From: Solibacteraceae bacterium
GTDB taxonomy: Bacteria; Acidobacteriota; Terriglobia; Bryobacterales; Bryobacteraceae
Assembly: GCA_021324015.1 (NCBI GenBank)
Contig: JAJPJX010000099.1
Location: 62,001 to 126,000 of the forward strand
Length of the DNA stretch: 64,000 nt
Direction of reading: 5' to 3'
Positions 1 through 64,000 of the stretch are shown in pieces. Position numbers and translations under genes: made by a program. The notes below the pieces were generated by a model, which saw only the letters and a program-made list of their open reading frames with translations, made no database searches and was not told the origin of the DNA. Every line of letters starts with the position of its first letter. Position 1 is the stretch's first letter.

Positions 1-1296
1 GGCGTCTCCGCGCACGATCTTCAACCGGCTGTAATCCCGCCACCGGTCGGGATAGCCGATCTTGTTGGTCACGCCCGCCAGCTTGACGAGAGCTTGTTTC
101 TTGGTGGCGTCGGTCATCCAGGTGAGTTGCCGGATGTCCTGCTGCAGCGCGCGCTCGATCTCGTGGACCATGCGGAGAGTGCGTTCCTTGCCTTCGGCGC
201 CGAAGGTACGCTCCACGAACTTCCGCCCCAGAGCCTCACCCAGCTCGTTGTCGGTGTAGTCCACGCAGCGTTTCCAGCGCGGACGCAGTTCCTTGGTGCC
301 CCGCAGCGTCTTGCTGAAAAACTCGAAGTTCTCGTTCACGAAGGCCGCCGGCAGCATGGGCGCCTCCGCGTGCAGCAGTTGCCAGGTCAGATACACCTTC
401 CAGTCCGCAAGGCTGACCTTTTTCAGGACCGGATCGAGCTGCTTGAAAAAACCCGGGACCGCTACGTTCAGGCTCTCGAAGCCCGGCGCTTCAACCGCCG
501 TGAAGTATCTCGGCCAATCGAATGACGGGTCGTAGGAGATCAGATCGCGGCGGCTGAGCTTGTGATACACCTTCTCCGGATCGCGGCGGGAGACGTTATC
601 GAGCGAGTTGTGGGCCAGCGCCGTTTCGATACGCATCACAATGCGCGCCTTGGCCGCCGCCCGGGAAGCCGGATCGCCCAACAATTCGAACATGCGGGCC
701 ACGTGCGCCTGGTATTTACGCCGCAGATCCACGGACTTCGGGTCGGTCTTCAGGTAGTAGTCGCGGTCCGGGAGCCCCAGGCCGCCCTGGTCGGCCTGCG
801 CTATGTTTCGCGTAGAGTCCTTGTCATCCGGGCCGGCGCTGAAGGAGAACAGCGCATTGGCTCCCAGTTCGTGCAGGCGCGCCACCTCCTCCGCCAGCCC
901 CTGTTTATCGCGCAGCGCAGCGATGCGGCCCAGTTCCGGCTTCAGCGGCGCGACCCCCTGCCGGTTGATGGCCGGCTCATCCATGCAGGCGGCGTAGAAG
1001 TCACCGATCTTCTGTTCCTCCGGGCCGCGCTTAGGGTCATCGGCGGAATACTGTTCCAGGATCTGCCGCAGCACCTCCCGGTTATGTTGCTGGAGCTCGT
1101 CAAACCGGCTCCAACGCGATTGATCCGCCGGGATGGGATTCTGTTTGATCCACGTGCCGCAGGCGTATTGATAGAAATTCACACATGGGCTGGCCGAGAG
1201 ATCCATGGCCGCCGGATCGAAGGCCGCGGGCTGCGGCTGTCCGCACAGGATGGATCCGGCCAGCAGGCCTAACAACGGCAGATAAGGGTTGCGCAT
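1..1296 (-). CDS. M13 (neprilysin/PepO-like) metallopeptidase, C-terminus cut by window edge
   Basis: Reading the minus strand from the ATG at 1296 gives 432 codons with no stop before the window edge. The start has a Sec-type signal (MRNPYLPLLGLLAGSILC), then the M13 N-terminal signature (CVNFYQYACGTWIKQNPIP), followed by helical sequence typical of the neprilysin lid domain (QADQGGLGLPDRDYYL). M13 enzymes are zinc endopeptidases of about 680 residues that degrade peptides in the periplasm or at the cell surface. The HExxH and ExxxD zinc motifs lie in the C-terminal third, outside the window, so catalytic competence cannot be judged here. The gene is divergent from the DUF362 gene with a gap of about 75 bp. 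Confidence 0.88.
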   Translation of the reverse strand, partial: MRNPYLPLLGLLAGSILCGQPQPAAFDPAAMDLSASPCVNFYQYACGTWIKQNPIPADQSRWSRFDELQQHNREVLRQILEQYSADDPKRGPEEQKIGDFYAACMDEPAINRQGVAPLKPELGRIAALRDKQGLAEEVARLHELGANALFSFSAGPDDKDSTRNIAQADQGGLGLPDRDYYLKTDPKSVDLRRKYQAHVARMFELLGDPASRAAAKARIVMRIETALAHNSLDNVSRRDPEKVYHKLSRRDLISYDPSFDWPRYFTAVEAPGFESLNVAVPGFFKQLDPVLKKVSLADWKVYLTWQLLHAEAPMLPAAFVNENFEFFSKTLRGTKELRPRWKRCVDYTDNELGEALGRKFVERTFGAEGKERTLRMVHEIERALQQDIRQLTWMTDATKKQALVKLAGVTNKIGYPDRWRDYSRLKIVRGDA

Positions 1297-1371
1297 GGGT
1301 ACTTAGTTTGAGTGTATCGCCCCCGAGCCCGCGAAAGGCCGCGCGGGAGCGTTATCATGGAAAGAAAGCCC

Positions 1372-2505
1372 ATGAAGCGACGCACATTTCTTCAGGCGGC
1401 TGCGACTGTGCCGGTCGCGCTGGCCAACACTGATCCGCAAAAAGATCTTCCGAAGTATCGTGTCGTGACTCCCTACCAGCCCTGGCCGAATCCGGGCATG
1501 CCCGGGCGATACGCCGGACAGGTGGTGCGTCTGCATGCCGAAAAGTGCATCGATCCGGAGAGCGAGAAGGTCGATGTGCCCACGGTCCAGCAGATGATCT
1601 CGCAGGGCATGCGGTCGCTGACGGGGCACGGCGACGCGCGCGACAGTTGGGCGCACTTCTTCCAGCCCGGCGACGTGGTGGGCATTAAAGTCAACTGCTC
1701 CGGCGCGCCGGGCATCTGTTCCACGCCGGAGGTGGTAGCGGAAATCGTGCGGAACCTCGGCACCGTCGGCGTCAAGCCGGAGAACGTCTGGATCTACGAG
1801 CGCTTCCAGAACCAGATGAACACGGTGCACTACGACCGCTACGTGCCTTCGGGAGTACACATTTGGGCGGCGGAAACCTGGCGCGGCTCCATTTTGGGCT
1901 ACGATCCCAAGGTCTACGTGGAGGTGGATTTCTTCGGCGAGGACGACACCCGCTCGAACATGTGCCGGGTCATCACGCAGCATCTCACCAAGATCATCAA
2001 CGTGCCCAACATGAAGGACCACGGGGCCGCGGGTGTCACCGGCTGTTTGAAGAATATCGCCTACGGCGGCTTTTCCAACGTGGCGCGCTCGCATAGCGGA
2101 GTGACGACCAACACATATTCCTTCATCGGCACGCTGGCCAACGTGGAGCCCATCCGCTCGCGCACCGTACTCAGCATCATGGACGGCCTGCGGGGCGTCT
2201 GGCATGGCGGCCCGTTCTCGCCTTCGCGCAAATTCCGGTTTTATCCCAAACAGATGATGATCGGCACGGACCCGGTGGCCATGGACCGCCTGCTGCTGGA
2301 CGTCATCGACGATAAGCGCAAAGCCGAGCACGCCATGTCGGTCTGGACGCGCTCCAAGGACCACATACGCCCCGGGCGCGGCTACGACGACGATCCCAAC
2401 TTCGACCGGTTCATTCGCGAACCCGGCCACATCGAGTACGCCTCCACGCTGGGGCTGGGCGTGTATGACATTCAGAAAATCAAAGTCAGGAAAATCGAAA
2501 TCTGA
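1372..2505 (+). CDS. DUF362-domain protein with Tat signal
   Basis: About 377 residues. The chosen ATG (1372) begins with a twin-arginine signal, MKRRTFLQAAATVPVALA; an in-frame ATG at 1357 only adds five residues and is also possible. The body matches the DUF362 family seen in Acidobacteria and Planctomycetes: GDVVGIKVNCSGAPGICSTP near residue 95, then NVPNMKDHGAAGVTGCLKN, then GTDPVAMDRLLLD. The biochemical role is unknown; some DUF362 proteins carry iron-sulfur ligands, but no ferredoxin CxxCxxC cluster is visible here. The stop TGA shares its A with the ATG of the next gene, so the two are probably co-translated. Confidence 0.8.
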   Translation: MKRRTFLQAAATVPVALANTDPQKDLPKYRVVTPYQPWPNPGMPGRYAGQVVRLHAEKCIDPESEKVDVPTVQQMISQGMRSLTGHGDARDSWAHFFQPGDVVGIKVNCSGAPGICSTPEVVAEIVRNLGTVGVKPENVWIYERFQNQMNTVHYDRYVPSGVHIWAAETWRGSILGYDPKVYVEVDFFGEDDTRSNMCRVITQHLTKIINVPNMKDHGAAGVTGCLKNIAYGGFSNVARSHSGVTTNTYSFIGTLANVEPIRSRTVLSIMDGLRGVWHGGPFSPSRKFRFYPKQMMIGTDPVAMDRLLLDVIDDKRKAEHAMSVWTRSKDHIRPGRGYDDDPNFDRFIREPGHIEYASTLGLGVYDIQKIKVRKIEI

Positions 2506-3425
2506 TGCACTTCTTCTTGCTCGCGGCCCTTCTGCCGGGGCTTTACTGGAGCCAGGGAGTCCAGGCTGCCCCGAAGCTCAAGGAAGCCGGAATTGAACGC
2601 GTTTGTGTGCCCGCCGGCCAGCAGGAGGCCTGGAAGCAACAGGGCTTCGCGGCAGAGGTCTTTGACACCGCGCACGCCGAGAAAGCTGTTGCCCCGGGCG
2701 TGGAATACCGCATGGACGTGGCCTCCGCCACTCGCGTACCCTGGGTGGATGCCAATGGCTGGCGCTTCCTGCGCAATCCCGGCAAGGAGTTCTATTACGA
2801 TGTTCCGGCGGACAAAGCCGCTCTTGCCGCGGCGGAGGCGTTCGCCTACGGCGCCAACGCCGCCGTGCACGTGGCCGGCGATCCGGCCGACTTCTCGGCC
2901 ATGCTGCGATTTCTCAAAGGCCTGGGAGACGCGTCGATGCCGGTGCTGGCGAACTTCGGCATCATCGACGACGGCTCGGAGACCACCGCCGAAGTGCTCA
3001 ACCTGATGGCGCGGCGCAACCTGCTGTTCCGCGTGGTTCCGGCGCCCGACCCCAAGCTCGATCTGAACGTGCGCATCGGCAGCCCCGAATATCCCAAGGC
3101 GGATGCCGAAGACCCCTATTCCTTCGCGCAAAAGCTTCGCGGCGATTTGGGAGACGCGAAACGCCTGCTGCGCATTTACGGCAGTGAAGTGGTGATCGGC
3201 CACCTGACCGGGGGGGAGGGGCATGTCCGCGTGCATCTGCTCAACTATGGCCGCCGCCGCGTGGAGGGAATGCGCGTTCGCGTGCGGGGAGCCTACGCGC
3301 ATGCCGTCATCGCCGACTCCGGCGTCAAAGACGCCATGCTCGCGGATTTCGGCGCCTCCGAAGGGGGCACCGAGTTCACCATCCCGGCGATCAGCACTTA
3401 CGCGGTGGTGGACTTGACGAAATGA
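2505..3425 (+). CDS. Secreted protein of unknown function, coupled to DUF362
   Basis: 306 residues, starting at an ATG that overlaps the DUF362 stop (TGATG). The N-terminus (MHFFLLAALLPGLYWSQGVQAAP) looks like a Sec signal peptide. The middle contains alternating beta and helix segments (AAEAFAYGANAAVHVAGD, FGIIDDGSETTAEVLNLMARRN) resembling part of a TIM barrel or the glutamine-amidotransferase-like region of a glycosidase. The C-terminus (HVRVHLLNYGRRRVEGMRVR) looks like a beta-sandwich. I recognise no catalytic signature and assign no function. The translational overlap suggests it works with the DUF362 protein. Confidence 0.6.
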   Translation: MHFFLLAALLPGLYWSQGVQAAPKLKEAGIERVCVPAGQQEAWKQQGFAAEVFDTAHAEKAVAPGVEYRMDVASATRVPWVDANGWRFLRNPGKEFYYDVPADKAALAAAEAFAYGANAAVHVAGDPADFSAMLRFLKGLGDASMPVLANFGIIDDGSETTAEVLNLMARRNLLFRVVPAPDPKLDLNVRIGSPEYPKADAEDPYSFAQKLRGDLGDAKRLLRIYGSEVVIGHLTGGEGHVRVHLLNYGRRRVEGMRVRVRGAYAHAVIADSGVKDAMLADFGASEGGTEFTIPAISTYAVVDLTK

Positions 3426-3447
3426 AGCGGCGCCGCGCCATTTGCGG

Positions 3448-4644
3448 CTAGTGCTTCTCGGTAATCTCCCGGAACACGCGCAGCAGGTTGCCGCCCAGGA
3501 ACTTGCGGATGCGCTCCTCGCTGTAGCCGCGGCGCAGCATGGCGTCCGTGATCAGGGCCAGGTCGCGGATGTCCCGCATGCCGCGCGGCAGCGTGGGCCC
3601 GCCGTCGAAATCGCTGCCCAAGGCGACGTGGTCTTCGCCCACTAACTGGATGGCGCGGTCCACCACCGCCACCCAGCCGTCGGCGGTGAACTTCAGGTCC
3701 TCGGGGCAGTCCACCCCCACCATGGGGAACTGCGGCGCCACGATGTGATCGATCTGCTCGATGGTCAGCGGCGTGCCGCGTTTGGCGATCTCGGTCGTAT
3801 CCCAGAAGGGCTTGCCCGCGTGCTGGGTCCGCCAGTCGAACATTTTGCGGTTGTGGAACTCGTTGCCGATCTGAAACCCGATCACGCCGCCGTGCGCCGC
3901 CAGTTTCTTCACCAGCCAGTCCGGCATGTTGCGCGGAATGTTGTTGAAGCTGCGCAGGCCGTGGTGGGTGGCCACGATCGGCGAGGTGCTCACGTCGATG
4001 GCCTGCGAAATCGTCTCGTCCGAACCGTGCGAGACGTTGATCACCATGCCCAGCCGGTTCATTTCCCGGACCACTTCCCGGCCATGCTCGTTCAGCCCAT
4101 GCCACTTGGGCGGGGCGCAGCAGGAATCGGCGAAATTATTGGCCCAGTTGTGCGCCGGCAACTGCGCCGAGCGCAGGCCCAGCCGGTACAGATCGCGCAG
4201 GATGCCCAGGTCGCCGTCCAGGTCGAAGCCGCCTTCCAGGTCCAGTACCGCCGCGATCTTGCCCTGGCGATGGATGCGCTCGATGTCGTCCGCATTGAGC
4301 GCCAATTCGATCTTGTCCTTGTTCTTTGCCAGTTGCGTGAGCGCCAGGTCCATCAGCCGGAAGGTCTGCTTGGTTTCCATCCGCTGCGGATAATACTCTT
4401 CGGTCACGAAAATGGAGAAGAACATGGCGTCCACCCCGCCCTCTTTGGCGCGGGGCAGGTCGAACTGTCCGTCGGAGACGCGCTCCCCGATATCGCCTCC
4501 GTGATAAAGCTGCCGGTCGATGACGTGCACATGCGCGTCGAAGACAAACGCGTCCTGGTGCAGTTTGCGCGCGCGTTCGGAAATCTGCGGCCCGTCCGCC
4601 GCAGCGGCCGCGGCGGCGGCCAGCAGGCAAAACCAGAGTTTCAA
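3448..4644 (-). CDS. Membrane dipeptidase (peptidase M19, renal dipeptidase family)
   Basis: 398 residues with a signal peptide (MKLWFCLLAAAAAAAADG). M19 enzymes are binuclear-zinc dipeptidases with a TIM-barrel amidohydrolase fold. Visible landmarks in order: DAHVH near residue 36 (first metal site), the bridging acidic site in AVLDLEGGFDLDG, the second-site histidines in VINVSHGSDET and IVATHHGLRSF, and GSDFDGG near the C-terminus. The start is a TTG at 4644, chosen because a GGAGG sits about 7 nt upstream and no in-frame ATG precedes the signal peptide. It converges on the DUF362 pair with only 22 bp between stops. Confidence 0.88.
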   Translation of the reverse strand: MKLWFCLLAAAAAAAADGPQISERARKLHQDAFVFDAHVHVIDRQLYHGGDIGERVSDGQFDLPRAKEGGVDAMFFSIFVTEEYYPQRMETKQTFRLMDLALTQLAKNKDKIELALNADDIERIHRQGKIAAVLDLEGGFDLDGDLGILRDLYRLGLRSAQLPAHNWANNFADSCCAPPKWHGLNEHGREVVREMNRLGMVINVSHGSDETISQAIDVSTSPIVATHHGLRSFNNIPRNMPDWLVKKLAAHGGVIGFQIGNEFHNRKMFDWRTQHAGKPFWDTTEIAKRGTPLTIEQIDHIVAPQFPMVGVDCPEDLKFTADGWVAVVDRAIQLVGEDHVALGSDFDGGPTLPRGMRDIRDLALITDAMLRRGYSEERIRKFLGGNLLRVFREITEKH

Positions 4645-4679
4645 AGCATGGCCTCCATGAACTTACGAGCATAGCGGAT

Positions 4680-4707
4680 TTGGCATCCCGCGGGGCTTGG
4701 ATATAAT
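4680..4707 (+). promoter_or_regulatory. Candidate sigma-70 promoter for the 4732 gene
   Basis: TTGGCA (4680-4685), a 16-nt spacer and a perfect TATAAT (4702-4707), placed 24 nt before the ATG at 4732. It is the only promoter-like element in the 87-bp divergent gap. Confidence 0.55.
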
Positions 4708-4731
4708 AGGGGCACCGCAAGGTAAACCCGC

Positions 4732-5997
4732 ATGAAGATTTCCCGACGAGAACTCATCGCAGGAACGGTCGGCTCGCCATTCGTGCTGCGCGGCGCGCCG
4801 CCGCAGCCCGCGCGGCCGAAGCTGGCCGCCGTCTGCACCATCTATTTCCGCATGTCGCACGCGCAGCACATCGTGGATCGCTTCCTGGACGGCTATGGCT
4901 GGAACAGCCGGCATCACCACCCGCCCATGGACCTGATCTCGATCTACGTGGACGAGATCGGCAAAGACGATCTCAGCCGCGAGCGGGTCGCGCGGCATCC
5001 CACCCTGAAGATGTATTCCACCGTGGCCGAGGCTCTGACCTGCGGCGGCAGTAAACTCGCGGTGGACGGCGTCGTGCTGGTAGGCGAGCACGGTCACTAC
5101 CCCAAGACCGAAAAGGGCCAGGTGCAATACCCGCGCTACCAGTTGTTCCAGCAGATCGTCAAGGTGTTCCGCGATAGCGGCCGTTCCGTGCCGGTCTTCA
5201 ACGACAAGCACCTCTCCTGGAACTGGGATTGGGCCAAGGAAATGTACGACACCTCGCGCAGCATGGGCTTCGCCTTCCAGGCGGGTTCCAGCCTGCCGGT
5301 CACGTGGCGCACGCCTTCGCTGGAGATGCCGCTGGGCTCCAAGATCCGTGAAGCTGTCTCGGTCTGCTACGGCGGCGTGGACAGCTACGACTTCCATGGC
5401 CTGGAGACCATCCAGTGCATGGTGGAGCGGCGGCAGGGCGGCGAGAGCGGCGTCAAATGGCTGCAAGCCTATCGCGGCGACAATTTCTGGAAAGCGTACG
5501 AGGACAAAGTCTGGTCGCACGAATTGATGGAATCCGCATTGTGCCGCAGCCACACGCTGACGCCCGCACGCGAAGGCTTCAATGATGTGTTTCCCACTCC
5601 CGACGACATGCGCCGCCTGGTCAAGAACCCCGTGGCCTATCACTACGAGCATCACGACGGCGTCAGATGCACGATGATGCTCATGAACGGCCTGGTGCGA
5701 GACTTCAACTTTGCCGCGCAGTTGGAAGGCCATCGCGATCCTTTCTCCACCCAGATGTACCTGCCCATGCCCGACGGGCGCACCACGCTCGCCAACTTCT
5801 TCAGCCCGCTGGTGAACAACATGGAAAAGATGTTTCTCACCGGCAAGAATGCCTATCCGCTGGAGCGGACTCTGCTCACTACGGGCCTGACCGCCGCAGG
5901 CGTCGAGAGCCTCTACCGCAAGCAGGAGCGCTACCAGACGCCGCACCTGGCGATTTCCTATCAGCCCACCAAAGAGTCCACCTTCTGGAGAACATAA
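4732..5997 (+). CDS. Tat-exported conserved protein, paralog of the next gene
   Basis: 421 residues beginning with a twin-arginine signal (MKISRRELIAGTVGSPFVL). The mature part starts with a Rossmann-like strand-helix (KLAAVCTIYFRMSHAQHIVD), then ISIYVDEIGKDDLS, and the conserved stretches VVLVGEHGHYPKTEKGQ, VPVFNDKHLS and AGSSLPVTWR. The N-terminal layout resembles the NAD-binding half of Gfo/Idh/MocA proteins, but the EKP catalytic motif is missing, so an oxidoreductase role is only a guess. The downstream gene (6004) shares all these motifs without the signal peptide. The family seems typical of Solibacter- and Planctomycete-like genomes and has no function I know of. Confidence 0.65.
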   Translation: MKISRRELIAGTVGSPFVLRGAPPQPARPKLAAVCTIYFRMSHAQHIVDRFLDGYGWNSRHHHPPMDLISIYVDEIGKDDLSRERVARHPTLKMYSTVAEALTCGGSKLAVDGVVLVGEHGHYPKTEKGQVQYPRYQLFQQIVKVFRDSGRSVPVFNDKHLSWNWDWAKEMYDTSRSMGFAFQAGSSLPVTWRTPSLEMPLGSKIREAVSVCYGGVDSYDFHGLETIQCMVERRQGGESGVKWLQAYRGDNFWKAYEDKVWSHELMESALCRSHTLTPAREGFNDVFPTPDDMRRLVKNPVAYHYEHHDGVRCTMMLMNGLVRDFNFAAQLEGHRDPFSTQMYLPMPDGRTTLANFFSPLVNNMEKMFLTGKNAYPLERTLLTTGLTAAGVESLYRKQERYQTPHLAISYQPTKESTFWRT

Positions 5998-6003
5998 TCC
6001 GTC

Positions 6004-7179
6004 ATGCCCAAGCGAATCGCGGTTGTCACCACCATTTACCGCTATCTTTCCCACGCGCAGCACGAGGCTGACCGCTTTCTGGTCGGCTATCCCATCAACG
6101 GGAGATGGCATCGCCCGGACATGAGGATCGTCTCGCTCTACGTGGACCAGAAGCCGGAGGGCGATCTGAGCGAGGCACGCGCCAAAGAGTTCGGGTTTCA
6201 GGTGTACCCCACCATCGCCGAAGCCCTGCGCTGCGGCGGCGACAAACTGGCCGTGGATGCCGTCCTGATCATCGGCGAGCACGGCAACTATCCCAAGAAC
6301 GAGAAGGGCCAGATCCTCTACCCGCGCTACGAGTTCTTCAAGCAGTGCGTGGATGTCTTCGAAAAAGACGGGCGCGTAGTGCCGGTCTATAACGACAAGC
6401 ACCTATCCTACAGTTTCGAGAAGGCCAAGTGGATGGTGGATAGCTCCAAGCGCCTGAAGTTCCCTATGCTGGCCGGCTCGTCTCTGCCCGTGACCTGGCG
6501 ACTGCCGCAACTCGAACTGCCGCTCGGTTGCGAGATCGAGGGCGCCCTGATGGTGGGTGTGGGCGGTTCCGATCCCATGGATTACCATGCTCTGGAAGCC
6601 ATGCAGTGCATGGTGGAGCGCCGCAAGGGCGGCGAGACCGGCGTCAAGGCAGTGCAGTTGATCGAAGGCGATGCCGTCTGGAAAGCCGGAGACGAGGGCC
6701 GCTGGTCCAAGGAGTTGCTCACCGCCGCGCTGTCGCGCAGCGACACGCCGCTGGGCCTGACAGTCAAGGACGGCCGCACGCAGGACCTGGTGCACAACGG
6801 CCAGCTTCCCATCCTGGTGAAAGACCCGGCGGCTTACTTCATCGAGTACAACGATGGTCTCAAAGCCACCCTGCTGATGCTCAACGGCGCGCTGCGTGAT
6901 TACAACTTCGCCGCGCGCGTCAAGGGCTTGGGTCTGGTCTCCAACCAGTTCCTGCTGACGCCCACACCCAATGTGACCTACTCCGCCTGCCTGGTCAGCA
7001 AGATCGAGGAGATGTTTGCCACGGGCAAGGCTCCCTACCCGGTGGAACGCACGTTGATCGTCAGCGGGGCCCTGGAAGCCTGCCTCACCTCGAAGGTGCA
7101 GAATCACCAGCGCCTGGAGACCCCGCATCTGAACGTGCGATACCAGGCGCCCCGCGAAAGCCAGTTCGCCCGAACCTGA
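6004..7179 (+). CDS. Paralog of the preceding Tat protein, no signal peptide
   Basis: 391 residues starting MPKRIAVVTTIYRYLSHAQH, which lines up with the mature N-terminus of the 4732 product. Shared blocks include IIGEHGNYPKNEKGQ, VYNDKHLSY and AGSSLPVTWRLP, and CMVERRKGGETGVK in the second half. It lies 6 bp after its paralog, so the pair probably arose by tandem duplication and is co-transcribed. Without a leader peptide it should act in the cytoplasm. The function is unknown; the N-terminal half looks Rossmann-like. Confidence 0.65.
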   Translation: MPKRIAVVTTIYRYLSHAQHEADRFLVGYPINGRWHRPDMRIVSLYVDQKPEGDLSEARAKEFGFQVYPTIAEALRCGGDKLAVDAVLIIGEHGNYPKNEKGQILYPRYEFFKQCVDVFEKDGRVVPVYNDKHLSYSFEKAKWMVDSSKRLKFPMLAGSSLPVTWRLPQLELPLGCEIEGALMVGVGGSDPMDYHALEAMQCMVERRKGGETGVKAVQLIEGDAVWKAGDEGRWSKELLTAALSRSDTPLGLTVKDGRTQDLVHNGQLPILVKDPAAYFIEYNDGLKATLLMLNGALRDYNFAARVKGLGLVSNQFLLTPTPNVTYSACLVSKIEEMFATGKAPYPVERTLIVSGALEACLTSKVQNHQRLETPHLNVRYQAPRESQFART

Positions 7180-7182
7180 TCC

Positions 7183-9456
7183 ATGCGCGCCGGCGCGGTG
7201 GCCGTTCTGCTGAGCCTCGCCATCTGGCTGGGCGGGGCGGCATTGCGGCCTCCGGCAGCAGTGCCGGTCGGCGCGCCGGCCACGGAGTTTTCCGCCGAAC
7301 GTGCTCTCGCTCACCTGTGGATCATCGCCCGCGAGCCGCATCCGCTGGGCTCGGCCGCGCACGCCGCCGTGCGGGATTACCTGCTCCGGCAGTTCACCGC
7401 GCTGGGCGTCGAACCCCAGGTGCAGACTGCCACCGCCGTGGTCACCCGCTGGGGACCGCCCTATGCCGCGGCCACCGTGCAAAACGTGGTCGCGCGCTTG
7501 CGGGGCTCGGGCGGCGGGAAAGCCCTGCTGCTGGGCGGACACTATGACTCCGCGCCGGTCTCGCCCGGCGCCAGCGACGACGGTCATTCGGCGGCCGTTC
7601 TGCTCGAGACTCTACGCGCGCTGAAGGCCGGCCCACCGCTGGCACGCGACGTCATTTTCCTGCTTACCGACGGGGAGGAGGCCGGCCTGCTGGGCGCCGC
7701 CGCCTTCCTGGAGCAACACCCTTGGGCGCGGGATGTTGGGCTGGCCCTGAATTTCGAGGCGCGCGGCACCAGCGGCCCGGCCTACCTGTTTGAAACCAGC
7801 CGCGGCAATGGAGCGCTGGTGCGTGAGTTCGCCCATGCGGCGCCCCGGCCTGCCGCCACCTCTCTGAGCGACACCGCCTATCAGTATCTTCCCAACGACA
7901 CCGATCTGACCCTGTTCAAGGAAGCCGGCGCACCGGGCCTGAACTTTGCCTACATCGGCGATGTGGTCTACTATCACACATCCCTGGACAATGTCGCGCA
8001 CCTTGACCCGCCCAGCCTCCAGCATGAGGGCGACTACGCGCTTTCACTGGCGCGCCACTTCGGCAACCTGAACCTTTCCGCCTTGCGCGGCGGAGACGCG
8101 GTCTATTGGTATCAGCCGCCGCTAGGCCTGATCGGCTATCCGGCAGCCTGGGCATTCCCGGTGGCGCTCCTGCCGGTGGGGCTCTTTGCCGCCATCGTGT
8201 GGGCCGGCAGGCGTAAGCGATACCTGGAGCTTCGGGCCGCCGCCCTGGCTTTGCTGGGCTGCCTGGCGGGCATCGCCACGGCGGCGGCGGCAGCCGCGCT
8301 GGTCTGGTACGGCGTCCGCAAGCTCCACCCGGGCTACGCCTTCCTGGCCCAGGGCGAACCCTACAACCCGGCGGTGTACCGCACCGCCTTCGTGGCGCTC
8401 GCCGTGTCGGTGACCTCGGCGGTCTGCTTCTGGCTGAAGAAGAGGTACGGGATGGCGAATGCGACCGTCGCCGCGCTGCTCCTCTGGCTGGCGCTCTCGC
8501 TGGCAACGAGCTTCGCCCTGCCGGGCGTGAGTTATCTCTTCGTCTGGCCGCTGCTCTTCGTTCTGCTCGCGGTGCTGTGGGGGTTTCTCCGGCAGGATCG
8601 CGAACTGGCTTCCCCGACGTTCTGGCTGGCGGCGGTTCCCGGTGTGGCGCTTCTGACGCCCGTCATCCAACTGCTGTTCGTGGGACTGACGCTGCGCTTC
8701 GCTGCCGTGGCGGCCCTGGTCGTTGCGCTGCTGACAGTCTTGCTCCTGCCGATCGCGGGAGTATTCCGCGGATGGCTGCCCGCCGGGGCCGCCCTGGCAA
8801 GCCTCGTTTGCTTCGCGGCCGGCAGCTTTTCGAACGGCTTCGATCGCGAGCATCCCCGCCCGGACAGCATTTGGTATGGCCTCGACTCGGATGCAGGTAG
8901 CGCCGCCTGGTTCAGTTGGGATCCGCAGCCGGATTCCTGGACCGGACGCTACCTCGGCCCGCATCCCGCCCGCGAGCGGCTGCCCGAGTACCAGCCGTTT
9001 CTCAGCCGCGAGGCGCTTACCGCTCCCGCAGCCCTGATCGGAATGGTCCCGCCGGTGCTGGAATTGATCCGGGAAGAGACAGGCGGTGGCTACCGCACGC
9101 TGCGGCTGCGCATGCGCTCGCCCCGCTCGGCGCCGGTACTCTTCGTATTTGCGGACCCGCGCCTGAAGATCCTGGCAGCCGCCGTGAACAGCCGGCCGAT
9201 TGAAAAATCGAAAGTCCGGCTCAAGCCCGCGCAGCGCGCCCTCATCCGGCCTGGCCGCCGCTGGGCGCTGCGCTATTCCGCCCTGCCGCCGGGGGGCGTC
9301 GAACTCCTGCTCAAGGTCAAAGCCGGAACGCCGGCAAAACTCACGGCCATGGATCTTTCCTACGGCATCCCCGCCCAATTTCCCCGGCCGCCGGACGCCA
9401 TGCCCGCGCCTTTCTGGCCGGACGCCACCGTGGTGCGGAAAAGCTTCACGTTTTAG
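7183..9456 (+). CDS. M28-family metallopeptidase with multi-pass membrane C-terminus
   Basis: 757 residues. The N-terminal M28 zinc aminopeptidase domain has all expected metal ligands: H120 in LLGGHYDSAP, D132/D133 in GASDDGHSA, E165/E166 in LTDGEEAGLLG, E192 in NFEARG and H265 in VVYYHTSLDN. After residue 310 come about eight hydrophobic segments and then a soluble tail of roughly 180 residues. This M28-plus-membrane architecture resembles ERMP1/Pff1-type peptidases. A first transmembrane segment at residues 4-22 would anchor the catalytic domain outside the cytoplasm. It starts 3 bp after the paralog pair and probably belongs to the same transcript. Confidence 0.88.
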   Translation: MRAGAVAVLLSLAIWLGGAALRPPAAVPVGAPATEFSAERALAHLWIIAREPHPLGSAAHAAVRDYLLRQFTALGVEPQVQTATAVVTRWGPPYAAATVQNVVARLRGSGGGKALLLGGHYDSAPVSPGASDDGHSAAVLLETLRALKAGPPLARDVIFLLTDGEEAGLLGAAAFLEQHPWARDVGLALNFEARGTSGPAYLFETSRGNGALVREFAHAAPRPAATSLSDTAYQYLPNDTDLTLFKEAGAPGLNFAYIGDVVYYHTSLDNVAHLDPPSLQHEGDYALSLARHFGNLNLSALRGGDAVYWYQPPLGLIGYPAAWAFPVALLPVGLFAAIVWAGRRKRYLELRAAALALLGCLAGIATAAAAAALVWYGVRKLHPGYAFLAQGEPYNPAVYRTAFVALAVSVTSAVCFWLKKRYGMANATVAALLLWLALSLATSFALPGVSYLFVWPLLFVLLAVLWGFLRQDRELASPTFWLAAVPGVALLTPVIQLLFVGLTLRFAAVAALVVALLTVLLLPIAGVFRGWLPAGAALASLVCFAAGSFSNGFDREHPRPDSIWYGLDSDAGSAAWFSWDPQPDSWTGRYLGPHPARERLPEYQPFLSREALTAPAALIGMVPPVLELIREETGGGYRTLRLRMRSPRSAPVLFVFADPRLKILAAAVNSRPIEKSKVRLKPAQRALIRPGRRWALRYSALPPGGVELLLKVKAGTPAKLTAMDLSYGIPAQFPRPPDAMPAPFWPDATVVRKSFTF

Positions 9457-9471
9457 CCGCGTGCGCGGCTG

Positions 9472-12400
9472 TCACGCGACCACAACTTCGGTCTCTTCGG
9501 CCGTGAAATAGGCGCAGTCGGGGTGATGGAACACCAGGGCGCTCACGCTGGCCTCCGGCTCCATCATCATGCCTTCGGTCAGCCGCACGCCGATCTCTTC
9601 CGGACGGAGCAGTTTCCAGATGCCCTGCTGATCGTCCAGGTTGGGACACGCCGGATAGCCGAAGCTGTAGCGCTTGCCGCGATAGCGCGAAGTGAAACGG
9701 TCGTGCATGGTCATGCCCGGCGGATCCGGGAAGCCCCAGTCCTCGCGAATGCGCCGGTGCAGCCACTCCGCGCAGCCTTCCGCCGTCTCGATCGCCAGCG
9801 CCTGCAAGGCGTGCGCCTTGAAGTATTCGCCCCGCTGCTTCCACTCTTCGGATTTCTCCCGAACGCCGGCGCCGGCCGTCACCACGAACATCGCCAGGTG
9901 GTCCCGCCGGCCGTCCTCCCGGTCCAGGATGTAGTCGCTGAGGCACAACCCGTCCTCTTTCCGTTGGCGCCCGAAATGGAACGTGTGAACCGGGCTCGCG
10001 CCGCCGGGCGTGAACAGATGGATGGCATTGCCGCGCCGCTCCGCCTCGAAAAACTGCCACACGGCTTTCACGCGCATGAACCTGGCGGCCTCGCGCTTCA
10101 GTTCCTCCACGTTGTGGAACAACTCCAGCGCCTTGGGGTCGTGCTCGGCCAGTAGCTTTTCGAAGTTGCCCTTGAAGCCCAGGTGCCGTCCGTAGAGCAT
10201 GTAGGGATTGATGTAGCTCCATACCTCGGCCAAGTGCGGCACGTCGCGCAGTTTCCGGTCCACGTACGGCGCGGGAGGCACGGGAAGGTCCGCATGCACC
10301 TTGGGACTGCGCGCCTCGCCCGCAGGCGCTACCACTTCTTCTACCGGCGCTGCCGCTGGCGCCGCCTCCGTCCAGGTATGCGCTTCGATCGCCGCTGCGC
10401 GCCGGTTGGGATCCATCAACTGGTTCATCAGGTCCAACCCGGTCATGGCGTCCTTGGCGTAGCACACCGCCTCGCCGTAGGCGGGCGCGATGCGCGTCTC
10501 GGTGAACTTGCGGGAAAGGGCCGCACCGCCCACCAGCAGCGGGACGCGGATGCCGGCATCGCGCAGGTCCCCGGCCGTCACCACCATCTGCTGCGCGCTC
10601 TTCACCAGCAGGCCCGAGAGCCCGATGGCGTCCGGGGCGTGTTCCACGTAGGCGCGGATCAGCGCCTCGGGCGGGATTTTGATACCCAGGTTGATCACCT
10701 GGTAGCCGTTGTTGGAAAGGATGATGTCCACGAGGTTCTTGCCGATGTCGTGCACGTCGCCCTTCACCGTGGCCAGGATAATCCGGCCCCGGCTGGCCGA
10801 GGCGGCCCTCTCCATGAACTGCTCCAGGTGGTTCACCGCCGCCTTCATGGCCTCGGCGGATTGCAGCACCTCGGCCACGATCAGCTCGTTGTTGTTGAAC
10901 AGGCGGCCCACCTCGGCCATGCCGTCCATCAGCGGCCCGTTAATGATATCGAGCGGCGCCGCACCCTCGGCCAGTTTGCGGTCCAGGTCCGCGATCAGGC
11001 CGTCTTTCGTGCCTTCGATGATGTAATTCGCCAGCCGCTGATCGAGCGGCAGGTCCTCAGCCTTGATCTTCTGTTTTTTGCCCGCCTGCCGGAAATGCTC
11101 GGTGATGGCCGCAATGTGGAGCTGGTTGATGGCCACTTTCTGCTCGGGGGTCTGGTTCCTCCAGTCCTCGGGAGCCAGCCGCAGTTCTTCCGGCCCTTCC
11201 GCCGGCGGTGCATTGAACAGCAGGTGCTCAGCCAGGCGGCGCTCCTGTTCGGGAATGGAAGCGAACCGCTCCAGTTTCTCCGCGTTGACGATGGCCAGGT
11301 CCAGACCCGCCTTGGTGCAGTAATACAGAAAGACCGAGTTCACCACTTCGCGCGCCGCGGGCGGCAGGCCAAAGGAAACGTTCGAGATGCCCAGCACCGT
11401 CTTGATGTGTGGAATCCGCGCCTTGATCAGCCGGATGGCTTCGATGGTTTCCACCGCTCCGCCGATGTAGTTGGCGTCACCGGTGGCGCAGGGGAACACC
11501 AGGGGGTCGATGACGATGTCTTCCGGCGCGATGCCGTATTTCTCCGTCAGCAGCCGCACGGACCGTTCCGCCACGGCCAGCTTGCGCTCGCGGGTGAAGG
11601 CCTGCGCCTGCACTTTGTCCTCGTCGATGCAGCCCACCACCAGCGCCGCCCCGTACGCCCTGGCGATCGGGCAGGTGCGTTCGAACTTTTCGTCGCCGTC
11701 TTCCAGGTTGATGGAATTGATGATGCTCTTGCCCTGGCAGTAGGTGAGCGCCAGTTCCACCGCGCGGGCGTCGGTGGTGTCGATCATCAGCGGGGCCTTG
11801 ACCTTGCGGATGAGCTTCTCATAGAACGGCGGGATGTCCCGGATCTCGTCGCGGTCGGTGCTTTGCAGGCATACGTCCACGATGTGCGCGCCGTTTTTCA
11901 CCTGCCGCCGGGCGATCTCGGTGGCCTCCTCCCCCTTCTCTTCGGCCACCAGATTCTTGAACAGGCGCGAGCCGATCACGTTGGTGCGCTCGCCGACAAT
12001 CAGGGGCCGGTTGCTCTCTTCCGCCTCCACCAGGTCAATGCCTGAATACAAGGCGCGGCGCGAGGGCGGCTTCACCGCGCGCGGCTGTTTGCCCTGCGTC
12101 ATCTCCGCGATGGCCCGGATGTGCGCCGCCGTGGTGCCGCAGCACCCGCCCACGATGTTCAGCCAGCCGTGGTCGATGAAGCGCTCCAACTGCGCGGCCA
12201 GCGACTGCGGAGTCTCCAGGTACCGGCCCTCTTCGTTCGGCAGCCCGGCGTTGGGATAACACGAAATGCGCGTGGCAGCCAGTTCCGCGAGGGTGCGGAT
12301 GTGGTCCGTCATGAACTCCGGGCCGGTCGCGCAGTTGAGCCCCACCGAAAGCAGGTCCACGTGCGAGATGGAGGCGTAGAGCGCGTCCGCAGTTTGCCCG

Positions 12401-13026
12401 GCAAGCATCGTGCCCATGGGCTCGATGGTGCCCGAGACCATCACCGGAATGCGGCGCCCCAACTCTCTCATGAGCTGTTGGATACCCAGCAGGCCGGCCT
12501 TCACGTTGCGCGTGTCCTGGCAGGTTTCGAGCAGCAGGATGTCCGCGCCGCCCTCCACCAGGGCCTGGGCCTGTTCGTAGAAGTTCTGCTTGAGTTGCGC
12601 GAAGGTAACCCCGCCGGTCACCGTGATGGCGCGCGTGGTGGGCCCCATCGAGCCCGCCACGAAGCGCGGCTTGACCGGCGTCGAAAACTCGTCCGCCGCC
12701 TGGCGCGCCAGGCGCGCCGCCGCCAAGTTCAGTTCGGGCGCCTGTTCTTCGACGTGGTATTCGCCCAGCACGATTTTCGTGCCGCCGAAAGTGTTCGTTT
12801 CGATGATATCGGCGCCCGCCTCCAGGTACGCCCGGTGAATTCCCAGCACCACGTCCGGCCGCGTCTTCACCAGGTATTCGTTGCAGCCTTCCAGCGCCGG
12901 GCCGCCGAAGTCCGCGGCCGTGAGGTGCTGCTGTTGCAGCATTGTTCCCATGGCCCCGTCGATGACCAAAACACGGCGGGCAAGTGCGTCGGCGAGCGCC
13001 TGGCGGCGCTCTTCAGCGATTGTCAT
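9472..13026 (-). CDS. metH: Cobalamin-dependent methionine synthase
   Basis: 1184 residues, a full-length MetH that transfers the methyl group of 5-methyltetrahydrofolate to homocysteine through cobalamin. Domains in order: homocysteine S-methyltransferase (about 15-325) with zinc cysteines C232 and C295/C296 (VGGCCGTT); pterin-binding domain (about 340-610; GERTNVIGSRLF, MIDTTD); cobalamin cap and binding domain (about 655-880) with the lower axial ligand H759 in DVHDIGKN and the GGAALS loop; and the reactivation domain that binds S-adenosylmethionine (about 925-1180; RYSFGYPACPNL). All key residues are present. It is divergent from the 13061 gene with a 34-bp gap; I see no B12 or SAM riboswitch there. 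Confidence 0.97.
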   Translation of the reverse strand: MTIAEERRQALADALARRVLVIDGAMGTMLQQQHLTAADFGGPALEGCNEYLVKTRPDVVLGIHRAYLEAGADIIETNTFGGTKIVLGEYHVEEQAPELNLAAARLARQAADEFSTPVKPRFVAGSMGPTTRAITVTGGVTFAQLKQNFYEQAQALVEGGADILLLETCQDTRNVKAGLLGIQQLMRELGRRIPVMVSGTIEPMGTMLAGQTADALYASISHVDLLSVGLNCATGPEFMTDHIRTLAELAATRISCYPNAGLPNEEGRYLETPQSLAAQLERFIDHGWLNIVGGCCGTTAAHIRAIAEMTQGKQPRAVKPPSRRALYSGIDLVEAEESNRPLIVGERTNVIGSRLFKNLVAEEKGEEATEIARRQVKNGAHIVDVCLQSTDRDEIRDIPPFYEKLIRKVKAPLMIDTTDARAVELALTYCQGKSIINSINLEDGDEKFERTCPIARAYGAALVVGCIDEDKVQAQAFTRERKLAVAERSVRLLTEKYGIAPEDIVIDPLVFPCATGDANYIGGAVETIEAIRLIKARIPHIKTVLGISNVSFGLPPAAREVVNSVFLYYCTKAGLDLAIVNAEKLERFASIPEQERRLAEHLLFNAPPAEGPEELRLAPEDWRNQTPEQKVAINQLHIAAITEHFRQAGKKQKIKAEDLPLDQRLANYIIEGTKDGLIADLDRKLAEGAAPLDIINGPLMDGMAEVGRLFNNNELIVAEVLQSAEAMKAAVNHLEQFMERAASASRGRIILATVKGDVHDIGKNLVDIILSNNGYQVINLGIKIPPEALIRAYVEHAPDAIGLSGLLVKSAQQMVVTAGDLRDAGIRVPLLVGGAALSRKFTETRIAPAYGEAVCYAKDAMTGLDLMNQLMDPNRRAAAIEAHTWTEAAPAAAPVEEVVAPAGEARSPKVHADLPVPPAPYVDRKLRDVPHLAEVWSYINPYMLYGRHLGFKGNFEKLLAEHDPKALELFHNVEELKREAARFMRVKAVWQFFEAERRGNAIHLFTPGGASPVHTFHFGRQRKEDGLCLSDYILDREDGRRDHLAMFVVTAGAGVREKSEEWKQRGEYFKAHALQALAIETAEGCAEWLHRRIREDWGFPDPPGMTMHDRFTSRYRGKRYSFGYPACPNLDDQQGIWKLLRPEEIGVRLTEGMMMEPEASVSALVFHHPDCAYFTAEETEVVVA

Positions 13027-13060
13027 AGCGAAGGCGGTGTGCTTTTATGATTGTAACAAG

Positions 13061-13885
13061 ATGACTCGTAGAACTCTGCTCGCCGCCGGCGCCGCGCTGC
13101 CCGCGGCGCATGCGCAGCCCGCGCCGTTGAAAGGCCGGCTGAAGCAATCCGTGGCCCGCTGGTGCTACAACAAGATCCCGCTGGAAGACCTGGCCCGGGC
13201 CGCCGAGCGCATGGGGCTCAAAGGCATCGACCTGATCAATTCCGAGGAGTGGCCCGTAGCGCAGAAGTACGGCCTGGTTCCGGCCATGACTCCGGGCGGA
13301 GGCACCATCCCCGACGGGCTCAACCGCAAGGAGAACCACGACAAGATCGAGCGAGAGTTGCGCGAGAACATCACCCGCGCCGCGGCTGCCGGCGTACCCA
13401 ACGTCATCACCTTCTCCGGCAACCGGCGCGGGCTGCCTGACGACCTGGGCCTGGAAAACTGCGTCATCGGTCTCAACCGCGTCAAAAAGGTGGCCGAGGA
13501 CAAGGGCGTCACCATCTGCCTGGAACTGCTCAACAGTAAGGTGGATCACAAGGACTACCAGTGCGACCACACGGCGTGGGGCGTGGAGGTGATCCGGCGC
13601 GTGGACTCGCCGCGCGTCCGCCTGTTGTACGACATCTATCACATGCAAATCATGGAGGGCGACATTATCCGCACCATCCGGGAAAACATCCGCTACATCG
13701 GCCACTTTCACACCGGAGGTGTTCCCGGGCGCCACGAACTCGACAACACACAGGAATTGGACTACCGCCCCATCGCTGAGGCCATCGTGGACCTGGGCTA
13801 CACCGGCTACTTCGCGCACGAGTTCGTTCCCCGGCGCGATCCGCTGACCTCGCTCGAAGAAGCCGTCCGCCTGTGCGACGTGTAG
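13061..13885 (+). CDS. Exported hydroxypyruvate-isomerase-like TIM-barrel protein
   Basis: 274 residues from the ATG at 13061; MTRRTLLAAGAALPAAHA resembles a short Tat signal. The fold is the xylose-isomerase-like TIM barrel of the Hyi/sugar phosphate isomerase family, with candidate metal or substrate residues in order: TICLELLNSK (Glu), LLYDIYHMQ (Asp and His), GHFHTGGVPGRHE (His and Glu) and YFAHEFVP (Glu). Hyi enzymes interconvert hydroxypyruvate and tartronate semialdehyde, but exported relatives in Acidobacteria may act on other keto-sugars, so the exact substrate is not claimed. An in-frame extension upstream overlaps metH antisense and is rejected. Confidence 0.8.
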   Translation: MTRRTLLAAGAALPAAHAQPAPLKGRLKQSVARWCYNKIPLEDLARAAERMGLKGIDLINSEEWPVAQKYGLVPAMTPGGGTIPDGLNRKENHDKIERELRENITRAAAAGVPNVITFSGNRRGLPDDLGLENCVIGLNRVKKVAEDKGVTICLELLNSKVDHKDYQCDHTAWGVEVIRRVDSPRVRLLYDIYHMQIMEGDIIRTIRENIRYIGHFHTGGVPGRHELDNTQELDYRPIAEAIVDLGYTGYFAHEFVPRRDPLTSLEEAVRLCDV

Positions 13886-13952
13886 AACCTGGCGATCGCC
13901 ACGAAACCCTCGGCGCTCATATATACTGGTGCACAAGGAGGAAGATCCATCG

Positions 13953-14246
13953 ATGAAATTGTTTCTCGCTACTCTGGCTCTGGTATCGCTCGGGATTGGC
14001 TCCGCTTGGGCCGGCGCTGCCGAGGGGAAAGCGGTTTTCGACGGCAAGTGCAAAATGTGTCACGGTGCGGATGGCAAAGGCAATCCGGGAATGGTAAAGG
14101 CCATGGGAGTGAAACCGATCGGTGGAACTGCCGAAGCCGACGTCAAGAACGCCGTCACCAAGGGCAAAAACAAAATGAGGCCGATCAGCGGTCTGTCGGC
14201 CAAGCAGATCGACGACGTCGCGGCATACGTACACTCTCTGAAATAG
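13953..14246 (+). CDS. Small periplasmic class I cytochrome c
   Basis: 97 residues: a signal peptide (MKLFLATLALVSLGIGSAWA), one haem c attachment motif C33-K-M-C36-H37, and a likely axial methionine M75 in GKNKMRPISG. The length and the C-terminal helix (LSAKQIDDVAAYVHSLK) fit monohaem class I cytochromes that shuttle electrons in the periplasm. The start at 13953 is set by a full AAGGAGG Shine-Dalgarno at 13935-13941; an upstream in-frame ATG would overlap it. A TATACT -10 box lies at 13922-13927. No oxidase or dehydrogenase partner is adjacent. Confidence 0.88.
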   Translation: MKLFLATLALVSLGIGSAWAGAAEGKAVFDGKCKMCHGADGKGNPGMVKAMGVKPIGGTAEADVKNAVTKGKNKMRPISGLSAKQIDDVAAYVHSLK

Positions 14247-14276
14247 GACTCGACTCCCGGTTCCCCGCCCGGCTGG

Positions 14277-14753
14277 CTATCCGAAGAGAATCGACGCGAT
14301 GACCAGTTGAGGCATCGCCTGGTTCCAGCTCTCCGGAATGTTGTCGAAGGCCAGCCGGAAGCTCTTGATTTCTCCGGGGGAGAGGCCCCCCATCCGGTCG
14401 CTGACGATGGGCACCCGCTCGCGCAGGACCACCTGGCCGTAGGCGTCGTAGAAGACGCAGTTGATCTCGATGTGCTTGAGAGTCTGACTGCCGTTGTTGC
14501 CGATCTTGCCGGTTATTTCCACTACCGACTGTTTCAGGTAGCTCTCGTGCGCCTGCATGGCCACGTCGAACAATTGCAGGTTGTGCACGTAGGCCTTGGC
14601 CTCCCCGGTCAGCGGCGGAGGCGGGGGTGGGCCCTTGCGGGCGGCCCGCTCCAGCAACACAAAGCCGGCCATACCCAGCAGCAGAACCAGCGAGACCACC
14701 ACCACCGGCACCGGGAAGCCGCTTTTCGCCGCGGCTGTCTTGTTATCGACCAC
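14277..14753 (-). CDS. Membrane-anchored FxLYD/DUF2393-like protein
   Basis: 158 residues. One transmembrane helix (about 14-35, PVPVVVVSLVLLLGMAGFVL) follows a short cytoplasmic start, then a proline linker (GPPPPPPLTG) and an extracytoplasmic beta-sandwich: VVEITGKIGNNGSQTL, INCVFYDAYGQVV, GEIKSFRLAF. This strand pattern with a FYD-G core resembles FxLYD or DUF2393 domains, which are common in Acidobacteria and have no defined role. Its ATG lies 11 bp inside the end of pmbA, so it is the last gene of the tldD-pmbA operon. Confidence 0.6.
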   Translation of the reverse strand: MVDNKTAAAKSGFPVPVVVVSLVLLLGMAGFVLLERAARKGPPPPPPLTGEAKAYVHNLQLFDVAMQAHESYLKQSVVEITGKIGNNGSQTLKHIEINCVFYDAYGQVVLRERVPIVSDRMGGLSPGEIKSFRLAFDNIPESWNQAMPQLVIASILFG

Positions 14754-16098
14754 CGACCGTCATCTCCGCTATCAGTAGTGTAGGCGCTGCCGAAGAACCT
14801 CGGAATTCCAGGTCCGAACCCACCGCCGCCAAGCCCTGGAACATCTCCCGGAGGTTGCCCGCGATGGTCACCTCCGAGACCGGAAAGGCCAGTTCGCCGT
14901 CGCGGATCCACATACCTGCCGCGCCGCGGGAATAATCCCCGGTGACGATGTTAACACCGAACCCCATCAGCTCGGTGACATAGAAGCCGTTGCGGATTCC
15001 GGCGAGGATACCCTCGGGGGGTTCGACGCCCTGCTCCGCATAAAAGTTCCCGTGGCCGATACCGGCGTTGCCGGCCAGCCCGCGCGAGGCGTTGCCGGTG
15101 GTCTTTAGCCCCAGCTTGCGTGCGGTATAGGTGTTCAGCAGGTAGCTCTTCAGCACTCCGCGCTCGATAACCACCGTGCGCCGGGTGGGCACGCCTTCAT
15201 CATCGAAAGGCGAGGTGCCGAAGCGGCCCGGGATAGTCCCATCGTCGATCACCGTGAGGTTCTCGGAGGCTACTTTCTCGCCCAGCCTCCCGGCCAGGAA
15301 CGACTCCTGGCGGTAGACGGCTACGCCGTGCACGGCCTCGAAGATGTGATCCAGCAGAGAGCGCGCGGTGCGCGGCTCAAACACCACCGGAACCTTCTGG
15401 GTCTCGACTTTCACGGCGCCCAGCCGGCGCAGGGCGCGGGCCGCGGCGATGCGTCCGATCTGCTCGGGCGGCTCGAGGCCGGCCAGACCGCGGGCGAGGG
15501 AAAACCAGTAGTCCCGCTCCATGCTCTCACCCTGCCGCGCCACGGGCACGGTGCTCAGGGAACAATAGCTGCTGCGGTACTCACCGGAGAAGCCCCGCGA
15601 GTTGGCGAACACGTGACGGCCCAGGTGCGAATCGAAAGAGGCGCCTTCGGAGTTGCTGATGCGCGGATCGGCGGACAGGGCGGCATCCTCGGCGCGGCGC
15701 GCCAGTTCCATCTTCTGGGGCGTCTCCAGTTGCGCGAAATCCGGGCAGTAGAGCGCCAGATCGCCGGGGATGGCGCCCAACTCTTTGGGATCCGGCATCC
15801 CCGCGTGCGGGTCCTCGGTGGTCACCCGGGCCAGTTCCAGGGCGGACCGCACCAGGTGCGCAATGCCCTCGGGCGTGAGATCCGAGGTGTACGAGGAGCC
15901 GGTGTTCCGCCCCACCAGGATGCGCAGTCCGGCGCCGCGCGATCCGGCCTCCTTGAGAGTCTCTACCTCGCGCAAGCGCACGTTGACGGAAAATTCTTCC
16001 CCCTCCGCAATGGTGCATTCGGCGTCGCTGGCGCCCGCGGCCAGAGCTTGCCGCACCACATCGTTGGCCATTTCCAGCAGGTTGCCGCTGCCGCTCAC
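14743..16098 (-). CDS. pmbA: PmbA/TldE-type subunit of the TldD/TldE metalloprotease
   Basis: 451 residues, starting with a GTG at 16098 that overlaps the tldD stop (GTGA). Features of the non-catalytic partner of the TldD/E protease: RGAGLRILVGRNTGSSYTSD near residue 75, GRFGTSPFDDEGVPTRRTVV near 300 and GNASRGLAGNAGIGHGN near 355. It lacks the HExxxH metal motif found in TldD, as expected for this subunit. TldD/E forms a heterodimeric cytoplasmic protease that processes modified peptides such as microcin B17 and degrades unfolded peptides. Its partner in this window is frameshifted. Confidence 0.9.
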   Translation of the reverse strand: MSGSGNLLEMANDVVRQALAAGASDAECTIAEGEEFSVNVRLREVETLKEAGSRGAGLRILVGRNTGSSYTSDLTPEGIAHLVRSALELARVTTEDPHAGMPDPKELGAIPGDLALYCPDFAQLETPQKMELARRAEDAALSADPRISNSEGASFDSHLGRHVFANSRGFSGEYRSSYCSLSTVPVARQGESMERDYWFSLARGLAGLEPPEQIGRIAAARALRRLGAVKVETQKVPVVFEPRTARSLLDHIFEAVHGVAVYRQESFLAGRLGEKVASENLTVIDDGTIPGRFGTSPFDDEGVPTRRTVVIERGVLKSYLLNTYTARKLGLKTTGNASRGLAGNAGIGHGNFYAEQGVEPPEGILAGIRNGFYVTELMGFGVNIVTGDYSRGAAGMWIRDGELAFPVSEVTIAGNLREMFQGLAAVGSDLEFRGSSAAPTLLIAEMTVGGR

Positions 16099-17524
16099 GC
16101 CGTGCCTCCCACGGTCATGCGATCGATCCTGATGGTGGGGATGCCCACGCCCACCGGGACGCTCTGGCCTTCCTTGCCGCAGATCCCGATGCCCTCGTCG
16201 AGTTTCAGATCATGACCCACCATGCTGACGTACCGCAGCGCCTCCGGACCATTGCCGATGAGCGTGGCATTGCGCACCGGCCGGGTGACCCGGCCGCCCT
16301 CGATCAGGTAGCTTTCCGACGCCGAGAAGACGAAATTCCCGTTGGTGATATCCACCTGGCCGCCGCCGAAGTTCACGCAGTAGAGGCCTTGCGGCACGGA
16401 GCGCAGAATCTCCTCGGGGTCGCTGTCGCCGGCCAGCATGAACGTGTTGGTCATGCGCGGCATGGGGATGTGGGCATAGCTCTCCCGGCGGCCGCTGCCG
16501 GTGGAAGCCGCCCGCATCAGGCGGCTGGAAAGCCGGTCTTGCAGGTAGCCGCGCAGGACGCCGTTTTCGATCAACACATTGCGCTCGGTAGGGTGCCCCT
16601 CATCATCCACATTCAGCGAGCCGCGCCGGCCCGCGATGGTGCCGTCATCGACCACCGTGCAGAGCGGACTGGCCACCTTCTGTCCGATTCGGTCGGTAAA
16701 GGCGGAAATCTTCTTGCGGTTGAAGTCAGCTTCGAGGCCATGCCCCACCGCCTCATGCAGCAGGATTCCGGGCCATCCGGGGCCCAGCACCACGGTCATC
16801 TCTCCGGCGGGAGCCTCGACGGCATCCAGCATCACCACCGCCTCGCGCGCTGCTTCGGTGGCGAAGTGCTCCGGGGTCTTTTCTTCGAGGAAATAGCGCA
16901 GTTCGACCCGGCCTCCGCCGCCGGCGTGGCCGCGCTGCGGGGTTCCCCCGCTCTGCCGCGCCAGCGCCGAGACCGACAGGCGGGCCAGCGGCTGCCGGTC
17001 AAAGCTCAACACGCCGTCGCTGGTGGCGATCAGCACGTGGCGGAGGTTGTCGGCATAGGTAGCCTGCACCTGAAAGATGCTCCGGTTGTAGGCCCGCGCC
17101 GCCCGGTCCGCGCGCTCACCAGTTCCACGCGCTCGGCAAAGGCGGTTTCCGTGGGAGCCGTCACGACCGGATACAAATCGCGTTTCGCCCCCTCCAGGAG
17201 CGGGACCTTCTCCACCTGCGCCGGACCGGCGGCGATACAGGCGGCCACCCGGGCAGCTTTGCGGATTCTTTCCGGGCTCAGATCGTCGCTGTACGCGTAG
17301 CCGGTGCGTTCGCCGGCAATCACGCGCACACCGACGCCCAAAGAAACCCCCTGCGAGGCGCTTTTGACGATCCCCTCGTCCAGACTGATCAGGCTGGTGG
17401 CCTGGTATTCGAAATACAGGTCGGCGTAGTCGCCCCCCCGCGACAACGCTTCACCCAGATAGCTTTCCAGATCCTGAGGAGTGATGCCGAACTTGCCCGC
17501 GATCCACGACTCGGAGAGCGCCAT
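16095..17524 (-). pseudogene. tldD: TldD metalloprotease subunit, split by a single-base frameshift
   Basis: The N-terminal part (from ATG 17524, MALSESWIAGKFG) stays in frame to about 17120, and the catalytic part continues in another frame to the stop at 16095. On the minus strand the break lies in CTGGTGAGCGC; adding one G (CTGGTGGAGCGC) restores one reading frame across the junction, VELVERADRAARAYNRSIF, giving about 476 residues, normal for TldD. The catalytic motif LLHEAVGHGLEADF (HExxxH) is intact downstream. The rest of the frame is undamaged and pmbA is intact, so a sequencing or assembly error, or a very recent mutation, fits better than an old pseudogene. Confidence 0.88.
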
Positions 17525-17550
17525 ACTTTCAGGCTATCACGGGGGTCGAA

Positions 17551-17577
17551 CCGGGGCGGGCAGGAAACCCACCCCGG
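17551..17577 (-). terminator. GC-rich hairpin after the tail-collar gene
   Basis: On the minus strand CCGGGGUGGG and CCCGCCCCGG form a 10-bp stem (one U-G pair) around a 7-nt loop. On the plus strand the same position would be a C-A mismatch, which favours the minus strand. There is no U-run, so any termination would be Rho-assisted or weak. Confidence 0.4.
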
Positions 17578-17609
17578 CGCCAGGCAAGATCCACGGTCCG
17601 CGACAAACG

Positions 17610-18131
17610 TCAGTTGCGGCTGGGGAAGATGCCTTGCAAGGCGATGATAAAGGTCACACAGAGATACGGCTGGATGTTGGAGTGCGGCTGGCTGCCTCCC
17701 GCATTCCCGCACATGGCGGCATTCATGACCGTGCCGTCGGGCGTCGCGCCGTAGATCATCGTGCGGTTGGCGGCCTCATTGGCGGGCACGGCGCCGGCCG
17801 GGTCGCTGGTGGTGGCCGACTCCGTGGCGTTGATGACGTGATTGTGCGCCGGCATCTGGCTGCTCAGGAGCGTGACATTTTCCGTCCCCGCCGACTGGCC
17901 TATGGTGTAGGGGCTGAGCCCCGGGCCCTGGCCTTGATGCACCGTCACGCGCCCCCGGAGGTCGGGAAGGGCAAACGTGCTAATCCCATCGCCCCCGAAG
18001 GTGGTGCCAAGGATGGAAAACAGCGCGGTGTTCTGCGAGATCGGCAGGAGCTGTCCGTTGCACAACGCCCACCCCGTGGGGGCGAAGTTTCCGCCGAACA
18101 TCCTGATTTCACCGAGAAATGGTTCTGACAT
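17610..18131 (-). CDS. Tail-collar (microcystin-dependent-type) protein
   Basis: 173 residues from ATG 18131. It starts MSEPFLGEIRMFGGNFAPTG, typical of the phage tail collar domain, followed by WALCNGQLLPISQNTALFS, FALPDLRGRVTVHQG and SSQMPAHNHVINA, and ends SNIQPYLCVTFIIALQGIFP. Such proteins occur in phage tail fibres and, as free-standing chromosomal copies, in many soil bacteria (MdpB-like). There are no other tail, capsid or integrase genes nearby, so a prophage origin is not supported. The collagen-like gene lies 49 bp upstream on the same strand, so the two are probably co-transcribed. Confidence 0.85.
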   Translation of the reverse strand: MSEPFLGEIRMFGGNFAPTGWALCNGQLLPISQNTALFSILGTTFGGDGISTFALPDLRGRVTVHQGQGPGLSPYTIGQSAGTENVTLLSSQMPAHNHVINATESATTSDPAGAVPANEAANRTMIYGATPDGTVMNAAMCGNAGGSQPHSNIQPYLCVTFIIALQGIFPSRN

Positions 18132-18180
18132 GTGCCGTGTAGTCTCCTTTTCTGCGCGAGATGTGTGAATGGTTGGTTGC

Positions 18181-19317
<1,137 letters not shown>

Positions 19318-19360
19318 TTGCATTCCTCCAAAGAAACCGCTGTATGGGGCAAGGACCGCG

Positions 19361-20035
19361 CTAATCTCGCCGCCACGTCAGGCGCCGCAGGGCCAGCGCC
19401 ACGACCAGGCCGGCGGCGCACAACCAGGCGGGCGCCGGCTCCGGAATCTGACTCGCCGTATCCACCCCCACGATATCCACCGCCCAACCCGGCGTTCGCT
19501 GCTCGCCGTCCGCCAGAATGAAGGACTTCCCATCGCCCACGGGGCCCAAAAACAGCGGGCCCGTGAAGTTCCCGTTGCCCTGCTCGCTAAACCCGTCGCC
19601 AAACGTGGGCCCGATGGGCACGTTGTCATCCTCGGTCAGCGCAACCGTGTACTTGCCGGCGCTCAGCGTAGGATTCAGATAGGCATCCCAGCAAAAACCC
19701 GAGGCCGGATCGACGTTCCTTGGCCCACACGTGCCGCTGTTATCGTTCTTGTCGGTAGCCAGCACGTTGCCGGTTCCATCGAATAGAGAAAGCACCGGAG
19801 CGAAGCCGCCCGCGGGGATCACTGTGGAGGCCGCGTTGGTGCCTCCCGCGAAGGACCAGGTCTGGATCGTCACGGCTGCGGTTGCGCCAATGGCGAAGCT
19901 AAACAACTGAATGTTGTCGTCCTGCGTGAAGAGGCCGGTATACGAGAAGGAAAGAGGACTGGCCACCAACGGGGAGGCGGCGGGCAATGCCAGCAAAGTG
20001 GTGGTCAGAACGCACAGCCATAAGCCGCGACTCAT
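19361..20035 (-). CDS. DVUA0089-like exported protein with PEP-CTERM-type tail
   Basis: 224 residues with a signal peptide ([20 protein letters not shown]). The N-terminal half has the DVUA0089-family pattern: [14 protein letters not shown], then [20 protein letters not shown] and a strand with [13 protein letters not shown]. The C-terminus has the PEP-CTERM layout: IPEPAPAW, a hydrophobic helix and a basic end (RRLTWRRD). PEP-CTERM proteins are sorted by exosortase and associated with extracellular polysaccharide; no exosortase gene is in this window. It lies 44 bp upstream of the collagen-like gene on the same strand, so these two and the tail-collar protein may form an extracellular-matrix operon. 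Confidence 0.75.
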
Positions 20036-20094
20036 CGTGCCCTCCAGAACCTCTGGGATTTCGAAGCCTGGGATTCAGAGTATCAGAAAATTCC

Positions 20095-20122
20095 CGCGGA
20101 TTGATGAATTTGTTGATCCGCG
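20095..20122. repeat. Inverted repeat in the 205-bp divergent spacer
   Basis: CGCGGAT (20095-20101) and ATCCGCG (20116-20122) are separated by 14 AT-rich bases, between the DVUA0089-like gene and the GNAT gene. It could be a regulator-binding site or a hairpin. I see nothing else in this spacer (20036-20240) beyond the GGAGG ribosome site of the GNAT gene. Confidence 0.3.
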
Positions 20123-20240
20123 CCGGTACCATTTTCCGGAAACAGTAGGGAAAAATCCGGAGATTCGCTGCACGCCAGCCGCGGGTGTTGGAAAATAAGT
20201 GAGGTTTCAGTTTCCCCATGCGTCGTAACGGAGGTCGCAG

Positions 20241-20714
20241 GTGAGTCCCGCACCCATCTTCCGCCCCGCAGCCGCGGAAGACGAAGAGTTTCTGTTTGCG
20301 CTGTATTGCAGCACGCGGGCGCCGGAACTGGAGGCGCTGCCCGGCGGCGCAGAGGAGCGCGCAACGCTGCTGCGCTTGCAGTTTCGAGCCCAGAGGCTGC
20401 ATTACCAGGCGCAGTTCCCCAACGCCCAGCATCTGATTGTGCTCGACGAGGGCCAACCCGCTGGACGGCTTTTGACTGACCGAACAGACGAGGAAATCCG
20501 GATCATCGACATTGCGTTGATGCCCGGCGCGCGAAATCGGGGAATCGGCAGCCAGATTATCTGCGAAGTGTTGGCGGAGGCGGCGCTTTCCGGCCGGCCG
20601 GTGCGTCTCCGGGTCTGGAAGCACAACCCCGCGGCGCGCCTGTACCGGCGGCTGGGATTTCAGGTGACCGGCGACGACGGGGTGCACTTGCAGATGGAGT
20701 GGCGGGCCGGCTGA
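20241..20714 (+). CDS. GNAT-family N-acetyltransferase
   Basis: 157 residues, with a GTG start preceded by GGAGG about 7 nt upstream. The fold signature is the acetyl-CoA binding motif A, IALMPGARNRGIGSQII (R/Q-x-x-G-x-G/A type), near residue 95, followed by motif B, VWKHNPAARLYRRLGF, near 130. GNAT enzymes transfer an acetyl group from acetyl-CoA to an amine on a small molecule or protein; the acceptor cannot be told from sequence. It stands alone, convergent with the 2-hydroxyacid dehydrogenase. Confidence 0.88.
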   Translation: MSPAPIFRPAAAEDEEFLFALYCSTRAPELEALPGGAEERATLLRLQFRAQRLHYQAQFPNAQHLIVLDEGQPAGRLLTDRTDEEIRIIDIALMPGARNRGIGSQIICEVLAEAALSGRPVRLRVWKHNPAARLYRRLGFQVTGDDGVHLQMEWRAG

Positions 20715-20730
20715 GAGCCCTGGCCGGCCC

Positions 20731-21726
20731 TCAATACCCTTTTTGCTTGTCCACCACGTTGATCAGCGTCTCGCCTTTCACGAAGCGGGCGATGTTCTCC
20801 TTGATCAGCGCAATGCGCCGGGCCTGAATGCCGTCGGACTGGCCCGCGATGTGCGGAGTGATGATCACGTTTTCAAACTTCCAGAGCGGGTGCCCTTGGG
20901 GAAGCGGTTCGGGATTGGTGACGTCCATGCCCGCGCCGGCCAGGCGGCGCTCATCCAGAGCTTTGACCAGGGCATCGGTGTCGTACAGCCCGCCGCGCGA
21001 GACGGCGATGAAGTAAGAGCCTTTTTTCATGAGCGAGAACTCGCGGGCGCCCATCATGCCCCGGCTCTTTGGGGTCAGCGGCGCGGAAATGAAGACCACG
21101 TCGGCTTCCGGAATCACGCTGTCCAACTGGTCCGGAAAAACCATTTTGCTGACGTAATCGTTGAAGGGCATCTCCTTGGGATCGACGCCGATCACCCGCA
21201 TGCCGAAGGCGTGCGCGCGTTGGGCGATTTGCGAGCCGATGCCTCCCACTCCGATGACCACGGCCGTCTTGCCGCGCAACTCCAGGGGATGGTACTCCCC
21301 GCGCCGCCAACGCTCCTCCGTGCGGCGGGGAATGACCTGATAGAGGTCGCGGGTGAGAGCCAGCAGCAGGGACATGGCGTGGTCTGCAATCTCCGGCCCC
21401 TGAATGACCTTGCAGTTGGTCAGGATGACGTCGCTCTGCAGGAATTCGGGAAAGCGGTAGGTCTCCACACCGGCGGAGTACACCTGCACCCACTGCAACT
21501 TCCTGGCAGCGTGAAAAAGTTGCGGGTTGATGGTCCCGAAAATGGCGTCGGCGTCGGCCACCTGTTCGAGCAGCCTGGTCTTATCACCAGCTTCGACCTT
21601 GGCTTCGGGGCTGACGCTTTGAAATTCCCGGATGGCGCCGTCATCCATGCCGATAACCACGATCTTTTTCTGGGCGCAGAGCAACGGGGCCGCAATCGCA
21701 AGAAACGCGGCAGCCAATTTTCTCAC
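20731..21726 (-). CDS. D-2-hydroxyacid dehydrogenase with a signal peptide
   Basis: 331 residues. The N-terminus (MRKLAAAFLAIAAPLLCAQKK) is a convincing Sec signal, unusual for this family. The rest is a D-isomer-specific 2-hydroxyacid dehydrogenase: a nucleotide-binding GVGGIGSQIAQRAHAFG near residue 160, the catalytic Arg in VSRGGLYDTDAL, a Glu in NPEPLP and the catalytic His in ITPHIAGQSDG. Such enzymes reduce 2-keto acids with NAD(P)H in the cytosol. If this one is really exported, cofactor supply is a puzzle, so it may bind its cofactor permanently or have lost redox activity. Confidence 0.83.
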   Translation of the reverse strand: MRKLAAAFLAIAAPLLCAQKKIVVIGMDDGAIREFQSVSPEAKVEAGDKTRLLEQVADADAIFGTINPQLFHAARKLQWVQVYSAGVETYRFPEFLQSDVILTNCKVIQGPEIADHAMSLLLALTRDLYQVIPRRTEERWRRGEYHPLELRGKTAVVIGVGGIGSQIAQRAHAFGMRVIGVDPKEMPFNDYVSKMVFPDQLDSVIPEADVVFISAPLTPKSRGMMGAREFSLMKKGSYFIAVSRGGLYDTDALVKALDERRLAGAGMDVTNPEPLPQGHPLWKFENVIITPHIAGQSDGIQARRIALIKENIARFVKGETLINVVDKQKGY

Positions 21727-21786
21727 GGTGATTCCCTCCTCGGCCTGGGCAGGCGGACCCCGCCTCCCCCGCTCCGGCGCATTGTA

Positions 21787-22791
21787 TCAAAGGAGGGCGG
21801 CTGTTTTGGAGGGCAGGCGGACCTGCAAAGAGCGGCAATCGGCTTCAAGCATTTCGCGGACCAGTTCCGGGAAGCGGATGCGCGCCGCCCAGCCCAGACG
21901 GGCGCGCGCCTTTGAGGGGTCACCTTGCAGGACATTCACTTCGGCCGGACGATAGAGGTTCGGGTCGGCGCGCACATAGCGGCGGTAGTCCAGTCCCGCA
22001 TAGGCAAAGGCCAGTTCTGCAAATTCCCGCACACTGTGAGTTTCCCCGGTGGCCACCACGTAGTCGTCCGGCTCCGGCTGCTGCAACATGAGCCACATGG
22101 CCTCCACGTACTCCCGCGCATGCCCCCAATCGCGCTTGGCTTCCAGATTGCCCAGGAGCAATTCGTCGGACTGGCCGGCCAGAATCCGTGCGACGCCGGC
22201 GGTGATCTTGTGGGTGACGAACTCGAAACCCCGCCGCGGGGACTCGTGGTTGAACAGAATTCCGCTGGAGGCCTTCAATCCATAGACTTCGCGGTAGTTG
22301 CGGGTCAGGTGGAAGCCGGCCACCTTGCTGATCCCGTAGGGCGAACGCGGATGAAAGGCAACCCCTTCATGCTGCGGCACTTCCCGCGCGTTCCCAAACA
22401 TTTCGCTGGAGCCGGCGAAGTAAAAGCGGCAGCGCGGCACCAGGTTCTTCAGCGTGGCCAGCAGGTAGTGTGTGCCGTTGACGTTAGCGTTGAGCGTGGA
22501 AAACTCGTCATCGAAGGAGTAGCTGACGAAACTCTGTGCAGCCAGGTGGTAGCATTCGTCGGGAGCGGTTTCGGCTACCACCTGGTGCAGGCTGGCGTAG
22601 CTTTCGAGCGAGGCGGCGTGCAAGACCAGCCGGGAGCGGATCGCCTGGATGCGCGACAAGCGGTGTTCCGCGTCTTCCAGGGCCACCCGGCGGACGATCC
22701 CATGCACCTCGTAACCCTTTGAAAGCAATAGCTCTGCGAGGTAGGAGCCATCCTGGCCGGTGATGCCGGTGATCAGCGCACGCGGGGGCAT
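21787..22791 (-). CDS. gmd: GDP-mannose 4,6-dehydratase
   Basis: 334 residues of the extended short-chain dehydrogenase family. The N-terminal NAD(P)-binding motif is ALITGITGQDGSYLAELLL; the catalytic set is SSEMFG (Ser/Glu) and SPYGISKVAG (Tyr-x-x-x-Lys). The substrate loop FNHESPRRGFEFVTHKIT is diagnostic of Gmd, and GNLEAKRDWGHAREYVEAM is also typical. It converts GDP-mannose to GDP-4-keto-6-deoxymannose, the precursor of GDP-fucose, GDP-rhamnose or GDP-perosamine for surface glycans. No downstream epimerase or reductase gene is adjacent. A TAGAGT sequence 6 nt before the ATG could be a -10 box. Confidence 0.93.
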   Translation of the reverse strand: MPPRALITGITGQDGSYLAELLLSKGYEVHGIVRRVALEDAEHRLSRIQAIRSRLVLHAASLESYASLHQVVAETAPDECYHLAAQSFVSYSFDDEFSTLNANVNGTHYLLATLKNLVPRCRFYFAGSSEMFGNAREVPQHEGVAFHPRSPYGISKVAGFHLTRNYREVYGLKASSGILFNHESPRRGFEFVTHKITAGVARILAGQSDELLLGNLEAKRDWGHAREYVEAMWLMLQQPEPDDYVVATGETHSVREFAELAFAYAGLDYRRYVRADPNLYRPAEVNVLQGDPSKARARLGWAARIRFPELVREMLEADCRSLQVRLPSKTAALL

Positions 22792-22922
22792 CCTTCCACT
22801 CTAACAGGCTTCTGCCAGCCCGGCTTTTCTTCACCAGCAAACCTTTGTAACCTAGAGAGTTGCCGGTACGCCTTCCTGAACGAAGTGATGGCGCTTTCCG
22901 AGGCCGGCCCAGTCAGTGCGGC

Positions 22923-23516
22923 ATGCTGGTCGATTTCGAGCTCATCAAGTGCGCGCAGAACGGAGACGGTGTTGCCTTCAACGAAATCGTGCTGGCATAT
23001 CGGAAGCGGATTTTGGGTACGATCGCGCGTCTGATTGCGCGACCGGAGGATGTAGAAGACGTGGGGCAAGAAGTCTTCCTCCGTCTGTACTTCTCGCTGG
23101 ACCAGCTTCGGACGCCCGAGGTATTTGAGCCTTGGCTGCATCGCCTGACCGTGAACGCGGCGTACGATTACCTGCGAAAGCAGCGTCGGCGCATGGAATC
23201 GCGCATGTCGGACCTGTCCGAACAGCAGGTGGTGATGGCGGATGCGCAGGCGGGCGGCAAAATCGATCAGGAACAGCAGGAGCAGAAACGCATCCGCGAG
23301 ATGGTAGATTCGCTGTTGGGAACGGTTTCCGAAGCAGACCGGCTGCTGCTCACCTTGAAAGAGGTGGAGGGGCTGTCTCTGAAAGAACTTGAAAAGATTT
23401 ACCGGGTCAATGAAAATGCTCTTAAGGTGCGGCTCTTCCGGGCCCGCCAGCGGGTTCTCAAGGCCTTTGGAGCACAGGACCCCAGGGGGAAGGATTCGGC
23501 GAAGGCCGAAGTTTAA
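22923..23516 (+). CDS. ECF-type RNA polymerase sigma factor
   Basis: About 197 residues from ATG 22923; an in-frame TTG at 22860 would add 21 residues unlike sigma factors. Region 2 is clear (AFNEIVLAYRKRILGTIARL, DVEDVGQEVFLRLY, FEPWLHRLTVNAAYDYLRK), and region 4 is LLLTLKEVEGLSLKELEKIY followed by ALKVRLFRARQRVLKAF. ECF sigma factors respond to envelope stress and are usually held by an anti-sigma factor encoded next door. The next gene starts 4 bp after the stop and encodes a small membrane protein that fits that role. Confidence 0.92.
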   Translation: MLVDFELIKCAQNGDGVAFNEIVLAYRKRILGTIARLIARPEDVEDVGQEVFLRLYFSLDQLRTPEVFEPWLHRLTVNAAYDYLRKQRRRMESRMSDLSEQQVVMADAQAGGKIDQEQQEQKRIREMVDSLLGTVSEADRLLLTLKEVEGLSLKELEKIYRVNENALKVRLFRARQRVLKAFGAQDPRGKDSAKAEV

Positions 23517-23520
23517 GCGT

Positions 23521-23862
23521 ATGTCCTCGTCATATCGCGGCGGTGACGAAAGGAGCCTGGATGCGCTGTTCCAGGCCTACCGGGATGCCTGTCAGGCCCC
23601 CGAACCCAGCCCCAACTTCATGCCGCTGCTCTGGCAGCGAATCGAAGCGCGGCAAAACTACTCTTTCTTCTTTGGACGCTTGGCCAAAGGAATCGTCACG
23701 GCCGCTGTGGCTATCTGCCTGGGGATGGCGGTCTATCTTTCGGTCCCGCGGCACAGCTCGGCCCTGTTCAATGAGAGCTATGTAGAGGCGTTGTCGGGCG
23801 GCCACAACCTGGACGCGGATCAACTTCATGCCGATCTGTTTCCGGAGCCGGATGAAATGTGA
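23521..23862 (+). CDS. Putative anti-sigma factor, single-pass membrane protein
   Basis: 113 residues. A cytoplasmic N-terminal part of about 55 residues (SLDALFQAYRDACQAPEPSPNF, where P-x-P-F-M resembles the region of many anti-sigma factors just before the membrane) is followed by a transmembrane helix near residues 60-80 (GIVTAAVAICLGMAVYL) and a short periplasmic tail. There is no zinc-binding HxxxCxxC motif. The role is inferred from position, topology and length. Its stop overlaps the ATG of the next gene (TGATG). Confidence 0.65.
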   Translation: MSSSYRGGDERSLDALFQAYRDACQAPEPSPNFMPLLWQRIEARQNYSFFFGRLAKGIVTAAVAICLGMAVYLSVPRHSSALFNESYVEALSGGHNLDADQLHADLFPEPDEM

Positions 23863-24296
23863 TGCGGCGGACGAACTTCTCAGCCGGACTCTATCTCGCG
23901 CTGGTTTTCCTCAGCGGCGCGCTGGTGGGGGGGTTCGGACATTACCTCTACACCATGAAGTCGGTGAGTGCCAGCACCATCAGCAAACCGAAGCCTGAGG
24001 ATTACCGCAAGCGGTACATCGATGAGATGCACACCCGCCTGAAGCTGACGGACGCTCAGGTCGCGCAGCTCGTGCAAATCATGGACAACACGCGCGAACA
24101 CTTCCGCGAACTACACGAACGGACCAAGCCCCAACTGGACGCCATCAAGGCCGCGGAGAAGCAGATTCAGACGGAGCACCGTCAAGAGGTACGGGCGATG
24201 CTGACAGACAGCCAGAGGGCCGAGTACGAACGGATCATTGCCGAGCGAGAGAAACGCCGGCAACAAGAGGCGGCCAGGAAAAATCAGGAGAAGTAA
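23862..24296 (+). CDS. Membrane-anchored CpxP/Spy-like (heavy-metal sensor type) protein
   Basis: 144 residues. An N-terminal anchor (AGLYLALVFLSGALVGGFGHYLY) is followed by an all-helical periplasmic domain with the pattern of the Spy/CpxP/CnrX group: RLKLTDAQVAQLVQIMDNTR near residue 60 and REVRAMLTDSQRAEYERII-type sequence (EVRAMLTDSQRAEYERI) near 110, matching the LTxxQ motif. Such proteins sense metal or misfolded protein and modulate an ECF sigma or Cpx pathway. Its position as third gene after an ECF sigma factor suggests a sensor or chaperone in the same envelope-stress circuit. Confidence 0.75.
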   Translation: MRRTNFSAGLYLALVFLSGALVGGFGHYLYTMKSVSASTISKPKPEDYRKRYIDEMHTRLKLTDAQVAQLVQIMDNTREHFRELHERTKPQLDAIKAAEKQIQTEHRQEVRAMLTDSQRAEYERIIAEREKRRQQEAARKNQEK

Positions 24297-24303
24297 TCGA
24301 GGA

Positions 24304-24320
24304 ACTGCCTGTGCGGCAGT
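24304..24320. terminator. Small hairpin between the convergent ECF operon and rpmE
   Basis: ACTGCC and GGCAGT pair around a 5-nt loop. There is no U-run on either side, so termination is uncertain. Confidence 0.3.
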
Positions 24321-24323
24321 GAG

Positions 24324-24554
24324 TTAGGCTACGGGCTGAGCCTTTTTCCCACGAGTTGCCTTGTACTTCTTTTCAAAACGATCTACCCGTCCCGCCGTAT
24401 CCACCAATTTCTGACGTCCGGTAAAGAACGGGTGGCAGTGCGAGCAGATTTCCACCCGGATATCACCCTTGTGAGTGGACCGGGTCTTGAAGGTATGCCC
24501 GCAGGCGCAAACGACGTTGATTTCGTTGTAGGCGGGATGAATTCCAGCTTTCAT
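24324..24554 (-). CDS. rpmE: Ribosomal protein bL31
   Basis: 76 residues from ATG 24554. [22 protein letters not shown] and [14 protein letters not shown] are diagnostic of bL31; cysteines C16, C18, C37 and C40 make it the zinc-binding C+ form. It is part of the 50S subunit at the intersubunit bridge. The start has no good Shine-Dalgarno; instead an extended -10 (TGGTATACT) ends 7 nt upstream, which would put the transcript start at or next to the ATG. The strong terminator further upstream should insulate it from the preceding RNA unit. Confidence 0.95.
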
Positions 24555-24561
24555 TTTTCCG

Positions 24562-24567
24562 AGTATA
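24562..24567 (-). promoter_or_regulatory. Extended -10 box of rpmE, leaderless geometry
   Basis: On the minus strand TGG-TATACT is followed by 7 nt (CGGAAAA) and then the ATG. There is no clear -35, which is acceptable for an extended -10. It implies a leaderless or nearly leaderless mRNA. Confidence 0.5.
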
Positions 24568-24570
24568 CCA

Positions 24571-24611
24571 GAAAATACAAACCCCCGTGGATTCTCACGA
24601 ATGCACGGGGG
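24571..24611 (-). terminator. Intrinsic terminator of the RNA unit upstream of rpmE
   Basis: On the minus strand CCCCCGUG (24611-24604) and CACGGGGG (24589-24582) form a perfect 8-bp stem with a 14-nt loop, followed by the U-rich UUUGUAUUUU. It lies 17 nt before rpmE and points toward it. Confidence 0.85.
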
Positions 24612-24718
24612 CCAGGTAGCCTTAAAAAACCTGAGGCTTGGGCTTACGCGAGAGGTAGCCGGTCCACAGGAACTTGACCCTGTCACTGAACAGGATCGAC
24701 AACGTTAGAGGCTCGACT

Positions 24719-24757
24719 TTAGCAGTCGGCCACCTCGCGCGGTCTACTGTCGTTCAT
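24719..24757 (-). CDS. Possible 12-codon leader peptide in the RNA unit
   Basis: ATG at 24757 after AAGGAGGUGG (10-13 nt spacing) gives MNDSRPREVADC and a UAA stop. Translation would run through the 5' arm of the main stem (24739-24727), so ribosome occupancy could switch the RNA fold. There is no homology evidence; it may be a chance frame. Confidence 0.3.
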   Translation of the reverse strand: MNDSRPREVADC

Positions 24758-24792
24758 TATTTCTGGACCACCTCCTTTCCAGTGATGGCTTA

Positions 24793-24821
24793 ATGGTAGC
24801 TCCAGCGGAATGGCTTGTCAA
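24793..24821 (-). promoter_or_regulatory. Sigma-70 promoter of the RNA unit
   Basis: Perfect -35 TTGACA (24821-24816), a 17-nt spacer, and -10 TACCAT (24798-24793). The predicted start is near 24786. No gene on the minus strand other than this RNA begins within 200 bp downstream. Confidence 0.65.
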
Positions 24822-24869
24822 CGAATTTCCACTGTCACCCAATTAGCAGGGTGATTTCAGATTGAGCGC

Positions 24870-25883
24870 CTACAGGTTGCGTGACAAAAATCGACACATC
24901 GCCAGACCGTCGATCAGGCTGAACGGGAACTGGCCGGTGGTGTAATGTCCACATGGCAGGGTGAACACCTCGTGGGGGAGGTCGTGGCTGCGGAAATATT
25001 CCAGCACCTGGCGGGAGTACACCGGCAGGAAAGTGGAGTCGTGCCGCGCCCAGATCAGCAGGTTGCGGCTGGGGTGTCCAGCGAGGCGGTGCAGATAGGC
25101 AGCGGGGCTGATCACGCGCCAGTAGGAGCGCAATTGGTCCTGAGTCACGTCGCTCCCGAACCCCTTGCGGATGTGCTGCGTAGACAAACCGGTCCAGACC
25201 ACATCGGAGAAATACATGGAGACGTGGTTGAAGACGCCGGCGCGGATGCGGGTGTCGTGGGCCAGAGTGATGAATGCCACGCAGGATCCGAGGCTGGTAC
25301 CCAGGATGCCAAGCCGTTCGTAGCCTTGGAATGCAAGCCAGTCCAGACAAGCCCGCGTGTCCGTGACCGATTGGCGGTTGGCGTGGATGGTGCGGCCGAT
25401 GTTGCTGGAGCAGTGGTAATCGGCCCGCTCGAGTTCCGGCGGCATCCGGCGGTCGTGGTACGCCAGACTCATGCGCAAGGCGGAAATACCAAATCTATTC
25501 AACAGCTTACAGAGTCCCAAGTGGCCATCGGCCCCGGAATTCCACTGCGGCAAAACCACCACAGCGCGGCGCGGACCGCGGCTCGCCGGGAAGAAGTTTG
25601 CGTAGACCGTATTGTTCTCGGGGTATGGGGAGGCAATCGGACTGGAAAACGTCAGGACCCCGCCGTTCAGGCGGTAGTCCTCCGGGGTGCGATAGGCGAA
25701 GAAGCAGTCGGAATCCTGCACCGCAGCGGTTACGTACTCATCCAGGAGTCGGCCGGAATCGCCGTTGGCGGGGGTGCTGAGCAGCCAATCGACGCCCCAT
25801 TCAAAATTGCGGATTTTTCGGTTGGTGTCGCGGGAGGCAAGCTTTCGTTCCCACGCGTCCATCCAGCGTGCGTAGATTCCCAT
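24870..25883 (-). CDS. Alpha/beta hydrolase (dienelactone-hydrolase/Abhydrolase type)
   Basis: 337 residues without a signal peptide. The catalytic triad is visible: nucleophile Ser in LGILGTSLGSCVAF, Asp in LLIWARHDSTFLP and His in LPCGHYTTGQFP. The oxyanion region is VVVLPQWNSGADGH. These proteins hydrolyse esters or thioesters; the substrate is unknown. The gene starts 30 bp after a strong terminator that ends a structured leader on the same strand, so it may be controlled by attenuation. The 3' end lies about 45 bp from the promoter of the rpmE-side RNA. Confidence 0.75.
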   Translation of the reverse strand: MGIYARWMDAWERKLASRDTNRKIRNFEWGVDWLLSTPANGDSGRLLDEYVTAAVQDSDCFFAYRTPEDYRLNGGVLTFSSPIASPYPENNTVYANFFPASRGPRRAVVVLPQWNSGADGHLGLCKLLNRFGISALRMSLAYHDRRMPPELERADYHCSSNIGRTIHANRQSVTDTRACLDWLAFQGYERLGILGTSLGSCVAFITLAHDTRIRAGVFNHVSMYFSDVVWTGLSTQHIRKGFGSDVTQDQLRSYWRVISPAAYLHRLAGHPSRNLLIWARHDSTFLPVYSRQVLEYFRSHDLPHEVFTLPCGHYTTGQFPFSLIDGLAMCRFLSRNL

Positions 25884-25915
25884 GCTGAAATTGGCAAGGA
25901 ATCACCAGTTTAGCA

Positions 25916-25956
25916 AAAGAAAAAATCCCCGCCGCGGCCCCTGCGGCCGGGCGGGG
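25916..25956 (-). terminator. Strong intrinsic terminator just upstream of the hydrolase gene
   Basis: On the minus strand a 12-bp stem (CCCCGCC-CGGCC with GGCCG-GGCGGGG, one bulged C, loop GCAGG) is followed by AUUUUUUCUUUU. The plus strand has no U-run after the stem. It lies 32 bp before the hydrolase ATG and after no recognised gene, so it ends a leader or small RNA. Confidence 0.8.
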
Positions 25957-26075
25957 TTGCGGAACAGCCCAGAGAGGCAACGCACCAAAGCGGAAAGGAA
26001 CCTCTGCAAAACCCCAGCGTCGGGACTGCAAGTCGCTGACCACACCTAACCCTTTGGAAATATGACCCATGCATT
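25957..26075 (-). ncRNA. Candidate leader RNA / transcription attenuator of the hydrolase gene
   Basis: Minus-strand sequence upstream of the terminator folds into CAGC-(GACU-UGC-AGUC)-GCUG around 26038-26015 and a longer element GGGGUU-UU-GC ... GC-AACCCC (26015-26006 with 25960-25953) enclosing AGAGG/CCUCU (26005-26001 with 25977-25973). The AACCCC of that stem shares its C residues with the first arm of the terminator, so the two folds exclude each other as in riboswitch expression platforms. No known aptamer consensus is recognised. The 5' end is not defined; no convincing promoter was seen. Confidence 0.4.
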
Positions 26076-26082
26076 GGCGGGG

Positions 26083-26098
26083 CTACGGATTTCCGTAG
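26083..26098. repeat. 16-bp near-palindrome in the hydrolase/MFS divergent spacer
   Basis: CTACGGATTTCCGTAG: 6- to 7-bp arms around a short centre. It is a candidate operator or the 5' hairpin of the leader RNA. Confidence 0.35.
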
Positions 26099-26170
26099 AG
26101 TCCGGGAGAATGATCCTACGCATTTCCAGAGTTGGCGCTGCGGGGCCTGCGGAAGGGCCGGGGTAAACGA

Positions 26171-26176
26171 TACAAT
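26171..26176 (+). promoter_or_regulatory. -10 box of the MFS gene, leaderless geometry
   Basis: TACAAT followed by 6 nt (CGGCAG) and the GTG start at 26183. The expected transcript start coincides with the start codon. Confidence 0.4.
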
Positions 26177-26182
26177 CGGCAG

Positions 26183-27385
26183 GTGAGTCCTTCGGCGCCT
26201 ACCGTTGCGCGGACGAACCGGGCGGAAAAGCCTGCTCCGACCAGCGCCCTGGCGGGCTTCCTGCTCTCCGGTTTTTTGTTCGCGCTTCTGGGTGCCATCC
26301 TGCCGGCGTGGGGCTATCACCGCGATCCCCCGGAGTTTGCGACCATCGGGCACTACTTTCTGAGCCTGAACCTGGGCATGCTCGCGGCCACTCGGGTAAC
26401 GCAGAGCTTGCTGCCACGGCGTGGCATCCGGTTCCTGCTGGTGCTGGCGGCGGCGCTGGCGTGCGGCACGCTGCTCTACCTGGCGCTGGTGACGCCTCCG
26501 GCCTCGCCGCTGTGGCGGATCGCCGGCCTGGCGCTGATCGGGTTCGATACGGGACTGCTTCATCCGGCGTTGTTCCACGCTATCACGGGACGGTACGAAC
26601 GAGACCCGGTGGGAACGTTGAACCGGGGCGGGATCTTTTTCGGCCTGGGATGCCTGGCGGTGACGCTGCTGGTGGCCGGCACGTTTTATGCATACACGGT
26701 GCCCAGCATTCTGGTTCTGATGGCTACGGTACCGGCGTATTTCGCAGGCATTTTTGCCAAATCTTCGTTTCCGGCGGTGGTTGCGGCGGGGCAGCCGAGC
26801 CTGCGCCAGGCGCTCCTGGACTTCCGCAGCCCCGGCGCAGTGATGTTCGCCATGCTGCTGTTTTTTCAGTTTGGAAACGAATGGTCGATCGCCGGCTGGC
26901 TGCCCCTGTTTCTGATCCGGCGGCTGGGAGCCAGCCCGAGCACGGCCCTGCTGTTGCTGGCACTTTACTGGCTGGCCCTGCTGGTTGGACGAGTGGGGGC
27001 CGTAGCGATCGTGCCGCGAGTACGGCATGGCCGGCTGCTAGGCGGCAGTGTGTTGGCGGCACTGTTCGGATGCCTGCTCTTGTACTCGACCAATAATGTC
27101 TTTGGCGCCGGCATGGGGGCCCTGTTCGTGGGCTGTGGTTTCGCCAGCATCTACCCCCTGGTGGCGGAGCGCATCGGCAGAAGATTTCCGTATTACCATC
27201 CGGGTTTTTTTAATGGCATCTTTTCGTTCGGGATGCTGGGCGGGATGCTGGCCCCAGCGACGCTGGGTTACCTGGCGGTGGTCTGGGATATCGGCGCGGT
27301 CATGGCCCTGCCCCTGGCAGGCACCTGCCTGGTGTGCGTCCTGCTGCTGCTGATCTGGCTGGAAGCAAAGGTGACGGGCAGATGA
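26183..27385 (+). CDS. Major facilitator superfamily transporter (sugar permease-like)
   Basis: 400 residues with about twelve hydrophobic segments, the first near residues 20-40 (ALAGFLLSGFLFALLGAILP). The overall pattern resembles the FucP/glucose-galactose branch: YHRDPPEFATIGHYFLSLNLG early, YWLALLVGRVGAVAIV after the central loop and GCGFASIYPLVAERIGRRFPY in the second half. The substrate is unknown, with sugars most likely. GTG at 26183 is chosen over an upstream TTG (26132) because the latter adds a basic, non-membrane stretch and the -10 box lies between them. The stop overlaps the dacB start (ATGA). Confidence 0.8.
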   Translation: MSPSAPTVARTNRAEKPAPTSALAGFLLSGFLFALLGAILPAWGYHRDPPEFATIGHYFLSLNLGMLAATRVTQSLLPRRGIRFLLVLAAALACGTLLYLALVTPPASPLWRIAGLALIGFDTGLLHPALFHAITGRYERDPVGTLNRGGIFFGLGCLAVTLLVAGTFYAYTVPSILVLMATVPAYFAGIFAKSSFPAVVAAGQPSLRQALLDFRSPGAVMFAMLLFFQFGNEWSIAGWLPLFLIRRLGASPSTALLLLALYWLALLVGRVGAVAIVPRVRHGRLLGGSVLAALFGCLLLYSTNNVFGAGMGALFVGCGFASIYPLVAERIGRRFPYYHPGFFNGIFSFGMLGGMLAPATLGYLAVVWDIGAVMALPLAGTCLVCVLLLLIWLEAKVTGR

Positions 27386-28875
27386 GGAGATTTGGAAGTG
27401 GGACGGCAGTGCTGCTGGTACTGGCGTCGGCGGTGTTCGGGCGAGACCTGGGAAGCCGGGTGCGCGAAGCGATGGCCGCGTCACCGGCCGCCCGGCAGGC
27501 TTTCTGGGGAGTCCAGGTGGTGGATCTCGAAAGCGGACAGATCCTGGTGGATGAAAATGCCGACCACCTCTTTGTTCCCGCCTCCAACACCAAGCTGTTC
27601 ACGACCGCGCTGGCGCTGACCCGCCTGGGCGCGGATTACCGGTTTGAGACAACGGTGGTGGCGGAGCGGGCGCCGGATGAGGCGGGCAAAGTAGGGTCTC
27701 TCCGCCTGGTGGGAGGCGGAGATCCGAACCTTTCGGCACGCGCCATCCCGTATCACATGGGCCCGGCAGCCGGCGATCCCTTGCAGGCGGTGGAGGACCT
27801 GGCACGGCAATTGATGGAACGTGGCGTCCGGCGGGTGGAAGGCGACATCATTGGGGACGACACCGCCTATGTCTGGGCGCCGTATCCGGAAGGTTGGGCG
27901 GCCGACGATGCGATCTGGGATTACGGCGCTCCGGTGAGCGCCCTGACCATCAACGACAACGCGTTTTCGCTCACGGTACGGCCAGGAGAACGCGAAGGCG
28001 AACCGGCGCACGTGACGCTCCAGCCGCCGGTCGAATATTACGAAATCGACAACCGGGTGCGCACGGCAGCCGGGGTGGAACGGAAGATCCAGATCGACCG
28101 GGAAGCGGGATCGCGCCAACTGCGTGTCTGGGGCACCATTCCCCTGCGGGACGCGGGCGAAACGCAGTTGCTGGCGATCGACGACCCGGCGCTGTATGCG
28201 GCCCGGGCGCTGCTCAATGCGCTGGTCCGGCGGGGCGTGAGTGTGACGGGGCGGACGGCGGTGCGGCACCTGTATCCGAACGAAGTGGCGGATCTCCAGC
28301 GCGGCCCGGCCCCCCCACAGACCGACGGCGTAGTGCTGGCGCGTCGTACTTCAGCGCCGCTGGTGGAAGACCTGCGGATCACCGACAAGGTGAGCCAGAA
28401 CCTGCATGCGGAACTGGCCCTGCGCGCGGTGGGCCGGGCGTCGCGACGGATCGGCAGCCGGGAAGCCGGCCTGGAGGAGATGAAGGCCTTTCTGCATACG
28501 ATCGGCGTGGAGGGGAACGCGTATAGCCTGCATGACGGCTCGGGGTTGACACGGCTGAACCTGGTGACGCCGTCCGCAGTGGTCAAACTGCTGCGGGCGA
28601 TGTACGGCTCGCCGCAGCGGGAAGCCTGGATGAGCCTGCTGCCGGTAGGGGGTCAGGACGGCACGTTAAGCGCGCGCTTTGGAGACCTCGCGGCGGCGGG
28701 GGGCAGCATTCATGCGAAGACCGGCACGCTCACGCACGTGAGCGCGCTTTCCGGTTATGCGGAGCGCAAGGACGGCCGGGTGCTGGCCTTCTCGATCCTG
28801 GCGAACAACTACCAGGGAGCCTCTTCCGAGATCCGCGGAGTGATTGATAGAATTTGTATATTGATGCTGGAGTAA
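27382..28875 (+). CDS. dacB: D-alanyl-D-alanine carboxypeptidase/endopeptidase (PBP4, family S13)
   Basis: 497 residues with a signal peptide (MRRFGSGTAVLLVLASAVFG). All three penicillin-binding motifs are present: S68-N-T-K71 (VPASNTKLF), S338-Q-N (DKVSQNLHAE) and K446-T-G (IHAKTGTLTH). The large insertion between the first and second motifs is typical of PBP4. The enzyme trims pentapeptide side chains and cleaves cross-links in periplasmic peptidoglycan. Translationally coupled to the MFS gene upstream; the fmdB gene follows after 2 bp. Confidence 0.93.
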   Translation: MRRFGSGTAVLLVLASAVFGRDLGSRVREAMAASPAARQAFWGVQVVDLESGQILVDENADHLFVPASNTKLFTTALALTRLGADYRFETTVVAERAPDEAGKVGSLRLVGGGDPNLSARAIPYHMGPAAGDPLQAVEDLARQLMERGVRRVEGDIIGDDTAYVWAPYPEGWAADDAIWDYGAPVSALTINDNAFSLTVRPGEREGEPAHVTLQPPVEYYEIDNRVRTAAGVERKIQIDREAGSRQLRVWGTIPLRDAGETQLLAIDDPALYAARALLNALVRRGVSVTGRTAVRHLYPNEVADLQRGPAPPQTDGVVLARRTSAPLVEDLRITDKVSQNLHAELALRAVGRASRRIGSREAGLEEMKAFLHTIGVEGNAYSLHDGSGLTRLNLVTPSAVVKLLRAMYGSPQREAWMSLLPVGGQDGTLSARFGDLAAAGGSIHAKTGTLTHVSALSGYAERKDGRVLAFSILANNYQGASSEIRGVIDRICILMLE

Positions 28876-28877
28876 CT

Positions 28878-29111
28878 ATGCCCATCTACGAATATCGTTG
28901 TGAAGATTGCGGGAGCAAGTTCGAGAAGCTGGTGCGGCGGACCGCGGACGCGGGAGCGGGCGAGTTGGAGTGCCCGTCATGCGGGCAGAGACATCTGCGG
29001 CAGGAACTCTCCGTGTTCGCCGCGCCCTCGAGCGCGAACGGCAAAGCGGCGGAGGCGCCGGTGTGCCCCAGCGGGCGGTGCAGCAATCCGGCGATGTGCG
29101 GCATGAATTGA
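28878..29111 (+). CDS. FmdB-family zinc-ribbon protein
   Basis: 77 residues. It starts MPIYEYRCEDCGSKFEKL, the FmdB signature, with the second cysteine pair in ELECPSCGQRHLRQ: a four-cysteine zinc ribbon. Further cysteines follow at the C-terminus (VCPSGRCSNPAMCGMN). FmdB-like proteins are widespread small putative regulators of uncertain function. The start is set by ATG 28878, 2 bp after dacB. Confidence 0.88.
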   Translation: MPIYEYRCEDCGSKFEKLVRRTADAGAGELECPSCGQRHLRQELSVFAAPSSANGKAAEAPVCPSGRCSNPAMCGMN

Positions 29112-29146
29112 GGGCCGGCGACAGGCGACCCGCCTGTCCGGCAGGG

Positions 29147-29716
29147 ATGATGGACCGAGAGCAGGCGTTCGCGATTACCTGCGAATTCACCAAATCCGAT
29201 GGGCTGCGCAAGCACGCGCTGGCGGTGGAGGCGTGCCTGGCAGCGTACGCGCAGAAGTTCGCCGAGGATGAAGCCAAGTGGCGCGTGACGGCGCTGCTGC
29301 ACGATTTCGACTGGGAGGTCCACCCGCAGGCCCCGGACCATCCCATGAAGGGCGAACCGATTCTGGCGGAGCGGGGAGTCAGCGAGGAGATCCGCCGCGC
29401 CATTCTCTCCCACGCCAATTACAGCGGCGTTCCGCGGGAGTCTTTGCTCGAGAAGACACTCTATGCCTGCGATGAGCTGGCAGGCTTCATCACCGCGATT
29501 TCCTACGTAAAACCGCACCGCAGCGTTTTTGAAGTGGACGTGCCCTCGGTGCGCAAGAAGATGAAGGACAAGGCCTTCGCGCGGTCGGTGAACCGCGGAG
29601 ATATCGTCGCGGGGGCGCAGCAACTGGGCGTGGACCTGGACGAGCATATCGCTTTCTGTGTGAAGGCCATGCAGGACAGCGCCGACCTCCTGGGGCTCAG
29701 AGGCAACCACAGCTAA
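29147..29716 (+). CDS. HD-domain phosphohydrolase-like protein
   Basis: 189 residues from ATG 29147 (ATG 29150 is equally possible). HD-type metal motif: H in LRKHALAVEACL, HD in ALLHDFDWEVHP, H in ILSHANYSGVP and D in LYACDELAGF, in the spacing typical of HDIG hydrolases of this length. Such enzymes act on nucleotides or related phosphates; the substrate is unknown. It lies in the dacB-fmdB run, 35 bp after fmdB. Confidence 0.82.
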   Translation: MMDREQAFAITCEFTKSDGLRKHALAVEACLAAYAQKFAEDEAKWRVTALLHDFDWEVHPQAPDHPMKGEPILAERGVSEEIRRAILSHANYSGVPRESLLEKTLYACDELAGFITAISYVKPHRSVFEVDVPSVRKKMKDKAFARSVNRGDIVAGAQQLGVDLDEHIAFCVKAMQDSADLLGLRGNHS

Positions 29717-29768
29717 CTTGACGGCCCCGGCGCTGAGGCCGGTCAGCTCTGCGGTATTCTCAAGGGGA

Positions 29769-31049
29769 ATGAATCCGCGGGGTGTGAGTGAGGCTGCCTC
29801 GCCGTGGCGCGGCCTGTCCCGTTACCAGCACCTGGTTCTGATTACCGCCTGGCTGGGGTGGATCTTCGACTCGATGGACGCCACGATCTACGCCCTGGTG
29901 ATGACGCCGGCGTTGCGTGAACTGCTGGGCCCGCGGGGAACACAGGAGAATATCGGTTGGTACGGGGGGATCGTTTTCTCGACGTTCCTGGTGGGATGGG
30001 CGCTGGGGGGCGTGGTGTTCGGCATTCTGGCCGACTACCTGGGGCGGGCTCGCACCCTGGTTATCACCATTCTGATCTACGCCGTGTTCACGGGCATGGC
30101 GGGACTCGCGCACCACTGGTGGGAGCTGGCAATCTACCGGTTTCTGACCGCCCTGGGGATCGGAGGCGAATGGGCGTCGGGGGCTACGCTGGTTGCGGAG
30201 GTGTGGCCGGAATCGCTGCGGGTGAAGGGCGCTGGGCTGCTGCAATCGGCCTGGGGCGCGGGGTATTTCCTGGGCGCGGGATTGTACCTGCTCCTCTCGG
30301 CGGCAGGCTGGCGGGTGATGTTTTTTGTAGGCATGGCTCCCGCCGCCGTGGCAGTGCTCGTCCGGCTGAAGGTGCACGAACCCGAGAAATGGGTGGCAGC
30401 ACGTCGCGCGCCGGCCAAATCCGGCCGGCTCACACTGGCGGAGTTATTCGCCCCCGGGCAGCGGCGGGATACGGTGGTGGGCGCAGCGCTGGCGTTCGTG
30501 GCCGTGTTCGGACTATGGGGCGCGACGAACTGGACTCCCACGCTGATCACGGAATTGCTGCGGCCACGCGGACTGGACGCGGCTGCGACGGCGCGCGTGG
30601 TGAGTTACGCCGTGATGAGCCTCAACGCCGGCGCTATCGTGGGATACCTGGCTTTCGCGCCCCTGGCGGAACACTTCGGGCGGCGAGGGGCGTTCCTGAT
30701 CATGATGCTGGGCTCGGCGGTAACGCTGCCGCTGACCTTTCTGGCTCCGTCCTCGTACCTTGGGTCCATGCTGCTGTTGCCGCTTCTGGGCTTCTTTTCC
30801 AACGGCATCTTCAGCGGCTTCCCCATCTATCTGCCGGAGATTTTCCCCACACGGATCCGGGCGACGGGCGGCGGGTTTTGCTTCAACGTGGGGCGGGTGC
30901 TGGCGGCGGCCGGTCCCTTTTTGACCGGCTACCTGGTGACACGGCTGGGGACCTTTGCGCGCGCGGCCAGTTCCGTAGCGGTGATCTATTTGCTGGGGAT
31001 TGGGATACTGTACTTTGCGCGGGAAACGAAGGGGCAGAAAATTGCGTAA
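29769..31049 (+). CDS. MFS transporter, metabolite:H+ symporter (AAHS/MHS-like)
   Basis: 426 residues, twelve predicted membrane spans. Motifs: GWIFDSMDATIYALVMTPAL in helix 1, GGVVFGILADYLGRARTLV (the MFS A-motif) between helices 2 and 3, and FLTALGIGGEWASGATLVAE, typical of sialate/shikimate/aromatic acid symporters. Another A-like motif (LAEHFGRRGAFLI) is in the second half. ATG 29769 is chosen although the GGGG is only 2 nt upstream; an upstream TTG at 29718 lacks a ribosome site. The last 8 bp overlap the next gene, suggesting that transporter and enzyme share a substrate. Confidence 0.82.
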   Translation: MNPRGVSEAASPWRGLSRYQHLVLITAWLGWIFDSMDATIYALVMTPALRELLGPRGTQENIGWYGGIVFSTFLVGWALGGVVFGILADYLGRARTLVITILIYAVFTGMAGLAHHWWELAIYRFLTALGIGGEWASGATLVAEVWPESLRVKGAGLLQSAWGAGYFLGAGLYLLLSAAGWRVMFFVGMAPAAVAVLVRLKVHEPEKWVAARRAPAKSGRLTLAELFAPGQRRDTVVGAALAFVAVFGLWGATNWTPTLITELLRPRGLDAAATARVVSYAVMSLNAGAIVGYLAFAPLAEHFGRRGAFLIMMLGSAVTLPLTFLAPSSYLGSMLLLPLLGFFSNGIFSGFPIYLPEIFPTRIRATGGGFCFNVGRVLAAAGPFLTGYLVTRLGTFARAASSVAVIYLLGIGILYFARETKGQKIA

Positions 31050-32733
31050 GACGGCGGCAGTTTGGGTGCTGGCTTTGGCGGCAGGCGCCGCCCCGGCGGC
31101 GGAACTGCCGGGGCGCTACTACCGCCTGATGGACGCGGGCGTGAAGGAGATCCAGGCGCGGCTGGCAGTGGAGCCGGGCGCAGACCTGGAAAAGCTGGAG
31201 GCGACCGCGCCCTGGAAGCACTTTCCTTCGGCGGTACTGGTAGCGGCAGTCCTGTACGCGCACAGGCATCCGGAGAATCGGCGGTACGGCGATCCCGCGA
31301 TGCTGGCGCTGGCGCTACGGGTGGGCGATCTGCTGGTAAGCGAGCAGGAGAAGGGCCGATACAATACGCGTCTGGATCATCATCGGGATACGTACATGTG
31401 GCTGGACGCGTATCGCCTGCTGGAGCCGAAACTGGATCCGGAGCGCGCGGCCCGCTGGAAGAAGGCGCTGTTCGAAAACCTGGAGCCCCTGGCGGCGGAC
31501 GTGGCGAAACGCCAGGATGCTCCGTGGTACCAGTCGCCCTATCTCGGGACTTCGCCAAACCACTACTCGCTGTGGAGTTCGACGGTGTTCCTGGCGGGCA
31601 AGGTGTTTCACAACGCCGGATGGGAAAAGCTGGGCGCGGCAGTGATGCACCGCTTCGCGGCGGAGGAGCAGACGCCGGACGGCTTCTGGGGCGAGCACTC
31701 GCGGCGGGGTCCCACAACCGGCTACGACTACCTGACCGAGACGGGCGTGGCGCTCTACGAAGAATTCAGCCATGACCCGGCGGCGCTCGAGGCGCTGCGG
31801 CGCTCCACGGATTTTCACAAGTACTTCACCTATCCGGACGGCATGCCGGTAGAGACGATCAACGACCGCAACCGGCACTGGTTCATCTCGACCTGGGGCC
31901 ACTTCGGCTTTTCGCACTTCGCCGATGGGCGGCGGCTGGCAGAGTTTTTGACTGAGCGCTATCCGGCGGAGCCGATCTCGCTCGAAGGCCTGGGCCGCAT
32001 TGCGCAGGACGCGCTGTACTATCACGAAGGCGCCACCGCGAAGATTCCGCTGGACGAGCAGCGGTTCCACTACCGCATGCGGGCGCCGGCGGAGATCCGC
32101 AAAGCCGGGCCGTGGATCGTTTGCCTCTCGGGCATCATCGACACCCAGGCGCCAGTGAGCCAGTTCTACCTGGACCGCCAGGGTAGCGTGAGTATCTTTC
32201 ACGAGAAGTACGGCTTGATCGTGACCGGCGGCGGCTCCAAGCGCCAGCCGGAACTTGCCACGTTCCGCGAGAAGATCGGGGAGCAGATTTTCGCGCTGCC
32301 CATGAGCAGCCGGCTGGATACCGGAGAGCGGGAGGACCGGCTGGCTCTGGCGTTCAACACATTTTACGGCGTGATGCGGGTGGAGATTCCGGAGGAGCGC
32401 TCCGTGGTCCTCAGCACTGCGATCACGTCGCGTGGGCGGCGCGCCGAGGCGCGCATGAACCTGCAGCTTTGCCTGAAAACCGGCGAGACGCTGGAGACCG
32501 GCGCGGGACGCCGGCTCACGGTGGGGACCGAGCCCATCGAGATGGAACCCGCGGAGTTGGGCGGATGGATCCGCCATCATGGCTGGAAACTGAAAGTGGA
32601 CCCCGCGGCATCCCTGCGGTGGCCGGTTTTTCCCTTCAATCCTTACGCCAACGCGCCGGAGAGGACCGTGGATCTTGCGATAGCCGTGGTCTCCGTACCG
32701 GTGAAAGAAGAAATCCGCTTCGAAGTGGAATAA
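31042..32733 (+). CDS. Secreted alpha-helical toroid-like enzyme of unknown specificity
   Basis: 563 residues. The start is a TTG at 31042 inside the end of the MFS gene, with AAGGGG 7 nt upstream; it gives a clean signal peptide (MRKTAAVWVLALAAGAAPAA). The N-terminal 350 residues are helix-rich with aromatic and acidic loops (LDHHRDTYMWLDAYRLLEP, GTSPNHYSLWSSTVFLAG, EHSRRGPTTGYDYLTETG) like (alpha/alpha)6-toroid polysaccharide lyases or glycosidases; the C-terminal part looks beta-rich. I cannot name a family. Coupling to an organic-acid-type MFS suggests release and import of a sugar acid, as an inference only. Confidence 0.6.
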   Translation: MRKTAAVWVLALAAGAAPAAELPGRYYRLMDAGVKEIQARLAVEPGADLEKLEATAPWKHFPSAVLVAAVLYAHRHPENRRYGDPAMLALALRVGDLLVSEQEKGRYNTRLDHHRDTYMWLDAYRLLEPKLDPERAARWKKALFENLEPLAADVAKRQDAPWYQSPYLGTSPNHYSLWSSTVFLAGKVFHNAGWEKLGAAVMHRFAAEEQTPDGFWGEHSRRGPTTGYDYLTETGVALYEEFSHDPAALEALRRSTDFHKYFTYPDGMPVETINDRNRHWFISTWGHFGFSHFADGRRLAEFLTERYPAEPISLEGLGRIAQDALYYHEGATAKIPLDEQRFHYRMRAPAEIRKAGPWIVCLSGIIDTQAPVSQFYLDRQGSVSIFHEKYGLIVTGGGSKRQPELATFREKIGEQIFALPMSSRLDTGEREDRLALAFNTFYGVMRVEIPEERSVVLSTAITSRGRRAEARMNLQLCLKTGETLETGAGRRLTVGTEPIEMEPAELGGWIRHHGWKLKVDPAASLRWPVFPFNPYANAPERTVDLAIAVVSVPVKEEIRFEVE

Positions 32734-32754
32734 GGGCGCATATTTCCGAAACGA

Positions 32755-34044
32755 ATGACGACTTTGTGCAAAAGCAGGTTCCTCGAAGAACTCCGCTGGC
32801 GCGGCTTCCTGGAAGCCACTACGAGCGACGACCTGGACACCTATCTTGCGGAGGGCCGGCGCACGCTGTACGTGGGCTTTGATCCGACAGCGGACAGCCT
32901 GCATCTCGGCAGCCTGGTTCCGGTGATGGCTCTGGCGCACGCCCAGCGGCACGGCCACCGGCCCCTGGTGCTGGTCGGCGGGGGGACCGGTCTGATCGGA
33001 GATCCGAGCGGTAAGACCTCCGAGAGGATGCTGCTGACCAAGGAGAAAACCGAAGAGAATGCCGCCGCGATTCGAGCGCAGTTGAGCAAATTCTTCGATC
33101 TCTCCTCCGAGGAACGCGGGCTGATGCTGAATAACGCGGAGTGGCTCGCGCGGCTCAACCTGCTCGAGTTTCTGCGCGACATCGGCAAGCACTTTTCGGT
33201 CAACGAAATGGTCAAGCGCGATTCGGTACGCATGCGGCTGGAGGAGCGCGACCAGGGCATTTCGTACACCGAGTTCAGCTATATGCTGCTGCAGGCCTAC
33301 GATTTCCTCTATCTCTGCCAGCACCACGACTGCACCATCCAGATGGGCGGCCGGGACCAATGGGGCAATATCCTTTCGGGCAAGGAACTGATCCGGCGCG
33401 TGCTGGGCCGGCGCGGCGAAGGAATCACCTTCCCGCTGCTGACGACTTCCAACGGGAAGAAGTTCGGCAAGACCGAGGAAGGCGCGGTGTGGCTGGACGC
33501 GCGGCGCACAAGCCCGTACCAGATGTATCAATACTGGCTGCAAACGGCGGACGCGGACGTGGTGCAGCATCTGCGGCTGTTCACGTTCCTGGCCGAAGAG
33601 CAGATTGTGGCGTTGGAGCAGGAGGTCGCCGCGCGGCCGGAGAAGCGCGAGGCCCAGCGCATGCTGGCGGCGGAGTGCACGGGCATCGTGCACGGAGCAG
33701 ATACGGTGCGGGCCGTAGAAGCGGCCAGCCGGATTCTGTTCTCAGCATCCCGGGAGGTCCCCGCGGCGGAGACCGTGGAACTGCTGGCGCGGGAGGTGCC
33801 GGTCACGGAGATGGCGCGCGCGGAGCTGGACGCGAAGGTCGGGCTGGTGGACCTGCTGGTGCGGACGAACTTGGCCGAGAGCAAGGGCGCGGCGCGGAAG
33901 TTGATCGAGGGCGGCGGCGTGTATCTCAACAACGAACGGCAGAGCCATCCGCAGCGGGTGGTGTCGGCAGAGGACCTGCAGTGGCCGGGCGCGATCCTGC
34001 TGCGGGCGGGGAAGAAGAACTACCACCTAGTGCAGATTCGGTAG
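32755..34044 (+). CDS. tyrS: Tyrosyl-tRNA synthetase
   Basis: 429 residues, normal for bacterial TyrRS. Class I signatures: HIGH-like SLHLGSLVP (H50) and KMSKS-like KKFGKT (236-240). Tyrosine-binding residues lie in YVGFDPTADS and QMGGRDQWGNI. The C-terminal S4 RNA-binding domain is LVDLLVRTNLAESKGAARKL and onward. It attaches tyrosine to tRNA-Tyr. No T-box leader is seen in the 21 bp before the gene, and no terminator is evident in the 12 bp before the convergent fadE. Confidence 0.97.
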   Translation: MTTLCKSRFLEELRWRGFLEATTSDDLDTYLAEGRRTLYVGFDPTADSLHLGSLVPVMALAHAQRHGHRPLVLVGGGTGLIGDPSGKTSERMLLTKEKTEENAAAIRAQLSKFFDLSSEERGLMLNNAEWLARLNLLEFLRDIGKHFSVNEMVKRDSVRMRLEERDQGISYTEFSYMLLQAYDFLYLCQHHDCTIQMGGRDQWGNILSGKELIRRVLGRRGEGITFPLLTTSNGKKFGKTEEGAVWLDARRTSPYQMYQYWLQTADADVVQHLRLFTFLAEEQIVALEQEVAARPEKREAQRMLAAECTGIVHGADTVRAVEAASRILFSASREVPAAETVELLAREVPVTEMARAELDAKVGLVDLLVRTNLAESKGAARKLIEGGGVYLNNERQSHPQRVVSAEDLQWPGAILLRAGKKNYHLVQIR

Positions 34045-34056
34045 AATACGCCGCTG

Positions 34057-35832
<1,776 letters not shown>

Positions 35833-35865
35833 GCCATTCTCCCGGACAGGCGGAACAGCCCGTCC

Positions 35866-37041
35866 TTAAATTCGTTCGAAGATGCCTGCCGCGCCCTGGC
35901 CGCCGCCCACGCACATGGTCACCATGCCGTAGCGGGACTGGCGGCGTTCCATCTCGCGCAGGATGGTGGCAGTGAGCTTCGCCCCGGTGCATCCCAGGGG
36001 ATGGCCCAGGGCCACGGCGCCGCCGTTCACATTAACTTTTTCCTGATCCAGGCCGGCCTGGCGGATTACGGCCAGCGCCTGGCAGGCGAAGGCTTCATTC
36101 AGTTCGATGAGGCCGATGTCGTGGAGTTTCAACCCGGCCAGCGCGAGTGCCTTGGGGATGGCCACCACGGGGCCGATGCCCATGATCTCCGGCGGCACAC
36201 CGCCGGCCGCGAAGCTGACGTAGCGCAGGCGGGGCTTCAGGCCGAGCTGGCGCGCCTTCCGCTCGGACATGACCAGCGCGGCGGCGGCGCCGTCGCTGGT
36301 CTGCGAAGAGTTGCCCGCCGTAACTGTACCGTGCGCGTGGAACACGGGCTTCAGCCTGGCGAGCGCTTCGAGCGTGGTGTCGGCACGCGGGCCTTCGTCT
36401 TTGGCGAAGACGGTTTTGGCGGTCTTGGGACGAGCGCCGTTGGGCGTGACGGTTTCAACTTCCACCGGGACGATTTCCTCGTCGAACTTGCCTTCGGCCT
36501 GGGCACGCAGGGCGTTCTGATGACTGCGCAGGGCAAAGGCATCCGCATCTTCCCGCGCAATGCGGTACTTGCGCTGGACGCGTTCCGCGGTGAGGCCCAT
36601 GGTCATGTAGATGGCCGGCAGGTGATCCACGAACCAGGGATTGGGCGCGGGACGGGCGCCGCCGCGCGGAATCAGGCTCATGGACTCGGCTCCGCCCGCC
36701 AGGATGATTTCGGCGCTGCCCGCGCGAATGCGGTCCGCGGCCATGGCGATGGATTGCAGGCCGGAACTACAGAAGCGGTTGATGGTGACGCCGGGCACCA
36801 GGTCCGGGAGCCCAGCCCGCAGGGCGGCGCAGCGGGCCATGTTGTTGCCCGATTCCCCCTCCGGCATGGCGCAGCCAAGGATCACGTCGTCGATGTCCTC
36901 CTGCGGGACTTGCGGATACAGCTCCAGGAGACGGCGGATCACGGCGGCGGCGAGATCGTCGGGCCGGGCGTGGCGCAAGGTCCCCCGCGGGGCTTTGCCC
37001 ACGGCAGTCCGCAGACAGTCAATGATTACGGCTTCTTGCAT
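35866..37041 (-). CDS. fadA: Acetyl-CoA acyltransferase (thiolase)
   Basis: 391 residues, a thiolase with all three catalytic motifs: nucleophile C91 ([12 protein letters not shown]), the [11 protein letters not shown] histidine and the second cysteine in [11 protein letters not shown] near the C-terminus. [11 protein letters not shown] is also diagnostic. It cleaves 3-ketoacyl-CoA with CoA to acetyl-CoA in the last step of beta-oxidation. It lies between fadN and fadE with short gaps, so the three enzymes form one unit. Confidence 0.95.
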
Positions 37042-37081
37042 CGCTCCCCTCTGCGTCCGCTCCCCTACGGTCGCGGCTCGG

Positions 37082-39415
37082 CTAATTCCTCAAGGGCTTT
37101 CCGGTTTTCAGCATGTGCTGCATGCGCTGCTGGGTCTTCGGCTGGCCGCACAGACTCAGGAAGGCCTCCCGCTCCAGGTCGAGCAGGTATTGTTCCGAGA
37201 CGGTCTGCTCGCCGGTGATCCGGCCGCCGCTCAACACGTAGGCCAGCTTCTCTCCTATTACGGTATCGTACTCGGTGATGTACTCGGCCTCACGAGCCAG
37301 GTAGATGCCGGTCTTCAGCAGGGCATAGTCGGCGTCGCCGCCGACGCGGATATCGGCGCGGGGCACGCCGGGCTTCCAGTTCGGGACCAGCGAAAGCGCC
37401 AGAGCCTTGGCGTCGGCGATGAGCCGCTCCGGATTCATGGAGATACTGTCCTGAGGGCGCAGCAAGCCGAGTTCGCGGGCCTCTTCCGCGGAGGTGGACA
37501 CCTTGGCGTATCCGATCAGTTCGAAGGCTTTCTTGGCGTCGCCCAGGCGCAGGAGGAGCTCTTTGCAGCCGCCGCCCGCGGGAATGACGCCCACGCCCCC
37601 CTCCACCTGCCCCATATATGTCTCCGCCGACGCCTGCACGCGGCCGGCGTGCAGAACGATTTCGCAGCCGCCGCCGAGGGTCAACCCGAAGGCCGCCGCC
37701 ACCACCGGTTTGGAGGCGTATTTCAAGGCCATGTTCACCTGCTGGAAGCGGCGGACGGCGCCCGCCAGTTCCTCCCATTCGCCTTCCTGCGCGGCCAGCA
37801 GGACCAGCATGAGGTTGGCTCCCACGCTGAAGTTCTCGCCTTCGTTGGCGATGATCATGGCCTGGAAGTTGCGCTCGGTCTCTTCGAGGCCCGCGCGCAG
37901 CATGGCGGCCAGGTCGTCCCCCACAGAGTTCATCTTGCTGTGGAACTCCACGCAGAGGACGCCGTCGCCCACGTCGATCAGGGAAGCACCGGCATTCTTC
38001 TTGACCACGCCGCGGGCGCGCTTCACGTCGCTCAGCACCAGGATGCCGGGGCGCTCCTCGAGAGGCTGGTAGCCGGCGCCGATCAGGTCGAAGTAGTCGG
38101 TATGAGGCGTGCCGTCCTGATCCGCGCGGCGATAGAAAGAGGTCGCCCCGGAGTAGAGCATCTTCTGCACGTTCTCCGGCACGCTGCGACCCTCTTTTTC
38201 CAGGCGGCTGACAGTTTCCCGGACGCCGAGAGCATCCCAGAGCTCGAACGGCCCCAGGCGGTTGGCGTAGCCCCAGCGCATGGCGCGGTCGATTTCGACT
38301 ACGCGATTGGAGATTTCCGGCACCATGGAGGCGGAGTAGAGGAAGACATCGCTGAAGAGCTTCCACAGAAACGCGCCGGCGCGATCGGGCGCGGCGATCA
38401 GGGTGCGCAGGCGCTGGCCAAGGTCCTCGATGTTTTTCGCGGCTTCGGCGGAGGGAAAACGAGCCTTCTGCGCCGGGTGGTACTCCAGGGTCTTCCAGTC
38501 GATGGCGTGGATCTGGCGGTCTTCGCCCTTGCCCACACGTTTGTAGAAACCCTGGCCGCGCTTTTCACCGAGCCAGCCGCGTTCGATCATCTTCTCGAAG
38601 AACGCCGGCAGCACGAAGCGGTCGCGCCAGGGGTCGTTGGGCACCAGCTCATGAAGGTTGCGCGTAACGTGCTCCCACACGTCCAGGCCGACAATGTCCA
38701 TGAGGCGATAGCTGGCGCTCTTGGGCAGACCGATGAGCGGGCCGGTCAGCGCATCCACCTCCTCGACGGTGAAATCATCTTCGACGGTCAGTTTCTGGAT
38801 GGTGGCGCCCAGGAAACTGCCGATGCGGTTGGCAATAAAATTGGGCGTGTCTTTACAGGGCACGACGCCCTTGCCCAGGCGGCGGTCGCAAAACTCGGCG
38901 GCGAAAGCCAGCACTTCGGGAAGCGTGTCGGCGCCGGGGATCATTTCCACCAGGTGCAGGTAGCGCGGCGGGTTGAAGAAGTGCGTTCCCAGGAAGTGCT
39001 GGCGGAACTCGGCGGGGAAACCTTCCGAAATTCTGGCCAGAGGGATGCCGCTGGTGTTGGTGGAGAGGATCGTGCCCGGCGCGCGGACCGCGGCGACTTT
39101 ATCGAGCAGCTTGCGCTTGATTTCCAGATCTTCGACGACGGCCTCGATGATCCAATCGCAGGCGCGAAGTTCCCTGAGGTGGTCTTCGAAATTGCTGGGA
39201 GTGACCAGGGAGGTGGCTGCCTGTGTAAAGAACCCGTTGGGCTTCTGCTTCAGCACGTTCTGAATGCCGTTCAGGGCCGCGGCATTGCGATTGGGCTGAT
39301 TGGGCAGCACCACGTCCAGAAGGAGTGCCGGATATCCGGCGTTGGCGAAATGGGCCGCTATGCGCGATCCCATGGTTCCAGCGCCCAGCACGGCGATTCG
39401 GCGGAGAGGCTTCAT
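37082..39415 (-). CDS. fadN: 3-hydroxyacyl-CoA dehydrogenase / enoyl-CoA hydratase fusion, FadN type
   Basis: 777 residues from ATG 39415. The NAD-binding dehydrogenase comes first (IAVLGAGTMGSRIAAHFANA; GTHFFNPPRYLHLVE; FIANRIGSFLG), and an enoyl-CoA hydratase-like domain comes last (about 490-700; MIIANEGENFSVGANL, GLTLGGGCEIVLHAGRVQA). This order is that of Bacillus FadN and the reverse of proteobacterial FadB/FadJ. It performs hydration and NAD-dependent oxidation of enoyl-CoA. It is first in the operon. The upstream spacer (39416-39515) shares a divergent region with the 39516 gene; I see no clear FadR-type operator. Confidence 0.93.
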   Translation of the reverse strand: MKPLRRIAVLGAGTMGSRIAAHFANAGYPALLLDVVLPNQPNRNAAALNGIQNVLKQKPNGFFTQAATSLVTPSNFEDHLRELRACDWIIEAVVEDLEIKRKLLDKVAAVRAPGTILSTNTSGIPLARISEGFPAEFRQHFLGTHFFNPPRYLHLVEMIPGADTLPEVLAFAAEFCDRRLGKGVVPCKDTPNFIANRIGSFLGATIQKLTVEDDFTVEEVDALTGPLIGLPKSASYRLMDIVGLDVWEHVTRNLHELVPNDPWRDRFVLPAFFEKMIERGWLGEKRGQGFYKRVGKGEDRQIHAIDWKTLEYHPAQKARFPSAEAAKNIEDLGQRLRTLIAAPDRAGAFLWKLFSDVFLYSASMVPEISNRVVEIDRAMRWGYANRLGPFELWDALGVRETVSRLEKEGRSVPENVQKMLYSGATSFYRRADQDGTPHTDYFDLIGAGYQPLEERPGILVLSDVKRARGVVKKNAGASLIDVGDGVLCVEFHSKMNSVGDDLAAMLRAGLEETERNFQAMIIANEGENFSVGANLMLVLLAAQEGEWEELAGAVRRFQQVNMALKYASKPVVAAAFGLTLGGGCEIVLHAGRVQASAETYMGQVEGGVGVIPAGGGCKELLLRLGDAKKAFELIGYAKVSTSAEEARELGLLRPQDSISMNPERLIADAKALALSLVPNWKPGVPRADIRVGGDADYALLKTGIYLAREAEYITEYDTVIGEKLAYVLSGGRITGEQTVSEQYLLDLEREAFLSLCGQPKTQQRMQHMLKTGKPLRN

Positions 39416-39515
39416 CAGATGTGTCCCAACGGTCGAGTCTAGCGCGAAACGCGGAGCGCGCGCAGCACGCGGGTTGCGGACGGTATGATAAGGTTTTGGT
39501 TGGCAATCTAAGTCA

Positions 39516-40535
39516 TTGGGTGCACTGACGAGCGAGGAGATCAATCCACCGCGGCGCAAGGTGCCGTCCTGGCTGCCGACAGCCGCGGGCTATACACTGT
39601 CGCTGGCGTCGCTGATCTGGGTTTTTCACGGCGTGAACTTCCGGCAGATTCTGTCGGATTTTCTGTCTCTGGACTGGCGGTACGTCACCATCGCGGTGTT
39701 GTGTGACCTGTCGGTGTACGTGGTGCACGGCTGGCGGTGGAACACCCTTCTTGCGCCCGTGGCGCAGTTGGGCCTCTGGCGCACCGTCCAGTCGATCTAC
39801 ATCGGCCTTTTCGCCAACGAGATTCTCCCGCTGCGCACCGGCGAGCTGATTCGCTGCTATTTGCTGGCGCACTGGAACAACCTGCATCTTTCGGTGATCA
39901 TCGCTTCGGCCGCAATCGAGCGCATCCTGGACGGGCTTTGGATGGTGGCGGCGTTCGTGATCACGGCCAACTTCCTGAAGCTGCCGGGTTACCTGGTGGA
40001 CGGAGTAAGGGTTCTGGCGGGCTTCCTGGCGGCAGCGGGCGCACTGCTGGCCTTCGTCATTTTCCACAAGCATCACGCGCACGCGGTGGTGCGCGAGAGC
40101 CGCTGGGCGGCCACGCTGCGGCACGTCGTCGAGGGCCTGCACACCATGGGGAAGGCGCAGACGTTCACCCGGACGCTGATGATCAGCCTGCTCTACCTGG
40201 TGCTGCAGATCGTCCCGGTTTGGGCGCTGATGCGCGGCTACGAGATGGACCTCTCGATCTGGGCGGCGGCGGCGGTGCTGATCATCGTGCGCATCGGAAC
40301 CGTGGTGCCGAACGCGCCGGGCAACGTGGGGCTGTACCAGGCCACCTGCGTGCTGGCGCTGGGGTTGTTCGGGGTGGACAAGACCACGGCCACCGGTTTC
40401 GCCTTCATGATGTTCGGCGCGCTCACCCTGCCGCTGCTCATCGGCGGCGCGGTGGCCGTGACCCTGACCGGGCTGGACATTCAGGAGATCCGGCGCCGGG
40501 CGCACAAAGGCCTGCACGCCGCCAAACACCACTAG
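39516..40535 (+). CDS. Lysylphosphatidylglycerol-synthase-type transmembrane (UPF0104) protein
   Basis: 339 residues with about eight transmembrane segments. Signature stretches of the LPG_synthase_TM/UPF0104 family: LPLRTGELIRCYLL near residue 108, SAAIERILDGLWM near 130 and GTVVPNAPGNVGLYQATCVLAL near 265. It lacks the C-terminal catalytic domain of MprF, so it resembles the flippase half. Relatives are often linked to lipid or glycolipid export. The start codon used is a TTG with no ribosome site; CTG 39525 or a later start cannot be excluded. TATGAT at 39484-39489 may be its -10 box. Confidence 0.75.
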   Translation: MGALTSEEINPPRRKVPSWLPTAAGYTLSLASLIWVFHGVNFRQILSDFLSLDWRYVTIAVLCDLSVYVVHGWRWNTLLAPVAQLGLWRTVQSIYIGLFANEILPLRTGELIRCYLLAHWNNLHLSVIIASAAIERILDGLWMVAAFVITANFLKLPGYLVDGVRVLAGFLAAAGALLAFVIFHKHHAHAVVRESRWAATLRHVVEGLHTMGKAQTFTRTLMISLLYLVLQIVPVWALMRGYEMDLSIWAAAAVLIIVRIGTVVPNAPGNVGLYQATCVLALGLFGVDKTTATGFAFMMFGALTLPLLIGGAVAVTLTGLDIQEIRRRAHKGLHAAKHH

Positions 40536-40594
40536 CGGGGCGTGGGCCGGCGCCCGCGTTGGCGGCTATAATGCGGTGTGAGGACCTGCTTATC

Positions 40595-41725
40595 ATGAAT
40601 CGGCGGGATTTTGTTCAGGCGGGCGGGGCGTTGGCTGCCGCCGGACTGACGATCGTGCAGCCAGGCGCGGTGCGCGGATCGCAGGCGAATTCGAAGATCA
40701 CCGTGGGCCTGATCGGCGTCGGTGGACGTGGCTCCTATGATGCCGGCATTTTTCAGGCGGACCCGCGGGCGCGCGTCACCGCGCTGTGCGACCTGTTCGA
40801 CGACCGTATCGAGACCGGCATCCAGAAGATCAAGCTCCAGAAACCGGCGGTATACAAGGATTTCGAGAAACTGCTGGGCTCCGATGTGGACGCGGTGATC
40901 ATCGCCACGCCGCCGTTCGAACATCCGCGTATGCTGGAGGCCGCCGTCCAGGCCAGGAAGCACATCTACTGCGAGAAGCCCATGGGCGTGGACCTCGCGG
41001 GCGCCCAACGTGTGATTGCTGCGGGGCGCAAGGCGGATCCGTCCAAATGTCTCTCGGTGGGATTCCAGCAGCGCTACGGACCGGTCTACCTGGAGGCCTA
41101 CAAGCGCATCCAGGAGGGGCAGATCGGCAGACTCTCCAACGCACGCGGCTTCTGGATCAGCGGCGATCCTTTCAAGCGCAAGCCCTATCCCGATCCGAAG
41201 GTGGAGAAGTTGCGGAACTGGTTCTGCTACAAGGACTACTCGGGCGACTTCATCGTGGAGCAGGACTGCCACAACTTCGACGTCTTGCACTGGTTCCTCA
41301 ACGCGCGTCCGATCCGGGCCGTGGGCATGGGCGGGACCAAGGTCCGTACCTCCATGGAGATCATGGACCACCTGACGCTCTCCTTTGAGTTCCCCGAGGG
41401 CATGCATGTCAACTTCGAGGCCAACCAAATCAGCCCGTCAGGCTTCAGCAAGGTCGGTGAGGAATTCACGGGGACGACCGGCGTCATCCTGACCTCGCGG
41501 GCGCGCATGGTTCACATCCGCGGGCCCAAGGATAGCGAGACCATCGAAAGCAAGCGCGACATCACCATGGACGGCATCGAAGGCTTCCTGGCGCGGATTC
41601 AGACCGGGCAGGTGGAGAACGTGGCGGAGCGCTCCGCCATCAGCACCTTGTTCGCGATTCTGGGGCGCACCGCGATCTATACCGGGCGCGAGGCTACCTG
41701 GAAGGGTGAATTCGGAGAGATATAA
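40595..41725 (+). CDS. Tat-exported Gfo/Idh/MocA-family oxidoreductase
   Basis: 376 residues starting with a Tat signal (MNRRDFVQAGGALAAAGLT). The Rossmann motif GLIGVGGRGSYDA and the catalytic EKP (HIYCEKPMGVDLAGAQ) are both present; DFIVEQDCHNFDVLHWFLNA supplies the His of the active site. Related exported members bind NAD(P) tightly and modify sugars in the periplasm. The promoter is probably TATAAT at 40567-40572 with GTGAGGA as a weak ribosome site. The PIG-L gene follows after 7 bp. Confidence 0.88.
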   Translation: MNRRDFVQAGGALAAAGLTIVQPGAVRGSQANSKITVGLIGVGGRGSYDAGIFQADPRARVTALCDLFDDRIETGIQKIKLQKPAVYKDFEKLLGSDVDAVIIATPPFEHPRMLEAAVQARKHIYCEKPMGVDLAGAQRVIAAGRKADPSKCLSVGFQQRYGPVYLEAYKRIQEGQIGRLSNARGFWISGDPFKRKPYPDPKVEKLRNWFCYKDYSGDFIVEQDCHNFDVLHWFLNARPIRAVGMGGTKVRTSMEIMDHLTLSFEFPEGMHVNFEANQISPSGFSKVGEEFTGTTGVILTSRARMVHIRGPKDSETIESKRDITMDGIEGFLARIQTGQVENVAERSAISTLFAILGRTAIYTGREATWKGEFGEI

Positions 41726-41726
41726 T
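41721..41726 (+). promoter_or_regulatory. -10 box before the PIG-L gene, leaderless geometry
   Basis: A perfect TATAAT, partly formed by the stop codon of the upstream gene, lies 6 nt before the ATG at 41733. No ribosome site precedes the ATG. The -35 region (CTGGAA) is poor. Confidence 0.4.
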
Positions 41727-41732
41727 CCCGTC

Positions 41733-42596
41733 ATGTTCCAGTTCCTTTTGTTGTTCGTACTGGGCGCGGCACTGGCCACGGCGCAGGATGGCAAACTGCG
41801 CGTGATCGCCTTCGGGGCGCATCCCGACGATTGCGACATCCGGGCGGCGGGCACGGCGGCCAAGTTTGCGGCCCTGGGACACCACGTGAAATTTGTCGCG
41901 GTGACCAACGGCGACGCGGGACACCAGAGCCAAGGCGGCGGCATGCTGGCCATGCGCCGCCGCAAAGAGGCCGAGGAATCCGCGCGGCGGCTGGGCATCA
42001 CCTATGAGGTGCTGGACAACCACGACGGCGAACTGCTGCCCACCATCCCGGTGCGCGAGCAGATCATCCGGCGCATCCGCCAGTGGAAGGCCGATATCGT
42101 GCTGGCGCCGCGGCCCAACGATTATCATCCGGATCATCGGTACACGGGGGTGCTCGTCCAGGACGCGGCCTACATGGTCGTGGTGCCGAACATCTGTCCG
42201 GATACCCCCGCGCTGTACAACAATCCGGCGTTCTTCTATTACGAGGACCATTTCCAGAAACCGGCGCCGTTCCGCCCGGACGTGGCCATCGATATCGACG
42301 ACGTTTGGGACAAAAAGGTGGATGCGCTGGATGCGCACGTCTCGCAGGTCTACGAGTGGCTGCCGTGGGTGGACCACAGGTTGGACCAGGTGCCCAAGGA
42401 TCCCGTGGAGCGCAAGAAGTGGCTGGCCACGGGCCGCGGGCAGCGCATCTCGCCGGCGGTGCGCAAGGCGCTGGAGAAGTGGTACGGCGCGGAACATGCC
42501 AGCCGGGTCCGCCATGCCGAGGCGTTCGAACTCTGCGAGTACGGATATCAGCCGGACGAGCAGGGTCTGCGGCGCCTGTTTCCCATGATGAAATAA
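41733..42596 (+). CDS. Exported PIG-L/LmbE-family deacetylase
   Basis: 287 residues with a signal peptide (MFQFLLLFVLGAALATAQ). The zinc motif AHPDDCD near residue 30 and the third ligand in DYHPDHRYTG near 130 are intact; the Asp of HPDD is the catalytic base in this family. PIG-L enzymes are zinc amidases that remove acetyl groups from GlcNAc-containing glycoconjugates, such as the mycothiol and bacillithiol precursors. Together with the adjacent exported Gfo/Idh protein, it suggests periplasmic processing of an amino sugar, which is inference. Confidence 0.88.
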   Translation: MFQFLLLFVLGAALATAQDGKLRVIAFGAHPDDCDIRAAGTAAKFAALGHHVKFVAVTNGDAGHQSQGGGMLAMRRRKEAEESARRLGITYEVLDNHDGELLPTIPVREQIIRRIRQWKADIVLAPRPNDYHPDHRYTGVLVQDAAYMVVVPNICPDTPALYNNPAFFYYEDHFQKPAPFRPDVAIDIDDVWDKKVDALDAHVSQVYEWLPWVDHRLDQVPKDPVERKKWLATGRGQRISPAVRKALEKWYGAEHASRVRHAEAFELCEYGYQPDEQGLRRLFPMMK

Positions 42597-42628
42597 CCGC
42601 AGACGAAACCGCCGTTCGGACAAATTCC

Positions 42629-44500
42629 ATGAGATCGTGCATTGCTTTGCTGTTCTCCGCCGCCCTGTCACTGGCGGCGCCCTACCAGCCCACCGCGGCG
42701 GAAAAGGCCCGGATTGCGGCGCGTCTTCGAGAACTCGAAGGGAAGATTCAGAAACTCCGCGCGCCGGATGATCTGATCGCCGATGTGGCGGTGTATGCCA
42801 AGGCGGCCGAGTGGATCCTGCGCTATCCCGAAGAATTCTTCACCCCGGCTTACGTGGCCAACGCCCTGGCGGAACTCGACCGGGGAATCGAGCGCGCCAA
42901 TCAGTTGGAGCGCGGCGCATCTCCGTGGACCCAACAGAAGGGCAGGCTGGTGCGCGGTTACCGCTCGCGCGTAGACGGCAGCATCCAGCCATATGGGATG
43001 ATCATCCCCGAATCGTATGACGGCTCGAAGCCCGTCCGGCTGGACGTGGTCCTGCACGGCAAGGGCGCCACGTTGAACGAGGTCAGCTTTCTGGCGGCGC
43101 ACGATGCGGCGGCGCCGGCGCCCGCCGGTCAGGATCACCTGCAACTGGAGGTGTTCGGGCGTACGAACAACGGGTACCGATGGGCCGGCGAGACGGACGT
43201 CTTCGAGGCGCTGGAATCGGTGCAGAAGCGCTACCGCATCGACCCGCGGCGGATTGTGCTGCGCGGATTTTCGATGGGCGGTGCGGGAGTCTGGCACATC
43301 GGTCTGCATTACCCGGACCGCTGGGTGGCGCTGGAAGCGGGCGCTGGATTCGTGGAGACCCACCGCTATGCCAAAATCGGCGCCTTACCCCCGTACCAGG
43401 ACGCGACGCTCTCCATTTACGACGCGCTGGATTACGCGCTGGACGCGGTAGACCTTCCGGTGGTGGGCTACGGCGGCGAGATCGATCCGCAGTTGGTGGC
43501 TTCGGCCAGCATCCGCGAGGCGCTGATGCAGGCCGGGTATCATTTCACGCCCGACGGGCTCAACTGGCGGGCCACGGACTTGCGCGCCATCTTCCTGGTG
43601 GGTCCGCAGACCCCGCACCGCTTCCACCCGGAGTCCAAGAAGATTTCCGACGAATTTCTGGACCGCGCCGCCGCCGAGGGGCTCCACGACCCCGAGCGGA
43701 TTCGCTTTGTCACCTACACGGAGCGCTACAACCGCTGCTTCTGGGTGACCGTGGACGAACTGGAACAGCAGTACCAGCGCGCGACAGTGGAGGCGCGGCG
43801 GAGTGGAGGCGCGGCGGAGGTCAGCACGAAGAACATCCAGCGGCTGACCGTCGCGGGGTCGGGTGAAGTGCGGGTCGACGGGCAGAAGTTCCCCGAGGCC
43901 GGCAGCTTCGAAAAGCAGGGCGGCGCGTGGCGGCCCGTCCGAGACTCGAAGCTGCACAAGATGCACGGACTCCAGGGGCCGATCGACGACGCTTTTCTGG
44001 AGCCGTTTCTGTGCGTGCGGCCTACCGGGAAGCCGTATCAGGCGAAGGTCAACGACTACACGCTCGGGGTGCTCGAGCGCTTCCGGAAGGAGTTTGCCAA
44101 GTTCTTCCGCGGCGACGTTCCGGTGAAGGACGACCGGGCGGTGAGCGACGCCGATATCGCCGGCCGCAACCTGGTGCTGTTCGGAGATCCCGGCAGCAAC
44201 CGGGTGATGGCGCGCGTGATCCGCAAACTGCCGGTGCGCTGGACGCGCAGCGGCATCGAGGTCGGCGGGCGCAAATTCTCCGTGGCAGACCACATGCCCG
44301 TGCTGATTTATCCGAATCCGCTCAACCCGAAACACTACGTGGTGATCAATAGCGGGCACACCTTCCACCAGAAGGACCTGGAGGGGACCAACGCGCTGCT
44401 GTTCCCGCGGCTCGGCGATTTCGCTGTCATCGGGGTGCCGGATGGCGAGGTCGCCACAGCCGGATTGTTCGATGAGAACTGGTCCTTACGCCCCGAGTAG
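42629..44500 (+). CDS. Secreted alpha/beta-hydrolase (prolyl-oligopeptidase/esterase type)
   Basis: 623 residues with a signal peptide (MRSCIALLFSAALSLAAP). A helical N-terminal region (20-120) is followed by a serine-hydrolase core: oxyanion loop DVVLHGKGATLNE, nucleophile Ser in VLRGFSMGGAGVWH, and candidate Asp and His further on (FWVTVDELEQ region, NSGHTFHQKDL). The long beta-rich C-terminal domain (390-620) looks like the lid or binding domain of large acyl-peptidases. The substrate is unknown. Its last 15 bp overlap the 3' end of the convergent UroD-like gene. Confidence 0.75.
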   Translation: MRSCIALLFSAALSLAAPYQPTAAEKARIAARLRELEGKIQKLRAPDDLIADVAVYAKAAEWILRYPEEFFTPAYVANALAELDRGIERANQLERGASPWTQQKGRLVRGYRSRVDGSIQPYGMIIPESYDGSKPVRLDVVLHGKGATLNEVSFLAAHDAAAPAPAGQDHLQLEVFGRTNNGYRWAGETDVFEALESVQKRYRIDPRRIVLRGFSMGGAGVWHIGLHYPDRWVALEAGAGFVETHRYAKIGALPPYQDATLSIYDALDYALDAVDLPVVGYGGEIDPQLVASASIREALMQAGYHFTPDGLNWRATDLRAIFLVGPQTPHRFHPESKKISDEFLDRAAAEGLHDPERIRFVTYTERYNRCFWVTVDELEQQYQRATVEARRSGGAAEVSTKNIQRLTVAGSGEVRVDGQKFPEAGSFEKQGGAWRPVRDSKLHKMHGLQGPIDDAFLEPFLCVRPTGKPYQAKVNDYTLGVLERFRKEFAKFFRGDVPVKDDRAVSDADIAGRNLVLFGDPGSNRVMARVIRKLPVRWTRSGIEVGGRKFSVADHMPVLIYPNPLNPKHYVVINSGHTFHQKDLEGTNALLFPRLGDFAVIGVPDGEVATAGLFDENWSLRPE

Positions 44501-45436
44501 GTTGACCAGCCGCATCAGTTCCGCGTCGGTCGAATCGTTGGGAACCGAACAGCCCGGGGTGAGCACGAACTTCTTGCCGGCGGCCTGCTGGGCGGTCTTC
44601 CACTGGGTCCGCAGATCGGCGGCGTCGAGCGAGCGATAGTTGCGCTCGTCCAGTCCGGCCATCAGCAGACCGCCGTAATGACGGCGCACCTGGGCCACGC
44701 CGACTCCTGTTCCGTGGGCCGAATAATTGATGGCCGCCGCGGGCCAGCCTTTGTAGAAGAGGTCCAGGTAGACCTTGTCGCCGTGCAGGTGCAGCGTGTT
44801 CAGCGGCGCCGCGGAGACCGCCTCGAAGATCATGCGGTCGAAGGGTTCCCCGAACTTGGCGTACTCGGCGCGGGTCTGGTATCCCTCGTTGGCGTTGGTG
44901 ATGGAGAGAAAGATGCCCGCAGCGCCGGCAGCTACGGCTTTCTTCGCATGGCTGGCCTGCGACCTGGCGATTACTTCCAGGGCATCCAGCAGGACCTGCG
45001 GCTTTTCCTCCTTCAACCGGAGTACTTCTTTCTCGGAAGAGAGCTTGCCGGCCACCTGCCAGGGATTGAAGAGGGTTTCGACGAAGTACGCCTCTCCCGC
45101 GAGCCCGGCGTTGATCAGTTCGAGAGCGCGGATCTGCTCGGGGAACGGGTTCGGCTCGAATTTGAGCTCGTACCATTTGCCGGCGGGCTTGGGGTAGGGG
45201 TAGTCGCTCATGACCTTCACCAAGTCCGTACGAAACTTGCGGTGGAATTCGAGCGTAGCTTGCGCGTGGCGCTGGCCGGGGTATTTTTCGAGCCCGAAAT
45301 GATGCCAGAAGCTGAACGGGACGCGATCGACATCGCGGCCCTCCAGAGCGCGGCGCACGCGCTCTTTGGCAGTCATCTTCGCCGCGCACAGAGGCGCGGC
45401 CGCGGCCGCGAGCAGGAAGTGACGGCGGGAGAGCAT
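44486..45436 (-). CDS. Exported uroporphyrinogen-decarboxylase-family protein
   Basis: 316 residues with a Tat-like signal (MLSRRHFLLAAAAAPLCAA). The body matches the UroD superfamily TIM barrel: MTAKERVRRALEGRDVDRVP, VLLDALEVIARSQASHAKKA, NTLHLHGDKVYLDLF and TPGCSVPNDSTDAELM. True UroD acts in haem synthesis in the cytosol and has an N-terminal RxPVW substrate site that is absent here; this protein is closer to the corrinoid methyltransferase (MtaA/CmuA)-like branch, though its export is unusual. The gene upstream (GlcD-like) ends 5 bp before its start, so they are probably co-transcribed. Confidence 0.75.
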   Translation of the reverse strand: MLSRRHFLLAAAAAPLCAAKMTAKERVRRALEGRDVDRVPFSFWHHFGLEKYPGQRHAQATLEFHRKFRTDLVKVMSDYPYPKPAGKWYELKFEPNPFPEQIRALELINAGLAGEAYFVETLFNPWQVAGKLSSEKEVLRLKEEKPQVLLDALEVIARSQASHAKKAVAAGAAGIFLSITNANEGYQTRAEYAKFGEPFDRMIFEAVSAAPLNTLHLHGDKVYLDLFYKGWPAAAINYSAHGTGVGVAQVRRHYGGLLMAGLDERNYRSLDAADLRTQWKTAQQAAGKKFVLTPGCSVPNDSTDAELMRLVNLLGA

Positions 45437-45441
45437 ACGGC

Positions 45442-46875
45442 TCAGTAGATCTGGCTGGCGCCGCTCAGCGCCGGCTGGCGAATTTCCAGGCAGCCCTTGC
45501 CCGTGGGCAGCACTTTACCCGGATTCAGGCGGTTGTCCGGATCGAACAGGAGTTTAAAATTGCGGATCAGGTTGAGGGTGTCCGCGCTGAACAGCTTGTT
45601 CATCAACTCGTTCTTCTCCATACCCACGCCGTGCTCGCCGGTGATCGAGCCGCCCACGGAGATGCAATACATCAGGATCTCTTCGCCGGCGCTCCGGGCT
45701 TTCTCGAGATCGCCGGGGAGACGCGGGTTGAACAGGATGATGGGGTGCATGTTGCCATCCCCGGCGTGGAAAATGTTGCTGATGGTGAGGCCGTACTTGC
45801 GGCTCACCTCGGCGATTTTGCGCAGCGTAGGCGCGATCTGCGTGCGCGGCACCACGCCGTCCTGCACGTAGTAGGTGGGGCTGACGCGACCGACCGCGCC
45901 GAAGGCGTTCTTGCGGCCTTTCCAGAGCAACTCGCGCTCTTCCGCGGTCTTGGCTACCCGGAATTCGCGCGCCCGGCAGCCCAGGCAGACCTCGCGGACC
46001 TGCTCGACTTGCTCTTCCACGATCTCCCTCACACCCTCAAGTTCGATCAGCAGCACCGCGGCGGCGTCCATGGGAAATCCGGCGTGGGTGGCTTCTTCGA
46101 CCATGCGCAGCATGACGCCGTCCAGCATCTCGACCGCCACAGGCGTGATGGCCCGGGCGGTGATCTCGGCCACGGTCTGGCCGCAGTCATCTGTCGAGTC
46201 GTAGATGGCCAGCAGGGTCTTCACCAGTTCCGGTTTGCGCATCAGGCGCACCACCACCTTAGTGACCAGGGCCATGGTGCCCTCCGAGCCGGTGAGCAGG
46301 CCGGTGAGATCGTAACCCGGGGCATCCAGTTCCTTGCCGCCGGTCGAGATCACCGTGCCGTCGGGCAGCACGAACTCGATACCCAACACGTGGTTGGTGG
46401 TGACGCCGTAAGCCAGAGTGTGGGGCCCCCCGGCGTTTTCGGCCACGTTGCCCCCCATGGTGCAGGCCTTCTGGCTGGAGGGATCCGGAGCGTAGAAATA
46501 GCCCTGGTTCTGGACGGCCAGGGTGATGTCGAGGTTGACCACGCCCGGCTCGACCACGGCGCGTTCATTCTCCAGGTCGATTTCAAGGATGCGCTTCATC
46601 CTGGCGAAGCCGACCAAAATGCCGCCTTCGCGGGGGATCGATCCGCCGCTCAGGCCCGTGCCCGCGCCGCGGCCGGTGACCACCACCCCGTGCTCCTTGG
46701 CGATCTTGACGATGGCCACGACGTCCTCGGTCGAGCGCGGGAAGACCACGATATCCGGACGGGCTTTGTCCACGCTGCCGTCGTATTCGTACAAGGACAG
46801 GTCTTCGGGACGGTCCAGGTAGCCGCGCGGGCCCAGCAGGGCCGCGAGCTTCTTCTTCGCCTCGTCGGGAAGCAT
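45442..46875 (-). CDS. glcD: FAD-linked oxidase, glycolate/D-lactate dehydrogenase (GlcD) type
   Basis: 477 residues from ATG 46875. The PCMH FAD-binding domain is complete: PDIVVFPRSTEDVVAIVKIA, VTGRGAGTGLSGGSIP, CTMGGNVAENAGGPH and GSEGTMALVT. The C-terminal FAD-oxidase domain has FHAGDGNMHPIIL and GGSITGEHGVGMEK. It oxidises glycolate or a related 2-hydroxy acid to the keto acid. GlcE and the iron-sulfur GlcF subunit are not in the window, so the electron path is unknown. A further upstream in-frame start is less likely because it reaches toward the tlpA-like gene. Confidence 0.88.
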   Translation of the reverse strand: MLPDEAKKKLAALLGPRGYLDRPEDLSLYEYDGSVDKARPDIVVFPRSTEDVVAIVKIAKEHGVVVTGRGAGTGLSGGSIPREGGILVGFARMKRILEIDLENERAVVEPGVVNLDITLAVQNQGYFYAPDPSSQKACTMGGNVAENAGGPHTLAYGVTTNHVLGIEFVLPDGTVISTGGKELDAPGYDLTGLLTGSEGTMALVTKVVVRLMRKPELVKTLLAIYDSTDDCGQTVAEITARAITPVAVEMLDGVMLRMVEEATHAGFPMDAAAVLLIELEGVREIVEEQVEQVREVCLGCRAREFRVAKTAEERELLWKGRKNAFGAVGRVSPTYYVQDGVVPRTQIAPTLRKIAEVSRKYGLTISNIFHAGDGNMHPIILFNPRLPGDLEKARSAGEEILMYCISVGGSITGEHGVGMEKNELMNKLFSADTLNLIRNFKLLFDPDNRLNPGKVLPTGKGCLEIRQPALSGASQIY

Positions 46876-46904
46876 GTCTTTAGTGTGGTACAGCCGGACG
46901 GGCG

Positions 46905-47426
46905 TTACAAGAGCGACTTGACGTAGTCCAGCATGCGGCCGTCGGTCCAATTCTCCGGCCCGATGATCTTCTGCACGACTTTGCCTTTGTCATTAATGAT
47001 GTAGGTCTCCGGATATTTGAAAGTTCCGAAGTCCGCGTTGATCTTGTTTTCCGGGTCGCGCGCGGTCAGGAAGGACACGCGGTTGCGGTCCAGGAAGGCG
47101 CGGTAGGCCTTTTCGTCCTTGTCCACGCTGACGCCCAGGACCACCACGCCGGAGCCGGCCAGGCTGCGCTGAAACTGATCGAGCGAGGGGGTTTCCTGTA
47201 CGCAGGGCGGGCACCACGTCGCCCAGAAATTCAGCACCAGCAGCTTGCCGCCGAAGCTGGTGGGAGAGATGGGCCGGCCATTATCCGCGGTAATGGTGAA
47301 ATCCGGAGCCGTGTCTCCTACTCCGATCACGCGCTCGTGCATCGAAGCGTATAGGATGTAAACAAAAGCGCCCATCAGGATTCCGATGAGAATCCGCAGG
47401 GCCCGGTCAGTCTTGCTGCTTGCCAT
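46905..47426 (-). CDS. Membrane-anchored TlpA/ResA-type thioredoxin
   Basis: 173 residues. A single N-terminal anchor (ILIGILMGAFVYILYA) is followed by an AhpC/TSA-like thioredoxin fold: GDTAPDFTITADNGRPIS, the redox motif WCPPC in NFWATWCPPCVQETPS, and the cis-Pro region KYPETYIINDKGKV. It reduces disulfides in the periplasm, often for cytochrome c maturation. It is followed 29 bp later by the GlcD gene on the same strand. A TACAAT -10 candidate is at 47452-47447. Confidence 0.9.
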   Translation of the reverse strand: MASSKTDRALRILIGILMGAFVYILYASMHERVIGVGDTAPDFTITADNGRPISPTSFGGKLLVLNFWATWCPPCVQETPSLDQFQRSLAGSGVVVLGVSVDKDEKAYRAFLDRNRVSFLTARDPENKINADFGTFKYPETYIINDKGKVVQKIIGPENWTDGRMLDYVKSLL

Positions 47427-47453
47427 AACCGATCAACTATAATTTTATTGTAC

Positions 47454-47471
47454 CCACAGTCGCGGCTGTGG
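47454..47471. repeat. Inverted repeat between tlpA-like and pterin operon
   Basis: CCACAG-6 nt-CTGTGG in the 64-bp divergent spacer, next to a TATAAT (47438-47443) for the plus strand and a TACAAT for the minus strand. It is a candidate shared operator. Confidence 0.35.
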
Positions 47472-47490
47472 AATCTGAAGAATTGCCCGC

Positions 47491-47907
47491 ATGTTGATTA
47501 CCCGAAAAGTGGAATTCTCGGCGTCGCACGTCTGCCGCAACCCCGCGCTTTCGCAGCGCGCGAACGAGGAGCTATTCGGAGCCGCGGCCAATCCGCACGA
47601 CCACGGCCACAATTACGTCCTGGAAGTGACCGTAGATGGGGAGCCCGACGCGGTTACCGGCATGGTGCTGGACCTGAAGCGATTGAAGGAGATTCTCAAT
47701 CGCGAGGTGGTAGAACCCTACGATCACCGTTTCCTGAACCAGGAGGTGGCGCCCTTCGACCGGGTGATTCCGACGCCTGAAAACATCGCCATGGACATCT
47801 GGCGGCGCCTCGAACCGCACCTCGCGGGCCGGCATCACCGGCTGTATTCCGTGCGGCTTTACGAAACGCCTGATCTGTACGTGGATTATTTCGGGGGCGC
47901 GGCATGA
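47491..47907 (+). CDS. 6-pyruvoyl-tetrahydropterin synthase paralog lacking the usual catalytic Cys
   Basis: 138 residues of the PTPS/QueD family. Zinc histidines are present (VEFSASHVC; DHGHNYVLEV), and GEPDAVTGMVLDLKRLKEIL and PYDHRFLNQEV are typical of PTPS. Where the family has a catalytic Cys before the zinc motif, this protein has Ala (ELFGAAANPHDHGHNY). A Cys lies at residue 16 in CRNPAL. The activity may be altered or restricted to one branch. The stop overlaps the start of the second paralog (ATGA). Confidence 0.88.
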   Translation: MLITRKVEFSASHVCRNPALSQRANEELFGAAANPHDHGHNYVLEVTVDGEPDAVTGMVLDLKRLKEILNREVVEPYDHRFLNQEVAPFDRVIPTPENIAMDIWRRLEPHLAGRHHRLYSVRLYETPDLYVDYFGGAA

Positions 47908-48338
47908 TCCGGGTGACTCGCCGCTACCGCTTCTCCGCTTCGCACCGGCTGCATGCGCCGCAGTTGAGCGATACGGAAAACCGCGAACTTTACGGCAAGT
48001 GCAATAACCCGTTCGGTCACGGCCACAATTACGAGGTGGAGGTGACTGTCCGGGGCCCTGTGGATGCCCGTTCCGGCCGGGCGGCGGATATCGGCCGGTT
48101 GGATCAACTGGTCGAACAGCAGGTGGTGGCCGCGTTCGACCACCGCAACCTGAACGCCGAGGTGGCGGCGTTCCGTGACTTGGTGCCGACTTCGGAGAAT
48201 CTGGGCGTGGAAGTCTGCCGGCGGCTGAAGCAGAGCTGGCAGGCGGCCTTTCCGAACGAGTGGCCCAGGCTGGAAAAAATCAGGATCGCCGAAACCGGGC
48301 GCAACATCTTTGAAGTATCCCAACATGAAATCGAATAA
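47904..48338 (+). CDS. 6-pyruvoyl-tetrahydropterin synthase / QueD family, with catalytic Cys
   Basis: 144 residues. [15 protein letters not shown] and [20 protein letters not shown] contain the zinc histidines and the catalytic Cys in the CNNPxGHGHNY form shared with animal PTPS. DHRNLN and [10 protein letters not shown] (Glu) complete the active site. It makes 6-pyruvoyl-tetrahydropterin or 6-carboxy-tetrahydropterin from dihydroneopterin triphosphate. It sits between a Cys-less paralog and folE, which supplies its substrate. No queC or queE is present, so tetrahydrobiopterin-type pterin synthesis is as likely as queuosine. Confidence 0.9.
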
Positions 48339-48933
48339 ACCGGCAGCCGTGAAAGTGTTGACCCCCAAGCAGAGCCAGCCCCTGGCCCCGCTGGTTCAGG
48401 AACTTCTGATCCGGCTGGGAGAGGATCCGCAGCGGGACGGTTTGTCCCGCACCCCGGAACGCGTGGAAAAGGCGCTGCGTTACCTGACCAGTGGGTACAA
48501 CGCCGATGTCCGCAGGGTGATTAACGGGGCCCTGTTCGACGTCAAGTACGACGAAATGGTGGTGATGAAAGACATCGAGTTTTTCAGCCTGTGCGAGCAC
48601 CACCTGCTGCCGTTCTTCGGCAAAGTGCACGTAGCCTACATTCCCCGCAACAAGGTGATCGGGCTGAGCAAGATCCCGCGCATCGTGGATGTGTTCGCCC
48701 GCCGGCTGCAAATCCAGGAGCGCATGACGCAGCAAATCGCGCAGACCATCCAGGAGATCATCAATCCGCTCGGCGTGGGAGTGATTTGCGAGGCGCGGCA
48801 TTTCTGCATGATGATGCGCGGCGTGGAGAAACAGCACTCCGGAGCCATGACCAGCGCCATGTTGGGGGCGTTCCGCGAGCGCAAGGAAAGCCGGGACGAA
48901 TTCCTGTCGCTGGTGAAGCACCAGTTGGACTAG
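48325..48933 (+). CDS. folE: GTP cyclohydrolase I
   Basis: 202 residues from ATG 48325 (an in-frame TTG at 48310 adds five residues). Signatures: [21 protein letters not shown], zinc ligands in [15 protein letters not shown] and [12 protein letters not shown], and [17 protein letters not shown]. It converts GTP to 7,8-dihydroneopterin triphosphate, the substrate of the two PTPS proteins just upstream. The start lies within the end of the second PTPS gene, so all three are translationally linked. Confidence 0.96.
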
Positions 48934-48945
48934 GACGCTGGGCCT

Positions 48946-49200
48946 TTACCAGGCCCAGTGCCCTCGCCGCCAGTGGTACCGGTTTCCGTTCCAGGCCCAC
49001 CGCCCGGTAACCCAATAGGCTCGCGGACGCGGCGGACGGAGCCAGGCATTGTCGCACCACACATAGCCCGGCCCAGGCGCATAGCCTACCACCACGGGCG
49101 GAGGCGGCGGTGGGGGCACGCGCATTGCCACATAGCCACCTCCGCACGCAGTCAGAAACAGGAAACTCGCCACAACCGGAATTGCCAATCTACGGGACAT
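48946..49200 (-). CDS. Small lipoprotein with YxWGxW-like C-terminal motif
   Basis: 84 residues. A lipoprotein signal (PVVASFLFLTACGGG; lipobox LTAC) is followed by a polyproline segment (RVPPPPPPPVVVG) and a Trp/Tyr-rich tail (YVWCDNAWLRP, AYWVTGRWAWNGNRYHWRRG), like YXWGXW-repeat proteins of Acidobacteria and Proteobacteria. Function unknown; probably outer-membrane associated. It converges on folE with 12 bp between stops. I see nothing in 49201-49361 apart from its own upstream region. Confidence 0.72.
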   Translation of the reverse strand: MSRRLAIPVVASFLFLTACGGGYVAMRVPPPPPPPVVVGYAPGPGYVWCDNAWLRPPRPRAYWVTGRWAWNGNRYHWRRGHWAW

Positions 49201-49361
49201 CTTCGTACCTCCCAGTCCAGGGAACGCATGCCCCGCAGCCCCCGTTGCCCTTCCTGAAGCAGCGTTAACATTAAAACCCGATCAGAATTGGGCAGATTGC
49301 TGAAACGTACTACTTCCCCCGCATAGGACTACCAGCCGCTCGAAAGTTCGGGGTTTGCATC

Positions 49362-49391
49362 TTGACTTTGCGCGCCGGCTATGGATATTGT
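49362..49391 (+). promoter_or_regulatory. Promoter of the first TonB-dependent receptor gene
   Basis: TTGACT (49362-49367), an 18-nt spacer, TATTGT (49386-49391), followed by an AT-rich stretch. The leader of about 75 nt includes an AAGGGGAG ribosome site 10 nt before the GTG at 49471. Confidence 0.5.
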
Positions 49392-49470
49392 CATATAAAT
49401 TACAGCCCCGGGGCCTTGAGAGGATGGGACGCGTTCGAGGCCGCGGGTTGGAAGGGGAGTACAAGACAAC

Positions 49471-52400
49471 GTGAAACGGGTTATTACCGCAAGCATTCTG
49501 CTTGCTCTTTGTGTCTCCGGGTTCCTCTGGGCCCAAACCTCATCTACCTCGATCCTTGGCACTGTCACCGACCCTAGCGGCGCAGTCGTAGTAGGCGCCC
49601 GGGTCACACTGCTGAACGTGCAGACCGGCATCAAGAGCGTCGGTGTTACCACCAGTAGCGGCGACTACAACTTTCCGCTGCTCAATCCTGGCGAGTACGC
49701 CGTTACGGTGGAAGCGCCCGGCTTCAAGACCTTTACGCGCACAGGCATTCACCTTGAGCTGGACCTGAAGGCGCGCATTGACGCGCACATGGAGGTCGGT
49801 ACCGCACAACAAACCGTGGAGGTCACCTCGCAAGGCGCCCTGCTGCAAACCGATCAGGCCACTCTGGGCCAGGTCATGAACCAGCAGAGCGTGCAGGAAC
49901 TGCCGCTGAACGGCCGTAATATCGGGGCCCTGGCGGCTCTGCAACCGGGCGTGCAATACGGCGGCCGTATGGGATTGACCAACGTCAATGCCGGTGGCGG
50001 CGGCGGCGTGCCCATCCCGGGCGACGCCATTACCATCAGCGCCAACGGCCAGCGGGACACGGACTTTCACGCCACGCTCGACGGCGTGGCGGTCACCGAA
50101 GCGCGCGTCGATACCATGCCCTTCACGCCTTCGCCCGAAGCCATCGGCGAGTTCAAGGTGTTGGCCGGCAACTACTCGGCCGAGTACGGCACCAACTCCG
50201 GCGGGCAGCTTGTCATGAACCTGCGCTCCGGTACGAATCAATTCCACGGCGACGCCTTCGAGTTCCTGCGCAACGACAAGTTCGACGCCACGGATTACTT
50301 CCAGAATTACTTCAACGCACCCGGCGCCCCCGCCAAGCCGAAGAACCTGCTGCGGCAGAATCAATACGGCGGAGTGTTCAGCGGCCCGCTCATCATCCCC
50401 AAAGTCTATAACGGGAAGGATCGCACGTTCTTCATGTTCGACTACGAGGGCCGCAAACTGCGCCAGCCCAACCAGGTGGGGCAGCAGAATGCCCCCACGG
50501 ATGCATTTGAAAACGGCGATCTGAGCGCTCTGCTCAACCGGCGCGGGCCGAGCGGCAACCCGCTGCCCTCCGTGCAGGTGATCGACCCGATCACGGGCAT
50601 CCCGTTCGCCAACAACCAGATTCCGGCTTCGCGCATCTCGCCGGCGGCCAAGAGCCTCTTCCAGTTCTGGCCGAAGCCGCAATTTGCCACACCCGACCCG
50701 ATCAGCGGCTTCAACTACATCGGCGTAGGCGATACCAGCATCAACGACGACCAGCGCTTTCTGCGCATCGACCACCAGATCAACGACAACGACCGGATCT
50801 TCGGCCACTACGTCTTCGAGGACATTTCGTACTCGCAGCACTATGGGGACAATCCCAACTTCCCCTACTTCGTGGCGGGCCGCAACCAGAGCGCCGCGAT
50901 CCAGTGGGTCCACATTTTTACTCCCACGGTGATCAACGAGTTTCGCCTGGGCTACATGCGCTCGACGGACAACACCCTGAACCCCCGCAGTAACACCAAT
51001 TTCAGCATGGATGCGCTAGGGTTCACCGGCTTCCACGTGATCAACGACAACAACCGGCCGTTCACCCCGCGCGAAGCGGGTCTGCCCAACTTCAGCATCT
51101 CCGGTTTCGGCGGCCTGGGTGACCGCGATGGCGGCAACGGGTTCGACTACAACAACCAGTACGAGATCGGCGACAACCTGAATCTCACGCGCGGCGCCCA
51201 CAACTTTAAGATGGGCTTCGCGGCCACTCGCGTCTGGCTGGACCGCGGCGCGGCCAACGTTCCGCGCGGCGACGAGAGCTTCACCGACAACATCGCCAAC
51301 AGCGGTTGGGCGTCCTTCTTGCTGGGCTATCCGATCGGGACGGACTCGCCCGAGGGCATTCCCCTCACCTATCCCCGCCAGAACCGCTACGGGGCCTACT
51401 TCCAGGATGACTGGAAAGTCAGCCAGCGGCTCACGTTGAACCTCGGCTTGCGCTATGAGTACAACACCACGGCCGTGGATTCGCACGGGTTGTGGCGCAG
51501 CCTCAGTTTCGCCACGGTCCAGAACGGCTACCCGTCGCTGATACCCAACATCCGCACCCCCTACTCCTTCTACTCACCGGATTCGAAGGACTTCGCGCCG
51601 CGTGTCGGATTGGCCTACCGGTTGGGAGAGAAGACCGTCATCCGCACGGGCGCCGGGATCTACTACAACGTCCAACAGCTCAACAACTATACGATTCTGA
51701 ACCTGAATCCGCCGCTCTCGGGCAGCACCCCGTTCACCAACACGGCCTCGAACGGCGTGATTGTCAACCAGAACCCCTACACCCTGGCGAACCCGTTTGG
51801 GACCATCAACTCCAAGAGTGCCATCAACGCCAACACCCTGAATCCGAACAATTTCGAACCCAAGATTTACCAGTGGAGCTTCGGCGTTCAGCGGCAGTTG
51901 CCCTGGCAGTCGGTGCTGGACGTGAGCTATGTGGGCAGCAAGGGCACGCATATCGACAACACGGTGGAACTGAACAATCCCGATCCCGGCCTGAGTTCGT
52001 TGCCCACCACCCCGCAGCAGCGCCGGCCCTGGCAGTATGTCACCGACGGGTTCAACGGCCCGGTACGCCCGCTCTCCCGTATCCGCTGGCTCGATTCGGG
52101 CGCCAACTCCTGGTATAACGGTCTGCAAGTCAACTGGCAGAAGCGCCTCACCAGCGGACTAACAGCCAACTTGGCGTACACCTGGAGCAAGTCAGAGGGT
52201 GAAGGCTATGGGCGGAACGAAGGCTTTGGTTTCACCCAGAACGGCTCCTATCAGAACCCGCGGAACCGCGCCGCGGACAAAGCCCGGTACCCGTTCGACG
52301 TGACCCACAACCTGGTGGCAAGCTGGCTGTACGCGCTGCCCGCGCCGCCGGGCCTGAAACACGGCGTCGGATACCAGGTTTTCGGCGGCTGGCAGATCAA

Positions 52401-52899
52401 CGGCATCTGGACCATCCACACCGGACTGCCATTCACGGTCAGCCAGGGCAACACGCTGAATACCATCAGCAGCCCGGTCCGCCCGGACCGTCTGGCCACC
52501 GGCACCCTCTCCAATCCGACCATCAACCAGTGGTTTAACCCGAATGCCTTCCAGGTGGTCACCTGCCAGTCCACGGCGCTCGCGAACCTGTGCCACTACG
52601 GCAACGCGGGCAACGGCATCCTGACGGGGCCCTCGTTCCACAACCTGGACTTTTCGCTGTTCAAGAACTTCCCCATCCACGAATCCATGAAGTTGCAGTT
52701 CCGGGCGGAGTTCTTCAACGTGTTCAACAGTCCGAACTTCAATCCGCCGAACAGCTCGCTGAACGCCTCACCGGCCTTCCTGCCGAGCGGGCCAGGGGGA
52801 GCGTTCCCCAGCCAGATCGTGGCCCAGGGGCCAGGCCAGATTACCAGTCTGGCGGCCCCGATGCGGCAGGTCCAGTTCGCTTTGAAGTTCCTCTTCTGA
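49471..52899 (+). CDS. Oar-type TonB-dependent receptor with carboxypeptidase-regulatory domain
   Basis: 1142 residues, GTG start. A signal peptide (SILLALCVSGFLWAQ) is followed by a carboxypeptidase-regulatory beta-sandwich (about 28-110: SILGTVTDPSGAVVVGARV, GDYNFPLLNPGEYAVTVEAPGF), a plug (about 120-250: VQELPLNGRNIGALAALQPG) and a large barrel ending in ALKFLF, the terminal aromatic needed for BAM assembly. Acidobacteria carry many such proteins, thought to import complex carbohydrates, peptides or siderophores with TonB/ExbBD energy. The ligand is unknown. A hairpin follows the stop. Confidence 0.9.
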   Translation: MKRVITASILLALCVSGFLWAQTSSTSILGTVTDPSGAVVVGARVTLLNVQTGIKSVGVTTSSGDYNFPLLNPGEYAVTVEAPGFKTFTRTGIHLELDLKARIDAHMEVGTAQQTVEVTSQGALLQTDQATLGQVMNQQSVQELPLNGRNIGALAALQPGVQYGGRMGLTNVNAGGGGGVPIPGDAITISANGQRDTDFHATLDGVAVTEARVDTMPFTPSPEAIGEFKVLAGNYSAEYGTNSGGQLVMNLRSGTNQFHGDAFEFLRNDKFDATDYFQNYFNAPGAPAKPKNLLRQNQYGGVFSGPLIIPKVYNGKDRTFFMFDYEGRKLRQPNQVGQQNAPTDAFENGDLSALLNRRGPSGNPLPSVQVIDPITGIPFANNQIPASRISPAAKSLFQFWPKPQFATPDPISGFNYIGVGDTSINDDQRFLRIDHQINDNDRIFGHYVFEDISYSQHYGDNPNFPYFVAGRNQSAAIQWVHIFTPTVINEFRLGYMRSTDNTLNPRSNTNFSMDALGFTGFHVINDNNRPFTPREAGLPNFSISGFGGLGDRDGGNGFDYNNQYEIGDNLNLTRGAHNFKMGFAATRVWLDRGAANVPRGDESFTDNIANSGWASFLLGYPIGTDSPEGIPLTYPRQNRYGAYFQDDWKVSQRLTLNLGLRYEYNTTAVDSHGLWRSLSFATVQNGYPSLIPNIRTPYSFYSPDSKDFAPRVGLAYRLGEKTVIRTGAGIYYNVQQLNNYTILNLNPPLSGSTPFTNTASNGVIVNQNPYTLANPFGTINSKSAINANTLNPNNFEPKIYQWSFGVQRQLPWQSVLDVSYVGSKGTHIDNTVELNNPDPGLSSLPTTPQQRRPWQYVTDGFNGPVRPLSRIRWLDSGANSWYNGLQVNWQKRLTSGLTANLAYTWSKSEGEGYGRNEGFGFTQNGSYQNPRNRAADKARYPFDVTHNLVASWLYALPAPPGLKHGVGYQVFGGWQINGIWTIHTGLPFTVSQGNTLNTISSPVRPDRLATGTLSNPTINQWFNPNAFQVVTCQSTALANLCHYGNAGNGILTGPSFHNLDFSLFKNFPIHESMKLQFRAEFFNVFNSPNFNPPNSSLNASPAFLPSGPGGAFPSQIVAQGPGQITSLAAPMRQVQFALKFLF

Positions 52900-52909
52900 T
52901 GTTTCCACC

Positions 52910-52937
52910 GGAGGGGTCGGGCACGCCCGGCCCCTCC
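52910..52937 (+). terminator. Hairpin terminator after the first TonB-dependent receptor
   Basis: GGAGGGGUCGGG pairs with CCCGGCCCCUCC (12 bp, one U-G) around a 4-nt loop, followed by AUUUCA. The U-run is weak. Confidence 0.55.
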
Positions 52938-52962
52938 ATTTCACCCGGCGTTACAATGCTGG

Positions 52963-53892
52963 GTGTGTTGTCTGGCAGGCTTGTTCTGGCTGGCCGCCAC
53001 TCTCCAGTATGAGTTGAGCGGCCAGATTCTTCCGGAGTCCCACGCGTCTGTTTCCCTCTACGGCGCGACCACCCCTTTCGCAGATCACACCCTGACCGAT
53101 TCCCGCGGGCGATTCCACTTCCACAAGCTGCAACCGGGCGCCTATACGGTGTCCGTTCTTGTTCCCGGGCGCGGCGAGGCGCGCCGGACCATCGAGGTGG
53201 GGCCCAGCCAGGCCGACCAAAAGGGCCGCGTCACAATCACCCTGCAGCTCTCAGATTCGCATTTCGAAGGCCGCGATGCGCTGCGCCGCGGACACGTGGT
53301 GTCAGCCAAGCAACTGGCCATTCCCGATAAGGCCGTGCACGAATACGAAGAGGCGCAGAAACGCCTCGCCCGGCGGGATGTCAGCGGCGCCATCGAGCAC
53401 TTGCAGCGCGCCGTGGAACTGGCTCCGGAATATTCCGCCGCCTGGAATAACCTGGGAACCATTGCCTACCAGACCCGGAAGTACCCGCAGGCGGAGGAAT
53501 ACTTCCGCAAAGCGCTGGCGTCCGATCCGGAGGCCTTCGAACCGCTGGTCAACCTGGGCGGCGTGCTGGTGACGGAGGCAAAGGCGGAGGAGGCGCTGCC
53601 CTTCAACCTGCACGCCGTGCTGACGCGTCCCAACGACGCGCTGGCGAATTCGCAACTGGGGATGACGTATCTCCTGCTGGGAAAGACCGGCCAGGCAGAA
53701 AAGTATCTCAGCGCAGCCAAACGAATCGACCCGGCGCACTTTTCGCATCCTCAGTTACTGCTGGCGGAGATCCACCTGCGAAGAGGTGAGCGCGCCGCGG
53801 CCGCGGACGAACTGGAGGACTTCCTGCGGCGGCACCCAGACGCACCCCAAGCCGAACGGATCAAGGCGCAGATCGCCAAACTCCGGCGATAA
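52963..53892 (+). CDS. Carboxypeptidase-regulatory + TPR protein
   Basis: 309 residues, GTG start; a short hydrophobic N-terminus (MCCLAGLFWLAATLQ) may be a signal or anchor. Residues 17-90 form a carboxypeptidase-regulatory-like sandwich (FADHTLTDSRGRFHFHKL, GAYTVSVLVPGRGEARR). From about 130 follow four to five TPR units (AIEHLQRAVELAPEYSAAW, AEEYFRKALASDPEAFEP, AEKYLSAAKRIDPAHF). It is probably a periplasmic scaffold paired with the receptor 63 bp upstream. TACAAT (52952-52957) ends 5 nt before the start, which again fits a leaderless message. Confidence 0.75.
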   Translation: MCCLAGLFWLAATLQYELSGQILPESHASVSLYGATTPFADHTLTDSRGRFHFHKLQPGAYTVSVLVPGRGEARRTIEVGPSQADQKGRVTITLQLSDSHFEGRDALRRGHVVSAKQLAIPDKAVHEYEEAQKRLARRDVSGAIEHLQRAVELAPEYSAAWNNLGTIAYQTRKYPQAEEYFRKALASDPEAFEPLVNLGGVLVTEAKAEEALPFNLHAVLTRPNDALANSQLGMTYLLLGKTGQAEKYLSAAKRIDPAHFSHPQLLLAEIHLRRGERAAAADELEDFLRRHPDAPQAERIKAQIAKLRR

Positions 53893-53893
53893 A

Positions 53894-54616
53894 TTACCGA
53901 AACACGAGAGTCCCGAAGTGTTCCGGGACATGGTTGGGGTCCCGATTGACCACACAGGTCGGCTGCCAGCACAGGAAGTGACGCTGGGAATCCGGCCCCA
54001 GCCCGTCGATGCGATACAGGTTCATGCGCCAGCGCGTGCCGCGCCGGACTGCGGCTTCACTCACGGATTTCAACGGGATCTTCGCCGCGGCGTACCAGGT
54101 CTTAGCCGCCTCGTCGATCCGCCCCATGGTCTGCCAGCCGGACCGCCAGGAGTGGTCGTAGCTCTTCTTGTCCAGGTCAATGGCCAGATCGATCCAGTCG
54201 CCGGTCGGCGCAATCTCGAACTCCCGGTAGTGCCGGATGTTGGTCCAGTCGTCGCCCAGAAACATCTCCACCACATCGCGATCCCACAGTTTCACGCGCG
54301 GCCGGTCGTTTTGCGCGGGCAGCCAGAGGTTCAGCACCTGGTAGGGGCAGATGAACAGGAAGTAGAGGTCCGTATCGGTCCAGAGGGCGCGCACTTCCGT
54401 TTTGGTTTCGGGGTATTCGAGCGTCCTGGTGCAGTCCTTCACGATCCAGGCGGAGGCGGCCTTCTTCCAAATGGGCGCCCGCGGATCGGCGCTCAGCGCC
54501 GCGGCATTCTTGACATGCGGGATGGTGAAACCGGCGGTGGGAGACGCTACCTGGCAGGTCTCCTGCGCCATCAGGCCGGCGGCGGAAAGGAAAACGAACA
54601 CGAGGTATTTTTTCAT
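53894..54616 (-). CDS. Secreted CBM9-like carbohydrate-binding protein
   Basis: 240 residues with a signal peptide (MKKYLVFVFLSAAGLMAQ). The pattern of the carbohydrate-binding family 9-like domain is clear: APIWKKAASAWI near residue 50, EVRALWTDTDLYFLFIC near 75, DRDVVEMFLGDDW near 115, YREFEIAPTGDWIDL near 130 and WRMNLYRID near 200. It fills almost the whole protein, so it is a free-standing binding protein. The ATG overlaps the stop of the TPR gene upstream (ATGA). Confidence 0.82.
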   Translation of the reverse strand: MKKYLVFVFLSAAGLMAQETCQVASPTAGFTIPHVKNAAALSADPRAPIWKKAASAWIVKDCTRTLEYPETKTEVRALWTDTDLYFLFICPYQVLNLWLPAQNDRPRVKLWDRDVVEMFLGDDWTNIRHYREFEIAPTGDWIDLAIDLDKKSYDHSWRSGWQTMGRIDEAAKTWYAAAKIPLKSVSEAAVRRGTRWRMNLYRIDGLGPDSQRHFLCWQPTCVVNRDPNHVPEHFGTLVFR

Positions 54617-56349
54617 GGCTGATCGGGGAGATTGCGAAGTTGCGGGGCCAACTGGTAGGCCTTCTCAAATTCACTGCGCGCCTCGGAGGCTCTGCCGGCC
54701 TGCTTCAGGGTCAGCGCAAGGTTGTAATGCGCCTCTGCATATGCGGGCTTCAGGCGCAGGGCCTCTTCAAATGCGGATTGCGCGGCTTGCAGGTCGCGCG
54801 CCTGGAGCAGCACCAGACCCAGGTTGTTGCGAGCCTCCGCAAAATCCGGCTTCTGACGGATGATTTCGCGGTAGACGCTGGCCGCGCCGCTGAGATCGTT
54901 GTTTTGGCTCAACACCAGGCCCAGTTGCAGGCGGGCATCCAGGTATCCGGGATTCAAGCTGACGGCCTCGGCAAGTTCGTTCGCCGCCGCGTCCAGGCGG
55001 CCGAGGGTGGCCAGGGCCAGCCCGAGGTTGTAGTGCCCTTCGGGCATGTCGGGATCGCACATGACGGCCTTCTGGAATTCTTCCAGGCCTTTCCGGCGGT
55101 CGTTCTGCTGCCAGTACAGCAGCCCCAGGCTGGAATGCGTCTGCGCGTAGTCGGGCTTCAGTTCCAGGGCCCTCTGGAAGGCAGCCATGGCTTTCCCGGA
55201 GTCGCCCTTTTTCTCCCAAGCCACGCCCATGTACTGGTAGGGGGTCGGCAGCGTGGGGCTTCGGTCGGCCGCCTGCTGGAACTTCTCGAGGGCGGCATCC
55301 CATTGCTGGGATTTCAGCAGTTCCACGCCGTCGAGGATCAGCTTCTTGGACTCGGCCAGGCGCGTGCGAAAGTCGTGCAAGGCCTTCAACTGCCCCAACT
55401 CGCGCGCGGAGGCTTCGCGCTCTCCTTTGGCTTTCAGCACCAGGCCCAGGTTGTAGTGCGCTTTTTCGAAATCCGGCTGGATGTCAATCGCCCGGCGGAA
55501 GGCGGCCGTGGCGCCATCCAGGTCATCCGCGTTCTTGAGCGCCATGCCCAGGTTGTACTGTGCTTCGGCATCCCGCGGCGCCAGGCGCGCGGCCTCGCGG
55601 AATTCCGCCAGCGCGCCGGACGCATCGCCCAGGCGGCGCAGGGTGATCCCCAGGCGCGCGTGCGCCGGGGCGAAGTTCGGCTGGAGTTGGATGGCCCGCC
55701 GGAACTCCGCGGCGGCTTCTTGCAGATTGCCCAGTTGCCCCATGGCCAGGCCCAGATGAAAGTGCGCTTCCACGTAGGCAGGCTTCAGCTTCAAGCATTG
55801 CCGCAACTCCTCGGCGGCGCCCGACGGATTGTTATCCTGCAGGTACGCCATGGCGAGCATGTCGCGCGCCTCCACCTGGTCGGGACGCAAGCGCAGCGCG
55901 GCCTTCAGCTCGTTTTCAGCTTCGGCGAATTCGTGCCGGGAGAAGAGCACCGCGCCCAGGAAGGCATGCGCCGCTGCGTTCGCCGGATCGAGCGAGATCG
56001 CCAGGCGGAGCTCCTTCAGGGCGGCCGGCTGATCCCCCAGGGAATACCAGGTCGCTCCCAGCCCGTAATGCGCCGCGGACCAGCCCGGTTTCAGCTTGAC
56101 CGCCGCCTCGAATTCTGCGCGTGCGGCTTGCGGATCGCCTTTGTACTTGTAAACCAGGGCGAGATTGTAGTGGGTATCCGGGTCATTGGGCTCAAGGCTA
56201 ATGGCTTTACGATAAGCCTCGGCGGCCTGATCCCATTGTTTATTCCTGGAAAAGTCCAGCGCTTCGCGGCGCAGGGCCTCCGCGGGGCTTTGGGCCTGCG
56301 CGATTCCCGCGAGCCAAATACAGAAGACAATCAGGAAGCCGCCGCCCAC
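54613..56349 (-). CDS. Exported TPR-repeat protein
   Basis: 578 residues, GTG start, signal peptide (FLIVFCIWLAGIAQAQ). The rest is about fifteen TPR units of 34 residues with a W-LG-Y-A-F-A-P pattern, for example AAEAYRKAISLEPNDPDTH, AENELKAALRLRPDQVEAR, AMAAFQRALELKPDYAQTH and AQSAFEEALRLKPAYAEAH, interrupted near residue 330 by a non-TPR helix pair (ALHDFRTRLAESKKLILDG). It probably serves as a periplasmic protein-protein scaffold. TACACT ends 6 nt before the GTG, in leaderless geometry. The CBM9-like gene is coupled downstream. Confidence 0.87.
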   Translation of the reverse strand: MGGGFLIVFCIWLAGIAQAQSPAEALRREALDFSRNKQWDQAAEAYRKAISLEPNDPDTHYNLALVYKYKGDPQAARAEFEAAVKLKPGWSAAHYGLGATWYSLGDQPAALKELRLAISLDPANAAAHAFLGAVLFSRHEFAEAENELKAALRLRPDQVEARDMLAMAYLQDNNPSGAAEELRQCLKLKPAYVEAHFHLGLAMGQLGNLQEAAAEFRRAIQLQPNFAPAHARLGITLRRLGDASGALAEFREAARLAPRDAEAQYNLGMALKNADDLDGATAAFRRAIDIQPDFEKAHYNLGLVLKAKGEREASARELGQLKALHDFRTRLAESKKLILDGVELLKSQQWDAALEKFQQAADRSPTLPTPYQYMGVAWEKKGDSGKAMAAFQRALELKPDYAQTHSSLGLLYWQQNDRRKGLEEFQKAVMCDPDMPEGHYNLGLALATLGRLDAAANELAEAVSLNPGYLDARLQLGLVLSQNNDLSGAASVYREIIRQKPDFAEARNNLGLVLLQARDLQAAQSAFEEALRLKPAYAEAHYNLALTLKQAGRASEARSEFEKAYQLAPQLRNLPDQP

Positions 56350-56366
56350 TTTGCCAGTGTATCGTA

Positions 56367-56390
56367 GGGGCCGGCCGCGCGGCCGGCCCC
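56367..56390. repeat. Perfect 24-bp GC palindrome after the second TonB receptor
   Basis: Two 12-bp arms (GGGGCCGGCCGC and its complement) meet with no spacer, just downstream of the receptor stop (56403, minus strand) and upstream of the TPR gene. It could terminate the receptor transcript or be a protein-binding palindrome. There is no U-run. Confidence 0.5.
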
Positions 56391-56402
56391 TTGAGCCGCC
56401 GG

Positions 56403-59400
56403 CTACCAGAGAAACTTCAAACTCATCTGGCCGATGCGCGGATCGCGCGCACTCCGAACGATTCCCATGAGAGAACTCTGGTAGTTCCCGGTCGGGTTGT
56501 TGAACTGCGTGTGGTTAAACGTGTTGAAAAACTCCGCCCGGAACTGCAGGGCCATGCTCTCACGGATCCGGGTGTCCTTGTGGATGCCGATATCCCAGTT
56601 GTTCAAACCGGGACCGTGGAAGAACCGGCGGTTGGAGTTGCCGACCTGGCCAATCAGTTCGGAAGTGAAGGCACTTTTGTTGAAGTAAGGCCCGTTGCGC
56701 GGATCTCCGATGACCAGGGGACCTACGAAGTTCGGCTCATCCACACCGCTGGCGCCGGTAAGCGAGCGGTCACCACTTTGCCCGATCGTGATCGGAATGC
56801 CTGTGGCGAACCGCGTGATCCCGTTGAGGCTCCAGCCTTGTGTCAGACGCGTCGGCCAGCTCGGCGCGAGCCGGTCGAACGGCACAACATAGTTGTAGCT
56901 GACCACGAAGCTATGCCTGATGTCGAAGGAGGAAAGCGCGCGGCTTAGCCGGTAGTTCAGGAAGTTAATCGACTGGTTATAGCCGGAGGCGTTGTCGATC
57001 GCTTTCGCGAAGGTATAGGCGGCCAGGAAAGTGAAGTTGGCAGCCTTGCGCTCCAGCGTCGCTTGGAACGAGTTGTAGTTGGAGTTACCGATGTTCGCGG
57101 TGTAAGAGTTGCTGCCGAAATCGGGTCCCAGCGGTCCCCGCGTGGAGTTGATGATGGTGCCGTCCGGACGCGTATAGACACCATTCTCTCCGAACGGCCC
57201 GCACTCCGGCGTGCCGGCCAGCACTCCGCTGCCGCGGAGGCTCAAGCACAGGGCGGTATTGCCCGCGTTCGACTCGGTCTGCGACATCAGCTTGTGCCCT
57301 TGCGTGCCGACGTAAGCGAGGCTCATCACCATATCTTTCGAAAGCGAGCGCTGGATGGTCAGGTTGTAATGCTCGGCATATGGCAGTCGATTGTGTATGT
57401 CGAAACCGGGAGAGCCTTGGATGGGGAGGAAGATCGAGTAGTCCAGGGTCTTGTTCGCCGGATCGCCGGGTATCGGGAATACAAAGGGGAAGCGCTGCGT
57501 CTGCGAAGACCCGTCGTTGCGCGTACGGAAGGGCTCTTCGAACATCGGGGGGAGGATGCTCGGCCAGTAGAGACCGTACGGCGCGTCGCCAACCTCGTAG
57601 AACAGGTTCAAGTCCTCCATCGAGGTATAGTAGATCCCGAACGCCGCACGGATACTGGTCTTTCCCGGGCCGCCGAAGAGCTTGCCCAGGAAACCCTCGG
57701 AAAAACCCGGCGAATAGGCCAGGCCGACGCGGGGAGCGAAGTTGTTGTATCGCGTCGGGGCCAAAGTCAGGGGGATACCCGGGTCGCCCGGGACCACCCA
57801 GCCCTTCGGCGCGGTCGGGAACACCACCGATTGCAAGCCCGGCACGATCGTTTCGATCTTGCCTTGCGTGTCGTACCATGGCATGCTGACTTCCCATCGC
57901 AAGCCGTAGTTCAGCGTGAAGTTCGACTTGATGCGGAAGGCATCCTGGGCGAAAGCGGCCCCATAGCGCGTGCGGGAATCCAGGAACTGCATGCTGCACT
58001 GCGTGTAGCCGACCGGGGCTCCCAGCAGGTAATCCGCGAAATCGATACCGGTCTCTGAGCCGTCGAAGCTGAAGCTTCCGTTCGGGGCGCAGATGTTGCG
58101 TTCGTTTACCTGGTAATAGCGGAAATCCCCGCCGAACTTCATGGTATGCCGGCCCACGATCTTCGAAAAGGAATCCGAGAAGTGCCAGGTGTTGTCCGGC
58201 TGCACGGTGGTCAGCGTGTAATTCCCAAAGCCGAAATTGTTGAAGGAGATCGGCGGCACCCCCTCGTAGCTGGGCGTGGGGGGGCCGGAGTAGACGATAC
58301 CCAGCGTGTTGGCCCCCGTCTGGAAGCCGAGGTCGGATAGCTTACCGAAGCCGGACTGCGGCTGGTCTGTGATGGTGGACATGCGCATGAACGTCACGCG
58401 CCACTCGTTCACTGCTGTCGGCCCGAAAATTTTGGTATTACTCAGCACGGCTTCCTGCGCGCGGGTGGGCGTCAGCGAGGCGAAGCCCGGGAGGTTGCCG
58501 CCGGGGAAGGGCTTGATCAGGGTAGTGTCGTCGAAGAAGTAGTAGACCGACCAGTTCCCGGTAAGCTGGTTGTTGATGTCCACACGCTGCCCCGCCTTAT
58601 CGTCCCGAATCCGCTGAGCAAACCCGCTGGTGGCGTAGTACGTGCCTCCCGTATTGGGAGCCGGGATATACTTCATCAACGCTACAGAAGGAGCGGAAAA
58701 AGCGCGCTGAGGGATCGCGCCGTTGGGGAATACGGCATTATAAGGTTCGCCGCTCGAAACTGTGTACCCCAGCCGCTTGGAAAGCACCTGTGCCCAGTAG
58801 GTACCCTGCACCAGCGCGGGATCGCCATTGCTGTCCACGAAGTTATTGGCGCCGAAAGCACCTCCCCGTTGTGCCACGGTCGGCACCTGCACCAGGCCGC
58901 TCGAGATGCCCCGAACGTCACGTGTGCCCTGGTAGTCCGTGAACCAGAAAACCTTGTTGCGGATAAACGGGCCCCCCACAGCGTAGCCGAACTGGTTGCG
59001 CTTGAATACCCCCTTGCTCGGATCGTAGAAATTCCGGGAATCTAGTTTGTCGTTGCGCAGAAACTCGAACGCCGTACCGTGGAACCCGTTGGTGCCCGAC
59101 TTGGTGATGGCGTTCATCACGGCGCCCGAAAATTTCCCGTACTCCGCGTCGAAACTGTTGGTGAGAAGGCGGAACTCGGCTACCGAATCCAGGTTTGGAA
59201 TGACCGCCGTGCCCAGGTTTCGGCCTTCGCTCACATCGCCGCCGTTCACCAGGAAGGCGTTGGCCTGTTCCCTCTGGCCGTTCACTGAAATCATGCCGGA
59301 TGCCAGACCGCCCGACACGGGCCGGTCGTTCGGGTTCACGTTCGCACTGACGGGAGTTACGCCCGCCTGCAATCCCAGCAGATCGATGTAGCTACGCCCG

Positions 59401-59840
59401 TTGAGCGGCAGGTCGCGCACCTTCTTCTCGTCGACCACCTGCCCTAACTGCGTATTGGTGGTTTCCACCTGCACCGCCGTGGCACTGACTTCCACCTGCT
59501 CCTCCACGCTGCCCACCTCCAGCGTGATATCGATACGCCGCTGCTCGTTGACGTCCAGGGTGACGTTGGACACGAGAAATTTCTGAAACCCAGGAGCAGA
59601 GGCTTCCACTTTGTACCGCCCCACGGGCAACGCCAGGATGCGATACTCGCCGAGGGAACTCGAAGAAGTCTCCTGGCTCTGATTGGTGGCGAGATTGGTG
59701 GCCACCACTTTCACACCGGCAATGACAGCCGACGTGGCATCCCGGACAGTGCCCAGAATGGACCCGGTAACGTCCGCCCGAAGAGCGCTCACCGGCAAAA
59801 GAGAGAGTACGACAGCAATTCGCCAACGGCCTGGTCTCAC
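56403..59840 (-). CDS. Second Oar-type TonB-dependent receptor
   Basis: 1145 residues, GTG start with AAGGAGGAAGG just upstream. Signal (VVLSLLPVSALRADV), carboxypeptidase-regulatory domain (GSILGTVRDATSAVIAGVKV; GEYRILALPVGRYKVEASAPG), plug (VRDLPLNGRSYIDLLGLQAG, NAITKSGTNGFHGTAFEFLR) and a barrel ending MSLKFLW. It has the same architecture as the 49471 receptor, but the two barrels differ markedly in sequence, so they probably recognise different ligands. The ligand is unknown. The two receptors flank the TPR/CBM9-like genes. Confidence 0.9.
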   Translation of the reverse strand: MRPGRWRIAVVLSLLPVSALRADVTGSILGTVRDATSAVIAGVKVVATNLATNQSQETSSSSLGEYRILALPVGRYKVEASAPGFQKFLVSNVTLDVNEQRRIDITLEVGSVEEQVEVSATAVQVETTNTQLGQVVDEKKVRDLPLNGRSYIDLLGLQAGVTPVSANVNPNDRPVSGGLASGMISVNGQREQANAFLVNGGDVSEGRNLGTAVIPNLDSVAEFRLLTNSFDAEYGKFSGAVMNAITKSGTNGFHGTAFEFLRNDKLDSRNFYDPSKGVFKRNQFGYAVGGPFIRNKVFWFTDYQGTRDVRGISSGLVQVPTVAQRGGAFGANNFVDSNGDPALVQGTYWAQVLSKRLGYTVSSGEPYNAVFPNGAIPQRAFSAPSVALMKYIPAPNTGGTYYATSGFAQRIRDDKAGQRVDINNQLTGNWSVYYFFDDTTLIKPFPGGNLPGFASLTPTRAQEAVLSNTKIFGPTAVNEWRVTFMRMSTITDQPQSGFGKLSDLGFQTGANTLGIVYSGPPTPSYEGVPPISFNNFGFGNYTLTTVQPDNTWHFSDSFSKIVGRHTMKFGGDFRYYQVNERNICAPNGSFSFDGSETGIDFADYLLGAPVGYTQCSMQFLDSRTRYGAAFAQDAFRIKSNFTLNYGLRWEVSMPWYDTQGKIETIVPGLQSVVFPTAPKGWVVPGDPGIPLTLAPTRYNNFAPRVGLAYSPGFSEGFLGKLFGGPGKTSIRAAFGIYYTSMEDLNLFYEVGDAPYGLYWPSILPPMFEEPFRTRNDGSSQTQRFPFVFPIPGDPANKTLDYSIFLPIQGSPGFDIHNRLPYAEHYNLTIQRSLSKDMVMSLAYVGTQGHKLMSQTESNAGNTALCLSLRGSGVLAGTPECGPFGENGVYTRPDGTIINSTRGPLGPDFGSNSYTANIGNSNYNSFQATLERKAANFTFLAAYTFAKAIDNASGYNQSINFLNYRLSRALSSFDIRHSFVVSYNYVVPFDRLAPSWPTRLTQGWSLNGITRFATGIPITIGQSGDRSLTGASGVDEPNFVGPLVIGDPRNGPYFNKSAFTSELIGQVGNSNRRFFHGPGLNNWDIGIHKDTRIRESMALQFRAEFFNTFNHTQFNNPTGNYQSSLMGIVRSARDPRIGQMSLKFLW

Positions 59841-59922
59841 GAAACCTTCCTCCTTGAACTACCTGCTTTTTTCAGGAACCACCCACTTCCAGAGGTCGAC
59901 CCTACATCAGGAGATTGTGAAG

Positions 59923-59952
59923 AATATGACATGAAAAGGGGTGCGTAAGCAA
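59923..59952 (-). promoter_or_regulatory. Candidate promoter of the second TonB receptor
   Basis: On the minus strand TTGCTT (59952-59947), an 18-nt spacer, CATATT (59928-59923), about 82 nt before the GTG. It lies in an AT-richer stretch of the 59841-60052 spacer. The rest of that spacer holds only an ACCGGT tandem palindrome (ACCGGTACCGGT near 59980). Confidence 0.4.
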
Positions 59953-60033
59953 GAGGAATTGTGGCCGGTGAGCCGGACCGGTACCGGTGCGGACAGGCCC
60001 TATAGCCTCGCTGTGTCAGCCTGACTGCGCGGG

Positions 60034-60039
60034 TATAAT
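60034..60039 (+). promoter_or_regulatory. -10 box overlapping an upstream ATG of the LRR gene
   Basis: A perfect TATAAT whose last bases form part of the first in-frame ATG (60038). If it is the promoter, that ATG is not transcribed, and the start moves to ATG 60053, 7 nt after the expected transcript start. Confidence 0.45.
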
Positions 60040-60052
60040 GAAGACACCGCTC

Positions 60053-62047
60053 ATGAGGGAAATTTCCATATTTGCCATCTTGCTGAGCGCCTGTCTCGGC
60101 GGTGTGGTGGCCGCTCCGGTGTCCGACCGGACTGTGGCCGAGTGGGTACTCCGGCAGGGCGGGCGCGTGATCGTGGAGGGACAAACGCAACCGATCTCCG
60201 ATCTCGCAGCGCTGCCCAAGGGCGATTTCCGCCTGGTGACAGTGGACCTGGTCGGCACGCTCTCCGAGCCCACCACGCTCGAGCGGCTGAGCACTCTGGA
60301 CCACCTGCGCGAACTTTATCTCCCCGGGCCGCAATGGAACCCCGCCGCGGGCAGCACGCTGGACGCCAACGATTCCTTCAAATTCCTGAAAGGCTTGACG
60401 CACCTGGAGAAGCTTTACTTCAGTCTGCACTTCCTGACCAACATCAACGTCCAGGACAAAGGTCTGGCCTTGATTGCGAACCTCACCGGGCTGAAGGAAC
60501 TTCGCCTGGCGCAGACGCGCGTCAAAGGCAGCAGCCTGGCGCCCTTCGTCAATTTGCGCGAACTGGATTTGAGTTACACGCCGTTCGGGGACGAGGGCAC
60601 CAAATACCTGACGGGCATGACACACCTGCGCAAGTTGATCCTGCGCGATACCTTCGTCAGCGATGAAGGCCTCAAAAATCTGGCGGGGCTGAAGGAACTC
60701 GACGAACTGGACCTGTATGGCTGCCGCGTCACGGACTCTGGCCTGGCGTATCTCAAGGGGCTCACGGGGCTGCGCAAACTGAACCTGCTGGGCGCGGCGG
60801 TCACCGACGCGGGTCTGGAAAACCTCAGCGGCATGACCAGCCTGGTGGAGCTGAACCTCTATCGCACCGAGGTTACCAACGCGGGGCTCGAGCGCCTGAA
60901 ATCCATGCAGCACCTGGTGTCGCTGGACCTGCGCTACACCCGCGCCACGCGCGCCGGTATCGAGTCCCTGAATGCCGCTATTCCCAAGTGCGAGGTCACC
61001 TTCCTGGATTCCTCGGTGGAGCGGCCTTCGCGTGCCGAGCCTGCGCTGGCCGCGGGAGCCGGTGAACAGGCCGTGGCGCAGTGGGTGAAGTCACTGGGCG
61101 GGAAGACCACCCTGGCCGGCGGACTCGTCACCGAAGTTTCACTCGCCGATTCCGGCATCACCGACGCGGAATTGAAAAACCTGCGGTCTCTGAGCGCGCT
61201 CCGGAAATTGAGCCTGGACACCACGGAAGTCGGCGATGTGGGCCTGCAATATATCGGGGGATTCGCGGAGCTTACCGATCTCGTGCTGCGGCACACCACG
61301 GTGAGCGACGCGGGCCTGGCGCGCCTCGCCGGATTGAAGAACCTGCGGCGGCTGGATCTCAACTATACCCTGGTGCGTGGCGAGGGACTTCGCTACCTCG
61401 CCAGCCTGCCCAACCTGGCCGAACTGGATCTCTCCGGCTGCACCTTGGGCGACCAGGGACTCAAGCAGGCGGCTGCGCTAAGGAACCTGGAGCGCCTCTC
61501 GCTGGACTACACGGACATCAGCGACGACGGTCTGGCGAGTTTGCAGGGCCTCAGCAGGCTGAAGCGCCTGGACATCGCAGGAACCGACATCGGCGACGCC
61601 GGTCTGGCGCACCTCTCCGCCCTCGAGAGCCTGGCATGGCTCTCGCTCAGCTACGACCGCTTTACCGCCAAAGGCCTGCAGGCCCTCGAGGGCCTCAACA
61701 ATCTGACCCAGTTGGACCTGATCCGCACGCGAACGTCGGATGACTCCCTGGAAGCCATCGCGCGCCTGAAGCACCTCACGCGGCTCAACCTGGATTACAC
61801 CTCGGTCACCGACAAGGGCCTCAGCTACCTCCAATCGCTGCCCGCGCTCACCGAACTTCGCCTGGACAGCGCCACCATCACCGACGCGGGAGTCAGCGAA
61901 CTGAAAGCCATGACGCAGTTGAAGCTGTTGAACCTGTATCACACGCTGGTGACGGAAACCGGCTTCCAGAATCTCAAGACGGCGCTGCCGCAGTGTCGCA
62001 TCATCTGGGACCGCGACTCGAGCTTGCCCAACCGGAGGGGGAGCTAG
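60053..62047 (+). CDS. Exported leucine-rich-repeat protein, two modules
   Basis: 664 residues from ATG 60053. The N-terminus (MREISIFAILLSACLGG) contains a lipobox-like LSAC, so a lipoprotein is possible. The body is LRRs of about 24 residues of the Planctomycete/AMN1-like type (GLTGLRKLNLLGAAVTDAG, LKNLRRLDLNYTLVRGEG). It consists of two similar modules, each opening with an A-x-W-V...GG strand unit (VAEWVLRQGGRVIVEG near residue 30; VAQWVKSLGGKTTLAG near residue 340). LRR proteins bind other proteins; the target is unknown. The next gene is a third copy of the module. Confidence 0.8.
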   Translation: MREISIFAILLSACLGGVVAAPVSDRTVAEWVLRQGGRVIVEGQTQPISDLAALPKGDFRLVTVDLVGTLSEPTTLERLSTLDHLRELYLPGPQWNPAAGSTLDANDSFKFLKGLTHLEKLYFSLHFLTNINVQDKGLALIANLTGLKELRLAQTRVKGSSLAPFVNLRELDLSYTPFGDEGTKYLTGMTHLRKLILRDTFVSDEGLKNLAGLKELDELDLYGCRVTDSGLAYLKGLTGLRKLNLLGAAVTDAGLENLSGMTSLVELNLYRTEVTNAGLERLKSMQHLVSLDLRYTRATRAGIESLNAAIPKCEVTFLDSSVERPSRAEPALAAGAGEQAVAQWVKSLGGKTTLAGGLVTEVSLADSGITDAELKNLRSLSALRKLSLDTTEVGDVGLQYIGGFAELTDLVLRHTTVSDAGLARLAGLKNLRRLDLNYTLVRGEGLRYLASLPNLAELDLSGCTLGDQGLKQAAALRNLERLSLDYTDISDDGLASLQGLSRLKRLDIAGTDIGDAGLAHLSALESLAWLSLSYDRFTAKGLQALEGLNNLTQLDLIRTRTSDDSLEAIARLKHLTRLNLDYTSVTDKGLSYLQSLPALTELRLDSATITDAGVSELKAMTQLKLLNLYHTLVTETGFQNLKTALPQCRIIWDRDSSLPNRRGS

Positions 62048-62051
62048 CCGT

Positions 62052-63002
62052 ATGAACCGAGCCATTTTTCTGCTGATTCTCGCGCCTCTGGGACTGGCTG
62101 CCGGGGCGCCTGCGGCTGAGGACCCCGCGGCCTGGGTGGCCGCGCAGGGTGGCACCCTAACGCGCGACAAAGCCGGCCATGTGGCGGGCGTCAGCCTGCG
62201 CGGCACCTGGATTACCGACACCGACCTGGACATCTTCGGCCGCATGCCCTATCTGCGGAGCCTGGACCTCTCCGAGACGCAAATCACCGACCTCGGCATG
62301 GAGCGTCTCAAGTCGCTTTCGGGCATCACGGACCTGAACCTGTACTACTGCGAGCACGTCACCGACGGGGGCATTGCTCATTTACGCGGCTGGAAGAAGC
62401 TCCAGCGGCTCAACCTGCGCGGAACAAAAATCACCGACACGGCATTGGAGCATCTGGCGGGACTCACCACGCTCACTTCCCTGGATATCGGGTACGCCAT
62501 GATCACCAACAATGGCCTGGACCTGCTTACCGGACTGACTAACCTGAAGGAACTCGCGATTGGAGGAAACAAGCTCAGCGATTCCGGGTTACAGTTCGTG
62601 AAATCGCTGCCGGGGCTGACCCGGCTGGATCTGGGCGGCGCGCAGCGAACAGACTCGGGATTGTGGTCTGCCGCCATCACCGACCAGGGCCTCGACGCGG
62701 TCGCGACTCTCACGCATCTGGAGGAGCTCAATCTGGACGGCACCAAGATCAGCGACCTGGGTTTGGCGAAGCTCAAGGGCCTGACCGAGCTCCGCTCGCT
62801 CGATCTGGGCCGCACGCAGGTCTCCTCCCGCGGGCTGGAAAATCTTGTGGGTTTGAAGGAGTTGCGGGAGCTCCGGCTCTACAAAGACAAGAAAATCGAC
62901 GACACCGTGCTGGCGGTACTCAAATCCATGCCGCAACTCCGGTTCGTGGATCTCGCCGAGACAGCCGTCACCAAGCCCGAGATTCAACTGGCGGCGCGCT
63001 AG
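62052..63002 (+). CDS. Exported leucine-rich-repeat protein, single module
   Basis: 316 residues with a signal peptide (MNRAIFLLILAPLGLAAGAPA). It starts with the same strand unit as the preceding protein (AAWVAAQGGTLTRDKAGHV, LRGTWITDTDLDIFG), followed by about nine LRRs (LRSLDLSETQITDLGMERL, LQRLNLRGTKITDTALEHL). It lies 4 bp after the double-module gene, so the two are co-transcribed and probably derive from duplication and fusion. Function unknown. Confidence 0.8.
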   Translation: MNRAIFLLILAPLGLAAGAPAAEDPAAWVAAQGGTLTRDKAGHVAGVSLRGTWITDTDLDIFGRMPYLRSLDLSETQITDLGMERLKSLSGITDLNLYYCEHVTDGGIAHLRGWKKLQRLNLRGTKITDTALEHLAGLTTLTSLDIGYAMITNNGLDLLTGLTNLKELAIGGNKLSDSGLQFVKSLPGLTRLDLGGAQRTDSGLWSAAITDQGLDAVATLTHLEELNLDGTKISDLGLAKLKGLTELRSLDLGRTQVSSRGLENLVGLKELRELRLYKDKKIDDTVLAVLKSMPQLRFVDLAETAVTKPEIQLAAR

Positions 63003-63025
63003 CAACTCCGTCGCGCAAATCCCAA

Positions 63026-63046
63026 AACCGGTCAAGTTGACCGGTT
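63026..63046. repeat. 21-bp palindrome downstream of the LRR operon
   Basis: AACCGGTCAA and TTGACCGGTT arms around one G. A half copy (CAACTTGACCGGTC) recurs at 63097-63110. They suggest a repeated regulator site or alternative hairpins. Confidence 0.5.
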
Positions 63047-63107
63047 GCTTCCTCCCAGGTGACTGATTCTAAAGGATTGCTTTTGCGGTTTCCGGACAAC
63101 TTGACCG

Positions 63108-63135
63108 GTCAGCCCCTGTTTCACCACGGGCTGAC
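63108..63135. terminator. Hairpin between LRR operon and DUF1552 gene
   Basis: GTCAGCCC and GGGCTGAC, 8-bp arms, 12-nt loop, just before the DUF1552 stop. It can fold on either strand; there is no strong U-run on either. Confidence 0.45.
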
Positions 63136-63142
63136 AGAGGCT

Positions 63143-64000
63143 TTACGCAATCACGCCGGGAATCTTGCGGTCCGCCGTCGGGAAGTGATCGAGGTTGGCC
63201 TTTAGCAAATCGTTCGCCAGAGTCATGTAAAGGTCCCCGACCGTGCCGGTCACCTTGCTATGCCTGTTAGTCACCAGCCGTCCGGGATGCCCCGCCACGA
63301 GGGCCGCCAGCCCGTTGTTCTTGTGATCATTAGCCTCGGCATGCTCGTGGATGAACAAGAGGCAGGTGTGGTCCAGCAGGTTGCCGTCGCCCTCCGGAGT
63401 AGCCTTGAGCTTGGCCACCAGGTAGGCAAACTCCTCGACGTGCCAGCGGCAGATATCGCGCATGATGCGCTGCCCGTCGGGTCCGTCCGCGCCGGGCGCC
63501 TTGCCGTCGCGGTGTGTGTAGTCGTGGTGCCGCGCTGCCGTGTAGCCCAGCCACGGGAAACGGGAAAGGCCCTGGCACTTGGTCAGCATGTAGGAAGCCA
63601 CGCGCGTCTGCCGGGTAATCAGGGCGTGGGCCAGAAGATCCGACTGCACCTTCGCGATGCGCGGCCAGTCCTTCATGTCGCCGCCCATCTCCGGTTCTTC
63701 GACTTTGGCGTACTCCGGCGGCAGCGTGGCGATGGCCCGCTCCATGTCCCGGATGGACGAAAGGTGCTCGTCGAGCTTGGCCTGATCCGACTTGCCGAGC
63801 ATTTTCTTCAACCCGGCGGCGTCGTCCTGCACGGCGTCCAGGATGCTCTTCTTGCGGTTCACCCAGGACTGATCCTTCACGCCGAAGATCCGGTCGAACA
63901 GCTTGTGCGGGATCATTTCCGGCGGCAGGGCGCGGTCGTGGCCGCTCCAGCTCATGTTGCGCTGAATGCTTTCGCCGAAGGACTCCTGCGAGACGCCGAT
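63143..64000 (-). CDS. DUF1552-domain protein, N-terminus cut by window edge
   Basis: The last 285 codons of a minus-strand gene whose start lies outside the window. Typical DUF1552 stretches: [47 protein letters not shown] and [22 protein letters not shown], plus [13 protein letters not shown]1552 proteins are Tat-exported and usually encoded next to DUF1592/DUF1588 cytochrome-like proteins in Acidobacteria and Planctomycetes; their function is not established. The partner gene is probably just beyond the window. It converges on the LRR operon. Confidence 0.88.

Follow-up and report, generated by a model that had tools for sequence, protein, structure and literature searches.

The minus strand of the window (the whole 64,000-nucleotide stretch of DNA that was analysed) encodes a structured RNA of about 215 nt which, in the window as in its relatives, has its own promoter and terminator, and which, judged by sequence comparison, is a real, conserved and translated RNA distantly related to the Ms_IGR-5 family of Actinobacteria. 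It is very probably an independent, mostly single-copy structured RNA that is at the same time a mini-mRNA, and thus a divergent Acidobacteriota relative of Ms_IGR-5. Comparison across relatives establishes the promoter, an extended Shine-Dalgarno (SD) sequence, a short open reading frame (sORF), two stems (P1 and P3), a kissing helix and the terminator. Our best overall explanation joins this identity to a ribosome-switch mini-mRNA acting in trans, and we give it a probability of roughly 0.6. All features below lie on the minus strand, with coordinates given in the window.

The sigma-70-type promoter (TTGACA-17-TACCAT, 24793–24821) was identified by pattern scan and is conserved in relatives: 70 of the 71 distinct loci from the order carry TTGAC upstream, compared to 2/71 in a control stretch of the same size, and a -10 hexamer (at least 3 of 6 matches) lies 16–18 nt from TTGAC in 69 of the same 71. 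AUCACUGGAAAGGAGGUGGUCCAGAAAUAAUG (24786–24755) is 3′ of the promoter, and at the other end pattern scan and predicted fold place an intrinsic GC terminator with a U tail (24571–24613) ahead of rpmE. The pattern scan of the window would not by itself establish either signal (one promoter against 0.5 expected, one terminator against 1.3). Promoter and stems are not chance occurrences, however, because relatives keep TTGAC, the stems covary and the fold is unusually stable. A first-pass annotation had proposed this promoter, the GC hairpin with its U-rich tail and, between them, a complete minus-strand small-RNA unit; all three are borne out, the unit as a whole being strongly supported by the conserved promoter, the covarying stems, the terminator and matches in 187 of 200 genomes of the order.

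The same annotation took the roughly 215 nt to be without a protein gene, and this did not hold. An sORF of 12 codons and TAA, with an AUG start, encodes MNDSRPREVADC (24757–24719); it is conserved in frame, and its 3′ end is one strand of the long stem (P1) already described in that annotation. Ahead of it lies the extended SD, GGAAAGGAGGUGGUCCAG (24763–24780), complementary with two G-U pairs to the 16S 3′ tail CUGGAUCACCUCCUUUCU, a duplex of 18 pairs with a predicted energy of -33.5 kcal/mol. The 16S 3′ end reads GCUGGAUCACCUCCUUUCUAAGAGAG in 10 loci from 8 of the 14 genomes searched, with a search pattern that itself fixed GGATCACCTCCTTT and with the mature end assumed at UCU. In the genome of the window no 16S 3′ end matched either of two patterns tried, and the assembly may lack its 16S gene.

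Within the sORF, the codons for E-V form an internal SD-like GAGGUG (24731–24736), 6 nt ahead of the last sense codon, which is predicted to pair with the 16S tail and stands at a fixed spacing from the stop. In the reading frame of GAG, an ORF whose stop lies exactly five codons from GAG is present in 70 of 71 distinct loci of the order (the exception is L026), in 13/13 loci at class level and in 14 of 19 at phylum level, where the other five obey the rule via a second GAGGUG copy. It holds likewise in 71 of 73 distinct loci from named genomes among the matches listed, a set whose selection used just the SD and GAGGTGGCYGM and left start and stop codons out of account; loci of the order, class and phylum were gathered mainly through BLAST or covariance and sequence models. 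One of the two named exceptions, L198, is mis-anchored and fits in the sORF reading, and the other, L180 from Phycisphaerales, looks like a chance pattern match and was rejected as a family member. Neither of the other two frames ever obeys the rule. The mere presence of an open frame with a start codon is less telling, frame 1 being likewise open in 30 of 71 order-level loci and in 62 of 73 named loci among the matches listed. Across relatives the sORF spans 11–22 codons, varying by whole codons, and usually ends E-V-A-x-x-stop; the N-terminal part is unconserved, the last residue may be C, S, F, P, G, R, A, T, V or H, and the stretch of codons ahead of GAG is rich in A and T (41–46% GC compared to 59–68% around it). 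As in a dual-function small RNA, a conserved reading frame thus stands behind an SD, and the pattern of sequence change indicates that selection maintains the frame and the position of the stop more than the peptide. In four loci (L091, L097, L101 and L102) GAGGUG is altered to GAGGGU or GAGGGA, which weakens the internal-SD role there. Five loci of one phylum-level family, f31 (L265, L266, L274, L277 and L283), carry two GAGGUG copies in the sORF, for instance MSYHCSSEVTYRTREVAAT and stop, as if the internal SD had been duplicated.

The two internal stems of the first-pass annotation are confirmed, and both covary. P1 joins a 5′ strand overlapping the end of the sORF (24727–24741) to a 3′ strand at 24647–24661, with 8 of 14 pairs changed on both sides, and P3 (24676–24697; 5 of 7 pairs changed on both sides) exposes the loop UCAGUG at 24689–24684. 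Sequence and predicted fold place between them a small hairpin, P2 (GACU...AGUC, 24715–24727), with the stop codon in its loop. Missed at first reading was the complementarity of the 5′ end, CACUGG (24779–24784), to the P3 loop, a possible kissing or pseudoknot helix in which 94.7% of cells are paired and 3 of 6 pairs show double-sided changes; the last pair is A-U in 47 sequences, G-C in 13 and unpaired in 11, and the other two double-changed pairs rest on single sequences. Covariation in homologues, which the annotation had suggested looking for, was counted on 72 loci: P1, P3 and the kissing helix together have 93.6% of cells paired compared to 87.2% in shuffles, and 16 of 27 pairs changed on both sides against 8.0 expected. 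Double-changed cells number 119 against 31.4 expected, with none of 500 shuffles as high, in a control that leaves the relatedness of the sequences in place; slid versions of the structure drop to 31–47% paired. P1 and P3 were named by hand from one sequence and then tested on the 72-sequence model alignment, which was fitted to them and thus leans towards them, the kissing helix being outside that model. The alignment leaves out repeats (L031, L037, L039, L042, L047, L049, L050, L054, L057, L058, L064 and L073) as well as L081, L098 and L101, and covers few of the places found in the 187 order genomes. The predicted fold of the native RNA has an energy of -83.8 kcal/mol (z = -3.47), and none of 200 shuffles was equally stable. 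RNAalifold on a plain MAFFT alignment gave a poor consensus, owing to the varying length of the sORF.

Part of the sORF, GGUGGCC, has an alternative partner in GGCUACC (24615–24621), just 5′ of the terminator; we call this pairing P0. Exact GGCYACC occurs in 27 of 66 order-level loci, with 0.016 expected per locus. Of the named loci with GGTGGCTGC among the matches listed, 46 of 53 carry an exact GCAGYYACC no more than 130 nt downstream (0.004 expected per locus), and in many named loci among those listed the 3′ segment of P0 stands just before a GC hairpin. Across phyla the general form would be GGUGGCUG with CAGYNACC, and there are apparently compensated variants, GGGUGCUG with CAGUAUCC in L091 and L102 and, by eye and with one base bulged, GGUGCCUG with CAGGCCACC in L269 and L280. 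Automated scoring of the P0 duplex before the terminator placed 24 of 107 loci at rank 5 or better out of 100, with a terminator finder that fails on many actinobacterial loci and left 30 of 137 without a call. A further alternative involves the SD itself, since its core GGAGGUGGUCC nearly repeats GAGGUGGCC inside the ORF and the two compete for one partner. In the predicted minimum-energy fold it is the SD that pairs with the P1 3′ strand (SD with UGGACC...ACCUC), and not GAGGUGGCC. GGACC (24661–24665) can there pair with GGUCC of the SD, which would lengthen the pairing of a possible SD-closed state; 56 of the 72 aligned sequences retain this GGACC. Such pairing can hardly show covariation, as the rRNA holds the SD fixed.

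An Rfam search at gathering thresholds, another check proposed in the annotation, gave no match in the window and only an unrelated tRNA among 13 order-level relatives, but a known relative was found below the cut-off. The closest family is RF02471 (Ms_IGR-5), listed by Rfam as an Actinobacteria small RNA. With permissive settings the window scores 29.5 bits against a cut-off of 45, aligning end to end (model positions 1–184), and it is the best match to this family in its whole 8.2-Mb genome (E 2.3e-4). Such a loose search also returns below-cut-off matches in 2 of 14 control genomes, and two further ones in the genome of the window (23.3 and 17.1 bits), the stronger of which was rejected as a second copy on reading, as it lies inside protein-coding sequence (L120). 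Of 13 class relatives, six match at E≤1 and one, the Acidobacteriota locus L092, passes the cut-off at 49.5 bits. The order of parts is shared with Ms_IGR-5: an ACAC/CACUG 5′ end, AAGGAGGUGGUCC, a short ORF ending GAG GUG GCU and a stop, a variable domain, and a segment complementary to GGUGGCUGC, often just before a GC hairpin. The window has the extended SD, the EVA-x-x-stop sORF and the 3′ complement GGCUACC, marks of the family that were derived from relatives and are distinct from Rfam's definition. Unlike Ms_IGR-5, the Bryobacterales add a strong P1, P3 and the 5′-end kissing helix, and their sORFs, of 12–22 codons, mostly end EVAD[C/S].

Published work describes Ms_IGR-5 as transcribed in S. 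lividans (PMC8079986) and as matching a small-RNA unit of S. avermitilis (PMC8780764). A third report gives significant ribosome-protected reads for its homologues in M. abscessus and M. smegmatis, with the caution, from the same authors, that many classical ncRNAs also show ribosome footprints (PMC4974804). The open-licence literature searched reports no sORF or function for either Ms_IGR-5 or CC2171 (RF01867), a Caulobacter small RNA that the window resembles at 21.9 bits (cut-off 75; E 0.014 in a 551-base search), mainly through a shared 5′ block, GAAAGGAGGUGAUCCAG. The sORF of CC2171 differs from that of the window, and no GAGGUG-stop module was seen in CC2171 copies; the likeness may be convergent rather than homologous. 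Four CC2171-like loci on alphaproteobacterial plasmids or chromids (L242–L245, around position 600) have a GTG- or ATG-started sORF (MSHC...) right after an extended SD and, by eye, a CAUUGUC early in the ORF whose complement, GACAAU(G) or GGCAAUG, precedes a hairpin. A further candidate copy, L246, lacks the SD and was rejected. The first-pass view that the RNA is neither 6S RNA nor tmRNA stands: neither gives a gathering match in the window, and both lie elsewhere in the same genome, 6S on contig C94 (46.9 bits, cut-off 46.4) and tmRNA on contig C173.

That annotation had also proposed looking for conservation in homologues, and this reaches well beyond close strains. By blastn the element is found in 33 of 61 genomes including its own, where it is single-copy, and a covariance model (R1, built from the 22 sequences of alignment A1) gives the 187 matching order genomes. 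In six of these (G110, G117, G162, G167, G176 and G204) R1 matches twice. A sequence-only model (R2, alignment A3), built on the 5′ block in mixed phyla, recovers one of the 13 genomes missed by R1, as a partial match (positions 4–39) near a contig start. The remaining 12, six of them 97–99% complete, have no match to R1 or R2, so the element is not universal in the order. At class level, under stricter filters, it is present in 74 of 250 genomes, 16 of them outside the order; one of the latter, G260, has a score resembling that of Bryobacterales copies, and contamination is possible there. Fifteen loci were fetched from these 16 genomes and 14 have SD and sORF, for example L084 with MTDDSRPSEVAEA and stop, while L096 fails the pattern. 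At phylum level R2 matches 81 of 396 genomes, including 41 of 43 in family f11, members of which were in its training set; the search also covered family f60, where weak matches near E 3e-4 occur. Among the best 30 phylum places, which were fetched, 26 were located by pattern and all 26 have the sORF. A scan of named genomes with SD...GAGGTGGCYGM found at least 120 stretches, of which 80 were listed. Among those listed are stretches from Mycobacterium, Streptomyces, Nocardioides, Cellulomonas, Salinispora, Acidimicrobiia and Bryobacterales/Terriglobia, as well as from metagenome-assembled genomes whose submitters' own labels are Nitrospirae (2), Zixibacteria (1), Spirochaetia (1) and Deltaproteobacteria (1). 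The same design in several distant phyla suggests an overlooked ribosome-linked RNA.

The gene downstream in the window (24324–24554), which we take by recognition to be rpmE (L31), is a frequent but not constant neighbour. Read through mechanically, its frame runs back across the terminator and the small RNA as a 120-aa ORF (24324–24686), an extension that is probably spurious and could mislead automatic annotation. The placement of the unit upstream of rpmE in the first-pass annotation holds for the window and for 19 of the 28 locatable loci (of 30), in which rpmE lies directly 3′. In the other nine tblastn finds no rpmE, though one, L025, ends about 340 nt downstream, too soon for a firm absence. 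A tRNA is the neighbour in L030. Among 13 further loci, of other phyla or classes, with neighbours listed, the genes differ and no constant downstream gene is apparent. With its proximity to rpmE in most loci, and with an sORF, alternative helices and a terminator that together recall a leader-peptide attenuator, the element might be read as a cis-acting leader of rpmE, in which translation of the leader ORF decides between terminator formation and read-through. Such a leader would be constantly associated with its gene. The nine loci without rpmE nevertheless each keep the element and a called terminator-like hairpin, the 13 loci of other phyla or classes show no constant gene to regulate, and P1 is clear of the terminator stem, which P0 abuts. 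We consider this reading very unlikely, doubt that rpmE is the RNA's target, and, as the association is not constant, regard the element as an independent gene. In prfB-type internal-SD and leader-peptide mRNAs an SD-like sequence stands at a fixed distance from the stop and the ORF overlaps a helix. The element shares both features with them; unlike them it has no constant downstream gene and is free-standing with its own terminator.

Two other readings place the function in one product only. The peptide itself, MNDSRPREVADC and its relatives, could be the functional molecule, with the RNA structure tuning its expression, and the conservation across phyla of frame and C-terminal EVA, together with synonymous changes such as GCC/GCT and GAC/GAT, points that way. 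However, the N-terminal part and the last residue are unconserved, the conserved codons coincide with the P1/P0 strand, and EVA is replaced in some loci by EGA or EGT and elsewhere by EVP, so that we hold a peptide gene to be improbable. An ordinary base-pairing small RNA, or a decoy whose extended SD sequesters 30S subunits and whose translation is incidental, would fit the 18-nt complementarity to the 16S tail with its strong predicted energy, and would fit conservation as a free-standing gene. This too seems unlikely, if a little less so, as a decoy needs no ORF whereas the frame and exact stop are kept in 70/71 order-level and in 71/73 named loci among those listed.

What these observations lead us to infer is that ribosome occupancy, not the peptide, matters, and that the element is a translation-controlled switch. 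In the mechanism we tentatively favour, which we hold at somewhat less than even odds, 30S subunits would load through the extended SD, and pairing this strong should make loading efficient. The ribosome would translate as far as the stop codon. At that point GAGGUG would lie 6 nt 5′ of the P-site codon, a spacing usual for initiation. The anti-SD could then re-pair with GAGGUG and the ribosome linger at the stop; no AUG, GUG or UUG for re-initiation lies within about 25 nt after the stop in the window. A lingering ribosome would keep the P1/P0 5′ strand open, and without one GGUGGCC would pair with its 3′ partner or partners and the RNA would close. The peptide would be incidental. The state of the RNA, and hence its stability or interactions, would report ribosome loading, and it would act in trans, as no constant neighbour was found.

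A bolder extension, which we regard as speculative and rather unlikely, would unite the elements of Acidobacteriota, Actinomycetota, Nitrospirae, Spirochaetia, Zixibacteria and possibly Alphaproteobacteria (CC2171) in one ancient RNA superfamily. In each, near-total pairing with the 16S tail would bring a ribosome onto the RNA, an internal SD would park it at a fixed stop, and the free-standing RNA would sense or buffer free ribosomes in trans. If the family does span phyla with a core mini-ORF that loads and stops ribosomes, it would be a widely distributed RNA linked to translation that has stayed hidden because an ORF this short escapes annotation. Its function would then be directly testable in tractable actinomycetes, and it would offer a natural system for the effects of extreme SD strength and of internal SDs at termination.
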